Origin: Pycnococcus provasolii
Taxonomy: Eukaryota; Chlorophyta; Pseudoscourfieldiophyceae; Pseudoscourfieldiales; Pycnococcaceae
DNA: 64,000 nucleotides
Assembly: GCA_938743325.2 (NCBI GenBank)
Contig: OW568861.1
Coordinates: forward strand, 62,001 to 126,000
Reading direction: 5' to 3'
Shown: piece after piece, positions 1 through 64,000 of the stretch
Layout: the number at the start of each line of letters is the position of its first letter
Numbering within the stretch: the first letter of the stretch is position 1
The notes under the pieces: generated by a model
What the model was told of the DNA's origin: nothing
The model's input: the letters and a program-made list of their open reading frames with translations, nothing else
Database searches by the model: none
Made by a program: the position numbers and the translations under genes

Positions 1-1
1 G

Positions 2-589
2 GTCAACAAGGTGCAGCTCGACATCCGAATGGGTCACGCACAGACGGTGGACAAGATCGTCAACTGGTTGGACAGCGACGGACTCGACGGACGCACAGTC
101 GCCGACTGTGGATGTGGAACGGGACTGCTCTCCATCCCGCTCAGCCTCAAGGGAGCGAACGTCTCCGCGAGCGACATCTCCGGCCCGCTCGTTGAGGAGG
201 CGAGGTCACGCGCATCTGCGGCGGGTGCAAAGTCAGCGACCTTCGAGGTGAGCGACCTCGAGTCGGTGGACGGAAAGTTCAACACCGTGACGTGCGTGGA
301 CGTGATGATCCACTACCCGCAGAACAAGGTGGACGCCATGATTGAGCACCTCGCCAGCATGAGTGAGGAGAAGCTCATCGTGAGCTTCGCGCCGAACACG
401 CCGTACTATTCGGTGCTGAAGCGCATTGGAGAGCTCGCACCTGGGCCGTCCAAGGCGACTCGCGCGTACCTGCACAAAGAGGAAGATGTTCGGGCTGCTC
501 TGAAGCGCGCGGGATTCCGCGTCACGCGCGACGAGATGACGGCGACGAACTTCTACTTCAGTCGGCTGCTTGAGGCTGAACGTGCGTGA
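2..589 (+). CDS. CHLM: Mg-protoporphyrin IX methyltransferase, C-terminal part
   Basis: Transfers a methyl group from S-adenosylmethionine to Mg-protoporphyrin IX in chlorophyll synthesis, in the chloroplast. The frame is open to the left edge and begins V-N-K-V-Q-L-D-I-R, so the transit peptide and the first part of the enzyme lie outside the window. The SAM-binding glycine motif V-A-D-C-G-C-G-T-G is at nt 95-121. The family-specific D-V-M-I-H-Y-P segment is at nt 301-321, and the C-terminal N-F-Y-F-S-R-L-L-E segment is intact before the stop. The visible 195 residues look full-length at the 3' end. It converges with PTOX on the other strand (152 bases apart). Family assignment is secure from these motifs; the start cannot be seen. 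Confidence 0.9.
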   Translation, partial: VNKVQLDIRMGHAQTVDKIVNWLDSDGLDGRTVADCGCGTGLLSIPLSLKGANVSASDISGPLVEEARSRASAAGAKSATFEVSDLESVDGKFNTVTCVDVMIHYPQNKVDAMIEHLASMSEEKLIVSFAPNTPYYSVLKRIGELAPGPSKATRAYLHKEEDVRAALKRAGFRVTRDEMTATNFYFSRLLEAERA

Positions 590-741
590 AGAAGCTGGCA
601 AGGAATTTCGATATGCGGGAAAAAAAAATAAAGACCAAAACGATTCTAAGAAAAAAAGTAAGAAAATGCGTTCATTGTGTTTTACATATTTTGTTTTTTC
701 ATCATCCAACAAAGAGACAAGGTGCTTCAAAAACATCACGC

Positions 742-2373
742 TTACAGGAAAGGGAAAATGGCGTCAAGGAAGCCAGTCACAGTGTCGAGTATGCTGGCAG
801 CAACCTCCTCGTCCATGCCAGCTTCCTCCATTTGCTCAGCAGCGCGAGAAAGGTACAGATTTGCCGCCGCCGCGGTGGTGATGGCAGCGGCAACAGCCTT
901 CTCGTAGTTGGGCGAACGCACGAGAAAGTCCTTGTCTTGGCAATCAGCCATCGTCGCGACGTGCTCCGCCTCGTCATCGCGGATCGCCTCAAACACGTCG
1001 TACAGATTCTCCACCTGGGGGCGACGTGCGCCAGCTGGCTGGCGCGTTTGAAACTCGTCAAACATGTACGTTTCGCTCGTGTAGTAGTACTGCGTGATGG
1101 GTGGAGCGGGAAGCGTCTTTAGCAGTTCCGCGTTGGCGTCGAGAAACTCGCCGTACGTGTCGACGGCATGCATCTCGATCAGCTCGGAGAAGTTGTACGC
1201 CAAGGTGGGTGAGATCAGCCACATCGCCACCAACACCCAGTAGTAAATTATGGCGCTGTGCTGGCCTAGGAAGCGCGTGGTCCAGCTCTCGTCGCCACCA
1301 AGTGCCTCCATGGTGAGCAGGTGGTGCGCCTCGTTGAATTCTTCCGCGGCGTGGATGCGCTTCATCTGCATTCCCACGCGCCACCATCCCAAGGATTCGT
1401 AGAGGTGCAGGCAGCTCACGTAGCTGAAGTACGGCATGCGAGCAACCGTTTCGAGGAACCAAAAACGCTCAATCGGCTTGCCGTCGAACATCGCGTCTAG
1501 CATATAGCAGAGAATGTAGTACGGGCCCTTGATGATCCACGGTGCCTTCACCTGAGGCCTTGCCTCCTCACGCTCCCAGACGGCGTCGTTCGACAGTTGC
1601 AGCTGACTGAGTTTTTCACGCATCCGAGATTCTCGGCGTTTCTTCTTTTTCGACTGCTCGAGTGCCGTGTTTTCGTCGTTTCCGGCTTGATTCCCGTTGA
1701 TGAGACGCACGAGTTCCTTGAGCTCCCGTGCGAAGTTTTTCTTAGCGAGTATGATGGCGCTTGGTGGCGTCGTGGTTGGCGACGCGGCGTCTGCGCCGCG
1801 CAGTGCTCGTAGGTAGTCTCCCGCCGACTCTGCAATGTGTCCGTACGGCCAGAGTTCGTCTTCGTCCATTGTTTGAAGTGCCAAGCCGTCGACAGCCGTG
1901 TTTGCGTATTCGCCGGAGAGCGCGGACTTTGACATGAGAGGTTTCGCTTTTGAACTCAAATACCTCGAGTCTGCCTTGTCCATGGCGGATTCGACGTTTT
2001 TGAGTTCTTCCTGCGTGACTTTCATGAGCGCGATTTGTTTTTCGAGGTCCCTTCTTAAGTGTGCCGCTTTCAAGGCCATCTTCGTCCGCTTCGTGCGGTC
2101 GAGTCCACCTGAGTCATCAGGCTCATCCGCCGCCGCCGCCTGCTTCTCCTTTGAAGTTTGCACATCCTGCTGCGTCGCTGAGTGCGATCTTTCCCCATCA
2201 GAGGGTGCGCAACGTGGTGCAGATGAGCCTGAGGAACGACGAGACGGACGGACATGAGCACGAGGTCGCAGAAAGAGCAGATGGGGAGGTCTCAAGGCGA
2301 GAGCGCGAGACGTGTTGAATCTTGACGAGCGAGCGAGCGATGGCGGCGGCATAGATAGAAATATGACTGACAC
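742..2373 (-). CDS. PTOX: plastid terminal oxidase (alternative oxidase family)
   Basis: Di-iron plastoquinol oxidase that passes electrons from plastoquinol to O2 in carotenoid synthesis and chlororespiration. The AOX core is at residues about 275-480. Predicted iron ligands are all present: E308 (F-L-E-T-V-A-R-M-P), E348/H351 (E-F-N-E-A-H-H), E400 (L-I-E-M-H) and E468/H471 (D-E-A-E-H). The spacing between E400 and the last E-x-x-H is long, as in PTOX rather than mitochondrial AOX. The start at 2373 gives an Arg/Ser-rich, acid-poor N-terminus suited to a plastid transit peptide. Odd: 543 residues is long for PTOX. Residues about 95-270 form a Lys/Glu-rich, partly coiled-coil extension with a K-K-K-K-R-R cluster at 242-247. 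TTACA on the plus strand at 682-686 gives a TGTAA signal 56 bases after the stop. Confidence 0.92.
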   Translation of the reverse strand: MSVIFLSMPPPSLARSSRFNTSRALALRPPHLLFLRPRAHVRPSRRSSGSSAPRCAPSDGERSHSATQQDVQTSKEKQAAAADEPDDSGGLDRTKRTKMALKAAHLRRDLEKQIALMKVTQEELKNVESAMDKADSRYLSSKAKPLMSKSALSGEYANTAVDGLALQTMDEDELWPYGHIAESAGDYLRALRGADAASPTTTPPSAIILAKKNFARELKELVRLINGNQAGNDENTALEQSKKKKRRESRMREKLSQLQLSNDAVWEREEARPQVKAPWIIKGPYYILCYMLDAMFDGKPIERFWFLETVARMPYFSYVSCLHLYESLGWWRVGMQMKRIHAAEEFNEAHHLLTMEALGGDESWTTRFLGQHSAIIYYWVLVAMWLISPTLAYNFSELIEMHAVDTYGEFLDANAELLKTLPAPPITQYYYTSETYMFDEFQTRQPAGARRPQVENLYDVFEAIRDDEAEHVATMADCQDKDFLVRSPNYEKAVAAAITTAAAANLYLSRAAEQMEEAGMDEEVAASILDTVTGFLDAIFPFL

Positions 2374-2915
2374 GAGAGTAGAGTAGAGTAGACCGGCTGA
2401 AAAGGGACCCGTGGAGTGCAGAATGAGGCGGATGAAAGGAGACGAAATGGAAGTTGGAGGGTGCTAAAACCAACACACCAGCGCACCTGCACCTGCGGTC
2501 GGAGAGCTTGAAAACAGCCTGTTCAAAAGAAATCCAACATCCAACATCCAAGGGGGAGATCCTGTCACATCCCATTTGGAGCCAACCGTCGGGAGGGGAG
2601 GGCCCCTGGCTGCCTGGGCTTATTAGGGTGTAGGGTTAGGGTGTAGGGTTAGGGTTAGGGTTAGGGTTAGGGTTAGGGTTAGGGTTAGGAAGGCCTGGCG
2701 TGCCGTTTTCCCTCTGCCCCTCTCCCCTGACTGAACCCTTCCTCTCCTCTCGGCTCCCCCTCTCTGCCCCGACGAGGCCCAGGGTGCAAATTCCTTGTCC
2801 CCCGCCCTGTGTTCCCGCACTCGGCTAACCCGCGCCTTCCCTTCCCTTCCCTTCCCTTCCCTCCCTTCCCCTCCCCCTCTCTGCCCCCATCCAAGTTCCA
2901 CCAACCCGGCGCCTC
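2374..2915. promoter_or_regulatory. divergent intergenic region with TTAGGG array and CCCTT tract
   Basis: Shared upstream region of PTOX (leftward) and the GH47 mannosidase (rightward). It holds a TTAGGG array at 2622-2690 and a pyrimidine tract of CCCTT units at about 2838-2880. No convincing gene is present; open frames here are products of low-complexity sequence. Confidence 0.5.
2622..2690 (+). repeat. TTAGGG array
   Basis: Two degenerate units (TTAGGGTG, TAGGG) followed by about eight TTAGGG hexamers. It ends 226 bases before the GH47 start codon and has TTAGGG on that gene's coding strand. Genes on both sides rule out a chromosome end at this place. Confidence 0.9.
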
Positions 2916-5141
2916 ATGGCCGCGCAACCTCAGTCGCCCGCAAGGCAACACCCAACCTCGCACGCGGACTCCGCCATACCAGCGGGATGGCAGAGGCACG
3001 TGCTCGGCGCAGGGAACAACGACGCAGCCTCGAGGGACTTGGGAGTAACGGCGGCCGCAGCGCCGCCGGCAGCCTACGACGCCGTCAACAACGCCTTCAA
3101 CGACGACCTGGAAAGAGGAACGTGGGGCGCAAGGTCGGCGTCATCCAGGCGGAGAACGGCGGCGTCAAGGCGGCCCAGCGCACTAGGAGGATCGTCGTCG
3201 AGAAAAAGATACGCAAGCAGAACGGACGCCAACTGGCCAAGATGGGCGCTGCTCGTCATCATCATGTACGCCGTCTACAGGTTCCAGTCGAGAAGCTCAA
3301 ACGCGAGACAGCAAACAAATGCCAACACGCAACCGCCAACCAAGTCGTCGTCTCTGCTCGCCATCGCACTCAACGCAGAAGAGGCCACCGACACGCAGCT
3401 CGCAGACGTCACGAGGGATACGCTGCTCATGGCCAAACAGGTGGCGAAAGAGGCCAAGGAACTCGCCGATGTCGCGGCGCGCAAAAACGGCGCCGATAGC
3501 GGAAGGCCAGACTCCGAGTCAGCTGCAACGCGCGCGACGACACTCTGGCGTCCTCCGAAAAAGGATCCGCAGTTGGTGCAGCAGTTGATGAAGAATCCCA
3601 CGCCGACGACGACCAGAACGCCGCCGACGACGACGACGCGCGCACCTCGCGAGTGGAGGAGTCAGCCTTCGCAGAGGAGGTGGTCTCGCGACCCACGCGG
3701 CGAGATGCCCAACGACGCGGATGCCGAAACTAGAAGGCAAGCTGTGAAAGATGCCATGAGCCACGCGTGGCGCGGGTACGAGACGTACGCGTTCGGCTTC
3801 GACGAACTCATGCCACTGTCAAGGAAAGGCAAGAACATGTTCGCGGGAACGGGCGCGACCATCATAGACAGTCTTGACACGCTGTGGTTGATGGGCTTGA
3901 CGAAAGAATTCGAGAAAGCGCGCGACTGGGTCGCGACAAGCCTCAAATTTGACTATGCCGGCGATACGAGCGTCTTCGAGACGACGATCCGCGTGCTCGG
4001 TGGACTCATGAGCGCGTACGACCTTGCCGGCGACAGCATGTTCCTCGAGAAGGCTGCAGATCTCGCCGACAAGATGAAGGCTGCCTTCGAAACACCCACG
4101 GGAATTCCGAGGAACATGATCAACTTTAAAACGGGCAAGGCGCGCGCTCCGCCGTGGGTCAGAGGACAGAGCGTGCTTGCTGAGTTTGGCACCGAGCAGC
4201 TCGAGTGGATCGCACTCAGCGATCGCACGGGTGATCCGAGCTACGCCGAGCTGGTGCGCCGCTCGATGTCGACTGTTGTCGACACTGCCATCCAGAATTC
4301 CATCGGGCTCGTTCCTCTGTACATCGACCCAAACACTGGGAAGTTTGGACAGCCACACATATCGTTCGGGGCGATGGGCGACTCGTTTTACGAGTACCTG
4401 CTGAAGATGTTCGTGCAGGGCGGGCTCGACGGCTCAGATCGCAAGTTCTACGAGTACTGGATCATCACGATGGACCAGATGATTGACAGGCTGACGCGCA
4501 AGACGACTCCCAGCGGTTGGTGGTACGTCGACGAGTGGAGGGGACATCTCATGAAGAAGATGGACCACCTGGTGTGCTTCGTTCCGGGCATGCTCGCGCT
4601 CAGCCTGATCACCATACCGGAAGGTCTTGACGACGCGCTCGACTCCAGGCGCGCTCGATACCTCGAGGCTGCGGAGAATATCGCAGAGTTCTGCTATCGC
4701 ATGTACGACCGCCAGCCCACGGGCCTTGCGCCGGAGTACGTCAAGATTGTCGACGGCCAAGACTTCATCCCTGGCGTGCCCGTCAATCTGCTTCGGCCGG
4801 AAACCGTCGAGAGCATGATGCTGCTGTGGAGGCTGACGAAAAAGCAGCGGTACCGCGACTGGGGCTGGGCCATTTTCATGGCCTTTGAGAGGCACTGCCG
4901 CGCCGACGTCGGGTACAGCGGAGTTAAGGACGTTCGCCGTGTGCCGCCGCAGAAGGATGACACGATGCAGAGCTTCTTTCTCGCTGAGACGCTCAAGTAC
5001 CTTTACCTGCTTTTCTCGCCCGACGACGTCGTGCCGCTCGACGAATGGGTGTTCAACACGGAAGCGCACCCAATCAGAATACACAGGCCGGATAGTCGAG
5101 GTCAAGACGACGACAGGCGACGACGGCAGCAGCAGGCTTGA
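2916..5141 (+). CDS. class I alpha-1,2-mannosidase (GH47), type II membrane protein
   Basis: Trims alpha-1,2-linked mannose from N-glycans in the ER/Golgi. The layout is a basic, Ser/Arg-rich cytosolic N-terminus, a single membrane anchor at residues about 107-123 (W-P-R-W-A-L-L-V-I-I-M-Y-A-V-Y), a Thr/Pro-rich stem, then the GH47 (alpha/alpha)7 domain from about residue 275 to 715. Recognisable GH47 blocks are D-S-L-D-T-L-W-L-M-G, F-G-A-M-G-D-S-F-Y-E-Y-L-L-K, L-R-P-E-T-V-E-S, and the terminal F-N-T-E-A-H-P, whose Thr coordinates calcium in the family. The ATG at 2916 is the first in frame after the CCCTT tract. The family is sure; ER mannosidase I versus Golgi mannosidase I is not resolved. 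It converges with the Nudix gene, 58 bases apart. Confidence 0.93.
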   Translation: MAAQPQSPARQHPTSHADSAIPAGWQRHVLGAGNNDAASRDLGVTAAAAPPAAYDAVNNAFNDDLERGTWGARSASSRRRTAASRRPSALGGSSSRKRYASRTDANWPRWALLVIIMYAVYRFQSRSSNARQQTNANTQPPTKSSSLLAIALNAEEATDTQLADVTRDTLLMAKQVAKEAKELADVAARKNGADSGRPDSESAATRATTLWRPPKKDPQLVQQLMKNPTPTTTRTPPTTTTRAPREWRSQPSQRRWSRDPRGEMPNDADAETRRQAVKDAMSHAWRGYETYAFGFDELMPLSRKGKNMFAGTGATIIDSLDTLWLMGLTKEFEKARDWVATSLKFDYAGDTSVFETTIRVLGGLMSAYDLAGDSMFLEKAADLADKMKAAFETPTGIPRNMINFKTGKARAPPWVRGQSVLAEFGTEQLEWIALSDRTGDPSYAELVRRSMSTVVDTAIQNSIGLVPLYIDPNTGKFGQPHISFGAMGDSFYEYLLKMFVQGGLDGSDRKFYEYWIITMDQMIDRLTRKTTPSGWWYVDEWRGHLMKKMDHLVCFVPGMLALSLITIPEGLDDALDSRRARYLEAAENIAEFCYRMYDRQPTGLAPEYVKIVDGQDFIPGVPVNLLRPETVESMMLLWRLTKKQRYRDWGWAIFMAFERHCRADVGYSGVKDVRRVPPQKDDTMQSFFLAETLKYLYLLFSPDDVVPLDEWVFNTEAHPIRIHRPDSRGQDDDRRRRQQQA

Positions 5142-5199
5142 CTTGACGGTTGCCATTGTCCAATTTGTAGAGTACAAATTATTACTAGCTTGTTATACG

Positions 5200-5838
5200 T
5201 TACTGCCACATCTCACCCGACTCCCACGAGCCGATGTCCGCGTTCGCCGCGACGCGAGTTGCCGTGCAGTGGCAAGCTCGCCTTGCACTTATTGGCTGGG
5301 CAAGTGCTCCAGCCTTGTCCTCAAGGAAATGCGCGAAGGGAACGTGGTATGCCCAGCAGAACCTTGGCTCATCATCCGAACTCGCAGTCAACTCTGCCAA
5401 TGTCATCGTTTCAAGCGTGCCCTCGTACACCTCGCCGCCGATCGCCTCGGATGGCAACGTCGCCGAAAATACGCAAGCCGTGAAATTATAGGTATACGGC
5501 CTTGGTGCCATGGCTTCGAGGGGGCTTTCCACGACGTATCTTGCGAACGGTTTCAGGGTAGATACGATAGAAGCGGCAACCTGCGTCGGAAATTCCTCGT
5601 GCAGCTCCCTCACTAAGGTTTCGCGTGCGTTCGCGTCGCCGTCTTCGGCGTTTCCGCCGAACAGTTGGAGCGCGCCAACCATGCACTCGCTCGGATACCC
5701 GGGCGTCTTTCTCTGCCAAGCGTACACGTCTTTGCGGCCCTCCACCTTTAGTATCACGCACGCGGCATAGCCTCTTTTCTCAGCCGCGCCGAGGACCTGC
5801 AAGGCTGCGTCGGCTGTCAGGGCTGCGGAGGCCGGCAT
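5200..5838 (-). CDS. Nudix hydrolase domain protein
   Basis: A 212-residue single-domain protein. Nudix enzymes hydrolyse nucleoside diphosphates linked to another moiety, using Mg2+ bound by the glutamates of the Nudix box. Residues 61-83 resemble that box: G-G then an acidic stretch and R77-E-L-H-E-E82, the metal-binding core. The upstream half is off the strict G-x5-E-x7 spacing, so substrate and even activity are uncertain. Hydrophobic strands at about 23-32 and 95-125 fit the fold. No targeting signal is obvious. The start at 5838 lies 46 bases from a TTAGGG array. Confidence 0.7.
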   Translation of the reverse strand: MPASAALTADAALQVLGAAEKRGYAACVILKVEGRKDVYAWQRKTPGYPSECMVGALQLFGGNAEDGDANARETLVRELHEEFPTQVAASIVSTLKPFARYVVESPLEAMAPRPYTYNFTACVFSATLPSEAIGGEVYEGTLETMTLAELTASSDDEPRFCWAYHVPFAHFLEDKAGALAQPISARRACHCTATRVAANADIGSWESGEMWQ

Positions 5839-5883
5839 GACGGTGGGTGTGACAGATCAAATCTCTCGCAAAGGAGTGGCGAC

Positions 5884-5912
5884 CTAACCCTATCCCTAAC
5901 CCTAACCCTAAC
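5884..5912 (-). repeat. TTAGGG array upstream of the Nudix gene
   Basis: CCCTAA units on the plus strand, so TTAGGG on the coding strand of the Nudix gene, 46 bases upstream of its ATG. One unit is degenerate (CCTATCC). Confidence 0.85.
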
Positions 5913-6015
5913 AACGCGCTGTTGTGCAGTAGGTAGTACTTAAGTTATGGTAAAACGGACAAGACAAGGTAATTACACAACAACACACAAGGAACACGGG
6001 ACATGCGCACACCTT

Positions 6016-7965
6016 TTAGAGGAACCCCTTCTTCAGGCCCTTGCCGAAGTTGCGCGCCTCCTTCGCCTCCTTGTTCGAATCGCCGCCGCCGCCGCCACCA
6101 CCACCACCGCCGCCGCCGCCAACGCCTTCGTCGGGATCCTTCTGCTCACGCTGCTCCGGAGGCGCTGGTGCCACAGCCGTAGGCCTGCCAGCTCCACTCT
6201 GCTGCTTTCGCTTAGCCTCCACGAGCGCGGACAGAGCGCGCTTTGTGAATGCCGCATCTGCGCCGAGAAGTTCCTTGCCGAGCTTGAAGGCATTCTCGAG
6301 AACCTGAACAGCCTCGGTGAGCGAGCCGAGCTGTGCAAGCGTTGAGCCAAGAAAGTTGGCAGTCTCCAGAGCTTCCACCTCCGTCTCCTGCGATGGTTCG
6401 ACAAGGAAGGTTAGCTGACGCGAGCCAAGGCTCGTCTTGAACGCCTGGACGGCGTATCCGAGCATGCCGGTTCGATTTTCAGATCCCTCGGGGAAGCTGC
6501 TCGCCAAGCGCGACGTCGATGCACCAAGCTGGTGGAACGCCAGCGCTCGCCTCTGGACCATGTCGTGCCACGGCTCCGCCGCGTCGGCGAGAAGTGATTC
6601 CATCTTACTTCGCTCCTCCGCAGCTTTCCAGTTCGATCCCTTGACCTGCCCTAGTTTCTTGATGTAAGCCGCGGTGCCAGTGAACAGCTCCTTCACCTCG
6701 TTGACATTCGCTACGCCGAGGTAGGCCAGCATCTCGTCAAGCATCGTGTCGATGATGTGAACCGCTTGTTTGTACTCCTCCGTGGAATGCTGAAACAGAC
6801 CATGGTTGATGAGCGATCCTCCCGTCACCATGCGAATGTCCAGCATCTCACGCAAGAGTTCTGAGCGCGATATGTGACCCTTCGGCTCGTCCAGCTCGTT
6901 CAGCTCCCTCTGTACGACCGCACACGCCTTGTTCATCTCGCGTGTGTAGTGCTCCCACTTCTTCGCGCCGCGAAATAGGCCGGCGGCATGCCGCCTCACA
7001 CCTTTTGGCATGGCGGAGTTGCTGGGGCGCAGGTAGCCACACTCTCGGTCGAGGATGTCAGTCACGTCGCACAGCTTATCCGCGAGTGCCCCGACCGAGT
7101 TCCAGTCCTCGACGTGCGCCGCCCACTCCATCTTCTCCTCGATGAGCATGGCTCTCGCCTCGCGGATCGTCCAGACGCAGTCACGAAAACGTTCGCACGG
7201 CGGGGGTACGTATGGCTGCTTCTTCGCCGCATCCACCTCTGTTTTGCCACCATTTTCAGCCTCCCCGTCCTCGTGCCAGAACATGTCGGAGTCGTCCGGT
7301 GCGTCTGCCGAGGCTTCGATCAGTCTCTCTCGCTCATCAATAAACGACGCCCACGCCTTCACGACGATGGCGTGCTTTTTGGCATCTTTCGTCGATTGGC
7401 GGTGGAACCGCGCGAGCGAGGACGTCACCTCCGCGTACATGCGCGCGTCACCCTCGATGACCGCCTTCTGCGCGGCGACGTGGTGTGCCTCCGCCTCGCT
7501 TGGCTTGCCTCGCAAGAACTCGACGCTCGCCAGCCTCGTGAGCGCGAGAGACAGCTCGAAGTTGGACCTGTTCGCCTCGTCAGCGACAATGTTGTCTGGG
7601 AATGCCGCCCCTTTCGGCCCGTGCGATCGCGCGAACGCGACAGCCTTCCACAGCAACCTCTCCGCGAGCTTGTACGCCTCGCCGACAAACTCCTCGTTTC
7701 CGTGCTGCCTCGCTTGGTTCGCGGCGCCTTGGAGCGTGTGCGCGGCGTTGCATAGGAGTATGACGCTCCTGTCTCTCCCCGTTCCCGATCGTCTCGCTTC
7801 CGAAGCTCCTTTGAGGTTGTTGAGCAGCGACTGTCGCATCTGTTCGTCGGAGACCCTCGAGCACGCGACGGCGAGACCCCTGAGGTCGCCGGATTCGGAC
7901 TGGTCGTCGAGCGTGTCTATTTGCTGCGCGCCGAAGACGCGGCGCGCTGCATCGAGCCACGACAT
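6016..7965 (-). CDS. helical-repeat (TPR-like) protein with polyglycine tail, unknown function
   Basis: I do not recognise the family. The 649-residue protein is almost wholly alpha-helical. Ala/Leu-rich helix pairs such as L-G-S-T-L-A-Q-L-G-S-L-T-E-A-V-Q-V-L-E-N-A (nt about 6295-6357) have the small/large spacing of tetratricopeptide repeats. There is no signal peptide or membrane segment. Near the C-terminus a run of about 14 glycines (nt about 6078-6120) precedes a short basic end (K-G-L-K-K-G-F-L). TPR proteins usually act as scaffolds. A TTACA at 5973-5977 gives a TGTAA signal 39 bases after the stop. Confidence 0.75.
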   Translation of the reverse strand: MSWLDAARRVFGAQQIDTLDDQSESGDLRGLAVACSRVSDEQMRQSLLNNLKGASEARRSGTGRDRSVILLCNAAHTLQGAANQARQHGNEEFVGEAYKLAERLLWKAVAFARSHGPKGAAFPDNIVADEANRSNFELSLALTRLASVEFLRGKPSEAEAHHVAAQKAVIEGDARMYAEVTSSLARFHRQSTKDAKKHAIVVKAWASFIDERERLIEASADAPDDSDMFWHEDGEAENGGKTEVDAAKKQPYVPPPCERFRDCVWTIREARAMLIEEKMEWAAHVEDWNSVGALADKLCDVTDILDRECGYLRPSNSAMPKGVRRHAAGLFRGAKKWEHYTREMNKACAVVQRELNELDEPKGHISRSELLREMLDIRMVTGGSLINHGLFQHSTEEYKQAVHIIDTMLDEMLAYLGVANVNEVKELFTGTAAYIKKLGQVKGSNWKAAEERSKMESLLADAAEPWHDMVQRRALAFHQLGASTSRLASSFPEGSENRTGMLGYAVQAFKTSLGSRQLTFLVEPSQETEVEALETANFLGSTLAQLGSLTEAVQVLENAFKLGKELLGADAAFTKRALSALVEAKRKQQSGAGRPTAVAPAPPEQREQKDPDEGVGGGGGGGGGGGGGDSNKEAKEARNFGKGLKKGFL

Positions 7966-8205
7966 GAGGACAAGTGCAATGACAGTGGAGAGTGGAGTGG
8001 AAGCCCCGGAGTGGTGGTGGGAGTCGATCGTTCCCGCGACAAAATGGCGAGAAGGCGATGGCGAACGACGGCGGAGAAGGAGAGGGAGAAGCAGGGAAGG
8101 AGGGAAGGGGAAGCAGGGAGGGCATCAGGGCACAGAAGCGGATCAGACGCTCCCTCCACGCTGGTCCTACTCCCGAGGGTCAAGAGATAAGAACTAGGGG
8201 TTCGA

Positions 8206-8242
8206 GGTTAGGGTTAGGGTTAGGGTTAGGGTTAGGGTTAGG
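8206..8242 (+). repeat. TTAGGG array upstream of V-ATPase subunit C
   Basis: Five to six TTAGGG units, ending 50 bases before the subunit C start codon, with TTAGGG on the coding strand. Confidence 0.9.
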
Positions 8243-8291
8243 CCTTCCCAGTTCCCTGTCTTCTCTCGCCCCCCCTTTTGCTTTTGGTAAG

Positions 8292-9659
8292 ATGTCCGCG
8301 CCCGTCGTGTGGTTCGTCGCCCTGCCGCACCCGCCGCACTTGTCGCACGATAACGCGAGCGCAGATGACGCGAACAAGGCGTGCCACGACCTGCTCGCAT
8401 CCGCAATGAGAACCGCTTTCACAAACTACTCCGCCCCCACGCCCAGCTCCGCACAACTGGACACGCCGCCTCTCAGAGCGGGCTCGCTCGACGCGCTACT
8501 AGGCGCGGCGGACGCCTCCGCAAGCGCCGTCGCGCTCTGCTCGGGCGTGCTCGCGAGACTTAGGAGGGCACACGCGGAACTCAGCAAAGCGGCGAACCCC
8601 AACCAAGGAACAGACGCGTCGTCGACGGCATCGTACGCGTACAACGCAGCGGCGGCCGAACCGCCGTCGCCAAACGTAAACGGTATGACCGCGGAGGAGT
8701 TCATCATGCAGTTCAAGTGGGATACCGCGTCCATGCCCGCGAGAAAAACACTCGCAGACCTCATTAGCATCACAACCAAGCGTGCCACGGACCTCGACGA
8801 ACAGCTTAGGCAACACGCCGCGGAGGCGACGTCGAAGCGGGCTGACGCCGCGGCGCTTGGCAAGAAGTTCACGGGACCGCTCGCCACGCGAGACCTGAAC
8901 GCAGTCATCGAGGAAGATCATGTGCTTGAGACGGAGCACATCAGCACGCTCTTTGCGAACATCACGCAATCCAACAAGCAGGCTTGGCTCGCGGGATACG
9001 AGCGGTGGGCGCAGGGATTCGTCGTACCGCGCTCGAGCAAGTGCGTTGCCTCGGACGCAACAGGCGAGATCTGGAGTGTGCATTTGTTTCGCCGCGTAAA
9101 GGACGCATTCGTCACGTCCGCGCGAGAAGCTGGCATAGTCGTGAGAGAACATCCGTCATCTGCGGCGCTCGCCGAGGCGGCACTTGCTGCCGCGAATGGA
9201 CAGGCTGCGGACGGCGACGACGGCGGTACCTCGACATCATCCGCCGGGCCGCCCGCACCGTCAACCCCAACTCCAAGCGGCGTCGCTGAAGCGATCACCA
9301 GCGCTCGTGCGATGGCGAGCGACACGGCGAAGCGTGCCGCCGCCTGGACAGAGAGCGCGCACGCCGAGGTGCTCGCTCTCGCAACGCACGTCGCGATGGT
9401 CCGTTGTTTCGCAGAAGGTTGCCTGCGCTACGGCATTCCGCCTAGATTTTCGATATGTTGCGTGCGCGCGCGACCAGCCGCCACAGCCACGGCGCGCGCC
9501 GCGCTGCTCTCCGCGTTCACACGCTGCGGTGGATCGCCTATGCGACACTGCGGCTTGCACTCCAATGGCGCCGACGATGCCGACGAGAGCCCTGTCGCCG
9601 GAGTTGGTGCGGCGGACGTTCATGAATATCCGTACGTAAACGTTTCTTTGAGTTTGTAG
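8292..9659 (+). CDS. V-type H+-ATPase subunit C
   Basis: Subunit C links the catalytic V1 sector to the membrane V0 sector of the vacuolar proton pump and controls their reversible association. Family blocks are F-K-W-D-T-A-S-M-P (about residue 138), D-L-D-E-Q-L, F-T-G-P-L-A-T-R-D-L, V-L-E-T-E-H-I-S-T-L, V-V-P-R-S-S (about 244) and the C-terminal L-R-Y-G-I-P-P-R-F (about 378). The ATG at 8292 begins M-S-A-P-V-V-W-F-V-A-L-P, like the conserved N-terminus; longer frames run into the TTAGGG array. At 455 residues it exceeds the usual about 380-390 because of an Ala/Ser/Gly/Pro-rich insertion at about 286-335, after the R-E block. Confidence 0.92.
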   Translation: MSAPVVWFVALPHPPHLSHDNASADDANKACHDLLASAMRTAFTNYSAPTPSSAQLDTPPLRAGSLDALLGAADASASAVALCSGVLARLRRAHAELSKAANPNQGTDASSTASYAYNAAAAEPPSPNVNGMTAEEFIMQFKWDTASMPARKTLADLISITTKRATDLDEQLRQHAAEATSKRADAAALGKKFTGPLATRDLNAVIEEDHVLETEHISTLFANITQSNKQAWLAGYERWAQGFVVPRSSKCVASDATGEIWSVHLFRRVKDAFVTSAREAGIVVREHPSSAALAEAALAAANGQAADGDDGGTSTSSAGPPAPSTPTPSGVAEAITSARAMASDTAKRAAAWTESAHAEVLALATHVAMVRCFAEGCLRYGIPPRFSICCVRARPAATATARAALLSAFTRCGGSPMRHCGLHSNGADDADESPVAGVGAADVHEYPYVNVSLSL

Positions 9660-9939
9660 CACAAGTTTTGTTTTTTTTTCAATTCGTAAACTGTTGTTGT
9701 ACATAGTACTTAGTAGTAGTCCTTTGCTACTTAAGTGCACATCAGACCGTCCTTTACTCCTTTTGTGTGTGTTGATCATTGAGCATTTGAGCTCGACATA
9801 CAACCTACGATGGTCCATGGATCTATGACGCCGCAAGTGCAATAAGGATTCAACGCATGCATGCATCGTCGAAGAGCGTGAGTGAGGAATTGTTGACGTT
9901 GCGAGCTGTCAAGCTTTCCAATTGGCGACACACTCAGTG

Positions 9940-9975
9940 ACTCAGACCACATATCATGTGACATGTGGTCTGAGT
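9940..9975. repeat. perfect inverted repeat (hairpin)
   Basis: ACTCAGACCACAT at 9940-9952 and its exact complement at 9963-9975, with a 10-base spacer. A third partial half (CTGACCACATAT) follows at about 9978. It lies about 280 bases after the V-ATPase C stop. Confidence 0.8.
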
Positions 9976-10759
9976 AATCTGACCACATATAGACATATAG
10001 TCTGGTATATCATTTGTCGTATGTGAGTTGTCACACTCAGATAAATAATTGGCGACTGACTAACAGACGGCAATGCCAAGAAATTCAACGGATGAGGATG
10101 TATCATGAGTCGCAGCAATGTATTATGTAGGTGTGGTGACGGCGGTCACAAGTCTAATAAGGCGTAGCAGCCGTCGTAGCAGACGCCACGGCGCCACGAG
10201 TCCACGACAGTTTTACAGTTTAGCAACGATAATATGTATAGTAGTTAGTTACTACAGGGGCTCCTAGAGAGAGAGCGCTCCCTTGTTGTAGGGTTATGTT
10301 GGAAACTGCAGAGGGTATGAACCTACCTTGGGTAAGTGCACCACCAGTCCACCACCAGTAGTGGGTGGTATGTACATACTAAAAGTAACTTTATCTTCTC
10401 AAGGCAACAACCCAACTTAAGATCGTTACACAATTACAAGAAGAAGAATGAACTCCTAGTGAGCTCGGTCCGCCGCGTTGAGCTCATCGCACCGGAGAGC
10501 TCTCTCTTCAGGAGCTCCACGCGCCGCCTATTGTCTCTTGAGGCGTCAGGCGCGAACCGCGCGATGCACGGTAGTCGGTAGAAGCTTCTCAAAAGCTGTT
10601 CCTGGGCAGCTTCTTCATGAGACAAATCATAAACCTTAAACCTTTACAAAGAGTCAAAGAGTGCGAGCGAGACCACCCCGGGCGGGATTGCGGGATCCCC
10701 ATCATAAAATCATAAAGGGCAAAGCAAGTAAGAAGCAGTCCAGCCAGGAGTAGCCCTAC

Positions 10760-10799
10760 TCTTAACCCTAACCCATGAGTCACCCTACTAACCCTAACG
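10760..10799 (-). repeat. degenerate CCCTAA cluster
   Basis: Two clusters of CTAACCCTAAC separated by 16 bases. Unlike the other arrays, it does not lie just upstream of a recognisable gene. Confidence 0.6.
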
Positions 10800-10947
10800 T
10801 TCTGCCTTGCCAGGTGCCAGGCTCGATTGCTTGCTCCGGATCCGGTTGCTTGCCTTGCTGGAGTTGTTGGATGCTTCTGGAGACTCCCTCCCAGGCACTC
10901 TCGTTTTTATTCTAGTCTTTTGGTTACAATTTTTAAGGTGCTCATGT

Positions 10948-13758
10948 TCACACCCAGAATTTTCCGCCAATAGCGTTTGCGCCCATACGACCATTCTCGA
11001 ATGGGTCTGTCAATGCCCACAGCACGAGGGCACGGCGCCGCTTAATCTGCACGAGAACACCCGCGGCGATGAGAGCCACCGCACCCGCGGCTCCGAGAGC
11101 GGAGTACAAGATTGTTCGGTCGTCAATCGTCCTTCGCCTCGACGGTGCCGCGGTTGTCGCCGGCGGCGGCGAAGGCGAGGGAAGTGGCGCCGGCGCTGGC
11201 GCATCCACGATGGCCTCAATCAGCGCAAATCGGTTCGAGGAGTCGAGTGCGTTGTACGTGACGTCTCCGAGCTGCACCTGCATGTTAGCTCGGAGCGCGC
11301 GAGCGAGTTCTTTCGATATGATCGCGGAGAAGACGGCGTCCGTGAGTTGTGTGATGTACGGATTGTGCGCCGTGATAACGCATGCGATGTCGAGGGCGGT
11401 CAAGCCTCGCGGTTGCGCAGCCGCGTTGACCACCACGTCGTATGCACCTGCTGGGACAGCCGGATTTGCATCCGGTGGAGCGAGCGCGTTGCGCAGTGTG
11501 GACAGAAAGACGCCACGCCGCGGGTCCTTTTCGCCAAACATCTCGAGCGTTAGGCCGTGAACACGCAGAGAGAAGCTTGATGTACTTCGTCCTGTCGTCT
11601 GCCAAGGCGGGGGTGGCGGACTCGGAGGGGGGCTCGGGGGTGGCGGCGGGCTCAGGCGTGGATAGTTCGGCGGGTTCGGCGGACGTGGTGGCAATGGCGG
11701 GTTTGGCGGCGGTCTCGGCGGTTTGGGTGGTGGTGGTGGTCTCGGCGGCGGGCTCGGCGGGTTTGGTGGACTTGGCACGTTGCTCGGTGAGAATCCCGGC
11801 GTGAGCTCTGGGGGAGGTGGTGAATCCGGGAGAGGTGGTGGGAGTGGCGGCGGGCTCGGTGGCGGCGGACTCGGCGGCGGTGGTATTGCGCAGTTTCCAA
11901 TCTGCAGTTGGAAGTAGTAAATATTCCGCTCGTCCGTCTCATCCATAAGAGCTTGCTGAGAGTCGACGTGAACGGTGACCTCGATGCGCCTCCCGTTCAA
12001 GTACTGCGCGCTCGTAGGTGGGCGCAGGATGAGCAGGATGCCGTCGGCTTGCTCCACGCAACTGTACCCCTTGCAGATGAACGGGTGGTTGTGGGTTGAC
12101 GACTGCGTAGGGGACATTGTCGCCGGGCCGGGGTCCTCGAATGCAACCTTCTCGTCCACAAGGATGCGCGTGAAGATGCCGGGAGCGCGTGGCGTGGCCA
12201 TGCCCTTGCCCGCGAGGCTGATTGTGTATTTCAATGCGAAGCCCACAGCCTTGGGAACTCCAATCTCATCGTCCTCGTGGCTGATCACGGTGAGATCTTC
12301 GCTCTTCAGGCATATCTGGAAATCGCGAAGCTCGTTCACCCTTCCCGCAGCCAAGTTCTCCTCGTACAGGTTGACCGTGTTGTTCCCGGCGGTGAATGAC
12401 GACAGCAGCAGGTCAACACGCGCAGGCGGTGGCGGCGGAACAAGCAAGGGCGTGGGTGGCGGCAGCGGCGGCGGCGGCGACGTGCACTCCTCCTTGTTCA
12501 ACCACGCGTAGAATACGCGCACGAAGAAGGTGTTGAGCTCGTTCGTCTCCAGCACGGACCCTCGACCGTTGCTCGGCCAAGGATCGGTCTCGATCTGCAG
12601 GCGGTGTTCCTTGGCGTCAGGCATGCCAAGCATCCACAGATTGATGCCCGTTGCCTGCGAGCAGACGTTCGCCCACGCCTCGTCGGCGAGGTCCGGCTTA
12701 TCGATTCCGATTGCATGGCACTCGTACACGTGCTTCACGGTCAGAACCTCTCCATTCTTCAGCGGGCCCACGTCGCGGTCGGAGGCACCCCCCTCGCGCT
12801 GCAGCGCGCCGTCGGTGGAGATGTCGACGCCATCCCACGTGAGCGTGTTGGAGAACTTGTGGAACGAGTCGCCCTTGCCAATATTGCGCACGGAGTACGT
12901 GTAGTTGAGCCCATAGCCGTACCTCTTCTGGTACTCGTTCTCCGCGCTGTGGTTCGTCACCATGCGCATCAGGTCGACGACGTCTGACTCATAGAGGCAC
13001 AGCGTCCCTCCCCACACGGCTGTCTGCTTGCCAATGGTCACGGAAAGCGGCCGCAGGTCCGGCAGAGGCGGCGGCGGCGGCGGCGGGCTGTTGGGCAGGT
13101 TTGGCGGGAATGGCGGAGGTGCGGCTGGGGGTGGGCTGGGGCAGTTGATCCACCCGTTGAAGAAGAGCACGGTGTACGACCGCTTCACCGCACCCTCGCA
13201 CAGCCCGGTGCTGTTGAGGCTTTCCGTCGCGTCGACGACGACCGTGAGGTTGTACCTCGTGGCTGGCGCCTTGTCCAAGTCGGAGACGCCGATGGATATG
13301 CCCCCTCCGTTGTCGTTCGTGTAGGGATCCTGCACGAGCCTTGCGTCGAAGGGCGCGATGCCACCGACGTCTGTGATTCGGCGGACCTCGGCGCCGTTGA
13401 GCAGAATCGAGTACACGATGGGTGTTCCCGCCGCTTTCGTGGTTTCCGTTCCGTTGCACCCCACGTTGATGACGTTGAACGCGACGTCGACTCCGTGGTC
13501 GACGGGCACTTCCGCCTCCGCCGTGAGGTTTGTGATTACTCTGGCTTTGAATCTTGAGCGCGGTAAGCACTCGCACGTGTCCCAGTCGACGCTCAGTCCT
13601 CCGAGCGTGACGGTGGTTCCTAGCCTGAGCATGTCGTTGGCATTGGCTGGTGCTGGCGCCTGCGCCGTCGTCGAATGCGCGAGGAGGAGCACAGCTAGGA
13701 GCAAGCAGAGGCGTCTTCTCCAGCCACAAGCGAGAGAGAGCACGAGCGAGTGCTCCAT
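10948..13758 (-). CDS. Pro-rich (hydroxyproline-type) membrane glycoprotein with Ig-like modules
   Basis: Cell-surface or extracellular-matrix type protein of 936 residues. The ATG at 13758 is chosen because it starts a clear signal peptide: basic C-G-W-R-R-R, then L-C-L-L-L-A-V-L-L-L-A and a small-residue cleavage site before A-Q-A-P-A-P. The longer frame upstream puts this signal internally. Then follow three modules of about 170 residues with N-x-T/S glycosylation sites. They resemble CARDB/Ig-like folds (V-R-N-I-G, N-V-I-N-V-G) and are separated by Pro-rich linkers. A long PPSPPP tract (about nt 11580-11890 on this strand) follows, then a fourth domain beginning F-S-L-R-V-H-G-L-T-L-E-M-F. 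A transmembrane helix near the C-terminus (A-L-G-A-A-G-A-V-A-L-I-A-A-G-V-L-V) is followed by K-R-R-R. TTACA at 10924-10928 gives a TGTAA signal. Confidence 0.8.
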   Translation of the reverse strand: MEHSLVLSLACGWRRRLCLLLAVLLLAHSTTAQAPAPANANDMLRLGTTVTLGGLSVDWDTCECLPRSRFKARVITNLTAEAEVPVDHGVDVAFNVINVGCNGTETTKAAGTPIVYSILLNGAEVRRITDVGGIAPFDARLVQDPYTNDNGGGISIGVSDLDKAPATRYNLTVVVDATESLNSTGLCEGAVKRSYTVLFFNGWINCPSPPPAAPPPFPPNLPNSPPPPPPPLPDLRPLSVTIGKQTAVWGGTLCLYESDVVDLMRMVTNHSAENEYQKRYGYGLNYTYSVRNIGKGDSFHKFSNTLTWDGVDISTDGALQREGGASDRDVGPLKNGEVLTVKHVYECHAIGIDKPDLADEAWANVCSQATGINLWMLGMPDAKEHRLQIETDPWPSNGRGSVLETNELNTFFVRVFYAWLNKEECTSPPPPLPPPTPLLVPPPPPARVDLLLSSFTAGNNTVNLYEENLAAGRVNELRDFQICLKSEDLTVISHEDDEIGVPKAVGFALKYTISLAGKGMATPRAPGIFTRILVDEKVAFEDPGPATMSPTQSSTHNHPFICKGYSCVEQADGILLILRPPTSAQYLNGRRIEVTVHVDSQQALMDETDERNIYYFQLQIGNCAIPPPPSPPPPSPPPLPPPLPDSPPPPELTPGFSPSNVPSPPNPPSPPPRPPPPPKPPRPPPNPPLPPRPPNPPNYPRLSPPPPPSPPPSPPPPPWQTTGRSTSSFSLRVHGLTLEMFGEKDPRRGVFLSTLRNALAPPDANPAVPAGAYDVVVNAAAQPRGLTALDIACVITAHNPYITQLTDAVFSAIISKELARALRANMQVQLGDVTYNALDSSNRFALIEAIVDAPAPAPLPSPSPPPATTAAPSRRRTIDDRTILYSALGAAGAVALIAAGVLVQIKRRRALVLWALTDPFENGRMGANAIGGKFWV

Positions 13759-14249
13759 GAGCCTATGGGCAACCTCTTGCAAGGGTGGTTGGGACGGGAC
13801 GGAAGAGGCTACGGGCGCGGCCGGGGGAAAGCCGGGTAAAGGTAGGTGTGGAGAGGGGCGGAGGGCGAGGGCGAAGAAGGCCAGACAAGACCAGACCACA
13901 GGTGTCGGACAACAAAACAAGAGCAGGTTTCCTTCCGTGAACGGCATTCATTCTCAATGCAGAACCAAACGCAGGCAGGCAGGCTCATAGGGTAGCCTTC
14001 CCATAGACACCTCTTATTAGTTATTAGTACCAGCACAAGGGAGGCGCCTTCCTACAGGACTGGTCCCTCCCTGTTTCAGTCTGTCACAGGCCGTGCCCAT
14101 GCATGCTGCCCATGCTGCCCATGCATGGCGCAGGTTGCCAGGGGGGTGGTGGTCCCGTGAGTTCAAAAACAGAATCAGAACCAGGGGAGAGGAGAGGAAG
14201 AGGGCAAGGACGACAATTCTTATTCAAGGTGGGGATACGCGATGGAACC
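13759..14249. other. intergenic, no gene seen
   Basis: Upstream of the Pro-rich glycoprotein. It contains CCATGCTG/CATGCATG repeats at about 14095-14130 and nothing recognisable as coding. Confidence 0.4.
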
Positions 14250-14877
14250 AAGGGGAAATAACACTGGGGAGTTCACTCCCCCCTTTTCGGGAGGACGAGC
14301 TGTCCGGTAGGGTTTTGCTTTTTCCCGACCAACCGCATGGTTCCTCCCTCCCCCCTCCCCCGACTCACCCCATCTCATGGCAGTGCGCGCAGCGCGGCGA
14401 GGCACGCGCCGTGAGGCATGCGCGGCGCGTAGCGACGCCCATGCGCGTCATGTTGAGCTCGTTCGGTCAGGTAGGAGTATTCCTACACAGTGACACCGCC
14501 CATGCTCAATCGGCGCGCTTACGCGACGCGCGCATGGGGAGCGAGCTACGCGCGCGTAGACCTACGCGGGCATGGTGCCATCTTCGGCGAGATGTTTGGG
14601 TATGTTCCGGAGATGTTCTCGTTAGTTTGAAAGTTGAATGCGAAAGTATAAGCACTAACTAAAAGTTCTATAGAGCCAGAAATGTACACATTCAGACCCG
14701 ATTTTGAGTTACGCACCATTGTTTGCGCCAGACGCGCCAGCGGACGCCATTGCGACCTATTGCCCCGTTCAGACTGAAAACCCCTACTCCCCAAGGTCTC
14801 CAAAAACAAACCCCTACGGGACAGCTCAGCTCCTCGAAGGCATAGTGGGAGTGAACTCCCCATTGTTATTTCCCCTT
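14250..14877. mobile_element. Mutator-type MITE (non-autonomous DNA transposon)
   Basis: A 628-bp element with imperfect terminal inverted repeats of about 90 bp. The left end starts AAGGGGAAATAACACTGGGG; the complement of the right end starts AAGGGGAAATAACAATGGGG. Both continue with GAGTTCACTCCC and a divergent but alignable stretch (GAGCTGTCC, GTAGGG). The flanks are an exact 9-bp direct repeat, GATGGAACC, at 14241-14249 and 14878-14886. A 9-bp duplication with long inverted ends is typical of Mutator-like elements. The interior is GC-rich and has no transposase frame, so it would need an enzyme supplied elsewhere. Confidence 0.88.
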
Positions 14878-14921
14878 GATGGAACCTCAACTAAAGGTTT
14901 ATTAGGGACAAGCCTGATCTA

Positions 14922-14950
14922 GCCCTAACCCTAACCCTAACCCTAACCCG
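14922..14950 (-). repeat. CCCTAA array
   Basis: Four to five CCCTAA units on the plus strand, 35 bases right of the MITE target duplication. It lies about 300 bases upstream of the cyclin-like gene, but in the orientation opposite to most arrays here. Confidence 0.85.
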
Positions 14951-15250
14951 GAAGAAAAGCAGTGCGAGCACAACTGAACTACATATGAGTAAGGTGGGGC
15001 AGACCGCAGACTCGATCGATGGGAGTCTCTTCGCCCGATGCATCGCATCGCATCGCATCGCATCGCTCGATCGCTCGCCGTTCCTGAATTCTTTTCCGGT
15101 TCTTTCTCGCCCCTTCTCGCGTCGGCCCCCGATAGACGATCTCGTCTTCTCTTCTCTTCCCTTCCCTTCCCTTCCAGCAGGGCGACGGGGCGAAAAACCG
15201 ACAGATAGGATATATCCGCCATCACTCCGATTTTGTTGTTTGTGTCACGC

Positions 15251-16507
15251 ATGTCCTGTCTTCCTTGTGTGTCAGCTGTGTTCACGCACGAGCCTATCGT
15301 TCACGTCATATGCAAAGCACTTGTCAAAAACTCGTTCTCGCAACATGCCAGTAGTTGCAGCAGGGACAATTCCGGTGGTGGTGATGGTGGTGGTGACAAA
15401 CACCTCAGTTTGACTAGCAACACGGCAACAGGGCACGAGAACCACGAAAGTACCATCATGAACTTAGCGCTCATCAACAAGGCGTTCGCGAATACCATGC
15501 GCACGTACCGATCCTTAACGGACAGGCTCAGAAAAAATAAACCAAAAGACAACAACGCCGCGAAAACTACAAACAAACTACAAACTACAACGGCGACACA
15601 AACACAGGGCAAGCACTCGCAAAAACTCAAAGAAGACGTCATCGCCATGATGGAAAGGGCGCACACAAACTTAGTCAAAAATAAAACACTGCAGCAGCCG
15701 GGACACGCAGTGCAGCTTGCAGCGGCGTTCTTCGACGCCGTGCAGAAAAGCGCAAAATTCGAAAAAGCAGACGAAGCGACGCTCAGGCTCGCGGCGACGG
15801 CAGCAATCTCCGTCGCGGTCAAGGCGACGCACGCTGAAACAGGATGCCACGACGACAACAACGACGACAACGACGAAGAACGTCAAGACGAACGCCAAGA
15901 AGAGACCGAACAGCGCGAAATCAGTAGCGCAGAACGGAGAAGGTGGCAGCACGCACAGCTCCTTGCGTGCGTGTCCGACGTCAGACGGTATGACGTCTCT
16001 AAGATGGAACTTGCAGTTCTCGACGTCATCGGATGGCAAACGCGAGCGCTCACACCGAGCGTGCTCGCTAGGTCTGTCGTTCTGCCCGAGCTCCTCTCGT
16101 CTGTGCGACGACACCTCACATCCACCAACAGCTGCTGTGCAGGTGAGCTGACGGATGCCCTACTCATACGCACAGTTGCTGACGTCGAGGACAGCTACGG
16201 ACGTGCTGATCGCATGAGCGAATTGGCGAACGTCGCAGCGGCGGAGGCGGTGTGTGCACTCACGGGCCGGCGTGTCGCGGTGGACGCCGCGGCTGATGCT
16301 CTTTTTGCCGCACACGAGGGTTGCCCAAGACGTGCACGCGCGCTGAGGGATCACTTCGTCGTGCCAACCTTGCGCACGATCACCTCGTGTTCGTATGCAA
16401 CGTGCAGCGGCGAGTGCACTTGCGCGCAGAAGTGCATCGAGTGCGTCATTCCTTGGACATGTCCCGCTTGTGACCACGTCGCGTACCTAAGCCGCACCAC
16501 ATCGTAG
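15251..16507 (+). CDS. divergent cyclin-like protein with Cys-rich tail
   Basis: Cyclins bind and direct cyclin-dependent kinases. Residues about 150-180 (H-A-V-Q-L-A-A-A-F-F-D-A-V then L-R-L-A-A-T-A-A-I-S-V-A-V-K) resemble the helix 1/helix 3 pattern of a cyclin box. Residues 246-277 (Y-D-V-S-K-M-E-L-A-V-L-D-V-I-G-W then L-T-P-S-V) match the box's E-x2-I/V-L-x3-W...T-P pattern. The match is weak and rests on these patterns only. The first in-frame ATG is 15251; ATG 15458 (M-N-L-A-L-I-N-K) is an alternative that drops a low-complexity leader. Odd: eight cysteines between residues 379 and 407 (C-x4-C-x3-C-x-C-x3-C-x2-C-x5-C-x2-C) could bind zinc, which is not usual in cyclins. Confidence 0.6.
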   Translation: MSCLPCVSAVFTHEPIVHVICKALVKNSFSQHASSCSRDNSGGGDGGGDKHLSLTSNTATGHENHESTIMNLALINKAFANTMRTYRSLTDRLRKNKPKDNNAAKTTNKLQTTTATQTQGKHSQKLKEDVIAMMERAHTNLVKNKTLQQPGHAVQLAAAFFDAVQKSAKFEKADEATLRLAATAAISVAVKATHAETGCHDDNNDDNDEERQDERQEETEQREISSAERRRWQHAQLLACVSDVRRYDVSKMELAVLDVIGWQTRALTPSVLARSVVLPELLSSVRRHLTSTNSCCAGELTDALLIRTVADVEDSYGRADRMSELANVAAAEAVCALTGRRVAVDAAADALFAAHEGCPRRARALRDHFVVPTLRTITSCSYATCSGECTCAQKCIECVIPWTCPACDHVAYLSRTTS

Positions 16508-16512
16508 AGAAT

Positions 16513-16590
16513 TAATTATATCGCTCATTCAGTAATGGTAATGGAACTGGGTTTACTTCGTACAACGGTCGTCCCCTCACACTTACTACT
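16513..16590 (+). repeat. dispersed 3'-flank repeat, copy 1
   Basis: Begins six bases after the cyclin-like stop codon. It shares ATCGCTCATTCAGTAATGG and the CAACGGTCGTCC block with copies after the ABCF and RNR2 genes. Confidence 0.75.
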
Positions 16591-16661
16591 ACTCTACCTT
16601 AGAGTCTCTAAAAGAATTCATTTTTTCGGAAAAAGTTTTTATTTTTTTCATCAAAAAGGTT

Positions 16662-17826
16662 TTACTGCGCGACAGCGACAAGCTCGTCGCGAAGCTCGAC
16701 GAATGCTGCGACCACACCACCAATCTGAGTTTTCTCCGCACAGCCCAGCGAGATTCGATGCTCCGTATCCGCCAAATTTGCGAGGCACCGCGCGCGCGCG
16801 CCCGAAGGAACACCCTGAATGCGCATGGTGTACGGCAGCAGCTCGCGCACAAGATCGAGCAGGCTAATCCCACGCGCCTCCTGCAGGTGGCGAATGTCCT
16901 TCACCGCCTCCGACACCGAGGCATTCAGCAGGCTCTTCATAGCGCGCTCCGTATCCACAGGCCTTGGTGCGCCTGTAGTTGCATACACAGCCTCCTCGTC
17001 CACCTTCGCATGTGCCAGGTGAGCACTCTGCAGCGTGTTAAGCACTCGCCGCATGTCCCCCTGCGACAACTTGACGAGCGCCGACGCGCCCCCATCCGTG
17101 AGCTCGACGTTCTCCGCCGCGGCCACCTCCTTGACGCGTGCAAGCGCGCAGTCCACGGGAAGTGGTGCGAACCGAAACCGCGTGCATCGGCTCTGTATGG
17201 CTGGTATGAGGCGCGACACCTGGTTGCAGATGAGCGCGAACCTTGTTCGTTTGGCGTATTTCTCGATGACGCGTCGCAGCGCCATTTGAGCCTCCCTCGT
17301 CATAGCGTCGCACTCGTCGAGTATGATGAGGCTGAATGCCGGTCCGTCGTCACTACCCAGCCTTCGCGTGGACGCAAAGTCCTGAATCTGGCGTCGCACC
17401 ACGTCGATTCCACGGTCGTCACTGGCGTTCAGGCTGAGTGTCATCGCCTTGACGTGCTTTCCGTACATGGACTGCGCGAGCGCGAGCACCGTAGACGTCT
17501 ATATGTCACAAGGAGTGAACATGAAAAGACAGGTCGATAATGAGAGAGAGAGGGAGAGTCAAACGTTGTGTGTGTGCGTGTGTGCGTGTGTGCGTGAGCG
17601 AGCAGTATTACGTGAAGGTTTTGAAGAAGACATCGTAACCTACCTTTCCCGTTCCTGGCGGTCCGTATAGCAGGAGGTGCGGCAGTTTGCTTTCCCGCGC
17701 GAGTCGCTTGATGGTGTCGACGATGTCCTTGTGCGCCGCGACCTCGTCCAGGTTCTTGGGTCTGTACTTCTCGACCCAAGGCACGTTGCTCGAGGCGGCG
17801 GAGGAGGAGGAGGGGGCGTGCGCCAT
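16662..17826 (-). CDS. RFC5: replication factor C small subunit (human RFC5 / yeast Rfc3 type)
   Basis: AAA+ clamp-loader subunit that helps load PCNA at primer-template junctions in the nucleus. Two exons: 17826-17644 (61 codons ending in the Walker A lysine G-P-P-G-T-G-K) and 17498-16662. The 145-base intron has a GTAGGT donor and ends ATATAG; joining restores G-K-T-S-T-V-L-A-L-A, giving 339 residues, the normal length. Other blocks are W-V-E-K-Y-R-P, L-N-A-S-D-D-R-G-I-D-V-V-R, L-D-E-C-D-A-M-T (Walker B), R-R-V-I-E-K-Y, the arginine-finger box S-R-C-T-R-F-R-F and G-D-M-R-R-V-L-N. The A-S-D-D-R-G-I-D/F-A-S-T-R pattern and R-V-I-E-K assign it to the RFC5/Rfc3 branch. An LTR retrotransposon starts 72 bases upstream of its ATG. 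Confidence 0.95.
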
Positions 17827-17897
17827 CGCGGGAGGATGCGTCGTCGAAGTTTGAAGCGGGGGGCGGGAAACCGAAGGGCTCAGGGAGGAGAGGAGGG

Positions 17898-18328
17898 TGT
17901 CGTGTTTCTACCCAAACCCTACTAGACTAGGGTGTAATCATTTTTATAGTGGGCGTACAGGTCGAGAAACCTCGGCTCGTCCTACGGAGATTTATTACCA
18001 TGATGCCTGCTAGGGTTTACTTTACTGATTAGATATTTCGATTATATCCTATGTTTGCTTATATGACTGTCTTTTATTGTTTCTTATCGAACCATCACTA
18101 AACTACTCTAACTGATCTACATCTTCTTTACATTACTACTACAGGACTACGACGACAGTTTATGTCATCACGTTTTCCTTTGTAAAGGTGTGATCATTCT
18201 TCCCTCTGCCAATCTATGGCGGAGTAGGTTAGAAGCACACTTCTTTTTACCGTTGATACTAATTTTTGTTGTCGTCATCTCTGGTCATTCGCCGCGCTGC
18301 AGATTGCTACTGCATTCCCCAAACAACA
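17898..18328 (+). repeat. 5' LTR
   Basis: Starts TGTCGTGTTTC and ends CCAAACAACA, the TG...CA ends usual for LTRs. The inner boundary is set by the divergence from the 3' copy and the adjoining primer binding site. Confidence 0.95.
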
Positions 18329-18350
18329 GGTTATGAGCCTCATGGGTTCG
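18329..18350 (+). other. putative primer binding site (tRNA-Met anticodon arm)
   Basis: Directly after the 5' LTR comes GGTTATGAGCC. Its complement GGCTCATAACC reads as an anticodon arm with CAT in the loop, i.e. a methionine tRNA. Priming from an internal tRNA-Met fragment is known for copia-type elements. The gag ATG (18333) lies inside this site. Confidence 0.55.
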
Positions 18351-19586
18351 CAGACGAAACCGAGTGACAGCGACAATCATGGAATCTTTGATGGAATTTC
18401 AGTATCTCTCTTTCCTGGATGGCAGCAACGCGCAAAAGCAGCGCTCCATGCTGTGAAGCGAAAGGGGCACAAAAAGATACCAAAGATGCCGTCACCGTTG
18501 GCGGGCAGGATCACTGGGAAGTACCTATTTCATGTGATTGATGAAAAGCCAGCCAAAGACGGTGTTAATGCTGATCCTGCGAATCGTATTTTCACAGAAA
18601 AGCAAAAGGAAGACCAGAGCAATCTCTACTACTGGATAGTAAGTAAGCAGGCAACCTCGTCGCCGCTACATGCGGTACTCTGGACTTTCTCTCCGGAGAA
18701 CTACGCTGATGCTGGAACTCGCGCATGGAAATACATAGATGAGCTTTTTCAAAGCCATCTAGAAGAGACCGTAGGTCTAAAGGCAGTCCAATTCTCGAAC
18801 ATCAAGCAGAAAGAAATGGGACTCGATGAGTATGCCATGGAGCTTACGTCGAGGAATGCCGAACTCCAGCAACTGCAACGACCGATCGAGGACGTAACTG
18901 CAGTAAATTATGCCTTGAATGGCATATCTCAGAAGCACTCGAGTTTCGCCACCATATGGCGAACCACGATAGCTGAACGTCGTCGAAACGGGCTGTATGA
19001 AGATGGCATGCGAACGGGTCTTTCTGATCTTTGCCAGGCAATGCGGCAAGAAGACGCAGCCATCAAGGCTCGTGACGACGCAGACGGGAAACATGTTGGC
19101 GCAACGAAAAAGGAAACGGGCAAGGCACAGCTCCAAGCTATGATAGCTGAGATGGGCAATACTCTAGGAATTTCCAAGCGCAAACAACATGCGTTCCTGA
19201 CGCAGCTGGTCAAGAAAGGAGGCAAAGGTGGTGTCCAGAAGCACAAGAACAGGAAAAACAAACACTGTGGACTGATGAACGATTTAGGTCATCCACAGGA
19301 CACGATCGTTTGTGATATCGACAACAGCGCCAGTGTCACAATGGCAATGAACGACATTGGAATGTCATCTCGCAAATCTCGTCATGCATCAGTACGCAAG
19401 GCGTACGTTCGTGAAGGTGTACGAAATCGCATAACTGCTATGCGTCATGTCAAAGGGTCTGACAATACATCAGACGTCTTCACCAAAGCTCTAACTTGGA
19501 GTTCATTCTCTCAGCATCGCGCTTCTCTACTCGGACGCGAATCTGATGATTCTCACTCTTCAGCGAAACGTACTCGATTCACGTAG
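18333..19586 (+). CDS. Gag-like / truncated RNase H fusion of the LTR element
   Basis: A 417-residue frame. Residues about 100-260 form a helical gag-like region (W-K-Y-I-D-E-L-F, then I-K-Q-K-E-M-G-L-D-E-Y). The C-terminal 100 residues contain D-N-S-A-S-V, V-R-E-G-V-R-N and S-D-N-T-S-D-V-F-T-K-A-L, the end of a copia RNase H domain (compare A-D-x-x-T-K-x-L). The join lies near nt 19290 and keeps the frame open. The product could supply a capsid but has no catalytic domains. A second ATG at 18342 is an alternative start. Confidence 0.85.
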   Translation: MSLMGSQTKPSDSDNHGIFDGISVSLFPGWQQRAKAALHAVKRKGHKKIPKMPSPLAGRITGKYLFHVIDEKPAKDGVNADPANRIFTEKQKEDQSNLYYWIVSKQATSSPLHAVLWTFSPENYADAGTRAWKYIDELFQSHLEETVGLKAVQFSNIKQKEMGLDEYAMELTSRNAELQQLQRPIEDVTAVNYALNGISQKHSSFATIWRTTIAERRRNGLYEDGMRTGLSDLCQAMRQEDAAIKARDDADGKHVGATKKETGKAQLQAMIAEMGNTLGISKRKQHAFLTQLVKKGGKGGVQKHKNRKNKHCGLMNDLGHPQDTIVCDIDNSASVTMAMNDIGMSSRKSRHASVRKAYVREGVRNRITAMRHVKGSDNTSDVFTKALTWSSFSQHRASLLGRESDDSHSSAKRTRFT

Positions 19587-19805
19587 CTTATTCGCTGTAC
19601 CGTTGCATCACAGTTAATCTGTGCCTATGTTGCTTTTCTTTTAATGATAGGGTGGTTCCCTTGGCTGCTGACTTTTAGTCGCATAAGACCATTGAACAAC
19701 TGAGACTTTGTCTCCATGGACGTGGCAGCTTTTGTAGCTTAAGACCATGCTTCCTTTCTTTTTCACATTCCACTTCTCTCTAATCACGTTCGACGTGCGG
19801 GGGTG

Positions 19806-20236
19806 TGTCGTGTTTCTACCCAAACCCTACTAGACTAGGGTGTAATCATTTTTATAGTGGGCGTACAGGTCGAGAAACCTCGGCTCGTCCTACGGAGATT
19901 TATTACCATGATGCCTGCTAGGGTTTACTTTACTGATTAGATATTTCGATTATATCCTATGTTTGCTTATATGACTGTCTTTTATTGTTTCTTATCGAAC
20001 CATCACTAAACTACTCTAACTGATCTACATCTTCTTTACATTACTACTACAGGACTACGACGACAGTTTATGTCATCACGTTTTCCTTTGTAAAGGTGTG
20101 ATCATTCTTCCCTCTGCCAATCTATGGCAGAGTAGGTTAGAAGCACACTTCTTTTTACCGTTGATACTAATTTTTGTTGTCGTCATCTCTGGTCATTCGC
20201 CGCGCTGCAGATTGCTACTGCATTCCCCAAACAACA
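19806..20236 (+). repeat. 3' LTR
   Basis: Same 431-bp length as the 5' LTR, with one difference noticed (A for G at about 20129). The G-rich GCGGGGGTG just before it may be a short polypurine tract. Confidence 0.95.
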
Positions 20237-20252
20237 GAGGGGCGCAAGGCGA

Positions 20253-20332
20253 GCCCTAACCCGAACCTAACCCTAAGTTCCTAACCCTAACCCTAAGTTC
20301 CTAACCCTAACCCTAACCAAAAACCCTAACCC
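20253..20332 (-). repeat. CCCTAA array displaced from RFC5
   Basis: CCCTAA units interrupted by repeated AAGTTC spacers. It lies 16 bases right of the LTR element's 3' boundary. Without the element it would sit about 88 bases upstream of the RFC5 ATG, with TTAGGG on the RFC5 coding strand. Confidence 0.85.
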
Positions 20333-21108
20333 GATGCTACGGAGCCCATGGCAAGCCCATTGAGGGGAAGGGGAACGAACGACAGGCCGTTGCGTTCGCC
20401 ATGTCGTACTACGGTACTGTACTGTATGTCGCCATGCCTCTCTACGAGTGGCGAGAGGACTTCTGCAGAGTTGGTCGAATCATCTCGCGCTCGCCGAACG
20501 GTGCTTCGGTGGAGCAGTCGTTGTCGTTGTCTGACTGTTGAGGCGAAAAAGCCTGCGAGTCGTTCACCAGTGCACTGATTCCTGCCCCTTCGTGGCTTCA
20601 TCGTGCGCCAGTCGTGTGCGGGCCTTCTCCGGCTGAGTCCGGCCTCCTCCGGCCTAGACTAAAGTGACGTCCACGCGCTGCCTTCCCTTCCCCCCTGCAC
20701 GCATGCACAGTAAGGCCCACCACAGTACAGTAGTACTAAGGTATGTAAGGCCCTGCAGTCGGCAGTATCGTAACCAACCTGATGATGCGGGCCTGATGCT
20801 CGCCCTTGCCCTTGCCCTTCTTGTCTCCTCCTCCTCCTCCTTCCTCCTCCTCCTCGGCAGCAGAAACGCTCCATTAACCCTTCCCTTCCTCCACAACAAC
20901 TCCCCTCTCCTTCTTCCTTCTCCTCCCAGGTAGTGCCGACATTGCAGTTACCACGCAACTGACACACTCACGAACCGGAACTAGCTTGCAGCGCACGCAC
21001 AAGCAGCTTACGAGCAGACGCAACTCTCGCGGCGCACGTCGTCTCGAACGACCGTCGTTCTCGCGTACGCTCGCAAGCGTTCGGCTCCTTTTCTAACACA
21101 CAAATACT
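20333..21108. other. intergenic region upstream of the exchanger
   Basis: No supported gene. It contains TACTGTACTG repeats (about 20410), CTCCGGC repeats (about 20626-20655) and a CCT-rich pyrimidine tract (about 20820-20930) that may be promoter sequence of the exchanger. Confidence 0.4.
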
Positions 21109-23142
21109 ATGAGCGTCTCCAAGGCTTTGCTTAATGGGCTTTTGGGTGGTGGAGGGAACGAGGCCGCTGGGAACGACTGCACGGCCGTGGCCATATCGCC
21201 CAAAGTGGCAAAGAAGACGGCCAGGGTTCCAGGGCGGTACATGAGGAAGTGGACACAGATGCGCATGCAAAGGCGGCGTTGGATACGGGACAACTTCCTG
21301 TGGATTGCACTCTCCATTGGCGTGGTTGTGCAGCTCGCGCACATTTTCTTAACAGCGACACCGGACGGCGGCTCTTTGGCCGGAGCTGCGCGTAAACTGC
21401 TAAATAGTACGGAAGATTCGTACTATCCCAAGGAAATTCTTGACGATGAGCAAAAGCGGAACGGGTGGGTATTCCTGCACGCGGTGTTGCTCGTGTACAC
21501 CTTCGTCGCGCTTGCCTTCGTCTGTGACGAGTTCTTCGTCCCTGCTCTCGAACGCATCGTCGAGCACTTCGAAATTCCCGAGGATGTCGCAGGCGCAACC
21601 TTCATGGCGGCCGGTGGCTCCGCGCCAGAGCTCGTGACGAGCTTCCTGGGCGTGTTCGTCAGCAAGAGTGACGTCGGCTTTGGAACCATCATTGGCTCCG
21701 CCGTGTTCAACGTGCTGTTCGTCATCGGCATGTGCGCTCTATTCTCTAAGGACCTGCTTGTTCTCACGTGGTGGCCGCTCTTCCGAGACTGCACCTTCTA
21801 CGCTATTGACCTATCCCTCCTCGCGTGGTTCTTTGACAATGACAACAAGATTGCCGTTTGGGAGGCTGCTATCATGCTCACCATGTACGTAGCGTACGTG
21901 GGATTCATGTTCCTCAACGAAAAGGTGGAGAAGCACTTCAAGCGCACGGTGACGCACCTTGCGCGGAGCCTGACTTTCTCCGCGCACGTGTCCACAAAGA
22001 TGGGTCACAAGGCGGCGCGGGACCCGATGAGCGGCGGGCACTCGATTACGGGCGGTCACGCTGCTCGGCCCGGCAAGGTGCATCCAAGCGAAGGCGGATC
22101 TGGCACAAGTATATCAGAAACGCCGCGCTCGCCTCCAACGCCTCTCGCAGACATGAATTACGACAACTCAGGAGCGGGAAGCTTCGCCGTTGCGATTGCA
22201 CAGCAGCAGCTCAAAGCGTCAGTTGAGGAGGCGCGCACTCCAAAAGCCGAGCGCCGAAACAGCCTCTCGACCAAGGACCTTCGCTTCCAGCGAGCGGTTT
22301 TGATGGACGTGCTGATGCGACGCGAAGCGCGCATGAGTGTGATCATCCAGAAGAGCATGACGGAAGGCGGCAAGCCGCCATCGACGCGATCGTCGGACGA
22401 ATCGCAGGAGAAGAACGCGAAGAAGGAGGGCGAGGAGGGGGCCATGGAGAAGGTGGCTGAGGACGAGCTGGAGGTGCAAGAGGAGGGAGAGGAGGAGGAG
22501 GGAGAGGAGGAGGAGGAGGAGGAGGGCGGGTCGCTCGACTTATCTTGGCCGCGGGACGACCTGATGGCGCAGATCAATTACGTGCTGACGGCGCCGATCG
22601 TGTTCTCCATCTGGCTCACCGTGCCAGACGTGCGTCGCGAGGAACGCAGCTCGTGGTTCCCGTTGGCTTTCGTCGGAGCAATAAGCTGGATTGGCATAAT
22701 CAGCTACCCCATGGTTTGGATGGCGTCCATCATCGGAAATACGATGGGCGTTTCGGAGGAGGTGATGGGCATCACGATTCTGGCGGCGGGCACATCCATC
22801 CCTGACCTGCTCAGTAGCGTTATTGTCGCCCAACAAGGTCAGGGTGATATGGCAGTGAGCAGTTCCATTGGCAGCAACATCTTCGACGTCACGTTCGGTC
22901 TCCCGCTTCCGTGGTTCTTCTGGTGCTTGATCAATAACAAGGCATACCCCGTCACGGCGACGACGCTCAAGTTTAGCTTGATTTTGCTGCTCTTCATGCT
23001 CGTCGCGACGGTGGGTACCATTGCGGCGAGCGGCTGGAAGTTGACGCGTACGCTGGGTGCCACGATGTTCTGTCTCTATGGCGTATTCATTCTGCTGTCT
23101 CTGCTCAAGAACTTTGGGCACTTGGGAAGCTTCCTCGACTAA
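21109..23142 (+). CDS. K+-dependent Na+/Ca2+ exchanger (CaCA family, NCKX type)
   Basis: Membrane exchanger that moves Ca2+ against Na+ (with K+ in this branch). Two inverted alpha repeats are clear. Alpha-1 is at residues about 160-205 (A-T-F-M-A-A-G-G-S-A-P-E-L, then G-S-A-V-F-N). Alpha-2 is at about 553-602 (I-L-A-A-G-T-S-I-P-D-L-L, then G-S-N-I-F-D). The alpha-1 Glu and alpha-2 Asp of these motifs are the family's cation-binding residues, and the E/D pair fits NCKX. About ten hydrophobic segments flank a cytosolic loop (about 290-480) ending in a run of Glu with few Gly. A first hydrophobic segment at 62-82 is followed by a lumenal stretch with N-S-T. TGTAA follows the stop at 23192-23196. 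Confidence 0.93.
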   Translation: MSVSKALLNGLLGGGGNEAAGNDCTAVAISPKVAKKTARVPGRYMRKWTQMRMQRRRWIRDNFLWIALSIGVVVQLAHIFLTATPDGGSLAGAARKLLNSTEDSYYPKEILDDEQKRNGWVFLHAVLLVYTFVALAFVCDEFFVPALERIVEHFEIPEDVAGATFMAAGGSAPELVTSFLGVFVSKSDVGFGTIIGSAVFNVLFVIGMCALFSKDLLVLTWWPLFRDCTFYAIDLSLLAWFFDNDNKIAVWEAAIMLTMYVAYVGFMFLNEKVEKHFKRTVTHLARSLTFSAHVSTKMGHKAARDPMSGGHSITGGHAARPGKVHPSEGGSGTSISETPRSPPTPLADMNYDNSGAGSFAVAIAQQQLKASVEEARTPKAERRNSLSTKDLRFQRAVLMDVLMRREARMSVIIQKSMTEGGKPPSTRSSDESQEKNAKKEGEEGAMEKVAEDELEVQEEGEEEEGEEEEEEEGGSLDLSWPRDDLMAQINYVLTAPIVFSIWLTVPDVRREERSSWFPLAFVGAISWIGIISYPMVWMASIIGNTMGVSEEVMGITILAAGTSIPDLLSSVIVAQQGQGDMAVSSSIGSNIFDVTFGLPLPWFFWCLINNKAYPVTATTLKFSLILLLFMLVATVGTIAASGWKLTRTLGATMFCLYGVFILLSLLKNFGHLGSFLD

Positions 23143-23405
23143 AGGTCGTGCAGTGTGCTGGCCGTGCCATACCTCTATAGGCAGTCTGGTTTGTAACAGC
23201 CCGTGTCCTTAGCACTTCAAGCGGTGCTCGAAGCGGTCGAAGCGGTCTGTGGTCGGCGGTCGGCGTCGCTCATAGGAGAAGGCCCAAGGGCAAGGGGGGG
23301 GGGCAAGGCGAGCCCCTCGGGAGATGCTCAGTTCGGGGTTTGTTTCCCATGTATTCTGCCCCAGCCTATCCTCCTGCGCCCTTCCTCCCCGTAGTCTAGT
23401 CTGTC

Positions 23406-25637
23406 ATGGCGAGCGCCGTATTGATCTTGCGCTCCCGTCTGCCGGACGTCGACGACGACACCGCCGACTTCCTCGTGTCGAGCATACAGTCAGTGCTCGA
23501 CGAAGCCGACTCCAACGACGAAGCCGTGGAGGAACTCGTTGACGTACTCGCGCCGCACGTCGAGGAGGCTGGCCTGCCCGATACTGCCGCGCACGAGCTG
23601 GCGGCGGCGCTCGTGGCGAACCAACGTGGTGGCGGCGGCGGTGGTGGTGCAGGAGACGGTGGCACAGACGCTTCAGCAGCACCGAGTAAAGATGCACCGC
23701 TCGTCGCTTGCCGCGGAATTATTCTCGCGCTGGGTGGGAACGTGCTGCTAGAGCGCGCAGACCTGGAGCTGAAGCGTGGCAGGCGATACTTCATCTTAGG
23801 GCGAAACGGGGTAGGTAAGACGACGCTCTGTCGGCGCATCGCAAGCAGGGAGATCAGTGGCTGGCCCGGAGACGTCGGAACCTTCCTCGTTCCAGGTGCA
23901 AACTTGCTTGACGCGCCGGAAGGCGCGTCGGCACGCGAGTACGCACGCATGTCAGCAGCCAATGCGAAAGATGCGCCGGGCGCTGCGCAGAGAATAGGCG
24001 ACACCCTCGACGACGCGGCGGACGCGGCGCTGAAGCGCACTGGCTTTGACATCGACGACGGCGATTCGGATGCTACGGCTGTCAGCGCGGAGAAGGCGGT
24101 TAGCGCGCTGAGCGGGGGATGGAGAATGCGACTCGCGCTTGCGACGAGCCTTCTTCATCCCGCGGACGTATTGATCTTTGACGAGCCGAGCAACCACCTC
24201 GACGTGTCGGCAGTGCAATGGCTGATTGACTTCCTGAAGAGCGGTGAGCTAAGCGAGCGATGCGTGGTGGTCGTGTCGCACGACAAGAACTTTGTGCGCA
24301 GCGTTTGCACGGACGTGATTCACTTCCACGATAAATTACTCACGCACTTTCCCGACTTTGAGGCGTTCGCTCAGGCACACCCAGAGCTTGCCAAGGCACC
24401 CGAGGACGGAGGGAATGTGCGCGGTAAGGGCGATGCACTTGTGGTGAATGCCGACGACGAGCTTCGCAGAGCTGCGCAGGAGCGCGTCGCTATGGCACAG
24501 CGTCTTGCGGACGCGCCGGGCGGGCGCAATTGGACGTCGATGAGCTCAAGCAGCGGCCCCGCTTCTGCCGCCATGGCTGGTGGCGCATCTGCGGAAGACG
24601 TTCTCTTGGACGGCGCCGATGACGACGAAGGCGCGGATGGCGAAGGCCCTCTTGCGTTCCGATTTCCGGCTCCTGGGCCACTCGAGGGCGTAAAGGGGCG
24701 GTCGCGCAAGGTTCTCAGCCTCGATCATGCCACCTTTGGCTACGACGAATCGTCGCGTCCGATTATCGTGGAGCCTGCAAGCGTGAAGCTGACGCCATCG
24801 TCACGTGTGGCTGTGACTGGCCCAAACGGTGCGGGGAAAACGACGCTCGTGCGCCTGCTCGTTGGCGAGCTTACTGCATCATCGGGCGATAGCTTCCGGC
24901 ATCCCTCCGCGCAGGTGGCGTACGTTGCGCAGCATACGCGCAAACACATCGAAGAGCACCTCACATTATCGCCAATGCAGTACCTAAAGAGGCGATATGG
25001 CGGGAGCAATGCTACTGATCCGAGCGGTGTAGATGCCGAATTCCTTGCGCGCCCGGATATCGCGCTGACACCCGATGAGGAGGCTGAGCGTGTGAGTGGC
25101 AAGGCTTCGATCAACGCAATTGTCGGGCGCAGGAAACGAGCCGGGCAGGTTGAGTACGAGCTCAAGAAGAATGGTCGCGAGGAGACTGTCTGGGAGCCAC
25201 TTGCGTATTTGAGAGCGCACACAAACTCGTACGCGATGAAGCTCGTTCTTAGGTTTGACGAGATGCAGCGCGCCGCAGAGAGCGGTATGGCGGTGCGTCC
25301 AGCAACCACGCTGGAGGTTCTGCAACACTTCAAGCTATTTGGTATTAGCCGTCGACTTGCAAACACAGAGCTCGCGGGATTAAGCGACGGCCAGAAGTGC
25401 CGCGTTGTCCTCGCCGCGTGCTTCTGGCCCAAACCTCACGTTGTGATTCTCGATGAGCCGACCAACTTCCTCGACGCCGACTCGGCGTGGGCACTCGCTA
25501 CCAGCCTCCGAACATTTAAGGGCGCGTGCCTTTGCGTCTCTCACGACAAACTCTTTCTTGACCGCGTCTGCGACGAAGAGTGGAAGGTGCCTGGCGACGG
25601 CACTGTGACAGTCGTGCCGTGGGAGGCGTTGAAATAA
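23406..25637 (+). CDS. ABCF ATPase with ABCF3-type N-terminus and chromodomain-like insertion (eEF3-like second half)
   Basis: Soluble twin-ATPase of the ABCF/eEF3 class, which acts on ribosomes. Residues 1-70 (I-L-R-S-R-L-P-D-V-D-D) resemble the N-terminus of ABCF3/GCN20. ABC1: Walker A G-R-N-G-V-G-K-T-T (about 132), signature L-S-G-G-W (about 235), Walker B I-F-D-E-P-S-N-H-L-D (about 256). ABC2: Walker A G-P-N-G-A-G-K-T-T (about 472), L-S-D-G-Q-K (about 659), I-L-D-E-P-T-N-F-L-D (about 680). Between the halves of ABC2, residues about 570-620 (G-R-R-K-R-A-G-Q-V-E-Y-E-L-K, then E-T-V-W-E-P) resemble the chromodomain insertion of fungal eEF3. V-A-Y-V-A-Q-H-T-R-K-H-I-E-E-H-L also follows eEF3. 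There are no HEAT repeats. The 743-residue length fits ABCF, not eEF3 (about 1040). Confidence 0.88.
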   Translation: MASAVLILRSRLPDVDDDTADFLVSSIQSVLDEADSNDEAVEELVDVLAPHVEEAGLPDTAAHELAAALVANQRGGGGGGGAGDGGTDASAAPSKDAPLVACRGIILALGGNVLLERADLELKRGRRYFILGRNGVGKTTLCRRIASREISGWPGDVGTFLVPGANLLDAPEGASAREYARMSAANAKDAPGAAQRIGDTLDDAADAALKRTGFDIDDGDSDATAVSAEKAVSALSGGWRMRLALATSLLHPADVLIFDEPSNHLDVSAVQWLIDFLKSGELSERCVVVVSHDKNFVRSVCTDVIHFHDKLLTHFPDFEAFAQAHPELAKAPEDGGNVRGKGDALVVNADDELRRAAQERVAMAQRLADAPGGRNWTSMSSSSGPASAAMAGGASAEDVLLDGADDDEGADGEGPLAFRFPAPGPLEGVKGRSRKVLSLDHATFGYDESSRPIIVEPASVKLTPSSRVAVTGPNGAGKTTLVRLLVGELTASSGDSFRHPSAQVAYVAQHTRKHIEEHLTLSPMQYLKRRYGGSNATDPSGVDAEFLARPDIALTPDEEAERVSGKASINAIVGRRKRAGQVEYELKKNGREETVWEPLAYLRAHTNSYAMKLVLRFDEMQRAAESGMAVRPATTLEVLQHFKLFGISRRLANTELAGLSDGQKCRVVLAACFWPKPHVVILDEPTNFLDADSAWALATSLRTFKGACLCVSHDKLFLDRVCDEEWKVPGDGTVTVVPWEALK

Positions 25638-25642
25638 AACTA

Positions 25643-25720
25643 AGATCGCTCATGAAGTAATGGAGTGTACTTTACTTTGTTCAACGGTCGTCCAATCACA
25701 CCACTAACAACACTCACTAG
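25643..25720 (+). repeat. dispersed 3'-flank repeat, copy 2
   Basis: Begins six bases after the ABCF stop: GATCGCTCAT, then AGTAATGGAGTGTACTTTAC and CAACGGTCGTCCAATCACAC. It is the fullest copy in the window. Confidence 0.8.
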
Positions 25721-25875
25721 ATTGTAGACGTGTAGTTTGGCAAAAGAAACAAGGGGAAAAAAGATGCTACAGTACATTCATTTAGGCGTATCGTGTACAG
25801 TTGTGAGCTAATCACTTTATTTGCTTTGCATCTGCGCAACGGTTCGTGTGAGATCATCCAGCTGTCGCTGTATAG

Positions 25876-25914
25876 CGTTAGGGTTAGGGTTAGGGTTAGG
25901 GTTAGCGTTAGGGC
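25876..25914 (+). repeat. TTAGGG array
   Basis: About five TTAGGG units, framed by two GCGTTAGGG variants, 104 bases upstream of the next ATG and on its coding strand. Confidence 0.9.
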
Positions 25915-26017
25915 TACCTTAGGTTGATTTCCTGCCCTTTGCCTTTGACCGGTTGACTTTTCCCTCCCCCCTTTTTAACCAACAGTATTCTTACTCGCTC
26001 ACAAACAGCACGCAGCC

Positions 26018-29000
26018 ATGGACCTGCTCGCACGTGCAGCGCTCACGGCCACGGCTTCGAGTGGCGGCGGTGCGCATGGCCAGCCTGACGACGACGACGA
26101 CGACGTCGACGTGCCCGCCGTGTTCGTACCGGACACAGTCATGGTCCTCGAAGCGAACGAGTGCCTGTGGATGTACACCGCCGCCTCAGGACGAATCAAG
26201 GTCAAGGCGCAAAACGAGATATCCGCAGCTCAAGTCGTGCGCACACTCGGCTCCATAGAATTTCCGGACGACGTGTGCGTTGTCCTAAAAAGACCCGCGC
26301 TCAACCCACTGCCAGTTAAGACGAACCAGGGCGACGTCGACATCGCAGTCGTCGAAGGAGCGGCGGACGTCACGCCGCTCAGCACAAACGGACTTGTCGA
26401 GCTGCTCAGAGACCCGCCAAAGGGAAACTACGTCATACAGAGGTACTGCAAGTCTAAGGGGGACCGCGCTGCTTTCATGCGCGTGCACGTCAAAAACAGT
26501 AAGATTGAAACTGTGCACAGGTTTGCATCCGCATGGACATACAGCGCAAGAGCGGCAGCGGTGCTACGATTCACAGCCTCGCCCACGAGGTGCGACCCGA
26601 AACGCGTTCGTGGTGCGAACGAAATGGAAGCCGCCGCGGTGGCGCTAGAAGTTGCCGAGACACTGCAAGTCGCGAGAGGAAAGCCATGCACGCGGCTGTA
26701 TGTTGACCTCGTGCGTGGAGACGACAACCGGCTCTGGGTGATCAACGTGAGAGGTGCAAAATTTAAGGGTGAAGCACCCACGCCGGGGCGCCCTCCGAGC
26801 GCGCGGAGACGAGGCGAGTCGGCTGGCGCGGTGAACTTGAAGGCGCCTGATACAAGTGGAATGAAACGGCAGCAGAAGAAGCAATCGTCGTCCACGCCCT
26901 CGCCGAGCTGGAAGCGTTGTGCCAGCTGCCAAATGGTACACGCACGTAGTGCAGACGATGCGGTGACTCCAAATCGACACCGCCTTACAATGAGACAGGT
27001 GCGCGAGATGGAACATTCGCTCGCACGACGTGGCATATTCCTGCCCTGGTTTGGAAGACCAGCCTTTCAGCGTCGCGCTGACGAGGATGCGGCATTGAAT
27101 GGCCTTCTATCAGCTGACTACGAGGTGTGCGACGCGTGTTACCGCTTATCGAAGGAGGTTGCCGCACGCGACTCAGCCGCGGCACTGCTTGCCGCGCCAA
27201 CAGCCATGCAGCCGTGTGCTCCTCCAACCGAGGACGTCGTGGACACATCGCCATGGCAATGTGACGATGATGGTGCGTGCCTTCGATTTGTCGCACGCCT
27301 CGTCGTGCAGGCAATCGAGATTCGAGGACTTGAACGTTCCGTCGTAGAAGGCGTTGGCATGAATGCTCGTTCCGCGTGCGTTTTGACACTTGACATCCCA
27401 CCACTCGGCCCGTCGCGCGTTGGCTCACAGAGCGGCCCGCAGCCGAATGCGCTCGAGACTGGCGTTGTTGCGTTGCAAGGTGTTAAGGTATTGGATCTCG
27501 CGGCGGAGACGCCTGGCGACATTGCGGAGTTCTGCCTCACGTGCGCCGGGGTGAACCTGGCGCTCGGCGTCGCTGGTGCAACGACGCAGATGGACGAAGA
27601 CGTTCCCAAGTCTTTGCTTGAGGGTGGGCTTCGACTTGACCGGCTTCTTCTGCTCGGTGACCCGCCGGACGACTACTGTGCACCACTTGCCGCTCGCCGC
27701 ATTTTTCACGTCCCCATATCGTCAACCAGCTCCCTTCATGCAATTGCAACTGTCGCCATGGGTGTGGAAAGTCTTGGCTTCCGTCGCCTTCGTCCGGAGC
27801 ATCTCCGTGCAAGCTTCTTGCCAGCACCTGCCGACGTGCGCGTGTTGCACCCGTCTGTGGTTGCCGAACCATTGCCAAAGGCATGGACAGTAAGGCCGGT
27901 CGCTGAATCGATAGAGTTTGCCGAGGTGCAACCAAGGCTGGTGGAGCATGCACCGCAGGCGCACCCACGGCTTGCCGCACCGCAGCATGTATTCGTCGCT
28001 GTTTCTGACATTGTGTGGCCAGCTGATGACATCGAAACACTATCACCCGAGCGTCGTGCATTGATCCGCTCTGGAGAATTGCGAGTGAGCATGGCCATTG
28101 TGCAGGCCATTCCTTCCGTTCAGCCCGTAGATTATGATTCGAGTCACGATGACCGCGTTACTATTAGCGGCGCGGGTGCATCGACGCCCACTGATCCGTG
28201 GGAAGCGGTCGTACCTCTTGTTATTGAAACCGGTACAGCGAATGGAACAACCCCATCTTCTGGAGATGCGATGCTTCATGTATTCGTGCACTCCGCCGGT
28301 GTGCACCCGGATTCACGTGAACTCATCGCATCAGGGTGCTGTGCTACATCCTTCGACCTCGATGATGAGCCGCGACGGCAGCGTATTTTGCTGACGACAC
28401 CTGAGGGTGCACAAGGAACTGCTCTCGTGTACATTGAGTTTGCGCCGTGGGGTGCACCTCACGCAAGGCACGTTCGACGTCGAATGCACTTCGACGGCAG
28501 TGGTTCTCTACAAGAACAGGCTCAGCTGATCGACGCAGAGCACGAGGAAGCTCGTGTGGCATGCGATCTGGCGTTTGCCGCGTCACGCGATTACGTCAAG
28601 GCCATTGATCCACAGCTTCCGATATTAACGTCCTCTGTCCGTGCCGCGCGCGAATGCGCATTTTCACAACGCTCGTCGGCGCTTGCACTACACGTCGCGT
28701 GGATTGGGGGAAATTCCGAGCTGCACAAGCTTCGCGAGCTCACATTCATCGTGCACGTCGCAGGTTTGACTGCGCGTACTGTGGCATATTCGCTTCGTGC
28801 TGCGGATGGCGTGATTTCTCCCGACTTACCCGTGGAGGCTTACTTCCGCGTTGGCGGAGCTCATGACCGAGGATCGCATTTGACAGTGCACTTTCATTCC
28901 CATGACGCCACGGAGCACGCGAGGCTGTGCCATGCACTCGTCGATTCACCGGCAATATTAGAGGTGATGAGCCGGGGTAAACCACTGGGTGTAGTGCATG

Positions 29001-30916
29001 TTCCTGTGCCTCTTCTAAGCGGACATTTCCATGCTGCGTCATTTGTCAAGTGCGCCCTTGACGGCGATACGGGTGTGCTCGACGTCGCGAGCGCAACATC
29101 TGCGGTCGAGTCCGATGATATTCGAGGCGAGAATGCGTCAACATATCTCGGCATGTGGGCCGTGCGCTACGATACGTCGTCAATCAACGAGGATACGAAT
29201 GCTCAGCCAGACTCACGTGCAGATGACGACCTCGCCTACTTCTCGCTACGCGTAGGATGCACGCAGGTTTGCCTCGTTCCTATTACTAATCCTTTCGATG
29301 TTCCGGTCGCATTATCTCTTTCTCTTGAGGTGCTCAACCCGCTTGCTGGTCACATATCGCTGAGCTTGACTCTTGGATCTGCCGAACCTTTCGCGCTTGG
29401 ACCTGGCGCCTCCACGCTGGTTCCGATTGAGGCGCTTGCCCTTGGTGAATTCCCGCTCTCCGTGACAGAGGGCGAAACGGGTAAGGCTGCCACGACCGCT
29501 GTCGTAACTCTCGTTGGAATGGCAAGCGACGCGAGTGACGCGGAGGGTGGCACTGTGCCCACGCCGCGGCGTATCGTTCTTGGCACTGCGTCGATGCGCG
29601 TTTCACCCGCGATCATTCAGCGCGTGCTTAGGGTGAATGTTTCCGTCGAAGAGGACGAAGACGACCTGGGTCCACCGAAAATGGCTCGTGCGATGGCATT
29701 CGCGGTGTCTAATGTCAAGTGCGCCGCAAACGCGGTGATTGCAGTCACCACGAGCGGCAAGCGTGGTGCGATCGCATACCGTCGTGCCGATGGATCTGAA
29801 CTGCACGCTGGCGATCGAGAACGCGAGGTTGACGGTACCACCGGTTTGATGTTGTACGCGTGGTCAGCTGGTGCGCGTATCTTGATCTCCCAGCCTGATC
29901 CGGATGGAAGTGTTGGGATTCGGCTAAAATTACTGGAACGTGGAGAAACGCGTACGCTTGTACACTTCTACGCTGATCCCGAGAAGCGATTCCACGCATT
30001 CACTTGGCTCGTCGTGGTGGCTGCCGCTGTGGGCGACGACGTGGTTGACGAAAATGAGCAATATTCCGAAGATGACTTTGAACATGAGGGTGGCCCTGTG
30101 CAGGGTGCATTGCAAGAGACAGACGCCGAGCCTCCATCGGCGGAGGAGGAGCTTGCTGCGCTGGACGCGAAGGCCAGCGCGGGCATGCTGCTCATGGATG
30201 AGGAGCTTGAGCGCATGGGTGATTTGCGAGGTGCTGTGAACGCCGAGCCTCCATCGGCGGAGGAGGAGCTTGCGGCACTGGAGGCGAAGGCCAGCGCGGG
30301 CATGCTGCTCATGGACGATGAGCTTGAGCGCATGGGTGATTTGCGAGGTGCTGTGTACGCTGAGCCTCCATCGGCGGAGGAGGAGCTTGCTGCGCTGGAC
30401 GCGAAGGCCAGCGCGGGCATGCTGCTCACGGATGAGGAACTCGAACGCATGCGTGATTTGCGAGGTGCTGTGAACGCCGAGCCTCCATCGGCGGAGGAGG
30501 AGCTTGCTGCGCTGGACGCGAAGGCCAAGGCGGGCATGCTGCTCACGGATGAGGAACTCGAGCGCATGCGTGATTTGCGAAGTGCTGGCGATGATGAGTA
30601 CGGTGAGGAAAGCTTCGACGATGAAGATGACGAAAATGCCGCAGATGCCGAGCCTCCATCAGCGCTGAAAGAGCTGGCTGCACTAGAGGCGAGGGTCAAA
30701 GCCGGCATGCTCCTCACTGACGAAGAGCTTGATCACATGCGCACCCTTCAAGCAGCTGAGCTCGCAGCGCTGGAGGCGAAAGCGAACACGGGTGAACCGC
30801 TAACGGATGAGGAGCTCATGCGCATGCGCGATCTGAGAAGTGCTCACGCCGACGCCGACTCAGAAGACTTCGACGACGATGAGGACGACGGAGGTGCAGG
30901 CGACTTTGCGTTTTAG
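26018..30916 (+). CDS. large multidomain protein with C-terminal 39-residue repeats, possibly ciliary
   Basis: 1632 residues, not securely recognised. The N-terminal 245 residues form a mixed alpha/beta domain (I-Q-R-Y-C-K-S-K-G, R-L-Y-V-D-L-V-R). Two C-x2-C pairs at about 301/304 and 370/373 could bind one zinc. The middle has several beta-rich segments with C2- or Ig-like hydrophobic spacing. A later part (I-T-N-P-F-D-V-P-V-A-L, then M-R-V-S-P-A-I-I-Q-R-V) vaguely recalls nephrocystin-4. The C-terminus carries four near-identical 39-residue repeats (nt 30125-30592) and two degenerate ones (A-A-L-E-A-K-A...G-x-x-L-T-D-E-E-L-x-x-M-R), ending in an Asp/Glu tail. No signal peptide or membrane helix. 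TGTAA at 30932-30936. A ciliary role is only inferred. Confidence 0.7.
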   Translation: MDLLARAALTATASSGGGAHGQPDDDDDDVDVPAVFVPDTVMVLEANECLWMYTAASGRIKVKAQNEISAAQVVRTLGSIEFPDDVCVVLKRPALNPLPVKTNQGDVDIAVVEGAADVTPLSTNGLVELLRDPPKGNYVIQRYCKSKGDRAAFMRVHVKNSKIETVHRFASAWTYSARAAAVLRFTASPTRCDPKRVRGANEMEAAAVALEVAETLQVARGKPCTRLYVDLVRGDDNRLWVINVRGAKFKGEAPTPGRPPSARRRGESAGAVNLKAPDTSGMKRQQKKQSSSTPSPSWKRCASCQMVHARSADDAVTPNRHRLTMRQVREMEHSLARRGIFLPWFGRPAFQRRADEDAALNGLLSADYEVCDACYRLSKEVAARDSAAALLAAPTAMQPCAPPTEDVVDTSPWQCDDDGACLRFVARLVVQAIEIRGLERSVVEGVGMNARSACVLTLDIPPLGPSRVGSQSGPQPNALETGVVALQGVKVLDLAAETPGDIAEFCLTCAGVNLALGVAGATTQMDEDVPKSLLEGGLRLDRLLLLGDPPDDYCAPLAARRIFHVPISSTSSLHAIATVAMGVESLGFRRLRPEHLRASFLPAPADVRVLHPSVVAEPLPKAWTVRPVAESIEFAEVQPRLVEHAPQAHPRLAAPQHVFVAVSDIVWPADDIETLSPERRALIRSGELRVSMAIVQAIPSVQPVDYDSSHDDRVTISGAGASTPTDPWEAVVPLVIETGTANGTTPSSGDAMLHVFVHSAGVHPDSRELIASGCCATSFDLDDEPRRQRILLTTPEGAQGTALVYIEFAPWGAPHARHVRRRMHFDGSGSLQEQAQLIDAEHEEARVACDLAFAASRDYVKAIDPQLPILTSSVRAARECAFSQRSSALALHVAWIGGNSELHKLRELTFIVHVAGLTARTVAYSLRAADGVISPDLPVEAYFRVGGAHDRGSHLTVHFHSHDATEHARLCHALVDSPAILEVMSRGKPLGVVHVPVPLLSGHFHAASFVKCALDGDTGVLDVASATSAVESDDIRGENASTYLGMWAVRYDTSSINEDTNAQPDSRADDDLAYFSLRVGCTQVCLVPITNPFDVPVALSLSLEVLNPLAGHISLSLTLGSAEPFALGPGASTLVPIEALALGEFPLSVTEGETGKAATTAVVTLVGMASDASDAEGGTVPTPRRIVLGTASMRVSPAIIQRVLRVNVSVEEDEDDLGPPKMARAMAFAVSNVKCAANAVIAVTTSGKRGAIAYRRADGSELHAGDREREVDGTTGLMLYAWSAGARILISQPDPDGSVGIRLKLLERGETRTLVHFYADPEKRFHAFTWLVVVAAAVGDDVVDENEQYSEDDFEHEGGPVQGALQETDAEPPSAEEELAALDAKASAGMLLMDEELERMGDLRGAVNAEPPSAEEELAALEAKASAGMLLMDDELERMGDLRGAVYAEPPSAEEELAALDAKASAGMLLTDEELERMRDLRGAVNAEPPSAEEELAALDAKAKAGMLLTDEELERMRDLRSAGDDEYGEESFDDEDDENAADAEPPSALKELAALEARVKAGMLLTDEELDHMRTLQAAELAALEAKANTGEPLTDEELMRMRDLRSAHADADSEDFDDDEDDGGAGDFAF
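30125..30592 (+). repeat. four in-frame 117-bp tandem repeats
   Basis: Copies at 30125, 30242, 30359 and 30476, each 117 bp (39 codons), differing at few bases. The core reads E-P-P-S-A-E-E-E-L-A-A-L-D-A-K. Near-identity in DNA points to recent expansion. Confidence 0.95.
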
Positions 30917-30977
30917 ACCGCTGTACAATACTGTAAAGGCAAAAACTGATTTCGTTTTTTAAGTTTCCAACTTACAT

Positions 30978-33351
30978 TTAGTGCATGACATTCATCCGTG
31001 CACCGGTCATCGCGAGACGGCTCTCTCCGCCCGTCGACGGCGAGCTGCGCGTTGACGTGCGATTCATGTACAGCCGTCCTGAGCTATTTCTGGCGCCACT
31101 TGCACTCATCGGGCGCGCCTGCGCGCCGCCGTAACCTGCACTCGGCGGCATGCGGCGACCTAGGCTGGTCGGGCTGCGCGACCCTTTGGGCCCAGACAAG
31201 CTATCGCCATCCACCGAGGTGCGAGCCTGCTGCGCGAAGAGGTCTTCACTACGCTCGAGTGCAGTCTGCAACCGTGTCTCAAACTCGCGCTGCTTCTTCT
31301 CCGTATCCGCCTTGAGGCGATCGATCGCGCGTTCGTGCTGCCGCCTTGCCTTTTCGAGGCTTTCCTCCGCCGCCTCCGCACGCTGGCGCCAGTACGCCTC
31401 CTGGGTGTTGTTCGCGCTCGCCTGCAGCCTGCGCTCCATCTCCGATCTGAGCTGCTTGGTGTACTCGGATGATGCCGCTCCCACCCCAAGCAGCGCGCAG
31501 AAATGTGTGAATTGGAGCAATGCCATCCCCACGCTATGCATGACATTTTCGGCAGCGCTCATCAGCACGACAGTGCTTCCCTCCGGATCCGCGCGGAGCG
31601 CTTCAAGCAGGTCTGGTGCCGGCACGCCGTCGACACTTCCCCGGACGGTAGCAGCGGCGTTGTACACTCGGCGCAGAACCGCCACCGCGGGATCACTGTC
31701 GTTCAAGTTGTTCGATTCGCCACTCGCTTCGGCTGATGCGAGCGCCTCGGCGGCAAAGCGCTCCTCCTCGAACGAAAGGGCGGAGCGGAGACGTTCCGAC
31801 ACGGTCGACACGTCGAGAGTGGTTGAGAAAGAAACGGTCGTGGCTGGCCCAGTTCCGACATCCGCGCCGCTCAATTCGATGGCGGCAATCATCTCTGCAA
31901 ACTTGGAACTCTTCATCAGGAACGATGCTGGATCTCGGTCGCGCAGCGCATCCTCCGCTAGCTCGATGGCTGCCCTCATGTCGAATCCGAGTTTCTCCGA
32001 CCTCACCTTCTGCTCTTGCAGCACACGCACCTTGTCCAATTTCTGCGCATTGATCGAAGCGATCATCTCCGCCTCGCGCTGCTTGAGCATCTCCGCAAAG
32101 TTCATGAACGCGTCCGCTACGGCGGCAGCAAGGCGCTCCGCCTCCGCGTCGACAGCCGCGATCGTTCCGCCGAGCTCGCGCACGAATGCCTCGACGCGAT
32201 TTTGCTCTCGCATCAGCTTCATCAATTTCTCGAGCTTCTGCAGAACATCCTCTTGGACGTTGCGCTGCTCCTTCTCCGCGTCGATGCCATTCTCGTCTAG
32301 CCTCTTCTCCTCGCGCGCCGCCGCGGCGCGAAGGAATTCAGCAACCTTGACAAGCCCATATCCCGTCTCGTAGTCTCCTCCAACCTTTGGGTCCGCGTCC
32401 GCCGCGCCGTCGCCGTATGTCGTGTTATTCTCGGCGAAGCCAACTGAGGGAGCCGGGGCGCCGTTGCCGAACATACCTCCGGCTGCGGACTGCCCGAACA
32501 TACGACCACCGCCGGCGGCCTGTCGTCCTGGCGGCATCGACGACGACATCGGAGGAAGGTTCGCGCTCCTGTTTGCTGCGTTTCGGTCAATGTCGTCGAG
32601 CAGTGCCTCGAGTTCTTCGTCAGACACCTCGAGCAGTTTTCGCACCTCGGCAAGGCTTATGACGCCGTCGCCGTCGGGGTCGGCCAGGTACAGGCGCCCG
32701 AGCACGTACCGCAGTTCGTTGTTCGATATGTCTGGAAGCAGGAGCCTGAGCGTGCGCACCACCTCCGCGTGGTCGAGCACGCCGTCTCGGTTGAAGTCGA
32801 GTGCGCGAAACGCCTCCTTGTGATCGGCGCTCTGCCTGAGGTGCTGCCTCAGTCGGCGCACAATTTCAAGCACGACGCGCTTACCCTCCGGTGCACGGAG
32901 CACCTCGCCGACGCGATAGCACTCTTCGATGGCCTTACAAGTGGTTTTTTTGGCGGAGGTGGGCGGGACGTGGGGGAAGGTTTTTGTTGTGTGTTAGTTG
33001 GGGTGAATCGTTTGCGTATTTGTCGAAGGCGACGACGTGAAATGAAGTCGCTGAATGTCGCCTTACCTGGTGGAGCTCCTGATAGCTGAGTTTGCCGTCC
33101 GTGTTGAAGTCGAGGACTGTTCGCACGTACTTGATTTGCGCGTTGCTCGCCATCGGCACGATGCGCTGAACGAGCGTCGAGATTTCGCGCTTCTCCAGGA
33201 ACGCCGTTTGGTCGCGGTCGAGCTCCTTGAAGAGCTCGAGCATGCGCGTTCGGTTCTCCTTGAGGTGCCTGTACAGCGCGGCGAAGACGTCGACGGGTGC
33301 GCGGCCGAGCGCGTTCGCGCGCTGCTGCGGCGTCGAGGCGGCTGCTCCCAT
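30978..33351 (-). CDS. EF-hand coiled-coil protein
   Basis: Calcium-binding protein of 746 residues from two exons, 33351-33067 (95 codons) and 32933-30978. The 133-base intron (GTAAGG donor, pyrimidine-rich end, TTGTAAG acceptor) splits the EF-hand region between codons. Four EF-hand loops: D-R-D-Q-T-A-F-L-E-K-R-E (weak) and D-F-N-T-D-G-K-L-S-Y-Q-E in exon 1, D-F-N-R-D-G-V-L-D-H-A-E and D-P-D-G-D-G-V-I-S-L-A-E in exon 2. A long helical, coiled-coil region follows (about 250-600), then a Ser/Arg/Gly-rich tail. The start M-G-A-A-A-S-T has a possible N-myristoylation glycine, which suggests membrane association. TGTAA signal at 30972-30976 (TTACA on plus). Partner unknown. Confidence 0.88.
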
Positions 33352-34354
33352 GACACACGAAGAGGTGGAGAGAGAGGTGTTGAGCCCACCCAGTGGGACC
33401 GGCCGCGGGTAATAAAAAAGCACGACTGCAGGGCCGGGAGAGAGAGAGAGGAGGGGAGAGAGACAACAAAGGGCAGAAGGCCGAGAGACTAACCTTAGAC
33501 GGGGGGAGGGAACTGGGAAGGAGTTCCCCGGGGGGCAGTCAACTCCACTCCACTCCACTCCCCTCCTTTCCTTTCCTCGAGGCTCTTTCCGGTGGGCCTT
33601 TCCTTTTGGCAAGACTCTCTTCACTCTTGCTGGTCCCGTACTCTCGTCCGCCTTTCCTTTCCTTTCCTTTCCTTTCCTTTTCGTCCTTTTCGGCTGTCCG
33701 GTCAGGCATCAGGTACTCAGGTGCCAAGTTACTTCTAAGTTAGTTCACTCCAGGTGCCAGGGAGATTATTGGAGAACACACGTTCCGTTCAAGTCTTCTA
33801 GCTAGACGGAGAGAGAGAACAGCTTCCCTCTTCTTGCCTTCCCTTTGCATTTGCTCTCCCCCGCGGAGCACTGAAGTGTCCGTTGGTACGTTGGTGGGTC
33901 ATGCATGGCAAAAGCTCTCTGCTGGGACAGACAGACACACTGCACTGCACGTCTGCACTCTGCAACGGGGGGAAAGAAAGGGGTTTTAACTTTTACGTCG
34001 TTTACGTCTGCCGTCCTCCAAGGCCGTCCTCCAAGGCCAACGCCCTGTCGCCGGTCGCCCTTGCGCTCGGGCATCCATCCCCCAGAAGGAGAGAGCTCTG
34101 AGGTGTGAGGTTCTGGTGTGAGGTCAAGTTTACACTAGCTGGCATGCTGTGCTACCATAGGAGCCGGCTCCCCGTCTCAGGCCCCTCTCAAGGAAACGGT
34201 TCCAACACTCTTGGCCGGCTCCCACCGTCCCTCCTTACATTTCAAGGAAGTTGGCCAAGCCCATCACGACGAGCCAAGCAAGCACTCTTGCCTTCAGCGA
34301 TCTCACAGACAAAGTCTCACTCGCTCGCTCGCCCTCGTAGAAGGAAGGCGCGAT
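33352..34354. other. intergenic, pyrimidine-rich microsatellites
   Basis: 1.0 kb between divergent genes. It holds CCACT repeats (about 33541-33562), CCTTT repeats (33653-33682) and a duplicated AAGGCCGTCCTCC (about 34012-34035). No gene seen. Confidence 0.4.
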
Positions 34355-34942
34355 ATGCAGTCCATGAACAACATGATGGAGCAGGCCAAGGCCGGCCTGC
34401 AGAACGCGAAGACGGCCATCCTCGGCGACGACTCCAACATCAAAAAGGCGCACAGACTCGCCTCGGACGCTGTCAAGGCGGATGGCGAACAGAAGGCTGC
34501 GGAAGCAGCAAAACTGTACGAGGCGGCGGCGGCGGCTATCGACGCCGCGCTGAAGAACTCCGAATTCCCGGCACAGGAAGCGCCACAGGCGGCTCAAACT
34601 GCGCAGTACTACCGACACCGAGCGGGGGAGCTTAAGGGCTTCGTGAACGCGACGGTGCAAGCAGCGCAAGTTCCGCAGCCTGGCCCGCCGGCTGGCAGTA
34701 CAAGTGCAGCGGACGCCGCAAGGGCGGCTGCTGGCGCGGCGGCCATCGGCGCGTTCGCCGGTCTTGCTTTCCCTGTTATTGGCGGCCTCACCGTCGCCGC
34801 CGCCGGCGCCGCCGCCGGCGCGGTCGTCGCAACGCGCAACGACACGACGGGCCAGGTGGCGCGCGCCATGGGCGGCGCAGCTGCGAGCGGGTTGAGCGGC
34901 TTGGGCAACGCCATCGCCGGCGCTACGAACCAGCGCAGATGA
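34355..34942 (+). CDS. small MIT-like protein with glycine/alanine zipper
   Basis: 195 residues. Residues about 25-95 form a three-helix pattern ([39 protein letters not shown]) like an MIT domain, which binds ESCRT-III tails. The C-terminal half is an Ala/Gly-rich segment (G-A-F-A-G-L-A-F-P-V-I-G-G-L-T-V-A-A-A-G) that may insert into membranes, as in spartin/senescence-domain proteins. The ATG 34355 (M-Q-S-M-N-N-M-M) follows a pyrimidine-rich leader; the frame upstream has no clear start. Function in endosomal or lipid-droplet trafficking is inference. Confidence 0.65.
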   Translation: MQSMNNMMEQAKAGLQNAKTAILGDDSNIKKAHRLASDAVKADGEQKAAEAAKLYEAAAAAIDAALKNSEFPAQEAPQAAQTAQYYRHRAGELKGFVNATVQAAQVPQPGPPAGSTSAADAARAAAGAAAIGAFAGLAFPVIGGLTVAAAGAAAGAVVATRNDTTGQVARAMGGAAASGLSGLGNAIAGATNQRR

Positions 34943-34978
34943 CCATCAAGAAAGTGAAACGAATCATACTGAACATTA

Positions 34979-35010
34979 AAACCCCGAACCCCGAACCCCG
35001 AACCCCGAAA
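34979..35010 (+). repeat. heptamer repeat AACCCCG
   Basis: Four copies of AACCCCG between two co-oriented genes. It differs from the CCCTAA arrays by a C-for-T change and an added G. Confidence 0.8.
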
Positions 35011-35133
35011 AAACAAAGAGTTTATCTTTTTTCTTTTTGAGAATCTCCCCCCCCGGGGCGAGACGACCTCGGGCCTCCCCCCTGACTCGGACACCGCACT
35101 CGCACCTCGGGGGAGGTCATACATAAGCTATCG

Positions 35134-36168
35134 ATGGCGTCGCTCCACACGCAGCAAAACGTGCTCTTGCACACAGCCTCAGGCAAAAGAGTGCGGGTTC
35201 CTCGCCATAAGGTTAGAGTTATTTCCCCGCAGTGCGCCGCCGTCGACAACGCGGCGCCGTCAGGCTCAGCTCCTGCGCCGCAGCTTGCATCCGCGCTGCA
35301 GGCGGCGAGAGAAAGGGGCGCGCAGGCTTCCAACACCGCGCGCGAGGCGGCGAATGCAGCGTCGCACGCGGCGTCGCGCGCACTCGTCGCGCAGCAAAGA
35401 CTCGACGATGCCACCGCACGCGCAAATCAGGCGCTGGAGGCGGAGCAGCAGCAGAACAGGACGGTGAGCGGCCGGCTCAGGACGCGAGTCGCGTTCCTGC
35501 AGAAGGGCGACCCGCAGAACCCGAACAAGCCGCCACCAGCGCTCGTCGCGGCTGATGCCGCGGCACAGTGCCAAAAGCTCGCAGCCATCTGCTTCGAGGC
35601 TGCGGACCTCGCCGAGGGGGGCGCAAAGCTCGTGCCGCGAGCCAACGCGAGGATGAGCAACGCGGACACGTCCATCGTCGAGGGGGCGATGCGCATGGCC
35701 ACGCTGGAGTTGAATGCGTGCAGTGCGATGGCGGAGGTGCGAGCGAGCCAGGCGTACGACGCCATCCAGAGCGCAGATGCCGCCGTGGAATCTGCGCTGC
35801 AGAGCGCGTTGAGGTTGGACGCGGGCAGTGCGCCGCTTCTCGGCGAACCTGTGCCTAATATTAGTGCCGTCGAACTCGAGGAGCAGGTTGAAAGTGGTGC
35901 CCAGCAAAAACTTAAGAAAGTTGTGGGAGACGCCGAGAAGCTGGCGTCGAAACGCGTCAAGGATGCGCGAACAGGTTCTCGTGATTGGTCCAAGTCTGGC
36001 CTTGGTGAGGGCATGGCGACTGCATTCGAAGACTTTGAGCAGGAGTACGAGGACGAGGAGGGGAGGTTTGAGCGATTTGTGAAATTTGCTCGAGTCTCCG
36101 CATATCTTGGCGCTGCATGGGCCATCGCGACGTTGACGAGCAAATTGATACCACATTCAAGCTTGTAA
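35134..36168 (+). CDS. Ala-rich helical protein with C-terminal membrane segment, unknown
   Basis: 344 residues, family not recognised. A basic N-terminus (S-G-K-R-V-R-V-P-R-H-K-V-R-V) is followed by Ala-rich helices able to form coiled coils (about 45-110) and two further helical blocks (about 135-165 and 190-230). An acidic stretch (F-E-D-F-E-Q-E-Y-E-D-E-E-G-R-F) precedes a short hydrophobic helix at about 320-336, six residues from a C-terminal S-S-L. This is the shape of a tail-anchored protein. It follows the MIT-like gene on the same strand, 191 bases away; the two share Ala-rich composition but no clear homology. Confidence 0.65.
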   Translation: MASLHTQQNVLLHTASGKRVRVPRHKVRVISPQCAAVDNAAPSGSAPAPQLASALQAARERGAQASNTAREAANAASHAASRALVAQQRLDDATARANQALEAEQQQNRTVSGRLRTRVAFLQKGDPQNPNKPPPALVAADAAAQCQKLAAICFEAADLAEGGAKLVPRANARMSNADTSIVEGAMRMATLELNACSAMAEVRASQAYDAIQSADAAVESALQSALRLDAGSAPLLGEPVPNISAVELEEQVESGAQQKLKKVVGDAEKLASKRVKDARTGSRDWSKSGLGEGMATAFEDFEQEYEDEEGRFERFVKFARVSAYLGAAWAIATLTSKLIPHSSL

Positions 36169-36420
36169 ACCAAGTTGAAGCTTACTAAAATGAGAAAACG
36201 CGTTACAATTTCAAACGTATATACTTATTGAAAAGACTATTTTCTGAATAAAATGGAAAATCCAAAAAAAAACAAGAAGGGGAAAAAAAAGATATGGTGG
36301 AAAAAAAGAGGTGAGGGGGGGTGGTAGGGAGAAATATCGGCGGCAGCGGCGGCGGCAGCGGCAGCGGCGGCGGCGGCAGCAGCAAAATGTGGCGAGCTAG
36401 GCATGTCCAGCTCACCTTCT

Positions 36421-37060
36421 TCATGCTGACGGCGCGACAGCCGCGGCAATCCAGTTCGCCAGTTCGTCGAACGAAGTGTTTGCGCGAATCGACGACACGC
36501 TATCACGCACATTATTTTGCGTGGATGGAGGAAAAGACGCAGCGGCGGCAGCAGCCGCAGCGGCGGCGGCGGCGGCAATCGACGCGCTTGACGATCGCAT
36601 CGGCGCTGTCGGCGACGTTGGCTCCGGTATGGTTGCGAGAGCACCGCTTGGAGGATTGCAGGGAACGCACATCGTCGGCTCGCGTGCCTCTTCCGGTTTA
36701 TGGTAGAAGAAGCACACACGTCGCGTGCATGCGATGCCATCCTTGCATGCGGCTGTACGGTACCTCTGAGGATGCAGCCACGTCTCGAATACGCCATGCG
36801 AGTATTGACACGCGTCTCCTGCGGTGCACACACCCTTGCGATGGGCAGGGCACGGCGTTCCGCTGTACGTGACGCGGCGCGGGTCACGGCGTGCAGCCTT
36901 CTCGCCCGCGTGCGCGTACGGGCAGAGCGTCCACTCGTGCGCCCTCGTGCGTGGGCAGCGGGTCACCTTGAACTCGAACATCATCTTCTCTGGATCCGCG
37001 AGAAATGCAGCCATCTCGTCAGACATCGGCGCGTTGTTATCCATAATGCTGTGCGCCGAG

Positions 37061-37096
<36 letters not shown>

Positions 37097-37974
37097 GTCG
37101 ACGACAACGACGATGTGGTGTTTGCAGCTGCGGTTGTGCCGTTTGCTGCGTTTTGAGCCTGAGATGCTTGTCCCACCTTCTTGTCGTAATCGTCGAGCAA
37201 GAGAGGTGGTGGTGGACTCGTTCCGAATGTGGCATTTGCAATTTGCTGCTGCAGCTTTTGCTGCGCCTGCTGCTGTTTCGGTGGAGGCAGAACATCAGCT
37301 GCCCTTCGTCCAAGGTGGTCGACGGCACCTCTGTCTGCACCCGCGGCGAGCAGCATGGCAATCACGCCGGAGCTCCCTGGCGAACCACCCGCCGCGGCGC
37401 AGTGCAGCGCCGTTGCGCCGTCCGTTGGACTCGCCACCGTGGGATCAGCGCCGTTCGCGAGCAGGTATGTCATTGCCAGCGCCGCGCCTGTCGTGGCTGC
37501 CGCCATGAGAGGCGTGCGCAGCGCGCCGTCCGCCTGCCTCGCAAAGGCGTCGACGTGCACGCCCTCCATCTCCACGGAGAGGCGCACGGCAGCCGTGTCA
37601 TCGTTGGCGGCGGCGTGAATCGCCGCGAGCGTACGCGCCGACTCGAGCTTTTGGCTGTTGATGTTGACGATTTTCTTAGTTCGCGCGACGAGGTCGTTGT
37701 CCGAGTTGCACGGTGAGAGTGTCGACGGGAGTAGGCTGATGGCGTTCGACGCTTTCGACTTGGGCGTGAACGGCGCGGCGATGGACGAGAGCGGTGGACT
37801 TCCGCCGTTCTGCGGCGTCATGGACGGCGAGCGTGGCGGTGACGAGAATGGGTTTGACGGTGAGGATGGACGTTGTTGCAGCATCGTGGGTGAGTGGCAT
37901 CGTGGCATCTGCGATGTCGTGGGTGAGGCGGGATACAAGCCGCAAGCAGTGGTAGTTGGAGAGTGGTTATTGTT

Positions 37975-38017
<43 letters not shown>

Positions 38018-38160
38018 TTGTCGTTGTCAATATTGTTGTGACTACTTTTGTTGCCAAAGTTGTTGTCAACTGTCAAGTTGTCGTCGAGTTGAAATGCCGG
38101 AGCCAGTGGTGCGTGCGAGAGCAGGGCGGCATTGAGCACAGGGGAAGAAAAGCCCATCAT
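36421..38160 (-). CDS. ankyrin / tandem CCCH zinc-finger protein, plant RR-TZF type
   Basis: RNA-binding regulator, as in plants where these proteins bind AU-rich mRNA and localise to P-bodies and stress granules. Two ankyrin repeats are at residues about 185-300 ([18 protein letters not shown]). The RR domain ([16 protein letters not shown]) precedes fingers spaced C-x7-C-x5-C-x3-H-x16-C-x5-C-x4-C-x3-H, the exact plant signature. Start 38160 is preferred over an upstream in-frame ATG because the added leader is hydrophobic and A/T-rich, and 38160 follows a TATA-like sequence. Low-complexity tracts: Asn-Asp from a hexamer repeat (about nt 37968-38033), polyGln (about 37067-37097) and polyAla near the C-terminus. 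Confidence 0.9.
37966..38033 (-). repeat. hexanucleotide microsatellite coding for Asn-Asp
   Basis: GTTGTC units in tandem on plus, read on minus as alternating Asn and Asp codons within the TZF gene. Confidence 0.9.
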
Positions 38161-39253
38161 CAGACTATAAAAAAAATAAAAAGAAAAAGAAACACAAAGA
38201 AGAGCCAAATAAGAAGTATCCACACAAGAAGAATACAGTACTACTGTGAATGAATACACGTGATATTATTATTTATTCCTGAGAGGGCACTGCACTGTAA
38301 TGTCTTCTTCCGAGAGGAGAGGAGAGGGAGTATGGCTGCGCCCCTATTTGAGAGATAAGGGCGGGGCCGGAAAGGTGGGAAGGGGACAGGTCAGATAAAT
38401 AAAACGTCGGATGAGACAACAATAGGGGGGCGCCGTCACAGCGGAAAGAAGCGGTTTTATCTTTTCCCCCCCTTCCCTTCCCTTCCCTTCCCTTCCCTTC
38501 CCTTCCCGGCCTTCGGGGCTCTTGTTCTGTCTGGATAGATTAGCCGATCTCCACGCATGTGTTCTCTTCTCGGACCTGCCTAGCGACGGATTCGGGATTC
38601 CTCCTTTGTTCTCTGGGTGTCTTTTTTTTGTTTTTCTTTTTTTTGTTTTTCTTTTTTTTTTCGTTTTGTAGTGAGTTTCGTCGTTGGCGTGACTTTCGTC
38701 GCAAACAAGGACCAAAAGGAAGGGCGACCACGATCGTCATGGTCATGGCAAGTGTGGGAAAATGCCGGACATTATTCGCACGGGGGACAATTCGATTTGT
38801 CTTATCCAATTTATTTTCAAAGGTTTACACGCTTGTTTTCGACCATTTGCGATTGCCACGTGTGATCCCGAAGAAAACTAAAATTGCCGTGTTTCGTTTC
38901 ATTTCGTTGTGGTGATATGTACGTGTAGGTGAGAATCTGCACTTTCGGACTTCAAGGCCTGAACGTGCGAGCGCCATGTTACTGTACTGTAAAAGGATTT
39001 CGATGGGGAGCCTAAGGAGGTACGATAGTACTAGTCTACCATAGGCCTTCGCCGCCTTCCGTCTTGACTCTTGCGCGGGAAGGGAGCAGTATTTGAGGGG
39101 ATGGGAAAAGTGCAGGAGACGGCGACGGGCGGAAGTGAGAACTGAGAGATTCCAGACTGTTCAGCCGGTCGATGCTCGGTTAGGGTTTGACATCCCTCTG
39201 CCCTCCCCCGCCCCCCCCCTGTTCCTGTTCCCTCCTCCCCCAATCTTCTGGCG
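38161..39253. other. intergenic with CCCTT and T-rich tracts
   Basis: 1.1 kb between divergent genes. CCCTT repeats at about 38468-38505, T-rich tracts at 38620-38665, and a single TTAGGGTTT at about 39179. No supported gene. Confidence 0.4.
39179..39189 (+). promoter_or_regulatory. single TTAGGGTTT box upstream of ribokinase
   Basis: One GTTAGGGTTTG box on the coding strand, 65 bases before the ribokinase ATG. It equals a plant-type telo-box on the opposite strand (AAACCCTAA). Confidence 0.5.
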
Positions 39254-40546
39254 ATGCTGTCCCCGTACCTCGAAGTCCCAGCGCACGAGACTATGGCGAC
39301 CGCCGCCTCGGCACCGCCTCCAGACGCCGCGCGCAGTCAAGCAGAGGAGGCTGCAACCGCGGACGTCGTCGTGTTTGGCTCAGCCGTCGTCGACCTCGTG
39401 TTCAGGCCGGACTCGGGACTGCCAGCACCGGGCATGACTGTCTTAAGCCGAACGTACGAGACGCACCCCGGTGGAAAAGGCGCGAACCAGGCGCTTGCGG
39501 CGCACAGAGCGGGCGCGCAGACGTCCTTCTACGCCGCCGTCGGACGCGACGCTTTCGCTGACCTCGCGCTGTCCAACCTCACCGCCGAGGGTGTCGACGT
39601 CTCTGGCGTGCGCCGCGACGCGCACGCGCAAACGGCGTGCGCTTGCGTGTGTGTGTCGCCCACGACGGGCGAGAACATGATCGTCGTCGGAAACGGCGCG
39701 AACGAAACGGCGCGAGCAACTCAGATCCACGGAGGGTGCACGACATGCAAAATGCTCGTCATGCAAAGCGAGGTGCCGCTCGAGGAGAACGAAAGGGCGG
39801 CGATGCACGCGAGGTCGTTGGCGCAGGAGGTGCAGACGCTGTGGAATGCCGCACCCGCGCCGACGCCGCAGACGCCCGTAGCCACGCTCACGAGCTTGCT
39901 GCTTCTCTCCGACCACCTCGTCGTCAACGAGCACGAAGCTGTGGCACTGTACAATCTCGTGCTACGCAACAGGGTGCACGACGCACCTCCGCCAGAGTCG
40001 TGGGCGAACGACGTGCTCGAGCGGGCGGGTGACGACGCCGCGCCGGAGAATGGTGCGCCCCCTCGCCTTGCCATCGCCGAGCTGTACAGCCAGCTTGCCG
40101 TGAACGGGCAGGCGGAGTTCGCCGCATTCAGCCTCGCGCGGCGATTTGGGTGCATCGTGTGCGTCACCCTGGGCTCGGGCGGTGCGTCCGTCTACACGCC
40201 CGCGGTGCGCAACCGAACGGAGGGGTTTCACCGCGACTGCTACGAGGCAGCACGGCCAGCCCCCGCTCCGAAGCGCATGCACGCCGACCCGCCTAATGTG
40301 GGCAGGAATGCAATTGTCGACACGGTAGGAGCGGGCGACGCGTTCGTGGGCGCGTACGCCGCCGCTCTTTCGCTGGGCACGCGCGGCAGCGACGCGCTTC
40401 GAATCGCCGTGTGCGCTGGAACGCGCGCGTGTCTTGCTCGTGGCGCACAGGCAAGTCCAACGCGGGAGGACTTGCTCCCTCACTTGGACAAGGTTCGTGT
40501 TATAGTGGACACAAAGCTCGCGGAGGCATGCGCCGAAACATTGTGA
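39254..40546 (+). CDS. RBKS: ribokinase (PfkB family)
   Basis: Phosphorylates ribose to ribose 5-phosphate with ATP. The PfkB fold is recognised by V-V-V-F-G-S-A-V-V-D-L-V (strand 1), the substrate motif H-P-G-G-K-G-A-N-Q-A (G73-G74) and the C-terminal D-T-V-G-A-G-D-A-F, where D362 is the predicted catalytic base. It is 430 residues against about 310-380, with a leader of about 35 residues and loops at about 190-215 and 235-285. The ATG 39293 (M-A-T-A-A-S) is an alternative start. A plastid or mitochondrial leader is possible but not clear. A TGTAA at 40645-40649 may be its signal. Confidence 0.9.
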   Translation: MLSPYLEVPAHETMATAASAPPPDAARSQAEEAATADVVVFGSAVVDLVFRPDSGLPAPGMTVLSRTYETHPGGKGANQALAAHRAGAQTSFYAAVGRDAFADLALSNLTAEGVDVSGVRRDAHAQTACACVCVSPTTGENMIVVGNGANETARATQIHGGCTTCKMLVMQSEVPLEENERAAMHARSLAQEVQTLWNAAPAPTPQTPVATLTSLLLLSDHLVVNEHEAVALYNLVLRNRVHDAPPPESWANDVLERAGDDAAPENGAPPRLAIAELYSQLAVNGQAEFAAFSLARRFGCIVCVTLGSGGASVYTPAVRNRTEGFHRDCYEAARPAPAPKRMHADPPNVGRNAIVDTVGAGDAFVGAYAAALSLGTRGSDALRIAVCAGTRACLARGAQASPTREDLLPHLDKVRVIVDTKLAEACAETL

Positions 40547-41981
40547 TTGGTAAGACCAAAAATTACTATTTAACTCATTCAGATTGGTCGCTTTTCGCTG
40601 GCGTCCGGCGCGAGAGCTCCGCTTGCGCTTTCTGTTGTCCCCGTTGTAACGTTTGTTGTCGACATCGCCACCAACCGTGCATCAACACCGAATGGCAAAG
40701 CAGTAAGGGCGACGACGAGTCCGACCTGGTGTCGACCAAAAGCGGAAGAAGGTCCAACCGGCGACTCGGCGAGGTGAGGGGCCTTGCCCAGTTGACCTGC
40801 AAAATTCGTTCAGCTTTTGTTCTTTCCCGGAGAGGTTTCTGTCTTGTCTGTGGTTTTGTACCACCACCACGTCTGCGCAAAAGGTCGATTCGAGGATCCG
40901 CTTTGGCCGCCTGAAGAGGACCTGGAGCTCCCCCTTCAAGCTGCCAGACTGCCACTCCCCCTCCGGTCGCCGCTTGAACTCCCCCCTGCAATCGGCGAGC
41001 CAAGGGTTCCCTCACGGTAGACTACTTGACTCACATTCGAGGTGAGCGTCGATCTCATCTGACCGAAAAGCCTGTCCTGTCCACTCACATTTGAGGTGAG
41101 AGGCGATCCGTGTCGCGATCTGTCGCGATCCGTCGCGATCCGTCGCGATCTGTCGACAGCTTTCATCAGATCTTTGTTTGGGCAAAAATGCAATCCTGCA
41201 AAAAGCTGATGCAAAGAAACGCGGTTACCCACCAGGCTGACTCGACGTCCCCTCACCCGAATAGGGCTATTGCCAGATTGGACCTGCTTATGACTGGGTG
41301 CCCTCCCTCCCCCCCACTGAGGACCAGGGGGGGGGGCGCCTTGTCTGCTTCGTCTGAAAGTGGGCACCACGTCTGCTTCGCCTCCCTTCCCTTCCCCTAC
41401 AGCCTATTAACAAGAGGGAGGAACTCCTCGGACACGTCTTGAAAGTATGTACTGTACTGTACTGTCTGTCCCGCCATTCAAGTTTCACGCGAGGCCAGGT
41501 GTGCATTGTGCAGGTCACCTCACCTCACTCTACCTCCCTTCCTTTTCGTATTCCGCACTCACCACTCACCATTGGTTGGGCCTGCTTGTGTGTCTCTCTT
41601 CGAAGTTCGAACGCCTTAAGAAGAAGTCCTCTTCCTCTTGAATAATAACGCCTTCTCCTTCCTTGCCTGCTTTGTCTTGTTCTTGTTCTGCTCTTCATTC
41701 TTGAACTCTCGCAGGCACGTTCGCGGCACCTTCGCTCCCCATTCACGTTCTCAGTTCAGTTAGTTCGTTCTCATTCTCGTGGGTCAGGAGCCGCGTTCTC
41801 TCTTACGCACAAAGACACACTTCTTTCTTGCAAGGTACGTTCTTTGCACGCTTTGTTTGCACCAAACACGCTTTTTTTTAAGGAGAAGAGAGAAGCTTAA
41901 GCCACGAGGTGAACAACACACACAACAACGACAACAACAACAACGAGCAGACCGATATTATATATCTACTACTACCACACC
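40547..41981. other. intergenic with short tandem repeats
   Basis: 1.4 kb without a supported gene. It starts with a short TAACTCATTCAG copy of the 3'-flank repeat (about 40570). Contains CACTCACATTYGAGGTGAG twice (about 41030 and 41082), a 10-bp CGCGATCYGT tandem (41111-41155), a G-run (about 41330) and a pyrimidine-rich leader before the CCCH gene. Confidence 0.4.
41111..41155. repeat. 10-bp tandem repeat
   Basis: About four and a half copies of CGCGATCYGT. Confidence 0.85.
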
Positions 41982-42185
41982 ATGCCTCCGTTGACGTTGG
42001 CAAAGACGCTTCGTGCTCACGCGCCGGCACCAAGCAAGGGGGCAGCAGGCGGACCCAAGAAGTCCGAAGCGGCTGCTGATGCCGTGCCTTCATCATCAGC
42101 GGTGCCCTCGTTACACTTTGGACAACTTGTGCTGAAACCAGGAGGGAAAGGGAAGAATGCTCACCCGCAGCCGCAGCAGCAGCAG

Positions 42186-42216
<31 letters not shown>

Positions 42217-43415
42217 GCTCCTCCACCCAGGTGCCGCGTGAAGCGCGCTTCGTGCGTTTTCAGAATGTGCCGGGAAATACTACCATCGACGCTCTGAGGA
42301 GCATCGCGGAGCAGTTTGGAAGCGTGCGCTGGGTCGAGAGGTGCACGCCTGTGAAGACGGTGGCACCGCTGCGCAAGTACACGGCGGTGCTCAGCTTCGA
42401 CCAGGTGAACTCTGCCAAGCAGGCAACCAAGGAGCTCGCGGGAGCTGAGTGGAGCGCACTTGGCCACGAAGTGTCCTCGAACGATGCCGTGCAGGTGGAC
42501 GGGCCCGTGGATGCGGACACGCTCTTCGCCGAAAAGTGGCTTGCCAATGACCCGTCCAAGGGAAATGCCTTGCACGATGACCTGCACCCGATGGGTGTCT
42601 GCACGTTCTTCGTCAAGCTCAACTGGTGCTGCTTTGGACAGCGCTGTCGCTACTGGCATCCCGGGGGAGGTGACCGCGGCGCTGTGCCGGTGACACCGCC
42701 AAGCTACCCACGTCGTCCGGGCGCTCAGCCGTGCACGCACTACATCCGCACGGGACACTGCAGCTATGGCCCAGGTTGCAAGTTTGACCATCCCGAACGC
42801 GAGGATGCGAAGGAGGAGGAGGAGGATCAGGAGGATCAGGAGGATCAGGAGGAGGAGGAGATGCTGTGCAAAAGCTGTGCAAAAGCTGTGCAAACGTTAC
42901 CTGCTCAGAAGGGGAAGGCCTCGCCTGACTGCTCAGAAGGGGAAGGTGGAGACTTTGATGTCGCCACCAACGACGGCAAAACGAACGACGGCAAAACCGT
43001 GTCTTTAGACACGGCCAAGATTTCCGGCGGCAGGCTTCCCTTCTTCGCTTCGCTCATCAATCACTCGCAGGTGGTGGCGGCTCCGGAGAAGAAGGACTGC
43101 ACGCGCCGTGCAACTCACGACAGCGTCGACAGCCTTTTCGGCGACGACGACGACGACTGGCAACCTCTGCGTGTTGCACGAGGTTGTGTCGATAGCTTGC
43201 CCGACACGCTTGACGACGTTGAGATGCACGCGGTGGAGATCGCCCTTGCATCAGCCGAATATGTGCTGCGTTGTGAGGAGAAGAAGGTGGACGAGACGGC
43301 AGTGAAGAAAACAACGCCGCAGAAGTATCATTACCAGCATGCGGCCATGAAATGGAAGTATGCCGTTTCGTATGGCAGTATGCCGCTTTATCAGCATGCC
43401 GCACACGCGGCGTGA
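41982..43415 (+). CDS. RRM and double CCCH zinc-finger protein
   Basis: Likely RNA-binding protein, 477 residues. A polyAsn tract from an AAC microsatellite (nt 42186-42216) precedes an RRM-like domain at residues about 85-150 (V-R-F-Q-N-V-P, T-A-V-L-S-F). Two C-x8-C-x5-C-x3-H-type fingers follow: the first at about 207-226 (C-T-F-F...C-C-F-G-Q-R-C-R-Y-W-H; one extra cysteine makes the first spacing ambiguous) and the second at about 250-270 (C-T-H-Y-I-R-T-G-H-C-S-Y-G-P-G-C-K-F-D-H). An acidic Glu/Asp/Gln run follows, then repeats built from 11-bp units (C-A-K-A-V). The C-terminus repeats Y-Q-H-A-A. TGTAA at 43474-43478. The specific RNA target is unknown. Confidence 0.82.
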
Positions 43416-43420
43416 TCTAA

Positions 43421-43440
43421 ATGAGATCGCTCATTCACGG
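43421..43440 (+). repeat. dispersed 3'-flank repeat, short copy 3
   Basis: AGATCGCTCATTCA ten bases after the CCCH gene stop; only the left end of the repeat is present. Confidence 0.6.
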
Positions 43441-43605
43441 GACTAATAAGAATATATTAAACGCGTTAGAATTTGTAACAGATGTTATTGAAAATAAAAT
43501 CAAAACTGTTCCTCTACTTCACGTGTGAACGTCGTTTTTGCTCGTCCCAGTCCACTTAATCTTTTTCAAAACGGGATTAAATATGTTATTTTTCTGGTCG
43601 CTAAC

Positions 43606-46600
43606 TTAGAAGATGCCAAACAACTTTCGTGATGACTTGTCGTCGTCTTTGCTCGGGGATTTAGATCCGTTGCTTCCGTTTGCACCATTCTCGCCATTCT
43701 CACCCTTGTCAGCCATGTCGAACTTAAATCCCTCGGCGCCTCCCCTGGCCGCCGGGACGTTGCTGGTGCCGAGCGATGCCGAGACGTGTTGGCCAATCGC
43801 GTGAAGGATGACGTGCTGCTGGCGCAGAATGCTCTCCTGCAGGCTCGCGAGCTGCTGCTGCTCCTCGAGCACCTGCTTCGCGAGGGCCTCGAGCTCCGCC
43901 GAGCGATCTGGCTCGTCCTCCTCGTCGTCGTCGTCGTCTCCAAGGTCGAGGTCCGACCCGAACCTGTCGACGATCGTCTGAGCGGCACGGCGAACCACCT
44001 CGGATGCCGGCTGCTTCTTGCGACTCGTCAGGCTGCTGCGGTCGAGCGAGTTGTCCGCAATGCGATTTCGGAGCATCTCGCTGAGCTCGTCCACCGTCAC
44101 CTCCTGGTCGCCAATCTTAATCTTCTTCTCCGTCGGCACGAATGTGTCGTCATCCTTCTTATTCTTCTCCTCCTCCTCAATTTGCTCGAGCGAAACTCCC
44201 TTCTTCCAAGCCTCCAGCATCTGCCGGATCTTGTTGTTCGGGATGTACTCCTGGAACATGCCGCAGCGACGCATGTTTCGCTTGAACGTGTCAGCGAAAA
44301 TCTCCCCAATCTCCTCGAGGATGCCGGTCGTCTCCTTGCTCTCCTCCTTGATCTCGGAGTATGCGTCGACGATAATGGCAAGGACGAAGTTGAGCAGGAT
44401 CATGAAGACGAGAAGGGCGTAGGTCCAGAAGAACAGCACGCCCGCGGCGTAGCTCCACTTGCCAGAAAGCTGCTTGAGATCCTCCTTCACGCCAATCTCA
44501 CCGAGCAGGAACTCGAAGCACGTCATAATGCTGTCCTGCATCGTTGCGAAGCTCTCGATCGTGTTGCCGAACACGAGGTGGCCAAGGCCTGCGTAGCCGA
44601 AGAAGATCACGAAGAAAAGGATGAAGAAGTGGAACAGGTCGCTGGCGGCACGAATGAGCGTGCGCGTGACGACGCCCAACCTTGGCTGGAAGTGCATGAG
44701 CTTCAGAACACGCAGCAGGTACAGGATGATGTTCAGTCCAGACACGGCGTAGTAGAAGGCGATCGTCGTCGACAGCGAGTTCATGTCGGCGTACATCTTG
44801 ACGAGATTGTCGAGCTTCTTCCCCGTGCCATCCAGACGAAGCATGCGCGCGGGCGCGTCGAGGTCCCTGTACACGTCGTAGCGCAGCTCGACGTCGAACG
44901 CGCTTGCCATGGCTGCGTACGTCCACCACGTGAGATAACCAACCACGAGCAGCGCAATGTTCAGCACGTCAATGTAGTTCCAGAGAGACTCGAAGTACGC
45001 GCTGTACTTGCCGAACTTCCTCTTGGCGCGGATCAGGTCCATCGCCTCGTTGATGATGCCGAACAGCAGTGAGATGCCGAAGATGATCTCGAGTGCGAGG
45101 CGTCCCTTGTCGCCGCTCGTGCTGAACAGCTCGACGTCGAGCGTCGTGGTGGCGTGGCTCACGTGGATCAGGCCACCCTCGCCAATCTCAAACTCCACCT
45201 CCACGTTGCCAAAGAGCTGAAGTAGCGGGTTGTACGTCACCACCTGCGTGCGCACCGTCTGCGTGCGCCCGTCGAGGAAGAGGCCATCCTTGACGTAGTT
45301 GAGGTATTGCTCCGCCCCTTCGGCGCTAAGGTTGATGTCGAACCACACGAAGAAGCCGTCGGGATAACCCTCGAGCTTGCGGTGGAAAAATCCGTATGGC
45401 ACGTCGTTCACGTTGTAGAACTCGCGGCAGTACAGGCCGTTGCGAATTTCCTTGGCGTACGAGCAGTTGTACAGACCGGTGATGCTCACCTCGTTATCGA
45501 GGTCGGCGTTGTACAGCGACGATCCGAGCTTGAATACAGGGTCAACGCCGTACGCGGCGAGCGTCGGAGGTCCCGTGCACTTGTTGTCGAGGTTCTTGAA
45601 GCGCTCGTCCGTGCAGTTTTTCGGCAGAACGCGCGTAGTGTGCAGCATCATGCCAGCCACGACCCGGTTCGTCAGGCCCACGAGACGGAATCGCGTCGTG
45701 TTGGCGGTGGAGATGTATCCTGCACCGGGCAGAGGCTTGACCGTAAAATCATAGTTGCGCGGCGTCACCTCGCACTGCAGGTTGGCGAGCAGGTTGCGCT
45801 TCAGCTGGTCCATACGATTCGCCTCCGCGAGGATGATGAGGTTGCGGCGCTGCTCCTCGGTGATTCCACCGTTGCTAGGGCCGCGCTGTGCCGCCTCGTT
45901 GATCTTCTTCAGCTGCTCCTCCACGGCTAAATTGATCGCCTTCTGGTTTTCCGCCTGCTGCTCGAGCATCTTGTTCGACTGGCGGGCGAGCTCGTTCGCG
46001 CGCTCCGCCGCGGCGAGCGCAAGCTTCTGCTTGCCAATGATGTCATCGAGCTTCGTCTGGATCAGCGTCTGGCCCGTCTTGAGCTCCGACCAGCCCTGGT
46101 CCATCACAGCCTTGAGGCGCGTCTCCATGTCGCGCTGCGCCGCCTCAGACGAGCGGGCCGACTTCTCCACCTCCTCCTTTAGGCTATTCACCGACGACTC
46201 GAGCTCGCCCTGCTTGAACGTCAGGCGGTCCATGGACGTGAGCAGCTTGTTGACGGAGTCCTGCTCCTGCAGCAGCTTGCGCGACGAAGTGGGCATCGTC
46301 GCGCCTTCCGGGATACACGCAGTGCACGTGCACGTCTCCGCCGCGTCGCACCCTGCGCGATTCGGGTTCGGCTTGCCGTTGCTGTCGAATGACACCGTGG
46401 GAACCTTGCAGTCGCAGATCTTGTTGCAGACGGTCATGAGCTTCTCCTTGTCGTTGTCCGTGGCAGGCAGGGAGATCTTGTCGATGTCCGTGGCGGTAAA
46501 GCACGTGCCCACGTACTCGGGTGCACGGTCGGCGAGCGCACACGTGAGGTACTGGAAGCGTCCTCCTTCAAAAGCCGTGTAGTTGTACTGCGCGGACGGC

Positions 46601-48348
46601 GACGTGATGTTCAGCTTCGTGGGGTAAGCCAGCTCCGTTGCACGCTCGCTCGCCTTTGGCGCAATGGCCTCGAACGACTCGCTGCGCACACGGCTGGTGA
46701 TGAGAAAGTCGCGCGCACGCCCAGCCTGGGCGTTGATCTGATCGTAGATCTTGAGCACGGAGTCAGCCCAGAGCGTCTTAACGGACGCCTGGCGCACGTT
46801 GAACGCGCGCGTTCCCAAGGCGGCAGCCACCTCGCGGTGCACCGTTGGATCGGAGACGGAAAGGTCAGCCATGAGCGTGTCGAGGTATGCCGTCCCATTA
46901 TCCTCGGACAGCTTGCGGCGCTCAAGCACGCTCAGCCTGATGTTGCCATCCCAGGTGGAATTCAGAAGCTTGAACTCCTCCTCGGCATCGAAGCTCTCGC
47001 TCGCGCAGACGGCGTCTCCTGGCTTGGAAGCCACCGCCGACTCGCCCACCGGCTTCATCGTGCCGTCGTCGTTGATCGCAACCTTCATGCCCCTGCAAAG
47101 GTAGATGTTCTTGACGTCGCGCGTGAAGTTCGTCAGCGCTTCGTCGTACAGGTTCTTGTACTCGTCCACCACGCCTTGCGCCTGCGCCACGAGCGTATCG
47201 TTGACTGGCGTCTCCGCCTGTCGCGCCTTGAGCTGCGCCTCCGCGGGCGTGATGAGGGTTCTCTGGATGGCACCCTGCAGAAAGTCGAGCTGCACCTTTT
47301 TGGTCGTGTACACGAGCTCCTCGGTGGACATAGTCATGTACTTGCTTGCGTTCGTCAGGATGCGGCTCTCCTCGTCCGCAACACGGCGCGCAGCCAGCTG
47401 CGCGAGGTTCTGCTTCACCTTGTCGCTGTCAAGCGTGACGTTGTCGTTGGAGCGCACCGCTCCGGTAATCTTGTGGAACACGTCGCCCTTGACGCGAACC
47501 TCCCACGATCCAGCCGGAACGTCCGTGAGGATGAGCGGCGCGGGGCACTGCGAGCCGTAGCAGTCGCCCTTGACTCGGTCAAAGCCCTGGTCCTCCTTGT
47601 AGTAGCAGTCCGCGCCGTGCGGCGGCTTCTCCGAGCCTGACTCGGCCGGGCACAGGTTCCACTTCGCGAGTCCCATGAGGTCCGTGGACGGAGTTCCGCG
47701 CGCGTGGCTGAAGTCCCACTTGAGGTCCACCTGCAGCTTCTCGAGCTGGAAGCGGCTGGACATATCTCCGCAGTCGGCACGGCAGCCAAACTGGCTGTAG
47801 CGCGGGAACTCGAACGGCTCCTCGCACAGTCCGTCTCCGCACGTCGGATCCTTCCACGTGGCGGTGAGGGTGTCCTCGAACCAGCTCGTCACCTCGTCGA
47901 GGCTGGCCATGGTCTTTTCCTCGGGAATGAGGCGTGAGTTGAGCGTGTTTTGCACCTGGTACGAGTCGTTGGTGGAGCGCTCGAGCGCGAGCATGGTGAT
48001 GTAGATGACACCGAACACGAGGAAGAAGAACAGGTTGCTGTAGTCCTTCACGCGCTCCTCGTACGTTTCGTACTTGTTGTGCAGGAAGTTGACAACCTCC
48101 TCCGTCTGTTCGGAGGTGCGTTCCTCGGTGGCGCCCGTCGCAGGTGCTTCCGGCGCCGCGGTCATGGCGGTGTACTCGGAACCCTGGTCATCGTCCGTGT
48201 ACTCCGTCTCGGTGTACTCCGTATTATCGTCCGAGTACTCGTACTCGTCGTCGTCTTCGGCGTTGTCTCCATCGGCGGCCTCTCCTTTTTTCCCACCTTT
48301 CGGGCCTTTCTTGGAGTGCACCTTGCGCATCACGCGAGGGCGCGGCAT
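43606..48348 (-). CDS. PKD2: polycystin-2-like cation channel (TRPP)
   Basis: Ca2+-permeable channel, in green flagellates placed in the flagellar membrane. 1580 residues, comparable to algal PKD2. An acidic, Tyr-rich cytosolic N-terminus leads to S1 at 104-122. Then a very large extracytosolic region (about 125-1080) has an LNR/Notch-type Cys motif at about 173-195 (C-G-D-G-L-C...C-R-A-D-C-G), further Cys pairs and a coiled-coil stretch. S2-S6 lie at about 1085-1330, with the pore segment F-E-F-L-L-G-E-I-G before S6 (F-M-I-L-L-N-F-V-L-A-I-I-V-D-A-Y-S-E). The C-terminus has a coiled coil at about 1500-1540 (A-K-Q-V-L-E-E-Q-Q-Q-L), the position used for assembly in animal PKD2. No intron is seen. 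Confidence 0.93.
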   Translation of the reverse strand: MPRPRVMRKVHSKKGPKGGKKGEAADGDNAEDDDEYEYSDDNTEYTETEYTDDDQGSEYTAMTAAPEAPATGATEERTSEQTEEVVNFLHNKYETYEERVKDYSNLFFFLVFGVIYITMLALERSTNDSYQVQNTLNSRLIPEEKTMASLDEVTSWFEDTLTATWKDPTCGDGLCEEPFEFPRYSQFGCRADCGDMSSRFQLEKLQVDLKWDFSHARGTPSTDLMGLAKWNLCPAESGSEKPPHGADCYYKEDQGFDRVKGDCYGSQCPAPLILTDVPAGSWEVRVKGDVFHKITGAVRSNDNVTLDSDKVKQNLAQLAARRVADEESRILTNASKYMTMSTEELVYTTKKVQLDFLQGAIQRTLITPAEAQLKARQAETPVNDTLVAQAQGVVDEYKNLYDEALTNFTRDVKNIYLCRGMKVAINDDGTMKPVGESAVASKPGDAVCASESFDAEEEFKLLNSTWDGNIRLSVLERRKLSEDNGTAYLDTLMADLSVSDPTVHREVAAALGTRAFNVRQASVKTLWADSVLKIYDQINAQAGRARDFLITSRVRSESFEAIAPKASERATELAYPTKLNITSPSAQYNYTAFEGGRFQYLTCALADRAPEYVGTCFTATDIDKISLPATDNDKEKLMTVCNKICDCKVPTVSFDSNGKPNPNRAGCDAAETCTCTACIPEGATMPTSSRKLLQEQDSVNKLLTSMDRLTFKQGELESSVNSLKEEVEKSARSSEAAQRDMETRLKAVMDQGWSELKTGQTLIQTKLDDIIGKQKLALAAAERANELARQSNKMLEQQAENQKAINLAVEEQLKKINEAAQRGPSNGGITEEQRRNLIILAEANRMDQLKRNLLANLQCEVTPRNYDFTVKPLPGAGYISTANTTRFRLVGLTNRVVAGMMLHTTRVLPKNCTDERFKNLDNKCTGPPTLAAYGVDPVFKLGSSLYNADLDNEVSITGLYNCSYAKEIRNGLYCREFYNVNDVPYGFFHRKLEGYPDGFFVWFDINLSAEGAEQYLNYVKDGLFLDGRTQTVRTQVVTYNPLLQLFGNVEVEFEIGEGGLIHVSHATTTLDVELFSTSGDKGRLALEIIFGISLLFGIINEAMDLIRAKRKFGKYSAYFESLWNYIDVLNIALLVVGYLTWWTYAAMASAFDVELRYDVYRDLDAPARMLRLDGTGKKLDNLVKMYADMNSLSTTIAFYYAVSGLNIILYLLRVLKLMHFQPRLGVVTRTLIRAASDLFHFFILFFVIFFGYAGLGHLVFGNTIESFATMQDSIMTCFEFLLGEIGVKEDLKQLSGKWSYAAGVLFFWTYALLVFMILLNFVLAIIVDAYSEIKEESKETTGILEEIGEIFADTFKRNMRRCGMFQEYIPNNKIRQMLEAWKKGVSLEQIEEEEKNKKDDDTFVPTEKKIKIGDQEVTVDELSEMLRNRIADNSLDRSSLTSRKKQPASEVVRRAAQTIVDRFGSDLDLGDDDDDEEDEPDRSAELEALAKQVLEEQQQLASLQESILRQQHVILHAIGQHVSASLGTSNVPAARGGAEGFKFDMADKGENGENGANGSNGSKSPSKDDDKSSRKLFGIF

Positions 48349-49435
48349 CTTGGAGAAGATAAAAGAAGGAGAAGAGACACCACAGAGGCTGACAGAAGGC
48401 CAGCCCGCGAGCCTTCTTAAGGCGTCTTCTTAAGTGTTCGCAATGGAGCGGCCGAGAGGGAGGGAGGGAGGAGGGAGGTCACTGCTGAGCGAGACGGCGA
48501 GGGGAGAACTGGGAGAGAGGAGGGGCCGGAGGACGGCGTGGAGTGGTTCTTGCAGTGAAATCATCTCTCTGCACAAACAAACAGAAACAGAGGCTCACGA
48601 AGACCTTGGGAGGATGGTGTGATGCTGCTGAAGCTCATTTACTCAGAGGAGGGGGAACGCGCAGCAAGCAGACAAATGGCAGCATATGGTGTTTCTTCGC
48701 CTTGAGGTGGCAGGCATCAGGCTGTCAGGGTACCCCACGGGACACGCATGACGCAACCTTCACGTGGCTGGGCCGGCTGTGGGGTTGCTTGAGCTCGCGG
48801 CCTGTGGGATTTTCTTCAAATACGCAACCCGCCCGTATTGCGGGGGCTTGAGACAGCCTGCTTGAGACTTGAGAGAGAGGGGAGAGAGACGTCATACCTC
48901 ATATGGTATACATATATCCCATCCCAGAAGAAGACACAGAGCGTGCCATCCCAACCTAAAAATTTTACTTCTACGGGCTACCTACCTTATGAGTCGTCCC
49001 ATCCTAGCTCGTCCCATGCCAAAATGCCAAGGAAAAATCAATGCCTGAACTTCAAACGATGCGAAGCGCGCTAATTCACACGAAAGCTTGACGTCACGTG
49101 TTTGCCGGACAGATTATTTTCGTTCTGCATTCTTTGACGGATCCCGAACGCCCGCTCTGTCTGGCCAATCTTGCGATGGCACGAAAACACGGATGCACGG
49201 TTGGAGGCGATGGCGACGACAACAGCGACGACAAGTGCAAGGACCCGAGCTCTTACGCCGGACGCCAATGAAAAAGTGGCCTAAAGCTGCTTCGAAACCA
49301 GCTCCACGTTACAATAACGCGCTGCTGCTGAATGGCGCCGCTGAATGGGCTGAGTGGTGCATGTGAGTGGTGTGAATAGACGACCGTTGGACAAGGTAAA
49401 GCACACTCTATTACTGAAGGAAGGATATACTCATA
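48349..49435. other. intergenic, includes 3'-flank repeat of RNR2
   Basis: 1.1 kb. No supported gene; small open frames at 48434-49366 resemble nothing and have no consistent codon pattern. Right edge: a 3'-flank repeat copy (49372-49420) in the orientation of RNR2. Confidence 0.4.
49372..49420 (-). repeat. dispersed 3'-flank repeat, copy 4
   Basis: Read on the minus strand: CAGTAATAGAGTGTGCTTTA, then CCAACGGTCGTC and ATTCACACCACT, matching the copy after ABCF. It starts 16 bases after the RNR2 stop. Confidence 0.8.
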
Positions 49436-50758
49436 TCAGAAGTCCTCCTCCGTCGTGAACACGAACGAGTCCCGCCCGGCGGCGAGCAAGTCAGACGACG
49501 CGACGTTCGCGCGCGCGTATTCGCCAACTCTTCGCTCAAAGAAGTTCGCCTTACCCTGGAGCGAAATCTGCTCCATGAAGTCGAACGGGTTGCTGACGTT
49601 GTAGTGCCGCTCAAGGCCAAGGCTGACGAGCAAGCGGTCAGCCACAAATTCGATGTACTCGCCCATAAGCACGCAGTTCATGCCAATGAGCGCCACGGGA
49701 AGGCTTTCCATGACGAAGTGCTTCTCCACCTCAACAGCCTCCGTGACAACTGCGAGCACCTCAGACGTCTGCAGCCGGTTCGTTTCGTGGAGCACGTCCG
49801 TGTACAGGTGGCAAGCAAAGTCCGTGTGCAACCCCTCGTCGCGGCTTATGAGCTCGTTGCTGAATGTCAGCCCGGGCATCATGTGCCGCTTTTTCAGCCA
49901 GAAGATGGAACAAAAGGCTCCGGAGAAGAAGATTCCCTCGACGCACGCAAACGCGACGAGGCGCTCGGCGAAGCTTGCGGAGCTCGCGATGTGCCTCTGC
50001 GCCCACTCCGCCTTTCTCTTGATGGCTGGTATGTGCGTCACACCATTCAGCAGGCGCCGCTTTTCGTCGCCGTCGTCGATGTACGTCTCGATGAGCAGGC
50101 TGTACATCTCGCCGTGCACGTTCTCCATGGCAATCTGAAAGCCGTAGAAGGCGCGAGCCTCTGGGAGCTGCACCTCGTCGAGAAAGCGCGCCGCCAGGTT
50201 CTCGGTGACGATTCCGTCCGACGCGGCGAAGAAGGCGAGCACCGTCTTAATAAAGTGCTTTTCGTCAGCGGTGAGCACGCGGTAGTCGCGCAGGTCTGCA
50301 GAGAGGTCCACCTCCTCGACTGTCCAGAAGCTCGCCATGGCTTTTTTGTAGAATTCGTACACCGCTCTGTGCGTGATGGGAAAGAACGTATGCCTTTGCG
50401 GATTCGCCGTTAGTAGCGCGTCGTGCACTTCGTTTGTGTTCGTAGTGATTTTTGACGAGTGTCGTTCCAAGTCGCTTGGCGCTGAAGAGGACCGCAACGA
50501 ACGTGTTTGCCGCGAAGACGACTCAACACATGCCTCCGACGTTATTCCAGTGATGTCACCATCATCACTTCCTGATTCCACAACAACACCCAACGTGTCA
50601 TGGTTATTATTCTCATGGTTCTTATTCTTCTTGGAAGAAGAAGCAAGCAACGACGAAGGCGCTATTATGGCGTGTGCCTCCAAGGCAGCAAGGTCGGCGT
50701 CTAACATCCGACTAAGGTGCGCCCCCGCCGGTGACGAGACAAGGGAGGCGGCCGCCAT
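49436..50758 (-). CDS. RNR2: ribonucleoside-diphosphate reductase small subunit R2
   Basis: Di-iron/tyrosyl-radical subunit that supplies the radical for making deoxyribonucleotides; works with R1 (not in this window). Class Ia ligands are present in order: A-S-D-G-I-V-T-E-N (Asp), [20 protein letters not shown] (Glu, His and the radical Tyr, with E-N-x-H-x3-Y intact) and [10 protein letters not shown] (Glu, His). The C-terminal F-V-F-T-T-E-E-D-F fits the R1-binding tail. 440 residues, because of an N-terminal extension of about 130 residues rich in Ser/Asn/Asp and likely disordered. The ATG at 50758 follows a G-run in the leader. Confidence 0.96.
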
Positions 50759-51463
<705 letters not shown>

Positions 51464-51792
51464 ATTGACATTGTTTCTTCTGCGAGACTATCACGTGTAA
51501 AAATCTGCTGGACTTGCAAAACCGGAGATACAACCGTAGACAAAACAAAAAAGACGGGACATCGAGACTTGACCACAACACGGGTTTGGTTCTCTGGTTC
51601 AATTTTTGTTTTTTTTCTTACCAAACTCCACACACTTGCGGGTAGCGCCACCCACAAGCGAGCCAAAAAAAAACAAATAGAAGGAGTGAGGAGAAGGCGG
51701 AAGAGCGGCACGGCACAGACGGGGTGTGGGCGCTCAGTTGTCGCCCGACGTTGTCGTTCTCCCTCTCCTCCTTCCCGTCTTTCTGCCACCAC
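51464..51792. other. convergent intergenic region
   Basis: 329 bases between convergent genes; A/T-richer, with a polyT/polyA stretch (about 51600-51680). No gene seen. Confidence 0.4.
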
Positions 51793-52827
51793 CTATTGAG
51801 CGGGGGAGAGCGCGCACACAAGCTCGTCGTCCTTCGCAGCAAATACAGGGCTGCCTAGAACTTGCTTTTGCTGCTGCTGCTGCTGCTTCTTCGAACCCCA
51901 CGTGAAGCGCCAGCTCCCACCCTTTGACTTCGACTTTCCACCGCTCGTCGGTGTCGTCGTCGTCGCTGTCTTGTTGGAGCGATCTGCCAACGCCGGTCGG
52001 CTATTCGTGGAAGGAGCAGCTTTCGTAGGCGGGTTGAGAATGTGAGCGTCGTCAAATCCTTCCGGTCGCTCGTTTAGCCGCTTCGGCGACTTGGCTCGAG
52101 GTGCAGGCGGCGACGGCAGGGAGTGGCTTGTTGGTGAGCTCGCCTCGTTCGCACTCGTCGCAGCCGAGTGCAGGACACCAGCAAGCAGAGCCTGCCCAGG
52201 CATCGACAGTGTGGACACGAGCCCGCCGAGGCTCAGCGAGAGCGTACTGCCGAACTTCTCACCCCTGTCCGCCAACCTCTCCTCTGCCGGCCCCGTCTCC
52301 GACTCAATTTGCGTGAGAAGGTTGCGCAGAACAGCCGCATCCTCCGCGCTCGCCTCGTCCTGAAAGCGCGCGGAGGCGAGCAGGTGTGCGATTGCGCTCC
52401 TCCACTCGAGCAGGCGCTGGCGCTGCTCCTGCAGCTGCGCGTCGAGAGCCGCACGTGCCGCCATGAGTTCCTCCTTCTCCGCATCCACGGCACGCTTCTC
52501 CGACGCGAGCGCGTCCATCGCCTTCTCCTTGGAGCGCAGCATTCCCGTGAGCTTGGACGCGAGGTTGGCTGACGCAGTCGCCTTCTCCGCGAGTTGTCCG
52601 TTCTTCTCCGCGAGGTGCTCGTTGCGCTGCTGCAGCGCCGTGAGCTTCGCCACCTTGGAGCGCAGGTTAACAATTTCGGCAGAGATTTCGCTCTCTCGTT
52701 CGAGCGCGGTGTCCATGACGAGTGCGAGTTCGCCCTGCAGCCTCGAGACGTCCGCGCACGCCGCTTGGCGTCGGTTTTCGAGCGCGATGCCTACGAGCCC
52801 GCCTACGAGTCCGACGAGGGCAGCCAT
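51793..52827 (-). CDS. coiled-coil protein with N-terminal hydrophobic anchor, unknown
   Basis: 344 residues, no family recognised. It begins M-A-A-L-V-G-L-V-G-G-L-V-G-I-A-L, a hydrophobic helix that could be a membrane anchor or an amphipathic insertion. A long heptad-like coiled coil runs through residues about 25-165. A second helical part (about 175-235) contains a glycine/leucine-rich stretch (L-S-L-S-L-G-G-L-V-S-T-L). The tail is Ser/Pro/Lys-rich and ends with a polyGln run. Overall it looks like an anchored tether. Function unknown. Confidence 0.6.
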   Translation of the reverse strand: MAALVGLVGGLVGIALENRRQAACADVSRLQGELALVMDTALERESEISAEIVNLRSKVAKLTALQQRNEHLAEKNGQLAEKATASANLASKLTGMLRSKEKAMDALASEKRAVDAEKEELMAARAALDAQLQEQRQRLLEWRSAIAHLLASARFQDEASAEDAAVLRNLLTQIESETGPAEERLADRGEKFGSTLSLSLGGLVSTLSMPGQALLAGVLHSAATSANEASSPTSHSLPSPPAPRAKSPKRLNERPEGFDDAHILNPPTKAAPSTNSRPALADRSNKTATTTTPTSGGKSKSKGGSWRFTWGSKKQQQQQQKQVLGSPVFAAKDDELVCALSPAQ

Positions 52828-53083
52828 GAGGGTGTGCTTATTTAAGTACTACTACTGTATGCTCACTTGTGCGACTTGAAAATTGGAGCGAGTTCGAGCG
52901 GAGGGAAAACCGAAAAAGAAGCCCGGGGCAACAACGAAATGAAAATTTTGAGTCCTGATGAGAACCCCTTCCTTCTCTGGCAAGCCTAAGTAGGTGGGCA
53001 ACGCGGGAGAGGACTCAGAGGTGAGGAGACCCCCTTCCAACCCAACCCCGGGCTGCCGGTGGTTCTGGTCGGCCCTCCCCTTC

Positions 53084-53193
53084 CCAGCCCTCCTCCCTCT
53101 TCCCAGCCCTCCTCCCTCTTCCCAGCCCTCCTCCCTCTTCCCAGCCCTCCTCCCTCTTCCCAGCCCTCCTCCCTCTTCCCAGCCCTCCTCCCT
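53084..53193. repeat. 19-bp tandem repeat
   Basis: About six copies of CCCAGCCCTCCTCCCTCTT, almost identical. Confidence 0.92.
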
Positions 53194-53399
53194 CAAACTG
53201 TGGCGTCGTCGTAGGTACGCTCATGCCTTTCCGGCAGTTTGCTTGCTTTTGCCTTCCACTTGTTGTCTTGCATTTGCGCTGTGGGTGGTGTGCGTGTCTT
53301 GCTTTGCGGAAGGCCTTTCGCCTTGCGCATGAACGGGGAAACGCGTGTGGTGCGAGTGCAAAGCGTGCGAGTGAAAAGCATGAGTACTTGCCGGCGACG

Positions 53400-53731
53400 G
53401 TGCGGCTCGCACCATGCTTTTCATGGCGTGGCGGGCACGCGCGCGCCACCGTCTTGGCCAACAAACCGTGCCGCGCGTCAGTGAGAGGACGAGGAGAGTG
53501 ATGCGCGCGCATGGTGGCGTCGTCCGTGTCCTCGTCGTCGTCGTCGACATCATCGTGTTGCTTAAGGTGTTGCTTAAGGTGTGCGGCTCGCATGCCTGTC
53601 ATGGCGTGGCGGGCACGCGCGCGCCACCGTCTTGGCCAACAAGCCGTGCCGCGCGTCAGTGAGAGGACGAGGAGAGTGATGCGCGCGCATGGTGGCGTCG
53701 TCCGTGTCCTCGTCGTCGTCGACATCATCGT
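53400..53731. repeat. direct duplication, period 181 bp
   Basis: Copy A 53400-53553 and copy B 53581-53731 share GGCGTGGCGGGCACGCGCGC and most of the following 130 bases, with few differences (AACAAACC versus AACAAGCC). A doubled GTTGCTTAAGGT lies between them. Confidence 0.9.
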
Positions 53732-53999
53732 CCTCGTCACAAAACTCTTTTTTTTTTTTCAAACCACTCACACGCACTCACGCACATACACACGCGCGCG
53801 CACGTACATAAACAAAAAGAATAGGATGGGGCTTACGCACCAAAACGCGGTCAAACATGGCCGAAAGGTCGTAAGCCCATGCTGACTCACTACGACAATA
53901 CTGCAATGATATTACAGCACTACTTCGTGATCACTCCCGCTCCCGCTCCCGCTCCCGCCTGCACCGCATCTTCATCGTCACTGAGCAAGCCGCTGCCGC

Positions 54000-54797
54000 T
54001 CACGATGCCGCTGGAGGAGGCGGCGGAGGCACGCTAGGCACGCTGCAGATACGGCACCGAGTCCTGCGGCTGCCATGCTCGCAGAACGACTGCGGAGAGC
54101 AGACACGGCAGGTACTCCTCATGATGTCATGCTCGCAGAACGACTGCGGAGAGCAAACACGGCAGGTACTCCTGCGGATGTTATGCTCGCAGATCGACCC
54201 GCCTCCGCAGATACGGCACTGAGTCCTGCGGATGTCATGCTCGCAGAACAACTGCGGAGCGCAGACACGGCAGTCAAACCTGTGGATGCCATGCTCGCAG
54301 AGTGCATACTGTGACGGCAAAGTTGGCTCGACTCCTGGTACTGTGCAGTGAACTGTACGGTTGAGCACACCGTGTAGCACTGCGAGTCCGTGCAGTGTCG
54401 CCTCGCAAGACGCGCACATGTTGCGTGAGACGAAGAACACCAAACCTTCAAGAGGTGTGCTTTCAGCGAGCAGGCGCCCTAGCGCCACGTCCTCAGCGTG
54501 CTCGCCAGGTTCGACGCCAGTGTTCTTGACGGTAAAGAGCACGCTCGCTCCTCCCACAACATCCGCAACCGCACGCTCGATGAAAGCATTGAACAGCGCG
54601 GGCTCTCTGTGAGCGCGAGTGACGACGTCTGCTGGCATCTCGCCCTCCTGACGAGCATTGTCGAATGCGTCGTCGCCCGCGCTCAGGCTTATGGATGCGA
54701 TCGCGATCGGATGTGCGTGCATTCGCACCACACTCACCGTGGTCCCAGACGAGAACATCGATGCACCGCTCGCACTCCTTGTCGTCACCCTTGGCAT
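54000..54797 (-). CDS. putative zinc-dependent deaminase-fold protein with tandem CEH repeats
   Basis: 265 residues. The N-terminal 150 residues carry H100-A-E102 at the head of a helix (G-E-H-A-E-D-V-A-L-G-R-L-L) and C128-x2-C131 (S-R-N-M-C-A-S-C-E-A-T-L) after a hydrophobic strand. This H-x-E...C-x2-C order and spacing is that of the cytidine/nucleic-acid deaminase fold, with Glu as proton shuttle. From C167 there are five 18-residue repeats of the form C-E-H-x3-R-x2-C-R-x-C (nt 54042-54299); their Cys/His could bind zinc. The tail is Pro-rich. There is no signal peptide. The domain call is mine from motifs and is moderately sure; the substrate is unknown. TTACA at 53912-53916 gives a TGTAA signal. 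Confidence 0.6.
   Translation of the reverse strand: MPRVTTRSASGASMFSSGTTVSVVRMHAHPIAIASISLSAGDDAFDNARQEGEMPADVVTRAHREPALFNAFIERAVADVVGGASVLFTVKNTGVEPGEHAEDVALGRLLAESTPLEGLVFFVSRNMCASCEATLHGLAVLHGVLNRTVHCTVPGVEPTLPSQYALCEHGIHRFDCRVCAPQLFCEHDIRRTQCRICGGGSICEHNIRRSTCRVCSPQSFCEHDIMRSTCRVCSPQSFCEHGSRRTRCRICSVPSVPPPPPPAAS
54042..54299 (-). repeat. five 54-bp in-frame repeats (CEH units)
   Basis: Tandem 54-bp units, each coding for one C-E-H-x3-R-x2-C-R-x-C repeat; neighbouring units are close in DNA sequence. Confidence 0.9.
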
Positions 54798-54836
54798 GTT
54801 GATGACAGTAACTAATTGGTAAAAAAAAAAATTCCA

Positions 54837-54883
54837 GGTTAGGGTTTCAGGGAAGTGGGTTAGGGTTCAGGTTAGGGTTAGGT
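54837..54883 (+). repeat. degenerate TTAGGG cluster upstream of the deaminase-like gene
   Basis: Four to five GGTTAGGG units with spacers. It lies 40 bases upstream of the deaminase-like ATG but in reverse orientation to that gene. Confidence 0.8.
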
Positions 54884-55070
54884 GGTAATGTCGATTTTAG
54901 GGGTTAGGAGTTTGGGGGTTTGTGCTGTGAGTTATTTTAGGGGTTTGGATTTGGGGGTGAAAAAACAAAAAAAAAGTAACGGCAATACAGCACGCGCGCT
55001 TCATCATGCGCGCATTCATGCACGCGCATGGCGCGCGCGCACCCACCCACCCACGCACACGCACGCACAG

Positions 55071-55071
<1 letters not shown>

Positions 55072-55119
<48 letters not shown>

Positions 55120-55121
55120 AA

Positions 55122-55152
<31 letters not shown>

Positions 55153-55160
55153 AAAAACAC
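55072..55160. repeat. CA dinucleotide microsatellite
   Basis: Long CA run broken by two A tracts. Confidence 0.95.
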
Positions 55161-55676
55161 AAAAGTGAAACGCACGCGCGCATCCTCCCACCACCATGCC
55201 ATGCGCGCGTGCATGCGCGCGTGCATTGCACGCGCGCATGGCTGACCACCCGCGCACAACCCACCCACCCTACAAACAGAACGCCATCGCCACATCAAAC
55301 CTCCCCACCACCCACGTACCTCAAAAGTTCCGAAGGCAGAATTGCAGAGAATGAATGTGAAGAGACCTGTCTTTTTTTGATGCAGGTCAGCCCCTTCCGG
55401 CCACCTTTAATTAGGCCCTGATTCAGGCGAAAAACGTCTTTAATTAGGCCCTAGGGCATAATTAAAGACTTTAGTTATGGGGTCAGTTTGGTCGCAGATT
55501 TTGCGAAGGACGCGAGTTTGGGGGTTTGCCGGGGTGCGCCAGGCGCTCAGTGCTGACAACACCACCACCACTGCCACTGGCGCTTTACATTCAGCGGAAC
55601 GCCTGGCGGCGCGCACAGCCAGGACGCAGTACGACAGGACCGAGGTGTGCGGGCAGTGCCCTGCCGACGCAGCGTG

Positions 55677-55922
55677 ATGGTCAACGTCGACGACGACACG
55701 GACAACTCCGTGGTCGTCACCACCTCGACCTTGCGCGGAGGCTTGGAAGGACATCTGCAGTGCCATGTGCAGTGCCAAGGGGCGAACAAGCAGGGCTTCA
55801 CCCACGCGTTCGTACCGACGAATCCGAACGCCACAGGCAAGCGGTTCACGGCAACGACACGGCCATGTGTCGTCATCACCGAGGAGTTCGAGAAGGCCTG
55901 CAAGCGTCGGCATGGACACTGA
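55677..55922 (+). CDS. short frame sharing its N-terminus with the ZIP frame
   Basis: 81 codons, product not recognised. It begins M-V-N-V-D-D-D-T-D-N-S-V-V-V, nearly the same peptide as the start of the ZIP frame downstream, because a 47-bp segment occurs at both 55685 and 55930. Its TGA overlaps the ATG of the ZIP frame (TGATG). It may be a captured or duplicated 5' end rather than a functional gene. Confidence 0.3.
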   Translation: MVNVDDDTDNSVVVTTSTLRGGLEGHLQCHVQCQGANKQGFTHAFVPTNPNATGKRFTATTRPCVVITEEFEKACKRRHGH

Positions 55923-56717
55923 TGCGCGACGTCGACGACGACACGGACAACTCCGTGGTCGTCCCCACCTCGACCTCAATGATCGACATGGCCGTCGCGC
56001 ACGCACACGCACACCAGCTCAACCGCCAAAAGCAAGCAGCTGACGACGTCGACTTTGGAACGATGACCATCGTCGTGCTCGCCATGGCGCTCTTCGCGGG
56101 TCTAGGCGTTCTGCCGCTGTACGTCGCAAAGGTGGACGCCACGTGGGAAGGACCAGGACTCGCCGTGGCGTGCGGCATGATGCTTGCCGCCTCGTTCGAC
56201 CTGCTCGAGGATGGGTCGAACGGAAACGCGCTTGGGACGACTCTGCCATATCTCGGAAACGCGGGAAGTCACAAGGTGGCATTGCTCGTAGGTGCGCTCT
56301 TGGGAATCGCCACCATGGGTTCCGTGAAGCGTTTCTTCTCGGGCAACGGCGACGACGGCGACGACGACGACGACGACGCAGCCAGGCAGATCGTCAAGGC
56401 GCTCAACGCTGCGGGCATGGGAAACACAAAGGACGATCTTTGCCAAGGACCAGGGCAGAGAGAGGAGCTGAGTAAAGCCAAGCAGGTGCAGTGCTTGCTG
56501 TACTTGCTCGTCTGCCTGTGACTTGCTCGTCTGCCTGTGCATACACAGCGGCGAGGGTATCTCCATGGGTGTCGCATTCAAGGCGGAGAGGGGATGGCAA
56601 CAAGGCGTGCGTGTAGCCTTCAGCATGGGCTTGCATAACGCGTGCGAAGGACTCGCCATCGCGCTCGTGCTCACCAGCCCGCCTGGCTCAAACGAATTGA
56701 CTGACCCAACCCAATAG
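55922..56717 (+). pseudogene. ZIP-family metal transporter, broken by a 19-bp tandem duplication
   Basis: ZIP transporters carry Zn2+ and related ions into the cytosol. Seen: an N-terminal His-rich segment (A-H-A-H-A-H), TM1 (T-M-T-I-V-V-L-A-M-A-L-F-A-G-L-G), TM2 and TM3, an acidic loop with an Asp run, then TM4 with the metal motif H-S-G-E-G and TM5 with H-N-A-C-E-G-L-A. The TM4 segment is interrupted: ACTTGCTCGTCTGCCTGTG occurs twice in tandem (56502-56520 and 56521-56539), which puts a stop in frame and shifts the rest. Without the second copy the frame would continue through TM4. The downstream part ends at 56717 after TM5, so TM6-8 are also missing. Both faults indicate a decayed or truncated copy. 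Confidence 0.75.
56502..56539 (+). repeat. 19-bp tandem duplication inside ZIP
   Basis: Two exact adjacent copies of ACTTGCTCGTCTGCCTGTG; the junction creates TGA in the reading frame. Confidence 0.95.
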
Positions 56718-56804
56718 GTAAACCAGGCTGGATGGCCTCCTTGGAGTGCATACAACAGTACCGTACTATGCATATGCATGTATGTATTCATAGTCTATTT
56801 TAAA

Positions 56805-57185
56805 TCAGTAAATGTCACCTAGCTGGGCGTCGATCGCCGTCGCCAGCCTTGATGCGCGAGAGATGTAGTCTGCGGCGCCGCGACTGTCCCCTAGACGAAG
56901 CACGCTGTCACGAATGCGACGGAAACCGTCGCGTGCAAGACGACACTTGTCCACGCGCTCTTCGAAAGAAAAGTCAATCGCACCTTGAGGACGCGGGTCA
57001 GATGCACGACGCGCCTCCTCCGCGGCATGACGCAGCAAAACGGATCGAACGAGCTCGGCAAATGCCGTCAGCCAATTCTCAGCTAGACTCAACGCCAGAG
57101 GAAGGTCGCGTTCAGGGCGGCCCGACTGGGATGTAACGAGCATGTCCACAAACGGAAGCAGTGCACCGCAGTGCTCTAGCATCAT
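56805..57185 (-). CDS. helical protein fragment, unknown
   Basis: An open frame of about 127 residues from the first plausible ATG (M-M-L-E-H-C-G-A-L-L). It is helical and Arg/Ala-rich (F-R-R-I-R-D-S-V-L-R-L-G-D, then Y-I-S-R-A-S-R-L-A-T-A-I-D-A). The frame is open upstream to about 57280, with a pyrimidine-rich stretch and a CTAG at about 57237 that could be an intron acceptor. An upstream exon is possible, but I could not find a donor in a matching phase. It could also be the 3' end of a lost gene. Confidence 0.35.
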   Translation of the reverse strand: MMLEHCGALLPFVDMLVTSQSGRPERDLPLALSLAENWLTAFAELVRSVLLRHAAEEARRASDPRPQGAIDFSFEERVDKCRLARDGFRRIRDSVLRLGDSRGAADYISRASRLATAIDAQLGDIY

Positions 57186-57622
57186 GCCTTGCCCCGGCTT
57201 GTCTGAGGAGGCACGGAACGCCGCCTCCAGACTAGACAGAACGTCGTGCACAAGTGCAAACCAAACCAAACCGGAAAAAAATCAAAAAAGAAAGAAAAGC
57301 AACGGCACCTTGCATTGAACTTTTAGCATGGAATGCAGCCTTGCTTGAGCCTTGAGGTGGATTGAGGAGGGTCCCAGGCTGCCAGGGCTCTTGAAAGAGG
57401 CAAGACCTGGGTGAGGGTTAGGACTATGTTAGGGTTAGGGTTAGGGTTAGGGTTAGGGTTAGGGTTTTGGCCTGTTTCCCCCCCCCCCCTGCTTTCCCCC
57501 CCCCCCCCCTCCCAAGGACCGGTTCTTCCGTCCTTTTGCCTCGCCTTTTCATATTTTCTCAGCCTCCCGTTCTCAGCACTCACAACACTGCCACAACAAG
57601 TAAGTCCTGAAGCAACGGAGGG
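57186..57622. promoter_or_regulatory. intergenic with TTAGGG array and C-runs
   Basis: TTAGGG array (57413-57468), followed by two runs of 9-11 C (57479-57510) and a pyrimidine-rich leader ending CACAACAAG before the J-domain gene. Confidence 0.5.
57413..57468 (+). repeat. TTAGGG array
   Basis: A degenerate unit and then about seven TTAGGG hexamers, 155 bases upstream of the J-domain gene ATG, on its coding strand. Confidence 0.9.
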
Positions 57623-58797
57623 ATGGCGCCTGACGTTGTCGTACCTGGTGACGAAAAACCTCAAGGAAATGTACCGCTTATGATACCGCCACTCGCCTCG
57701 CACCTATCCGCAGAACCCTCGCAACCGCAAGAAGCCAACGACGCGCAGCCTCGCGCAGCCTCGCACGACGACTACTCCACGCCGCCGACGCCCGTCTCGC
57801 CCGCGAGAAGGCAAATCGACGACGAACTCGACGTCGGAGGGGGGGCGGGGGGCGGAGCAAGACGCCTGGGAAACAACACGAGGAGAAACTCCAACTCGTC
57901 GGCGTCCTCAGACAGCCAGGACGAATGGCAGCACGTGAACGTCACGGGAAATCCTCAGGCGGCGCGAGGGAACAACGACGACAACCACGACGGCGTCGAA
58001 GGGGTGGAAGTCTTCGAAGAAATTCTTGTCGAGGACATATCAAGCCATCGCACGCGTCACAATGGACGACAAGCCAACAGCAACTACAGCGGAGGTACCA
58101 CAAACAACCGAAGGGGCATGCAGGCGTCGCCAACAGCACCAGCGAGGGCGGCAAGCACGCCTGACGAATGGCTCAAAGGCACTTTCTTCGACCCGAACTC
58201 CAAAAAGGCGAAAGTTGAACGCAAAAAGAGAGAGGAGGAAGAGGAGCAAAGGCGCAAGGAACGCGAGGCGGCAGAAGATGCGGAGCGTGCTGCAGCAGAG
58301 GCAAGACGGGCCGCTGCGGCAGCTCGGCTGGAGGAGGAACGGCGACGAAAGCAAGAAGCGGAGGCACGCAAGGCGAAAAAACGTGAAAAGGCGCAAAAGA
58401 GAAAGGAGGAGGAGGCGGCAAAGGCTGCGAATCGTGCGCATCGATCGCCGCCGTCGTCGTCGTCGCAGCAGCAACAAGAAGGCCAACAACAAAGTCAGGA
58501 GTACGACGACACAAGCAACCCTCCCTCGCCGCAGTGTTCCACGCCAGAGTCTCAGAACTCACCTGATGTTCTGATGCGCGCAAACGTGGAGGCGGCGGAG
58601 GCGGCAGCCGCAGCAGCTCAGGGTGCCATGCGTGCTGGCGATATGCCGAAGGCGGCTCGCATGGCGGAGAAGGCGTCGAGGCTTGCACCGAGCATGTTTG
58701 CCCATTTGCCCGCCGAGGTGAACAGGCACTTTGGACGTGACACAAACCACGACCATCATGCCTCCTCATCATCCAGCAACACAGACACCAACACTGG

Positions 58798-58830
<33 letters not shown>

Positions 58831-59944
58831 ACAAGGTGAAACGAAGCCAGACAAAACGAAGCCAGACAAGCCGGCAACAGCCATGCGACTGCTCATACGC
58901 GGCGTCGCGAACGCGGCAAGGAAGCGGTACACGAGTACGCATCTCTGGCTTACTAAAAAGATCGCCAGAAAGAGGCAGTACAAGGACATTGACAGCAAAT
59001 TTGCTGTTGCTGCACATGCCGTGCTCGTGCTCTCTGCCGTGCTTGGCGCAGGCTTCACGTTCATTGTCGTTCGCCTGGCTCTGTTCGTGACAATTGCGCT
59101 GCTTTCTCTCCTCTACGATTCGAGCTTGCGCATCCCGCTAGATTTATTTGTCTGGAATCCGTGCTGGTTCGTGACTTTACCTGTCTGCATCGGCATGGCC
59201 CTTCAGCGCCGATTCCTCCTGCTAACGGCGTTGTGGCCATTTCTCCTGCTCTTCTGGATGTGCGGTGGGGGAGGATACAGCCTAGCTGGGGGCGCACTAG
59301 CGCTCTTCTCCATCGTGACGGGCATCAGCAATTTTTGGACCTTCCTCGCGGCGTGGTTTGTCTTTGGGTGGGCGCACTATTTCCTTCCGTGGTACCTTTG
59401 GGTGCCCATAGGCGTCGTCACGCTCGTCGCCTGGCTTCTCTTTGGCACGGCGGGCAGCGGCGGCGACGGTTACGGCGGCCCACCACCCACAGGACCTCCC
59501 ATGACTGATGGCGAGGTGCTGCTGTCTACCGACGTGCCGAAAGGGGCGGAGGGTGAGATTGCACGCGTTCTGGCATGTGACGACTACTTCAAGGTTCTCC
59601 AGCTCGAGGAGGTGCCAACGCGCGAGACGTCGAAAGGCCGCGAGGTGGACATGGAGGCGGTCGCAACGATGGTGAAGAAAGCGCATCGACGGCTGATTTT
59701 GAAGGTTCACCCTGACAAGTGCGGTGGCGCCGTTGGCTGCGAGGAGGCGTGCCGTCGCGTCCAGACTGCGAGCGAGATCTTGAGCGACGAGTATCGCCTG
59801 AAGGAGTATGCCGCACACCTGTACGCGCTACGCACTGGTACTGACTTGTATGCCGAGCAGCATCAGCAGCAGGCTGACCAGAAAGGATCCACACGGTCAA
59901 GGGCGAGAAAAGGAGGAGCAGGCAGCCACAGGAGAAGAAAGTAG
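57623..59944 (+). CDS. J-domain (DnaJ/Hsp40) multi-pass membrane protein
   Basis: Hsp70 co-chaperone by its J-domain at residues about 655-730, with H696-P-D in V-H-P-D-K-C-G-G; the K-K-A-H-R-R-L-I-L-K helix precedes it. An insertion before helix II (V-P-T-R-E-T-S-K-G-R) makes the domain somewhat long. N-terminal 400 residues: low-complexity, with a strongly charged Lys/Glu/Arg/Ala helix (about 193-275) and an Asn-Asp tract from a CAACGA microsatellite (about nt 58798-58830). Four to six hydrophobic segments lie between about 460 and 610. The layout (membrane segments, then J-domain) recalls DNAJC14/DNAJB12-type ER proteins, but the assignment is not firm. ATG 57623 is the first in frame. TGTAA at 60025-60029. 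Confidence 0.85.
58798..58830 (+). repeat. hexanucleotide microsatellite coding for Asn-Asp
   Basis: CAACGA units in frame. The same dipeptide tract as in the TZF gene at about 38 kb, where it is read from the GTTGTC complement. Confidence 0.9.
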
Positions 59945-60283
59945 TTGATTGGATAGACCAGTGCTAAGATCGCTCATTCAGCCATGGAGTGTAGTTTACA
60001 AGTTTACAGGAAGATGATAGTTTTGTAAAACGAACGTTGAAGAAATAGTTAAATGAATTTGAAAGATGTAAATGAATTTCTGTTTTGTTTGAAGTTTGTT
60101 TGATTTCCCCTTTTCCTCACGTGTAACAACCTCTCTTACTTTACTTTCTACTCACAGGCAGTGGCGCCCTCGTCGCCGGCGGCACACCATTGTACCGCCG
60201 CTCGCCTTAGCGCACCCGCTACAAATTACTTGTCATCAATTTGTTTTCATTCCATATTTCAAATAAAGTAATTACACATTCAT
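59945..60283. other. convergent intergenic region
   Basis: Contains AAGATCGCTCATTCAGCCATGGAGTG-type 3'-flank repeat (59963-60000) and signals for both flanking genes. No gene seen. Confidence 0.5.
59963..60000 (+). repeat. dispersed 3'-flank repeat, copy 5
   Basis: AAGATCGCTCATTCAG, then ATGGAGTGTAGTTTAC, about 20 bases after the J-domain gene stop; the right half of the repeat is missing. Confidence 0.7.
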
Positions 60284-61624
60284 TCATTCCAGCGTGACGC
60301 GCGATTTCTTTGCATCCTTTTCGTCTGCAGACAATGCGCCGCTGCCGTCATCATCATCCCTTCGGTGCTTGCGACTTTGGTCCAAATCTGTTCCCTCCTC
60401 TTCTGCTTTCTCTGCGGCAACGTTCGCAGCAGTCGTCGGCGGAATTCCAGCCGGCGTTGCCGCCGCAGCCGCAGCCGCAGCCGCAGCCGAGCCCGCCGCC
60501 GCAGCCGCTCCTGCTCCTGACGCCGCTCCTGCTCCTGACGCCGCTCCTGCTCTTGCTGCGGCTCCTGCTCCTGCTCCTGCCTCCGCGAGAGCTTTCGCAG
60601 CAGATATAGACGCCATTCTCTTTTTGCCGAGCTCAGACATCGGCACGCTCCACAGAAGCGCGGAGCTGTCCGAGCTACCTGTGAGCACGCTTGTGCCATC
60701 GGGGCTAAAGCACGCCGAGTTTACCCAGCTTGTATGGCTGGCGAGCGTATGCACACATTTCCCCTTGCCCGTCGGAACGTCGGAGGCGACGTCCCACACC
60801 TTGGCGAGGTTGTCGTCACTTGCCGTGACGACGCGCGTTCCGCACGGACTGAATCTCGCGGAGAAGACGCGGCCGACGTGCCCCTCGAGAATTCGCACAC
60901 AAGCTCCCGTCACGGTGTCCCACACCCTGCTGGTTTTGTCATGGCTCGAGCTGACGACTTGCGACCCGTCAGGACTGAAGCTTGCCGAGTTGACGAGACT
61001 CGAGTGCCCCTTGAGCGTGTTGATGCACGTTCCCGTTTCGGTGTCCCACACTTTGCACGTGTAGTCGCCGCTTGCGGTGACAATCTTCTTCCCATCATCG
61101 CTGTAGTTGGCGGAGAACACCCAGTCTCTGTGCCCCTCAAACTTGCGCACGACCTCTCCCGTGGCGGCATCCCATACGACGGCTGTCCTATCGAAGCTAG
61201 CTGTGAGCACGTGCCTGCCGTCGGGGCTGAAAGTTGAGCTTCGCACGTCGTTCCTATGTCCCCTGAGGACGCGAAGGCACCGGCCGGTTGCAACGTCGAA
61301 GATGGCCGCCGTTTTGTCGAAGCTTGCGGTTGTCACCTTCGTGTTGTCGAAGTTGAAGACTGCACTGTGCACAGTCACCTCGTGCCACTTCAACAAGGCT
61401 AGGCAAGACCAATTGTTCGCGTCCCACACCTTGGCTGTGCCATCGTTAGACGCCGTAACGAACCGCGACGCGTCGTTGGAGAACCGCGCGGAGCGTATTC
61501 CCAGGTCGTGCCCTTGCAACTTGACGAGGAGCTCGACTTCCTCCCCTTTCGTACCGGTACCTGTACTTTCGCTCGTCCCTGTCCCGGCACCGGCCATTGC
61601 GCCCACCGCCGCCAGGCGGCACAC
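60284..61624 (-). CDS. seven-bladed WD40 repeat protein
   Basis: 446 residues with seven regular WD40 repeats (residues about 30-325), each G/W/S-H...S-P-D-G...T-A-S-x-D-x-T-x-x-V-W-D, forming one beta-propeller. Such proteins are interaction platforms; no partner domain is present to define a pathway. The C-terminal 120 residues are an Ala/Gly-rich stretch partly built from a 15-18-bp repeat (nt about 60510-60570), followed by an acidic, Lys-containing end. TTACA at 60272-60276 gives a TGTAA signal 8 bases after the stop. The repeats are very regular, as in bacterial-type or recently amplified WD40 proteins. Confidence 0.88.
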   Translation of the reverse strand: MCRLAAVGAMAGAGTGTSESTGTGTKGEEVELLVKLQGHDLGIRSARFSNDASRFVTASNDGTAKVWDANNWSCLALLKWHEVTVHSAVFNFDNTKVTTASFDKTAAIFDVATGRCLRVLRGHRNDVRSSTFSPDGRHVLTASFDRTAVVWDAATGEVVRKFEGHRDWVFSANYSDDGKKIVTASGDYTCKVWDTETGTCINTLKGHSSLVNSASFSPDGSQVVSSSHDKTSRVWDTVTGACVRILEGHVGRVFSARFSPCGTRVVTASDDNLAKVWDVASDVPTGKGKCVHTLASHTSWVNSACFSPDGTSVLTGSSDSSALLWSVPMSELGKKRMASISAAKALAEAGAGAGAAARAGAASGAGAASGAGAAAAAGSAAAAAAAAAATPAGIPPTTAANVAAEKAEEEGTDLDQSRKHRRDDDDGSGALSADEKDAKKSRVTLE

Positions 61625-61807
61625 CTACGATCTCGGTGTTGTTTCGCGCGGCGTTGTGGGAGGGCGCGCGGGTGGAGTCTTGCTTTGTTGTGCAAGGGAA
61701 GGGGGGCGGAGGGGAGGGTTTCTGAGCAAGCCATGAGCAATTTCCATGAGCAATTTCGGGGAAATTCCCCGGAATTTTCCCCCGAAAAAAGGTGGAATGT
61801 GACGTAA

Positions 61808-62080
61808 TATTGCAAACTTCAACCGACCATGTCCTGGGGAGAGTTTTTCGGGAAAACTTTTCGGGGAGAATTCTGTCACGAATCAGAGAGAATTTTTCTG
61901 AAAGTGAGAGTTTTCGGGGAGAATTCAGGGGGACTGTTTGGAACGCGGCAGGCCTGCAGGGACCTTTTCAGGAAGAAATTGGAGGGGAATTCGGAGAGAA
62001 TTTTTCGCTATTTGAGAGATCTTGGGGAGAATTTTGGAGAAAAACCTTCCCCAGGACATGGTCGGTTGAAGTTTGCAATA
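61808..62080. mobile_element. inverted-repeat (foldback/MITE-like) element
   Basis: A 273-bp unit bounded by exact 33-bp inverted ends beginning TATTGCAAACTTCAACCGAC (61808-61840 and 62048-62080). The interior consists of degenerate GGGGAGAATTTTT-like repeats. No clear target duplication; the flanks share only AA. A third copy of 26 bp of the end lies at 62172-62197. No coding capacity. Confidence 0.7.
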
Positions 62081-62875
62081 AAGCACGTGCTTCTTCTGAT
62101 CTGAACAGGTGTGGCTCGCATCAAAAGTTCCCCCAGGCAGTTGCCAGTACACTCTATTATTCCAGGCCTTATATTGCAAACTTCAACCGACCATGTCTCT
62201 TTTGACGTGCAAATCACGGTAGCATTTCGCGGATTTTGGCACCGCGTGTCGCACAAAGTATCCTGCAAAATATTCTGTTCAAAAAAAAACGAAAAAAGAA
62301 AAGAAAAACATGCGAGAAAATGAAAAAAAAAATAAAAAGATGCCAAAACTACAGTAAACTCCTCCGCTCCAACCGCCATCGATACCGGATACGACAACGA
62401 ACGTAGGCCAACGCTTCGGGGACCTCTTGCGCCTCTTCACGATCGCGAGGTCGTTTTTAAAGAAGAAATCATCCAAAAAAGATACTGAGTCAAGAGATTT
62501 TGCTTCTCAACGCTCTTCAGACAGTCCTGCCCGTCGACCTACCCGTCGAAAGGCTCGGTTCGACGAATGTCGCCAACCCTCAGTAGGAAGTACCTTCCAT
62601 GATTGCAATGATGACTGGTGCAATAATGTTGCCAACGCGGTAAATACAGTACGGGTAGGGGATTCACATCGTGCAACAAACCATCCAGATATTCCTACCT
62701 TACATGGCAACGTGAATCCAGCCTGCCACGGTTGTGCATCTTACATGGCAACGTGAACACTCGTGCCACCAGACACGAGTGTCACTCACATGTGAAATCA
62801 CGCGATACGTTGACGGATCCGCCTTTTTTCCCGTGTGGGGTGGGGTACTGGGGTGGGCGAAATTAACCAGCCCCC

Positions 62876-62918
62876 TTCCCTTCCCCTTCCCCTTCCCCTT
62901 CCCCTTCCCCTTCCGATT
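62876..62918. repeat. CCTTCC microsatellite
   Basis: About seven CCTTCC units upstream of the M48 peptidase gene, resembling the CCCTT tracts before other genes. Confidence 0.9.
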
Positions 62919-63073
62919 CCCTTTACCAGGGCTCCCGAACTCCTTCGTCCTTCTCCGGGGAACCCCCTTTGAGCTGTTTGCCGTACGTTCCCTTCCCGTC
63001 TTCCCGTCTCCCGTTCCCGCTCCTTCTCTGCCCCCCTCAGTCGCAGCTCTCAGTCGCAGTCTTAGCTCTCAAC

Positions 63074-64000
63074 ATGCTGACGACGACGACGCTGGTGATG
63101 ATGATGCCCACGGTGCGCCCTTCCGGTATGCGCTTGGCGTATGCGGCATATGCGGCGTGTGCTTCCGGTAGGCTCTTCTCAGCCACTTCAGTACGTGTTG
63201 CTGGCTCAAATAGGGTGGCTATTGGCCAACACTCGACGCACTTGGTGAGGAGCCTGGCCACGTCCACGTCCAACCAGCAGCAGCATATACATAGACATAC
63301 CAAGAGATCGCTGGCGAGGTCGTTCGCATGCACGCCGTCGTCGTCGGAAGTCATCGTCGCGCCGAGACCTTCGTACCAGCGTTTCATGGGAAATAACGGA
63401 CAAGCCACGGCAGGCACACAAGCAACAACAAGTCGGAGCAGATTCAAAACTTGGCACGTCGTGCTCGCCACAACCACCGCGGGCGCAGGCGTCGTGTACC
63501 TTACGCACCTCGAAACGGTTCCCATCACCAACAGGTCGAGGTGCATACTCGTCAGCCGCAAAGGTGAGGTGGAAATGGGACGCGAGGCGTTCGCGCAGGT
63601 GCTGAACGACGCCGCGGCGAAGAAAAGGCTGCTTCCCAACAACCATCCAGACGTTAAGCACGCGAAGGACGTTGCGAGGCGCCTCGTGTCTGGCGCGCGT
63701 AAGCTCAACCTCGTCGACAAGCGCGATAAAAAAAAGAGGAAGACAATGGAAGCCGCTGCCAAGAATGCCGAGGACAAGCAGCATCGCTGGCGCGTCGCCG
63801 TCATCAGAGCCAATGAGCCGAACGCGTTTGCTTTGCCCGGAAATCACATCGTGTGCACAACCGCGCTTCTCGACCTATATCGAGGCGCGCCGGAGGACGA
63901 GCTTGCCGCCGTGCTCGGACACGAGGTGGCACACGTCGTGTGCCGCCATGGCGTGGAGAAGGCGACGAAGAGTATGGTCACGAGCGCCATGTTATTCACG
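63074..64000 (+). CDS. M48-family metallopeptidase (OMA1/HtpX-like), N-terminal part
   Basis: Zinc endopeptidase; mitochondrial OMA1-like proteins act in inner-membrane quality control. The frame is open to the right edge (309 codons). ATG 63074 starts a long Ser/Ala/Arg-rich, acid-poor leader, suitable as a mitochondrial presequence. A hydrophobic segment lies at about 125-144 (H-V-V-L-A-T-T-T-A-G-A-G-V-V-Y-L). Then N-E-P-N-A-F-A-L-P-G-N-H-I and the active-site motif H283-E-V-A-H287 (V-L-G-H-E-V-A-H-V-V-C-R-H-G). These blocks are diagnostic for M48. The third zinc ligand lies beyond the window. Confidence 0.9.
   Translation, partial: MLTTTTLVMMMPTVRPSGMRLAYAAYAACASGRLFSATSVRVAGSNRVAIGQHSTHLVRSLATSTSNQQQHIHRHTKRSLARSFACTPSSSEVIVAPRPSYQRFMGNNGQATAGTQATTSRSRFKTWHVVLATTTAGAGVVYLTHLETVPITNRSRCILVSRKGEVEMGREAFAQVLNDAAAKKRLLPNNHPDVKHAKDVARRLVSGARKLNLVDKRDKKKRKTMEAAAKNAEDKQHRWRVAVIRANEPNAFALPGNHIVCTTALLDLYRGAPEDELAAVLGHEVAHVVCRHGVEKATKSMVTSAMLFT

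Follow-up and report, generated by a model that had tools for sequence, protein, structure and literature searches.

What protein is encoded by the minus-strand reading frame at 54000–54797 of the window, the whole 64,000-nucleotide stretch of the Pycnococcus provasolii genome analysed here? The first-pass annotation read it as a deaminase-like domain fused to a tandem array of short Cys/His repeats, so that the locus raises two questions, namely whether the domain is related to known deaminases and what such a fusion might do.

Reading frame, motifs and repeats

The frame has 265 codons from ATG to TGA, and its paralogues are in frame. Its first part, residues 1–165 (54303–54797, minus strand), is the deaminase-like domain, supported by sub-threshold matches to Pfam families PF00383 and PF14437 and by hhalign (see below). 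Within it lie H100-A101-E102 (54492–54500, minus strand; part of the string HAEDVAL), predicted to be a zinc ligand and a catalytic Glu and kept in the copies on contigs C31, C29 and C27, and C128-A-S-C131 (54405–54416, minus strand), which are predicted zinc ligands and read CAFC in the C31 and C37 copies; 25 residues lie between E102 and C128. The numbering of both motifs in the first-pass annotation was exact, as was its placing of five 18-residue repeats after the deaminase-like part, which begin at residue 167.

Residues 1–41 (54675–54797, minus strand) include 9 Ser, 4 Thr, 6 Ala and 3 Arg, with no Asp, Glu or Lys. Organelle-targeting peptides often lack acidic residues and contain many Ser, Thr and Ala, plus Arg, and by these residue counts the N-terminus of the protein looks like a targeting peptide. 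Telomere-like TTAGGG repeats occupy 54839–54900, directly upstream of the ORF; on the minus strand these CCCTAA-like repeats upstream of the ATG include AAACCCTAA (54839–54847), which we take to be telo-box-like.

The five CEH repeats (C-x-H-x6-C-x2-C; 54030–54299, minus strand) start at residues 167, 185, 203, 221 and 239, a step of exactly 18; when the sequence from residue 166 onward was shuffled 20,000 times, five units never appeared (the maximum was two). Repeat number differs among the three intact copies of the gene, with five units in the window copy (contig C1), seven in the C31 copy and six in the C29 copy. Across all 18 units of these copies, unit positions C1, H3, R7, C10, R11 and C13 are invariant and positions 4, 5, 6, 8 and 9 are variable, a pattern which suggests that each unit may hold one zinc through four ligands.

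The CEH repeat is a wider family within this algal genome, where a four-unit query matched 18 places, several of them counted per gene. On contig C34 a 550-residue minus-strand ORF (2683–4332 of C34:266500-273500) carries 19 CEH-type units spaced by exactly 18 residues, and C31:387000-393000 contains a short ORF with two units. Both of these repeat-only ORFs have the 18-residue CxHx6CxxC unit and linkers like those of the window gene. Unlike that gene, the C34 ORF is without a deaminase-like domain; it gave no deaminase match in Pfam at E up to 1, and no such domain was seen by eye. Searches with the repeat alone found no match in phages and 11 stretches in viral contigs, none of which was confirmed. 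A sequence search of the PDB returned four matches, to the repeats, at E 1.4–6.4.

Copies within the genome and searches beyond it

Our searches of the alga's own genome covered 32.3 Mb in 46 contigs. The whole protein matched 17 places, a count that includes repeat-only places and several matches per single gene, and residues 1–165 matched nine at E up to 10. There are three intact copies, that of the window and those at C31:278204-279097 and C29:574253-575104, the two latter being 93% and 90% identical to the window copy at best match. More diverged fragments are present on C37 (the CxxC half, with one CQH repeat directly after it) and C27 (the HAE half), and at neither locus was the remaining half seen. 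Shorter pieces of the family lie at C31:530977 and C13:769165, and matches at C29:425097 (E 0.009) and on C42 (E 0.67) are taken, without proof, as chance. At 3478–4037 of C31:527500-534500 (plus strand) part of the N-terminal half of the family is found overlapping an ORF that resembles LAGLIDADG homing endonucleases (PF14528, E 0.0032, a match below the cut-off).

Homologues without H100, E102, C128 and C131 had been named in the first-pass annotation as grounds for giving up the deaminase assignment. The intact copies give no such grounds, as H, E, C and C are all retained in both of the others, and the diverged C27 and C37 pieces keep HAE and CxxC, respectively.

In the 38 codons around CxxC, the C37 fragment and the window copy differ 2, 3 and 15 times at codon positions 1, 2 and 3 (dN 0.087, dS 0.70; p = 4e-5). 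Because these differences are mostly at third positions, the CxxC region was under purifying selection, and because, in addition, the C31 and C29 copies hold the frame, the 265-codon ORF is a real gene that encodes a real protein. The C27 fragment differs from the window copy 8, 9 and 19 times at the three positions of the 28 codons around HAE, with synonymous sites saturated. These two codon-position comparisons indicate that selection was maintaining the core before the recent duplications, and the repeat had joined the domain by the time the C37 and window lineages parted. Among the three intact copies codons 1–162 contain 10 variable sites, all 10 non-synonymous; we rejected positive selection as a firm claim here, since equal rates would leave 10 changed sites without a synonymous one at P 0.05.

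All three intact copies are carried by a segmental duplication of ~3.6 kb found on three contigs; the unit that the window has in common with C31 and C29 spans 53056–56678, with the C29 match beginning at 53119. Divergent to the ORF are pieces of a ZIP-transporter-like gene (55928–56714, plus strand), and since the similarity of the window to C31 and C29 stops inside this gene, at 56678, it is cut by the duplication border. The "broken transporter" of the first-pass annotation is this gene, and its ZIP label is tentative: the 55-residue piece at 56550–56714 matches PF02535 at E 0.22 only, the 197-residue upstream piece at 55928–56518 has no ZIP match in Pfam, and the label is otherwise a presumption. 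The 1000 bases at 55635–56634, which span most of the ZIP-like gene, are identical in all three pairs of copies, and the ORF differs. Within 53400–53740 a stretch of ~150 bases occurs twice in tandem, and there the alignment of the C29 copy with the window has 76 + 103 gap columns.

The genome also has 51 matches to the light-harvesting family PF00504, among them two clusters of six gene matches each with identical scores, at C31:133072-142609 and C31:360395-366434; these C31 clusters suggest very recent amplification or conversion. The PF00504 matches mark the genome as algal, and one light-harvesting protein compared with the PDB had LHCI and chloroplast chlorophyll a-b binding proteins as its best matches, which would point to the green lineage.

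Outside the genome, tblastn with the whole protein found no match in phages, and residues 1–166 gave four matches in plasmids, all at chance level (E 6–9). Two peptide-pattern scans of viral contigs returned 2 and 7 stretches, 0 of them confirmed, and the HAEDVAL..CxxCE pattern had no match there. Prokaryote genomes were searched by this pattern only; its one match falls in a frame of 506 codons that lies opposite an open frame longer still, of 820 codons, and was judged to be chance. PHROGs and NCBIfam had no match to the window protein, and PADLOC reported a type I specificity subunit only (E 0.024) for the window copy and nothing for the C31 copy. Neither Pfam, NCBIfam, PHROGs nor PADLOC yielded a deaminase carrying tandem CEH knuckles, and no CEH-repeat deaminase appeared among the papers listed from the open-licence literature, whose coverage of the subject is thin. 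Given that our searches covered the alga's own genome, phages, plasmids, viral contigs and prokaryotes, relatives of the family in other algae may well exist.

Probable deaminase identity of the N-terminal domain

Members of the deaminase-fold superfamily have the motifs [HCD]xE and CxxC in the table of PMC3482391, and PMC12064671 gives 24–36 residues between the motifs and a P before CxxC for a kinetoplastid member. The window protein has HxE and CxxC at a 25-residue spacing and M127 in the place of the Pro. The two best Pfam families for the domain alone are PF00383 (dCMP_cyt_deam_1; residues 90–136, E 0.084, 13.2 bits against a curated cut-off of 25 bits) and PF14437 (MafB19-like deaminase; residues 90–133, E 0.10, 11 to 12.9 bits against a cut-off of 27 bits), both deaminases and both sub-threshold; the third model is of an unrelated family (E 0.15), and the whole protein matches PF14437 at E 0.41. 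No deaminase family in Pfam or NCBIfam scores above its curated cut-off. Of the first-pass reading, the deaminase-like motif set with its order and spacing and the fusion to tandem CxHx6CxxC repeats are supported.

The same genome has deaminases of its own, at nine PF00383 places and seven PF14437 places, and the present family is absent from both lists. From these we aligned seven trimmed sequences, omitting a Tad3-like one (L061) for its long insertion; L062 is a second exon-like match beside locus L058. Comparison of the family with the seven by hhalign placed motif on motif (P 6.6e-4, probability 27%), and the score of the single sequence was reached by 0 of 300 full shuffles and 16 of 300 motif-keeping shuffles. 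An HMM of the seven scored the domain core at 13.0 bits, a value reached by none of 3000 full shuffles and by 40 of 3000 that kept the motifs. When 911 distinct stop-to-stop ORFs of at least 100 codons were ranked by this HMM, 15 reached 5 bits: the eight best were the alga's own deaminases (seven of which had gone into the HMM), and next came one ORF in locus L058 (12.1 bits) and the three family copies (11.4, 11.2 and 9.9 bits), with the others at 8.5 bits or less. A Bd3614-like deaminase (PF14439, E 2.2e-24) is also encoded in this algal nuclear genome, at C25:440755-441024.

The structure prediction proposed in the first-pass annotation gave a divided answer. The unaided AlphaFold model of the domain is poor and of low confidence; the rows listed by its structure search contained lipases, acetyl-CoA carboxylase domains and further unrelated entries but no deaminase, and we drew no fold from them. 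Predicted helices of this model begin at each motif, as in deaminases. For an aided model, which is partly circular because its input alignment contained the own-genome deaminases, all 50 of the 50 rows listed were deaminase-fold entries, several of the best being cytidine, guanine, guanosine and dCMP deaminases, and against a viral structure library the first rows included named phage and algal-virus deaminases (best E 0.019). Taken as a whole, a deaminase identity for the domain is probable.

Candidate functions and known systems

The reading we favor, with a probability of roughly 60%, is that this lineage has its own zinc-dependent deaminase with the cytidine-deaminase fold, extended by a series of CCHC-type mini zinc knuckles. 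Its observed basis consists of the motifs, the repeats, the joining of domain and repeat in the three intact copies and in a single diverged piece, and the purifying selection seen around CxxC. This reading competes with the quite improbable idea that the domain is an unrelated one specific to the lineage, in which HAE and CxxC arose by chance, as the low AlphaFold confidence, the lack of a deaminase among the rows listed for the unaided model, the sub-threshold profile scores and the family's absence from the own-genome PF00383 and PF14437 lists could indicate. The Pfam ranking, hhalign, the shuffle tests and the ORF-ranking and selection results, taken together, argue the other way, as do helices predicted to start at each motif.

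If the fold is that of a deaminase, the protein could still lack editing activity, with the domain a pseudo-enzyme or a scaffold for zinc and the CEH array the working part. We consider this unlikely, if worth keeping in mind: H, E, C and C persist in all three intact copies, each diverged piece has those of the four that fall within it, and purifying selection around CxxC was strong in the older split, against which stand M127 in place of the usual Pro, S130F within the CxxC of one intact copy, and the wholly non-synonymous variation (10 of 10 sites) in codons 1–162. An active enzyme might instead deaminate free nucleotides or nucleosides, like dCMP, cytidine or guanine deaminases, and use its repeats for oligomerisation or protein contacts. 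This seems very unlikely to us, as the genome already has nine PF00383 places, which we take from their motifs to include dCMP, cytidine, RibD and tRNA deaminase types, and variable arrays of Arg-bearing zinc modules are more usual in nucleic-acid binders. On its side are PF00383 as the domain's best Pfam match, the nucleotide, nucleoside and base deaminases among the best rows for the aided model, and a CCCH-finger protein of kinetoplastids, likewise deaminase-like, which reportedly modulates pyrimidine nucleotide pools (PMC12064671).

For the zinc-dependent deaminase that we prefer, we infer fold, zinc binding, catalysis and a nucleic-acid substrate along the following lines. H100, C128 and C131 would hold the catalytic zinc, E102 would shuttle protons for attack on the amino group of the base, and the C-terminal array, made up of five to seven zinc modules of 18 residues in which Arg is fixed and loop residues vary, would bind the nucleic acid that presents the base. 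A role as a nucleic-acid editor would be plausible. Since residues 1–41 have a composition like that of a targeting peptide, organelle RNA editing is one concrete possibility; another is conflict with mobile or foreign nucleic acid, in keeping with the duplication, copy decay and change in repeat number. Decidedly more speculative is a repeat-guided base editor unrelated to PPR-DYW proteins, in which module number and variable loops would set the RNA or DNA site, possibly organellar, and copies would diversify by repeat gain, loss and exchange; we regard it as a long shot. If the domain does deaminate nucleic acid, the gene would encode an algal editing or mutator enzyme in which a compact modular zinc array replaces PPR repeats. 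Such an architecture for choosing targets would be new and might yield small editing modules. The locus also offers a concrete example of how, inside a single algal genome, copies of a deaminase-like gene multiply, come to differ in repeat number and decay.

With the deaminase superfamily (PF00383 and PF14437; TadA/Tad2, dCMP deaminase and toxin deaminases) the window domain has in common HxE, 25 residues and CxxC in a strand-helix context. It differs in the Met that replaces Pro before CxxC, in an N-terminal half that is not resolved and, relative to several of the own-genome deaminases, in a probable four-residue insertion after CxxC. A deaminase joined to a zinc finger is known already: the kinetoplastid CDA-like protein with a CCCH finger, as far as the accessible part of PMC12064671 describes it, likewise combines a eukaryotic deaminase domain with a Cys/His zinc-binding motif, and it differs in having CxE where the window protein has HxE, a C-terminal deaminase and another finger spacing, with no tandem array mentioned in that part. 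What appears new here is a deaminase-like domain with tandem CEH knuckles, not met in the collections searched. Deaminases joined to repeat arrays are known from the DYW-type PPR proteins of plant organelles, and the window gene resembles these in its deaminase, its array of short repeats and its organelle-targeting-like N-terminus. No PPR or DYW family is among the Pfam matches of the window protein, and, compared with DYW-PPR proteins, its modules are 18-residue zinc-type units and its array comes after the deaminase.
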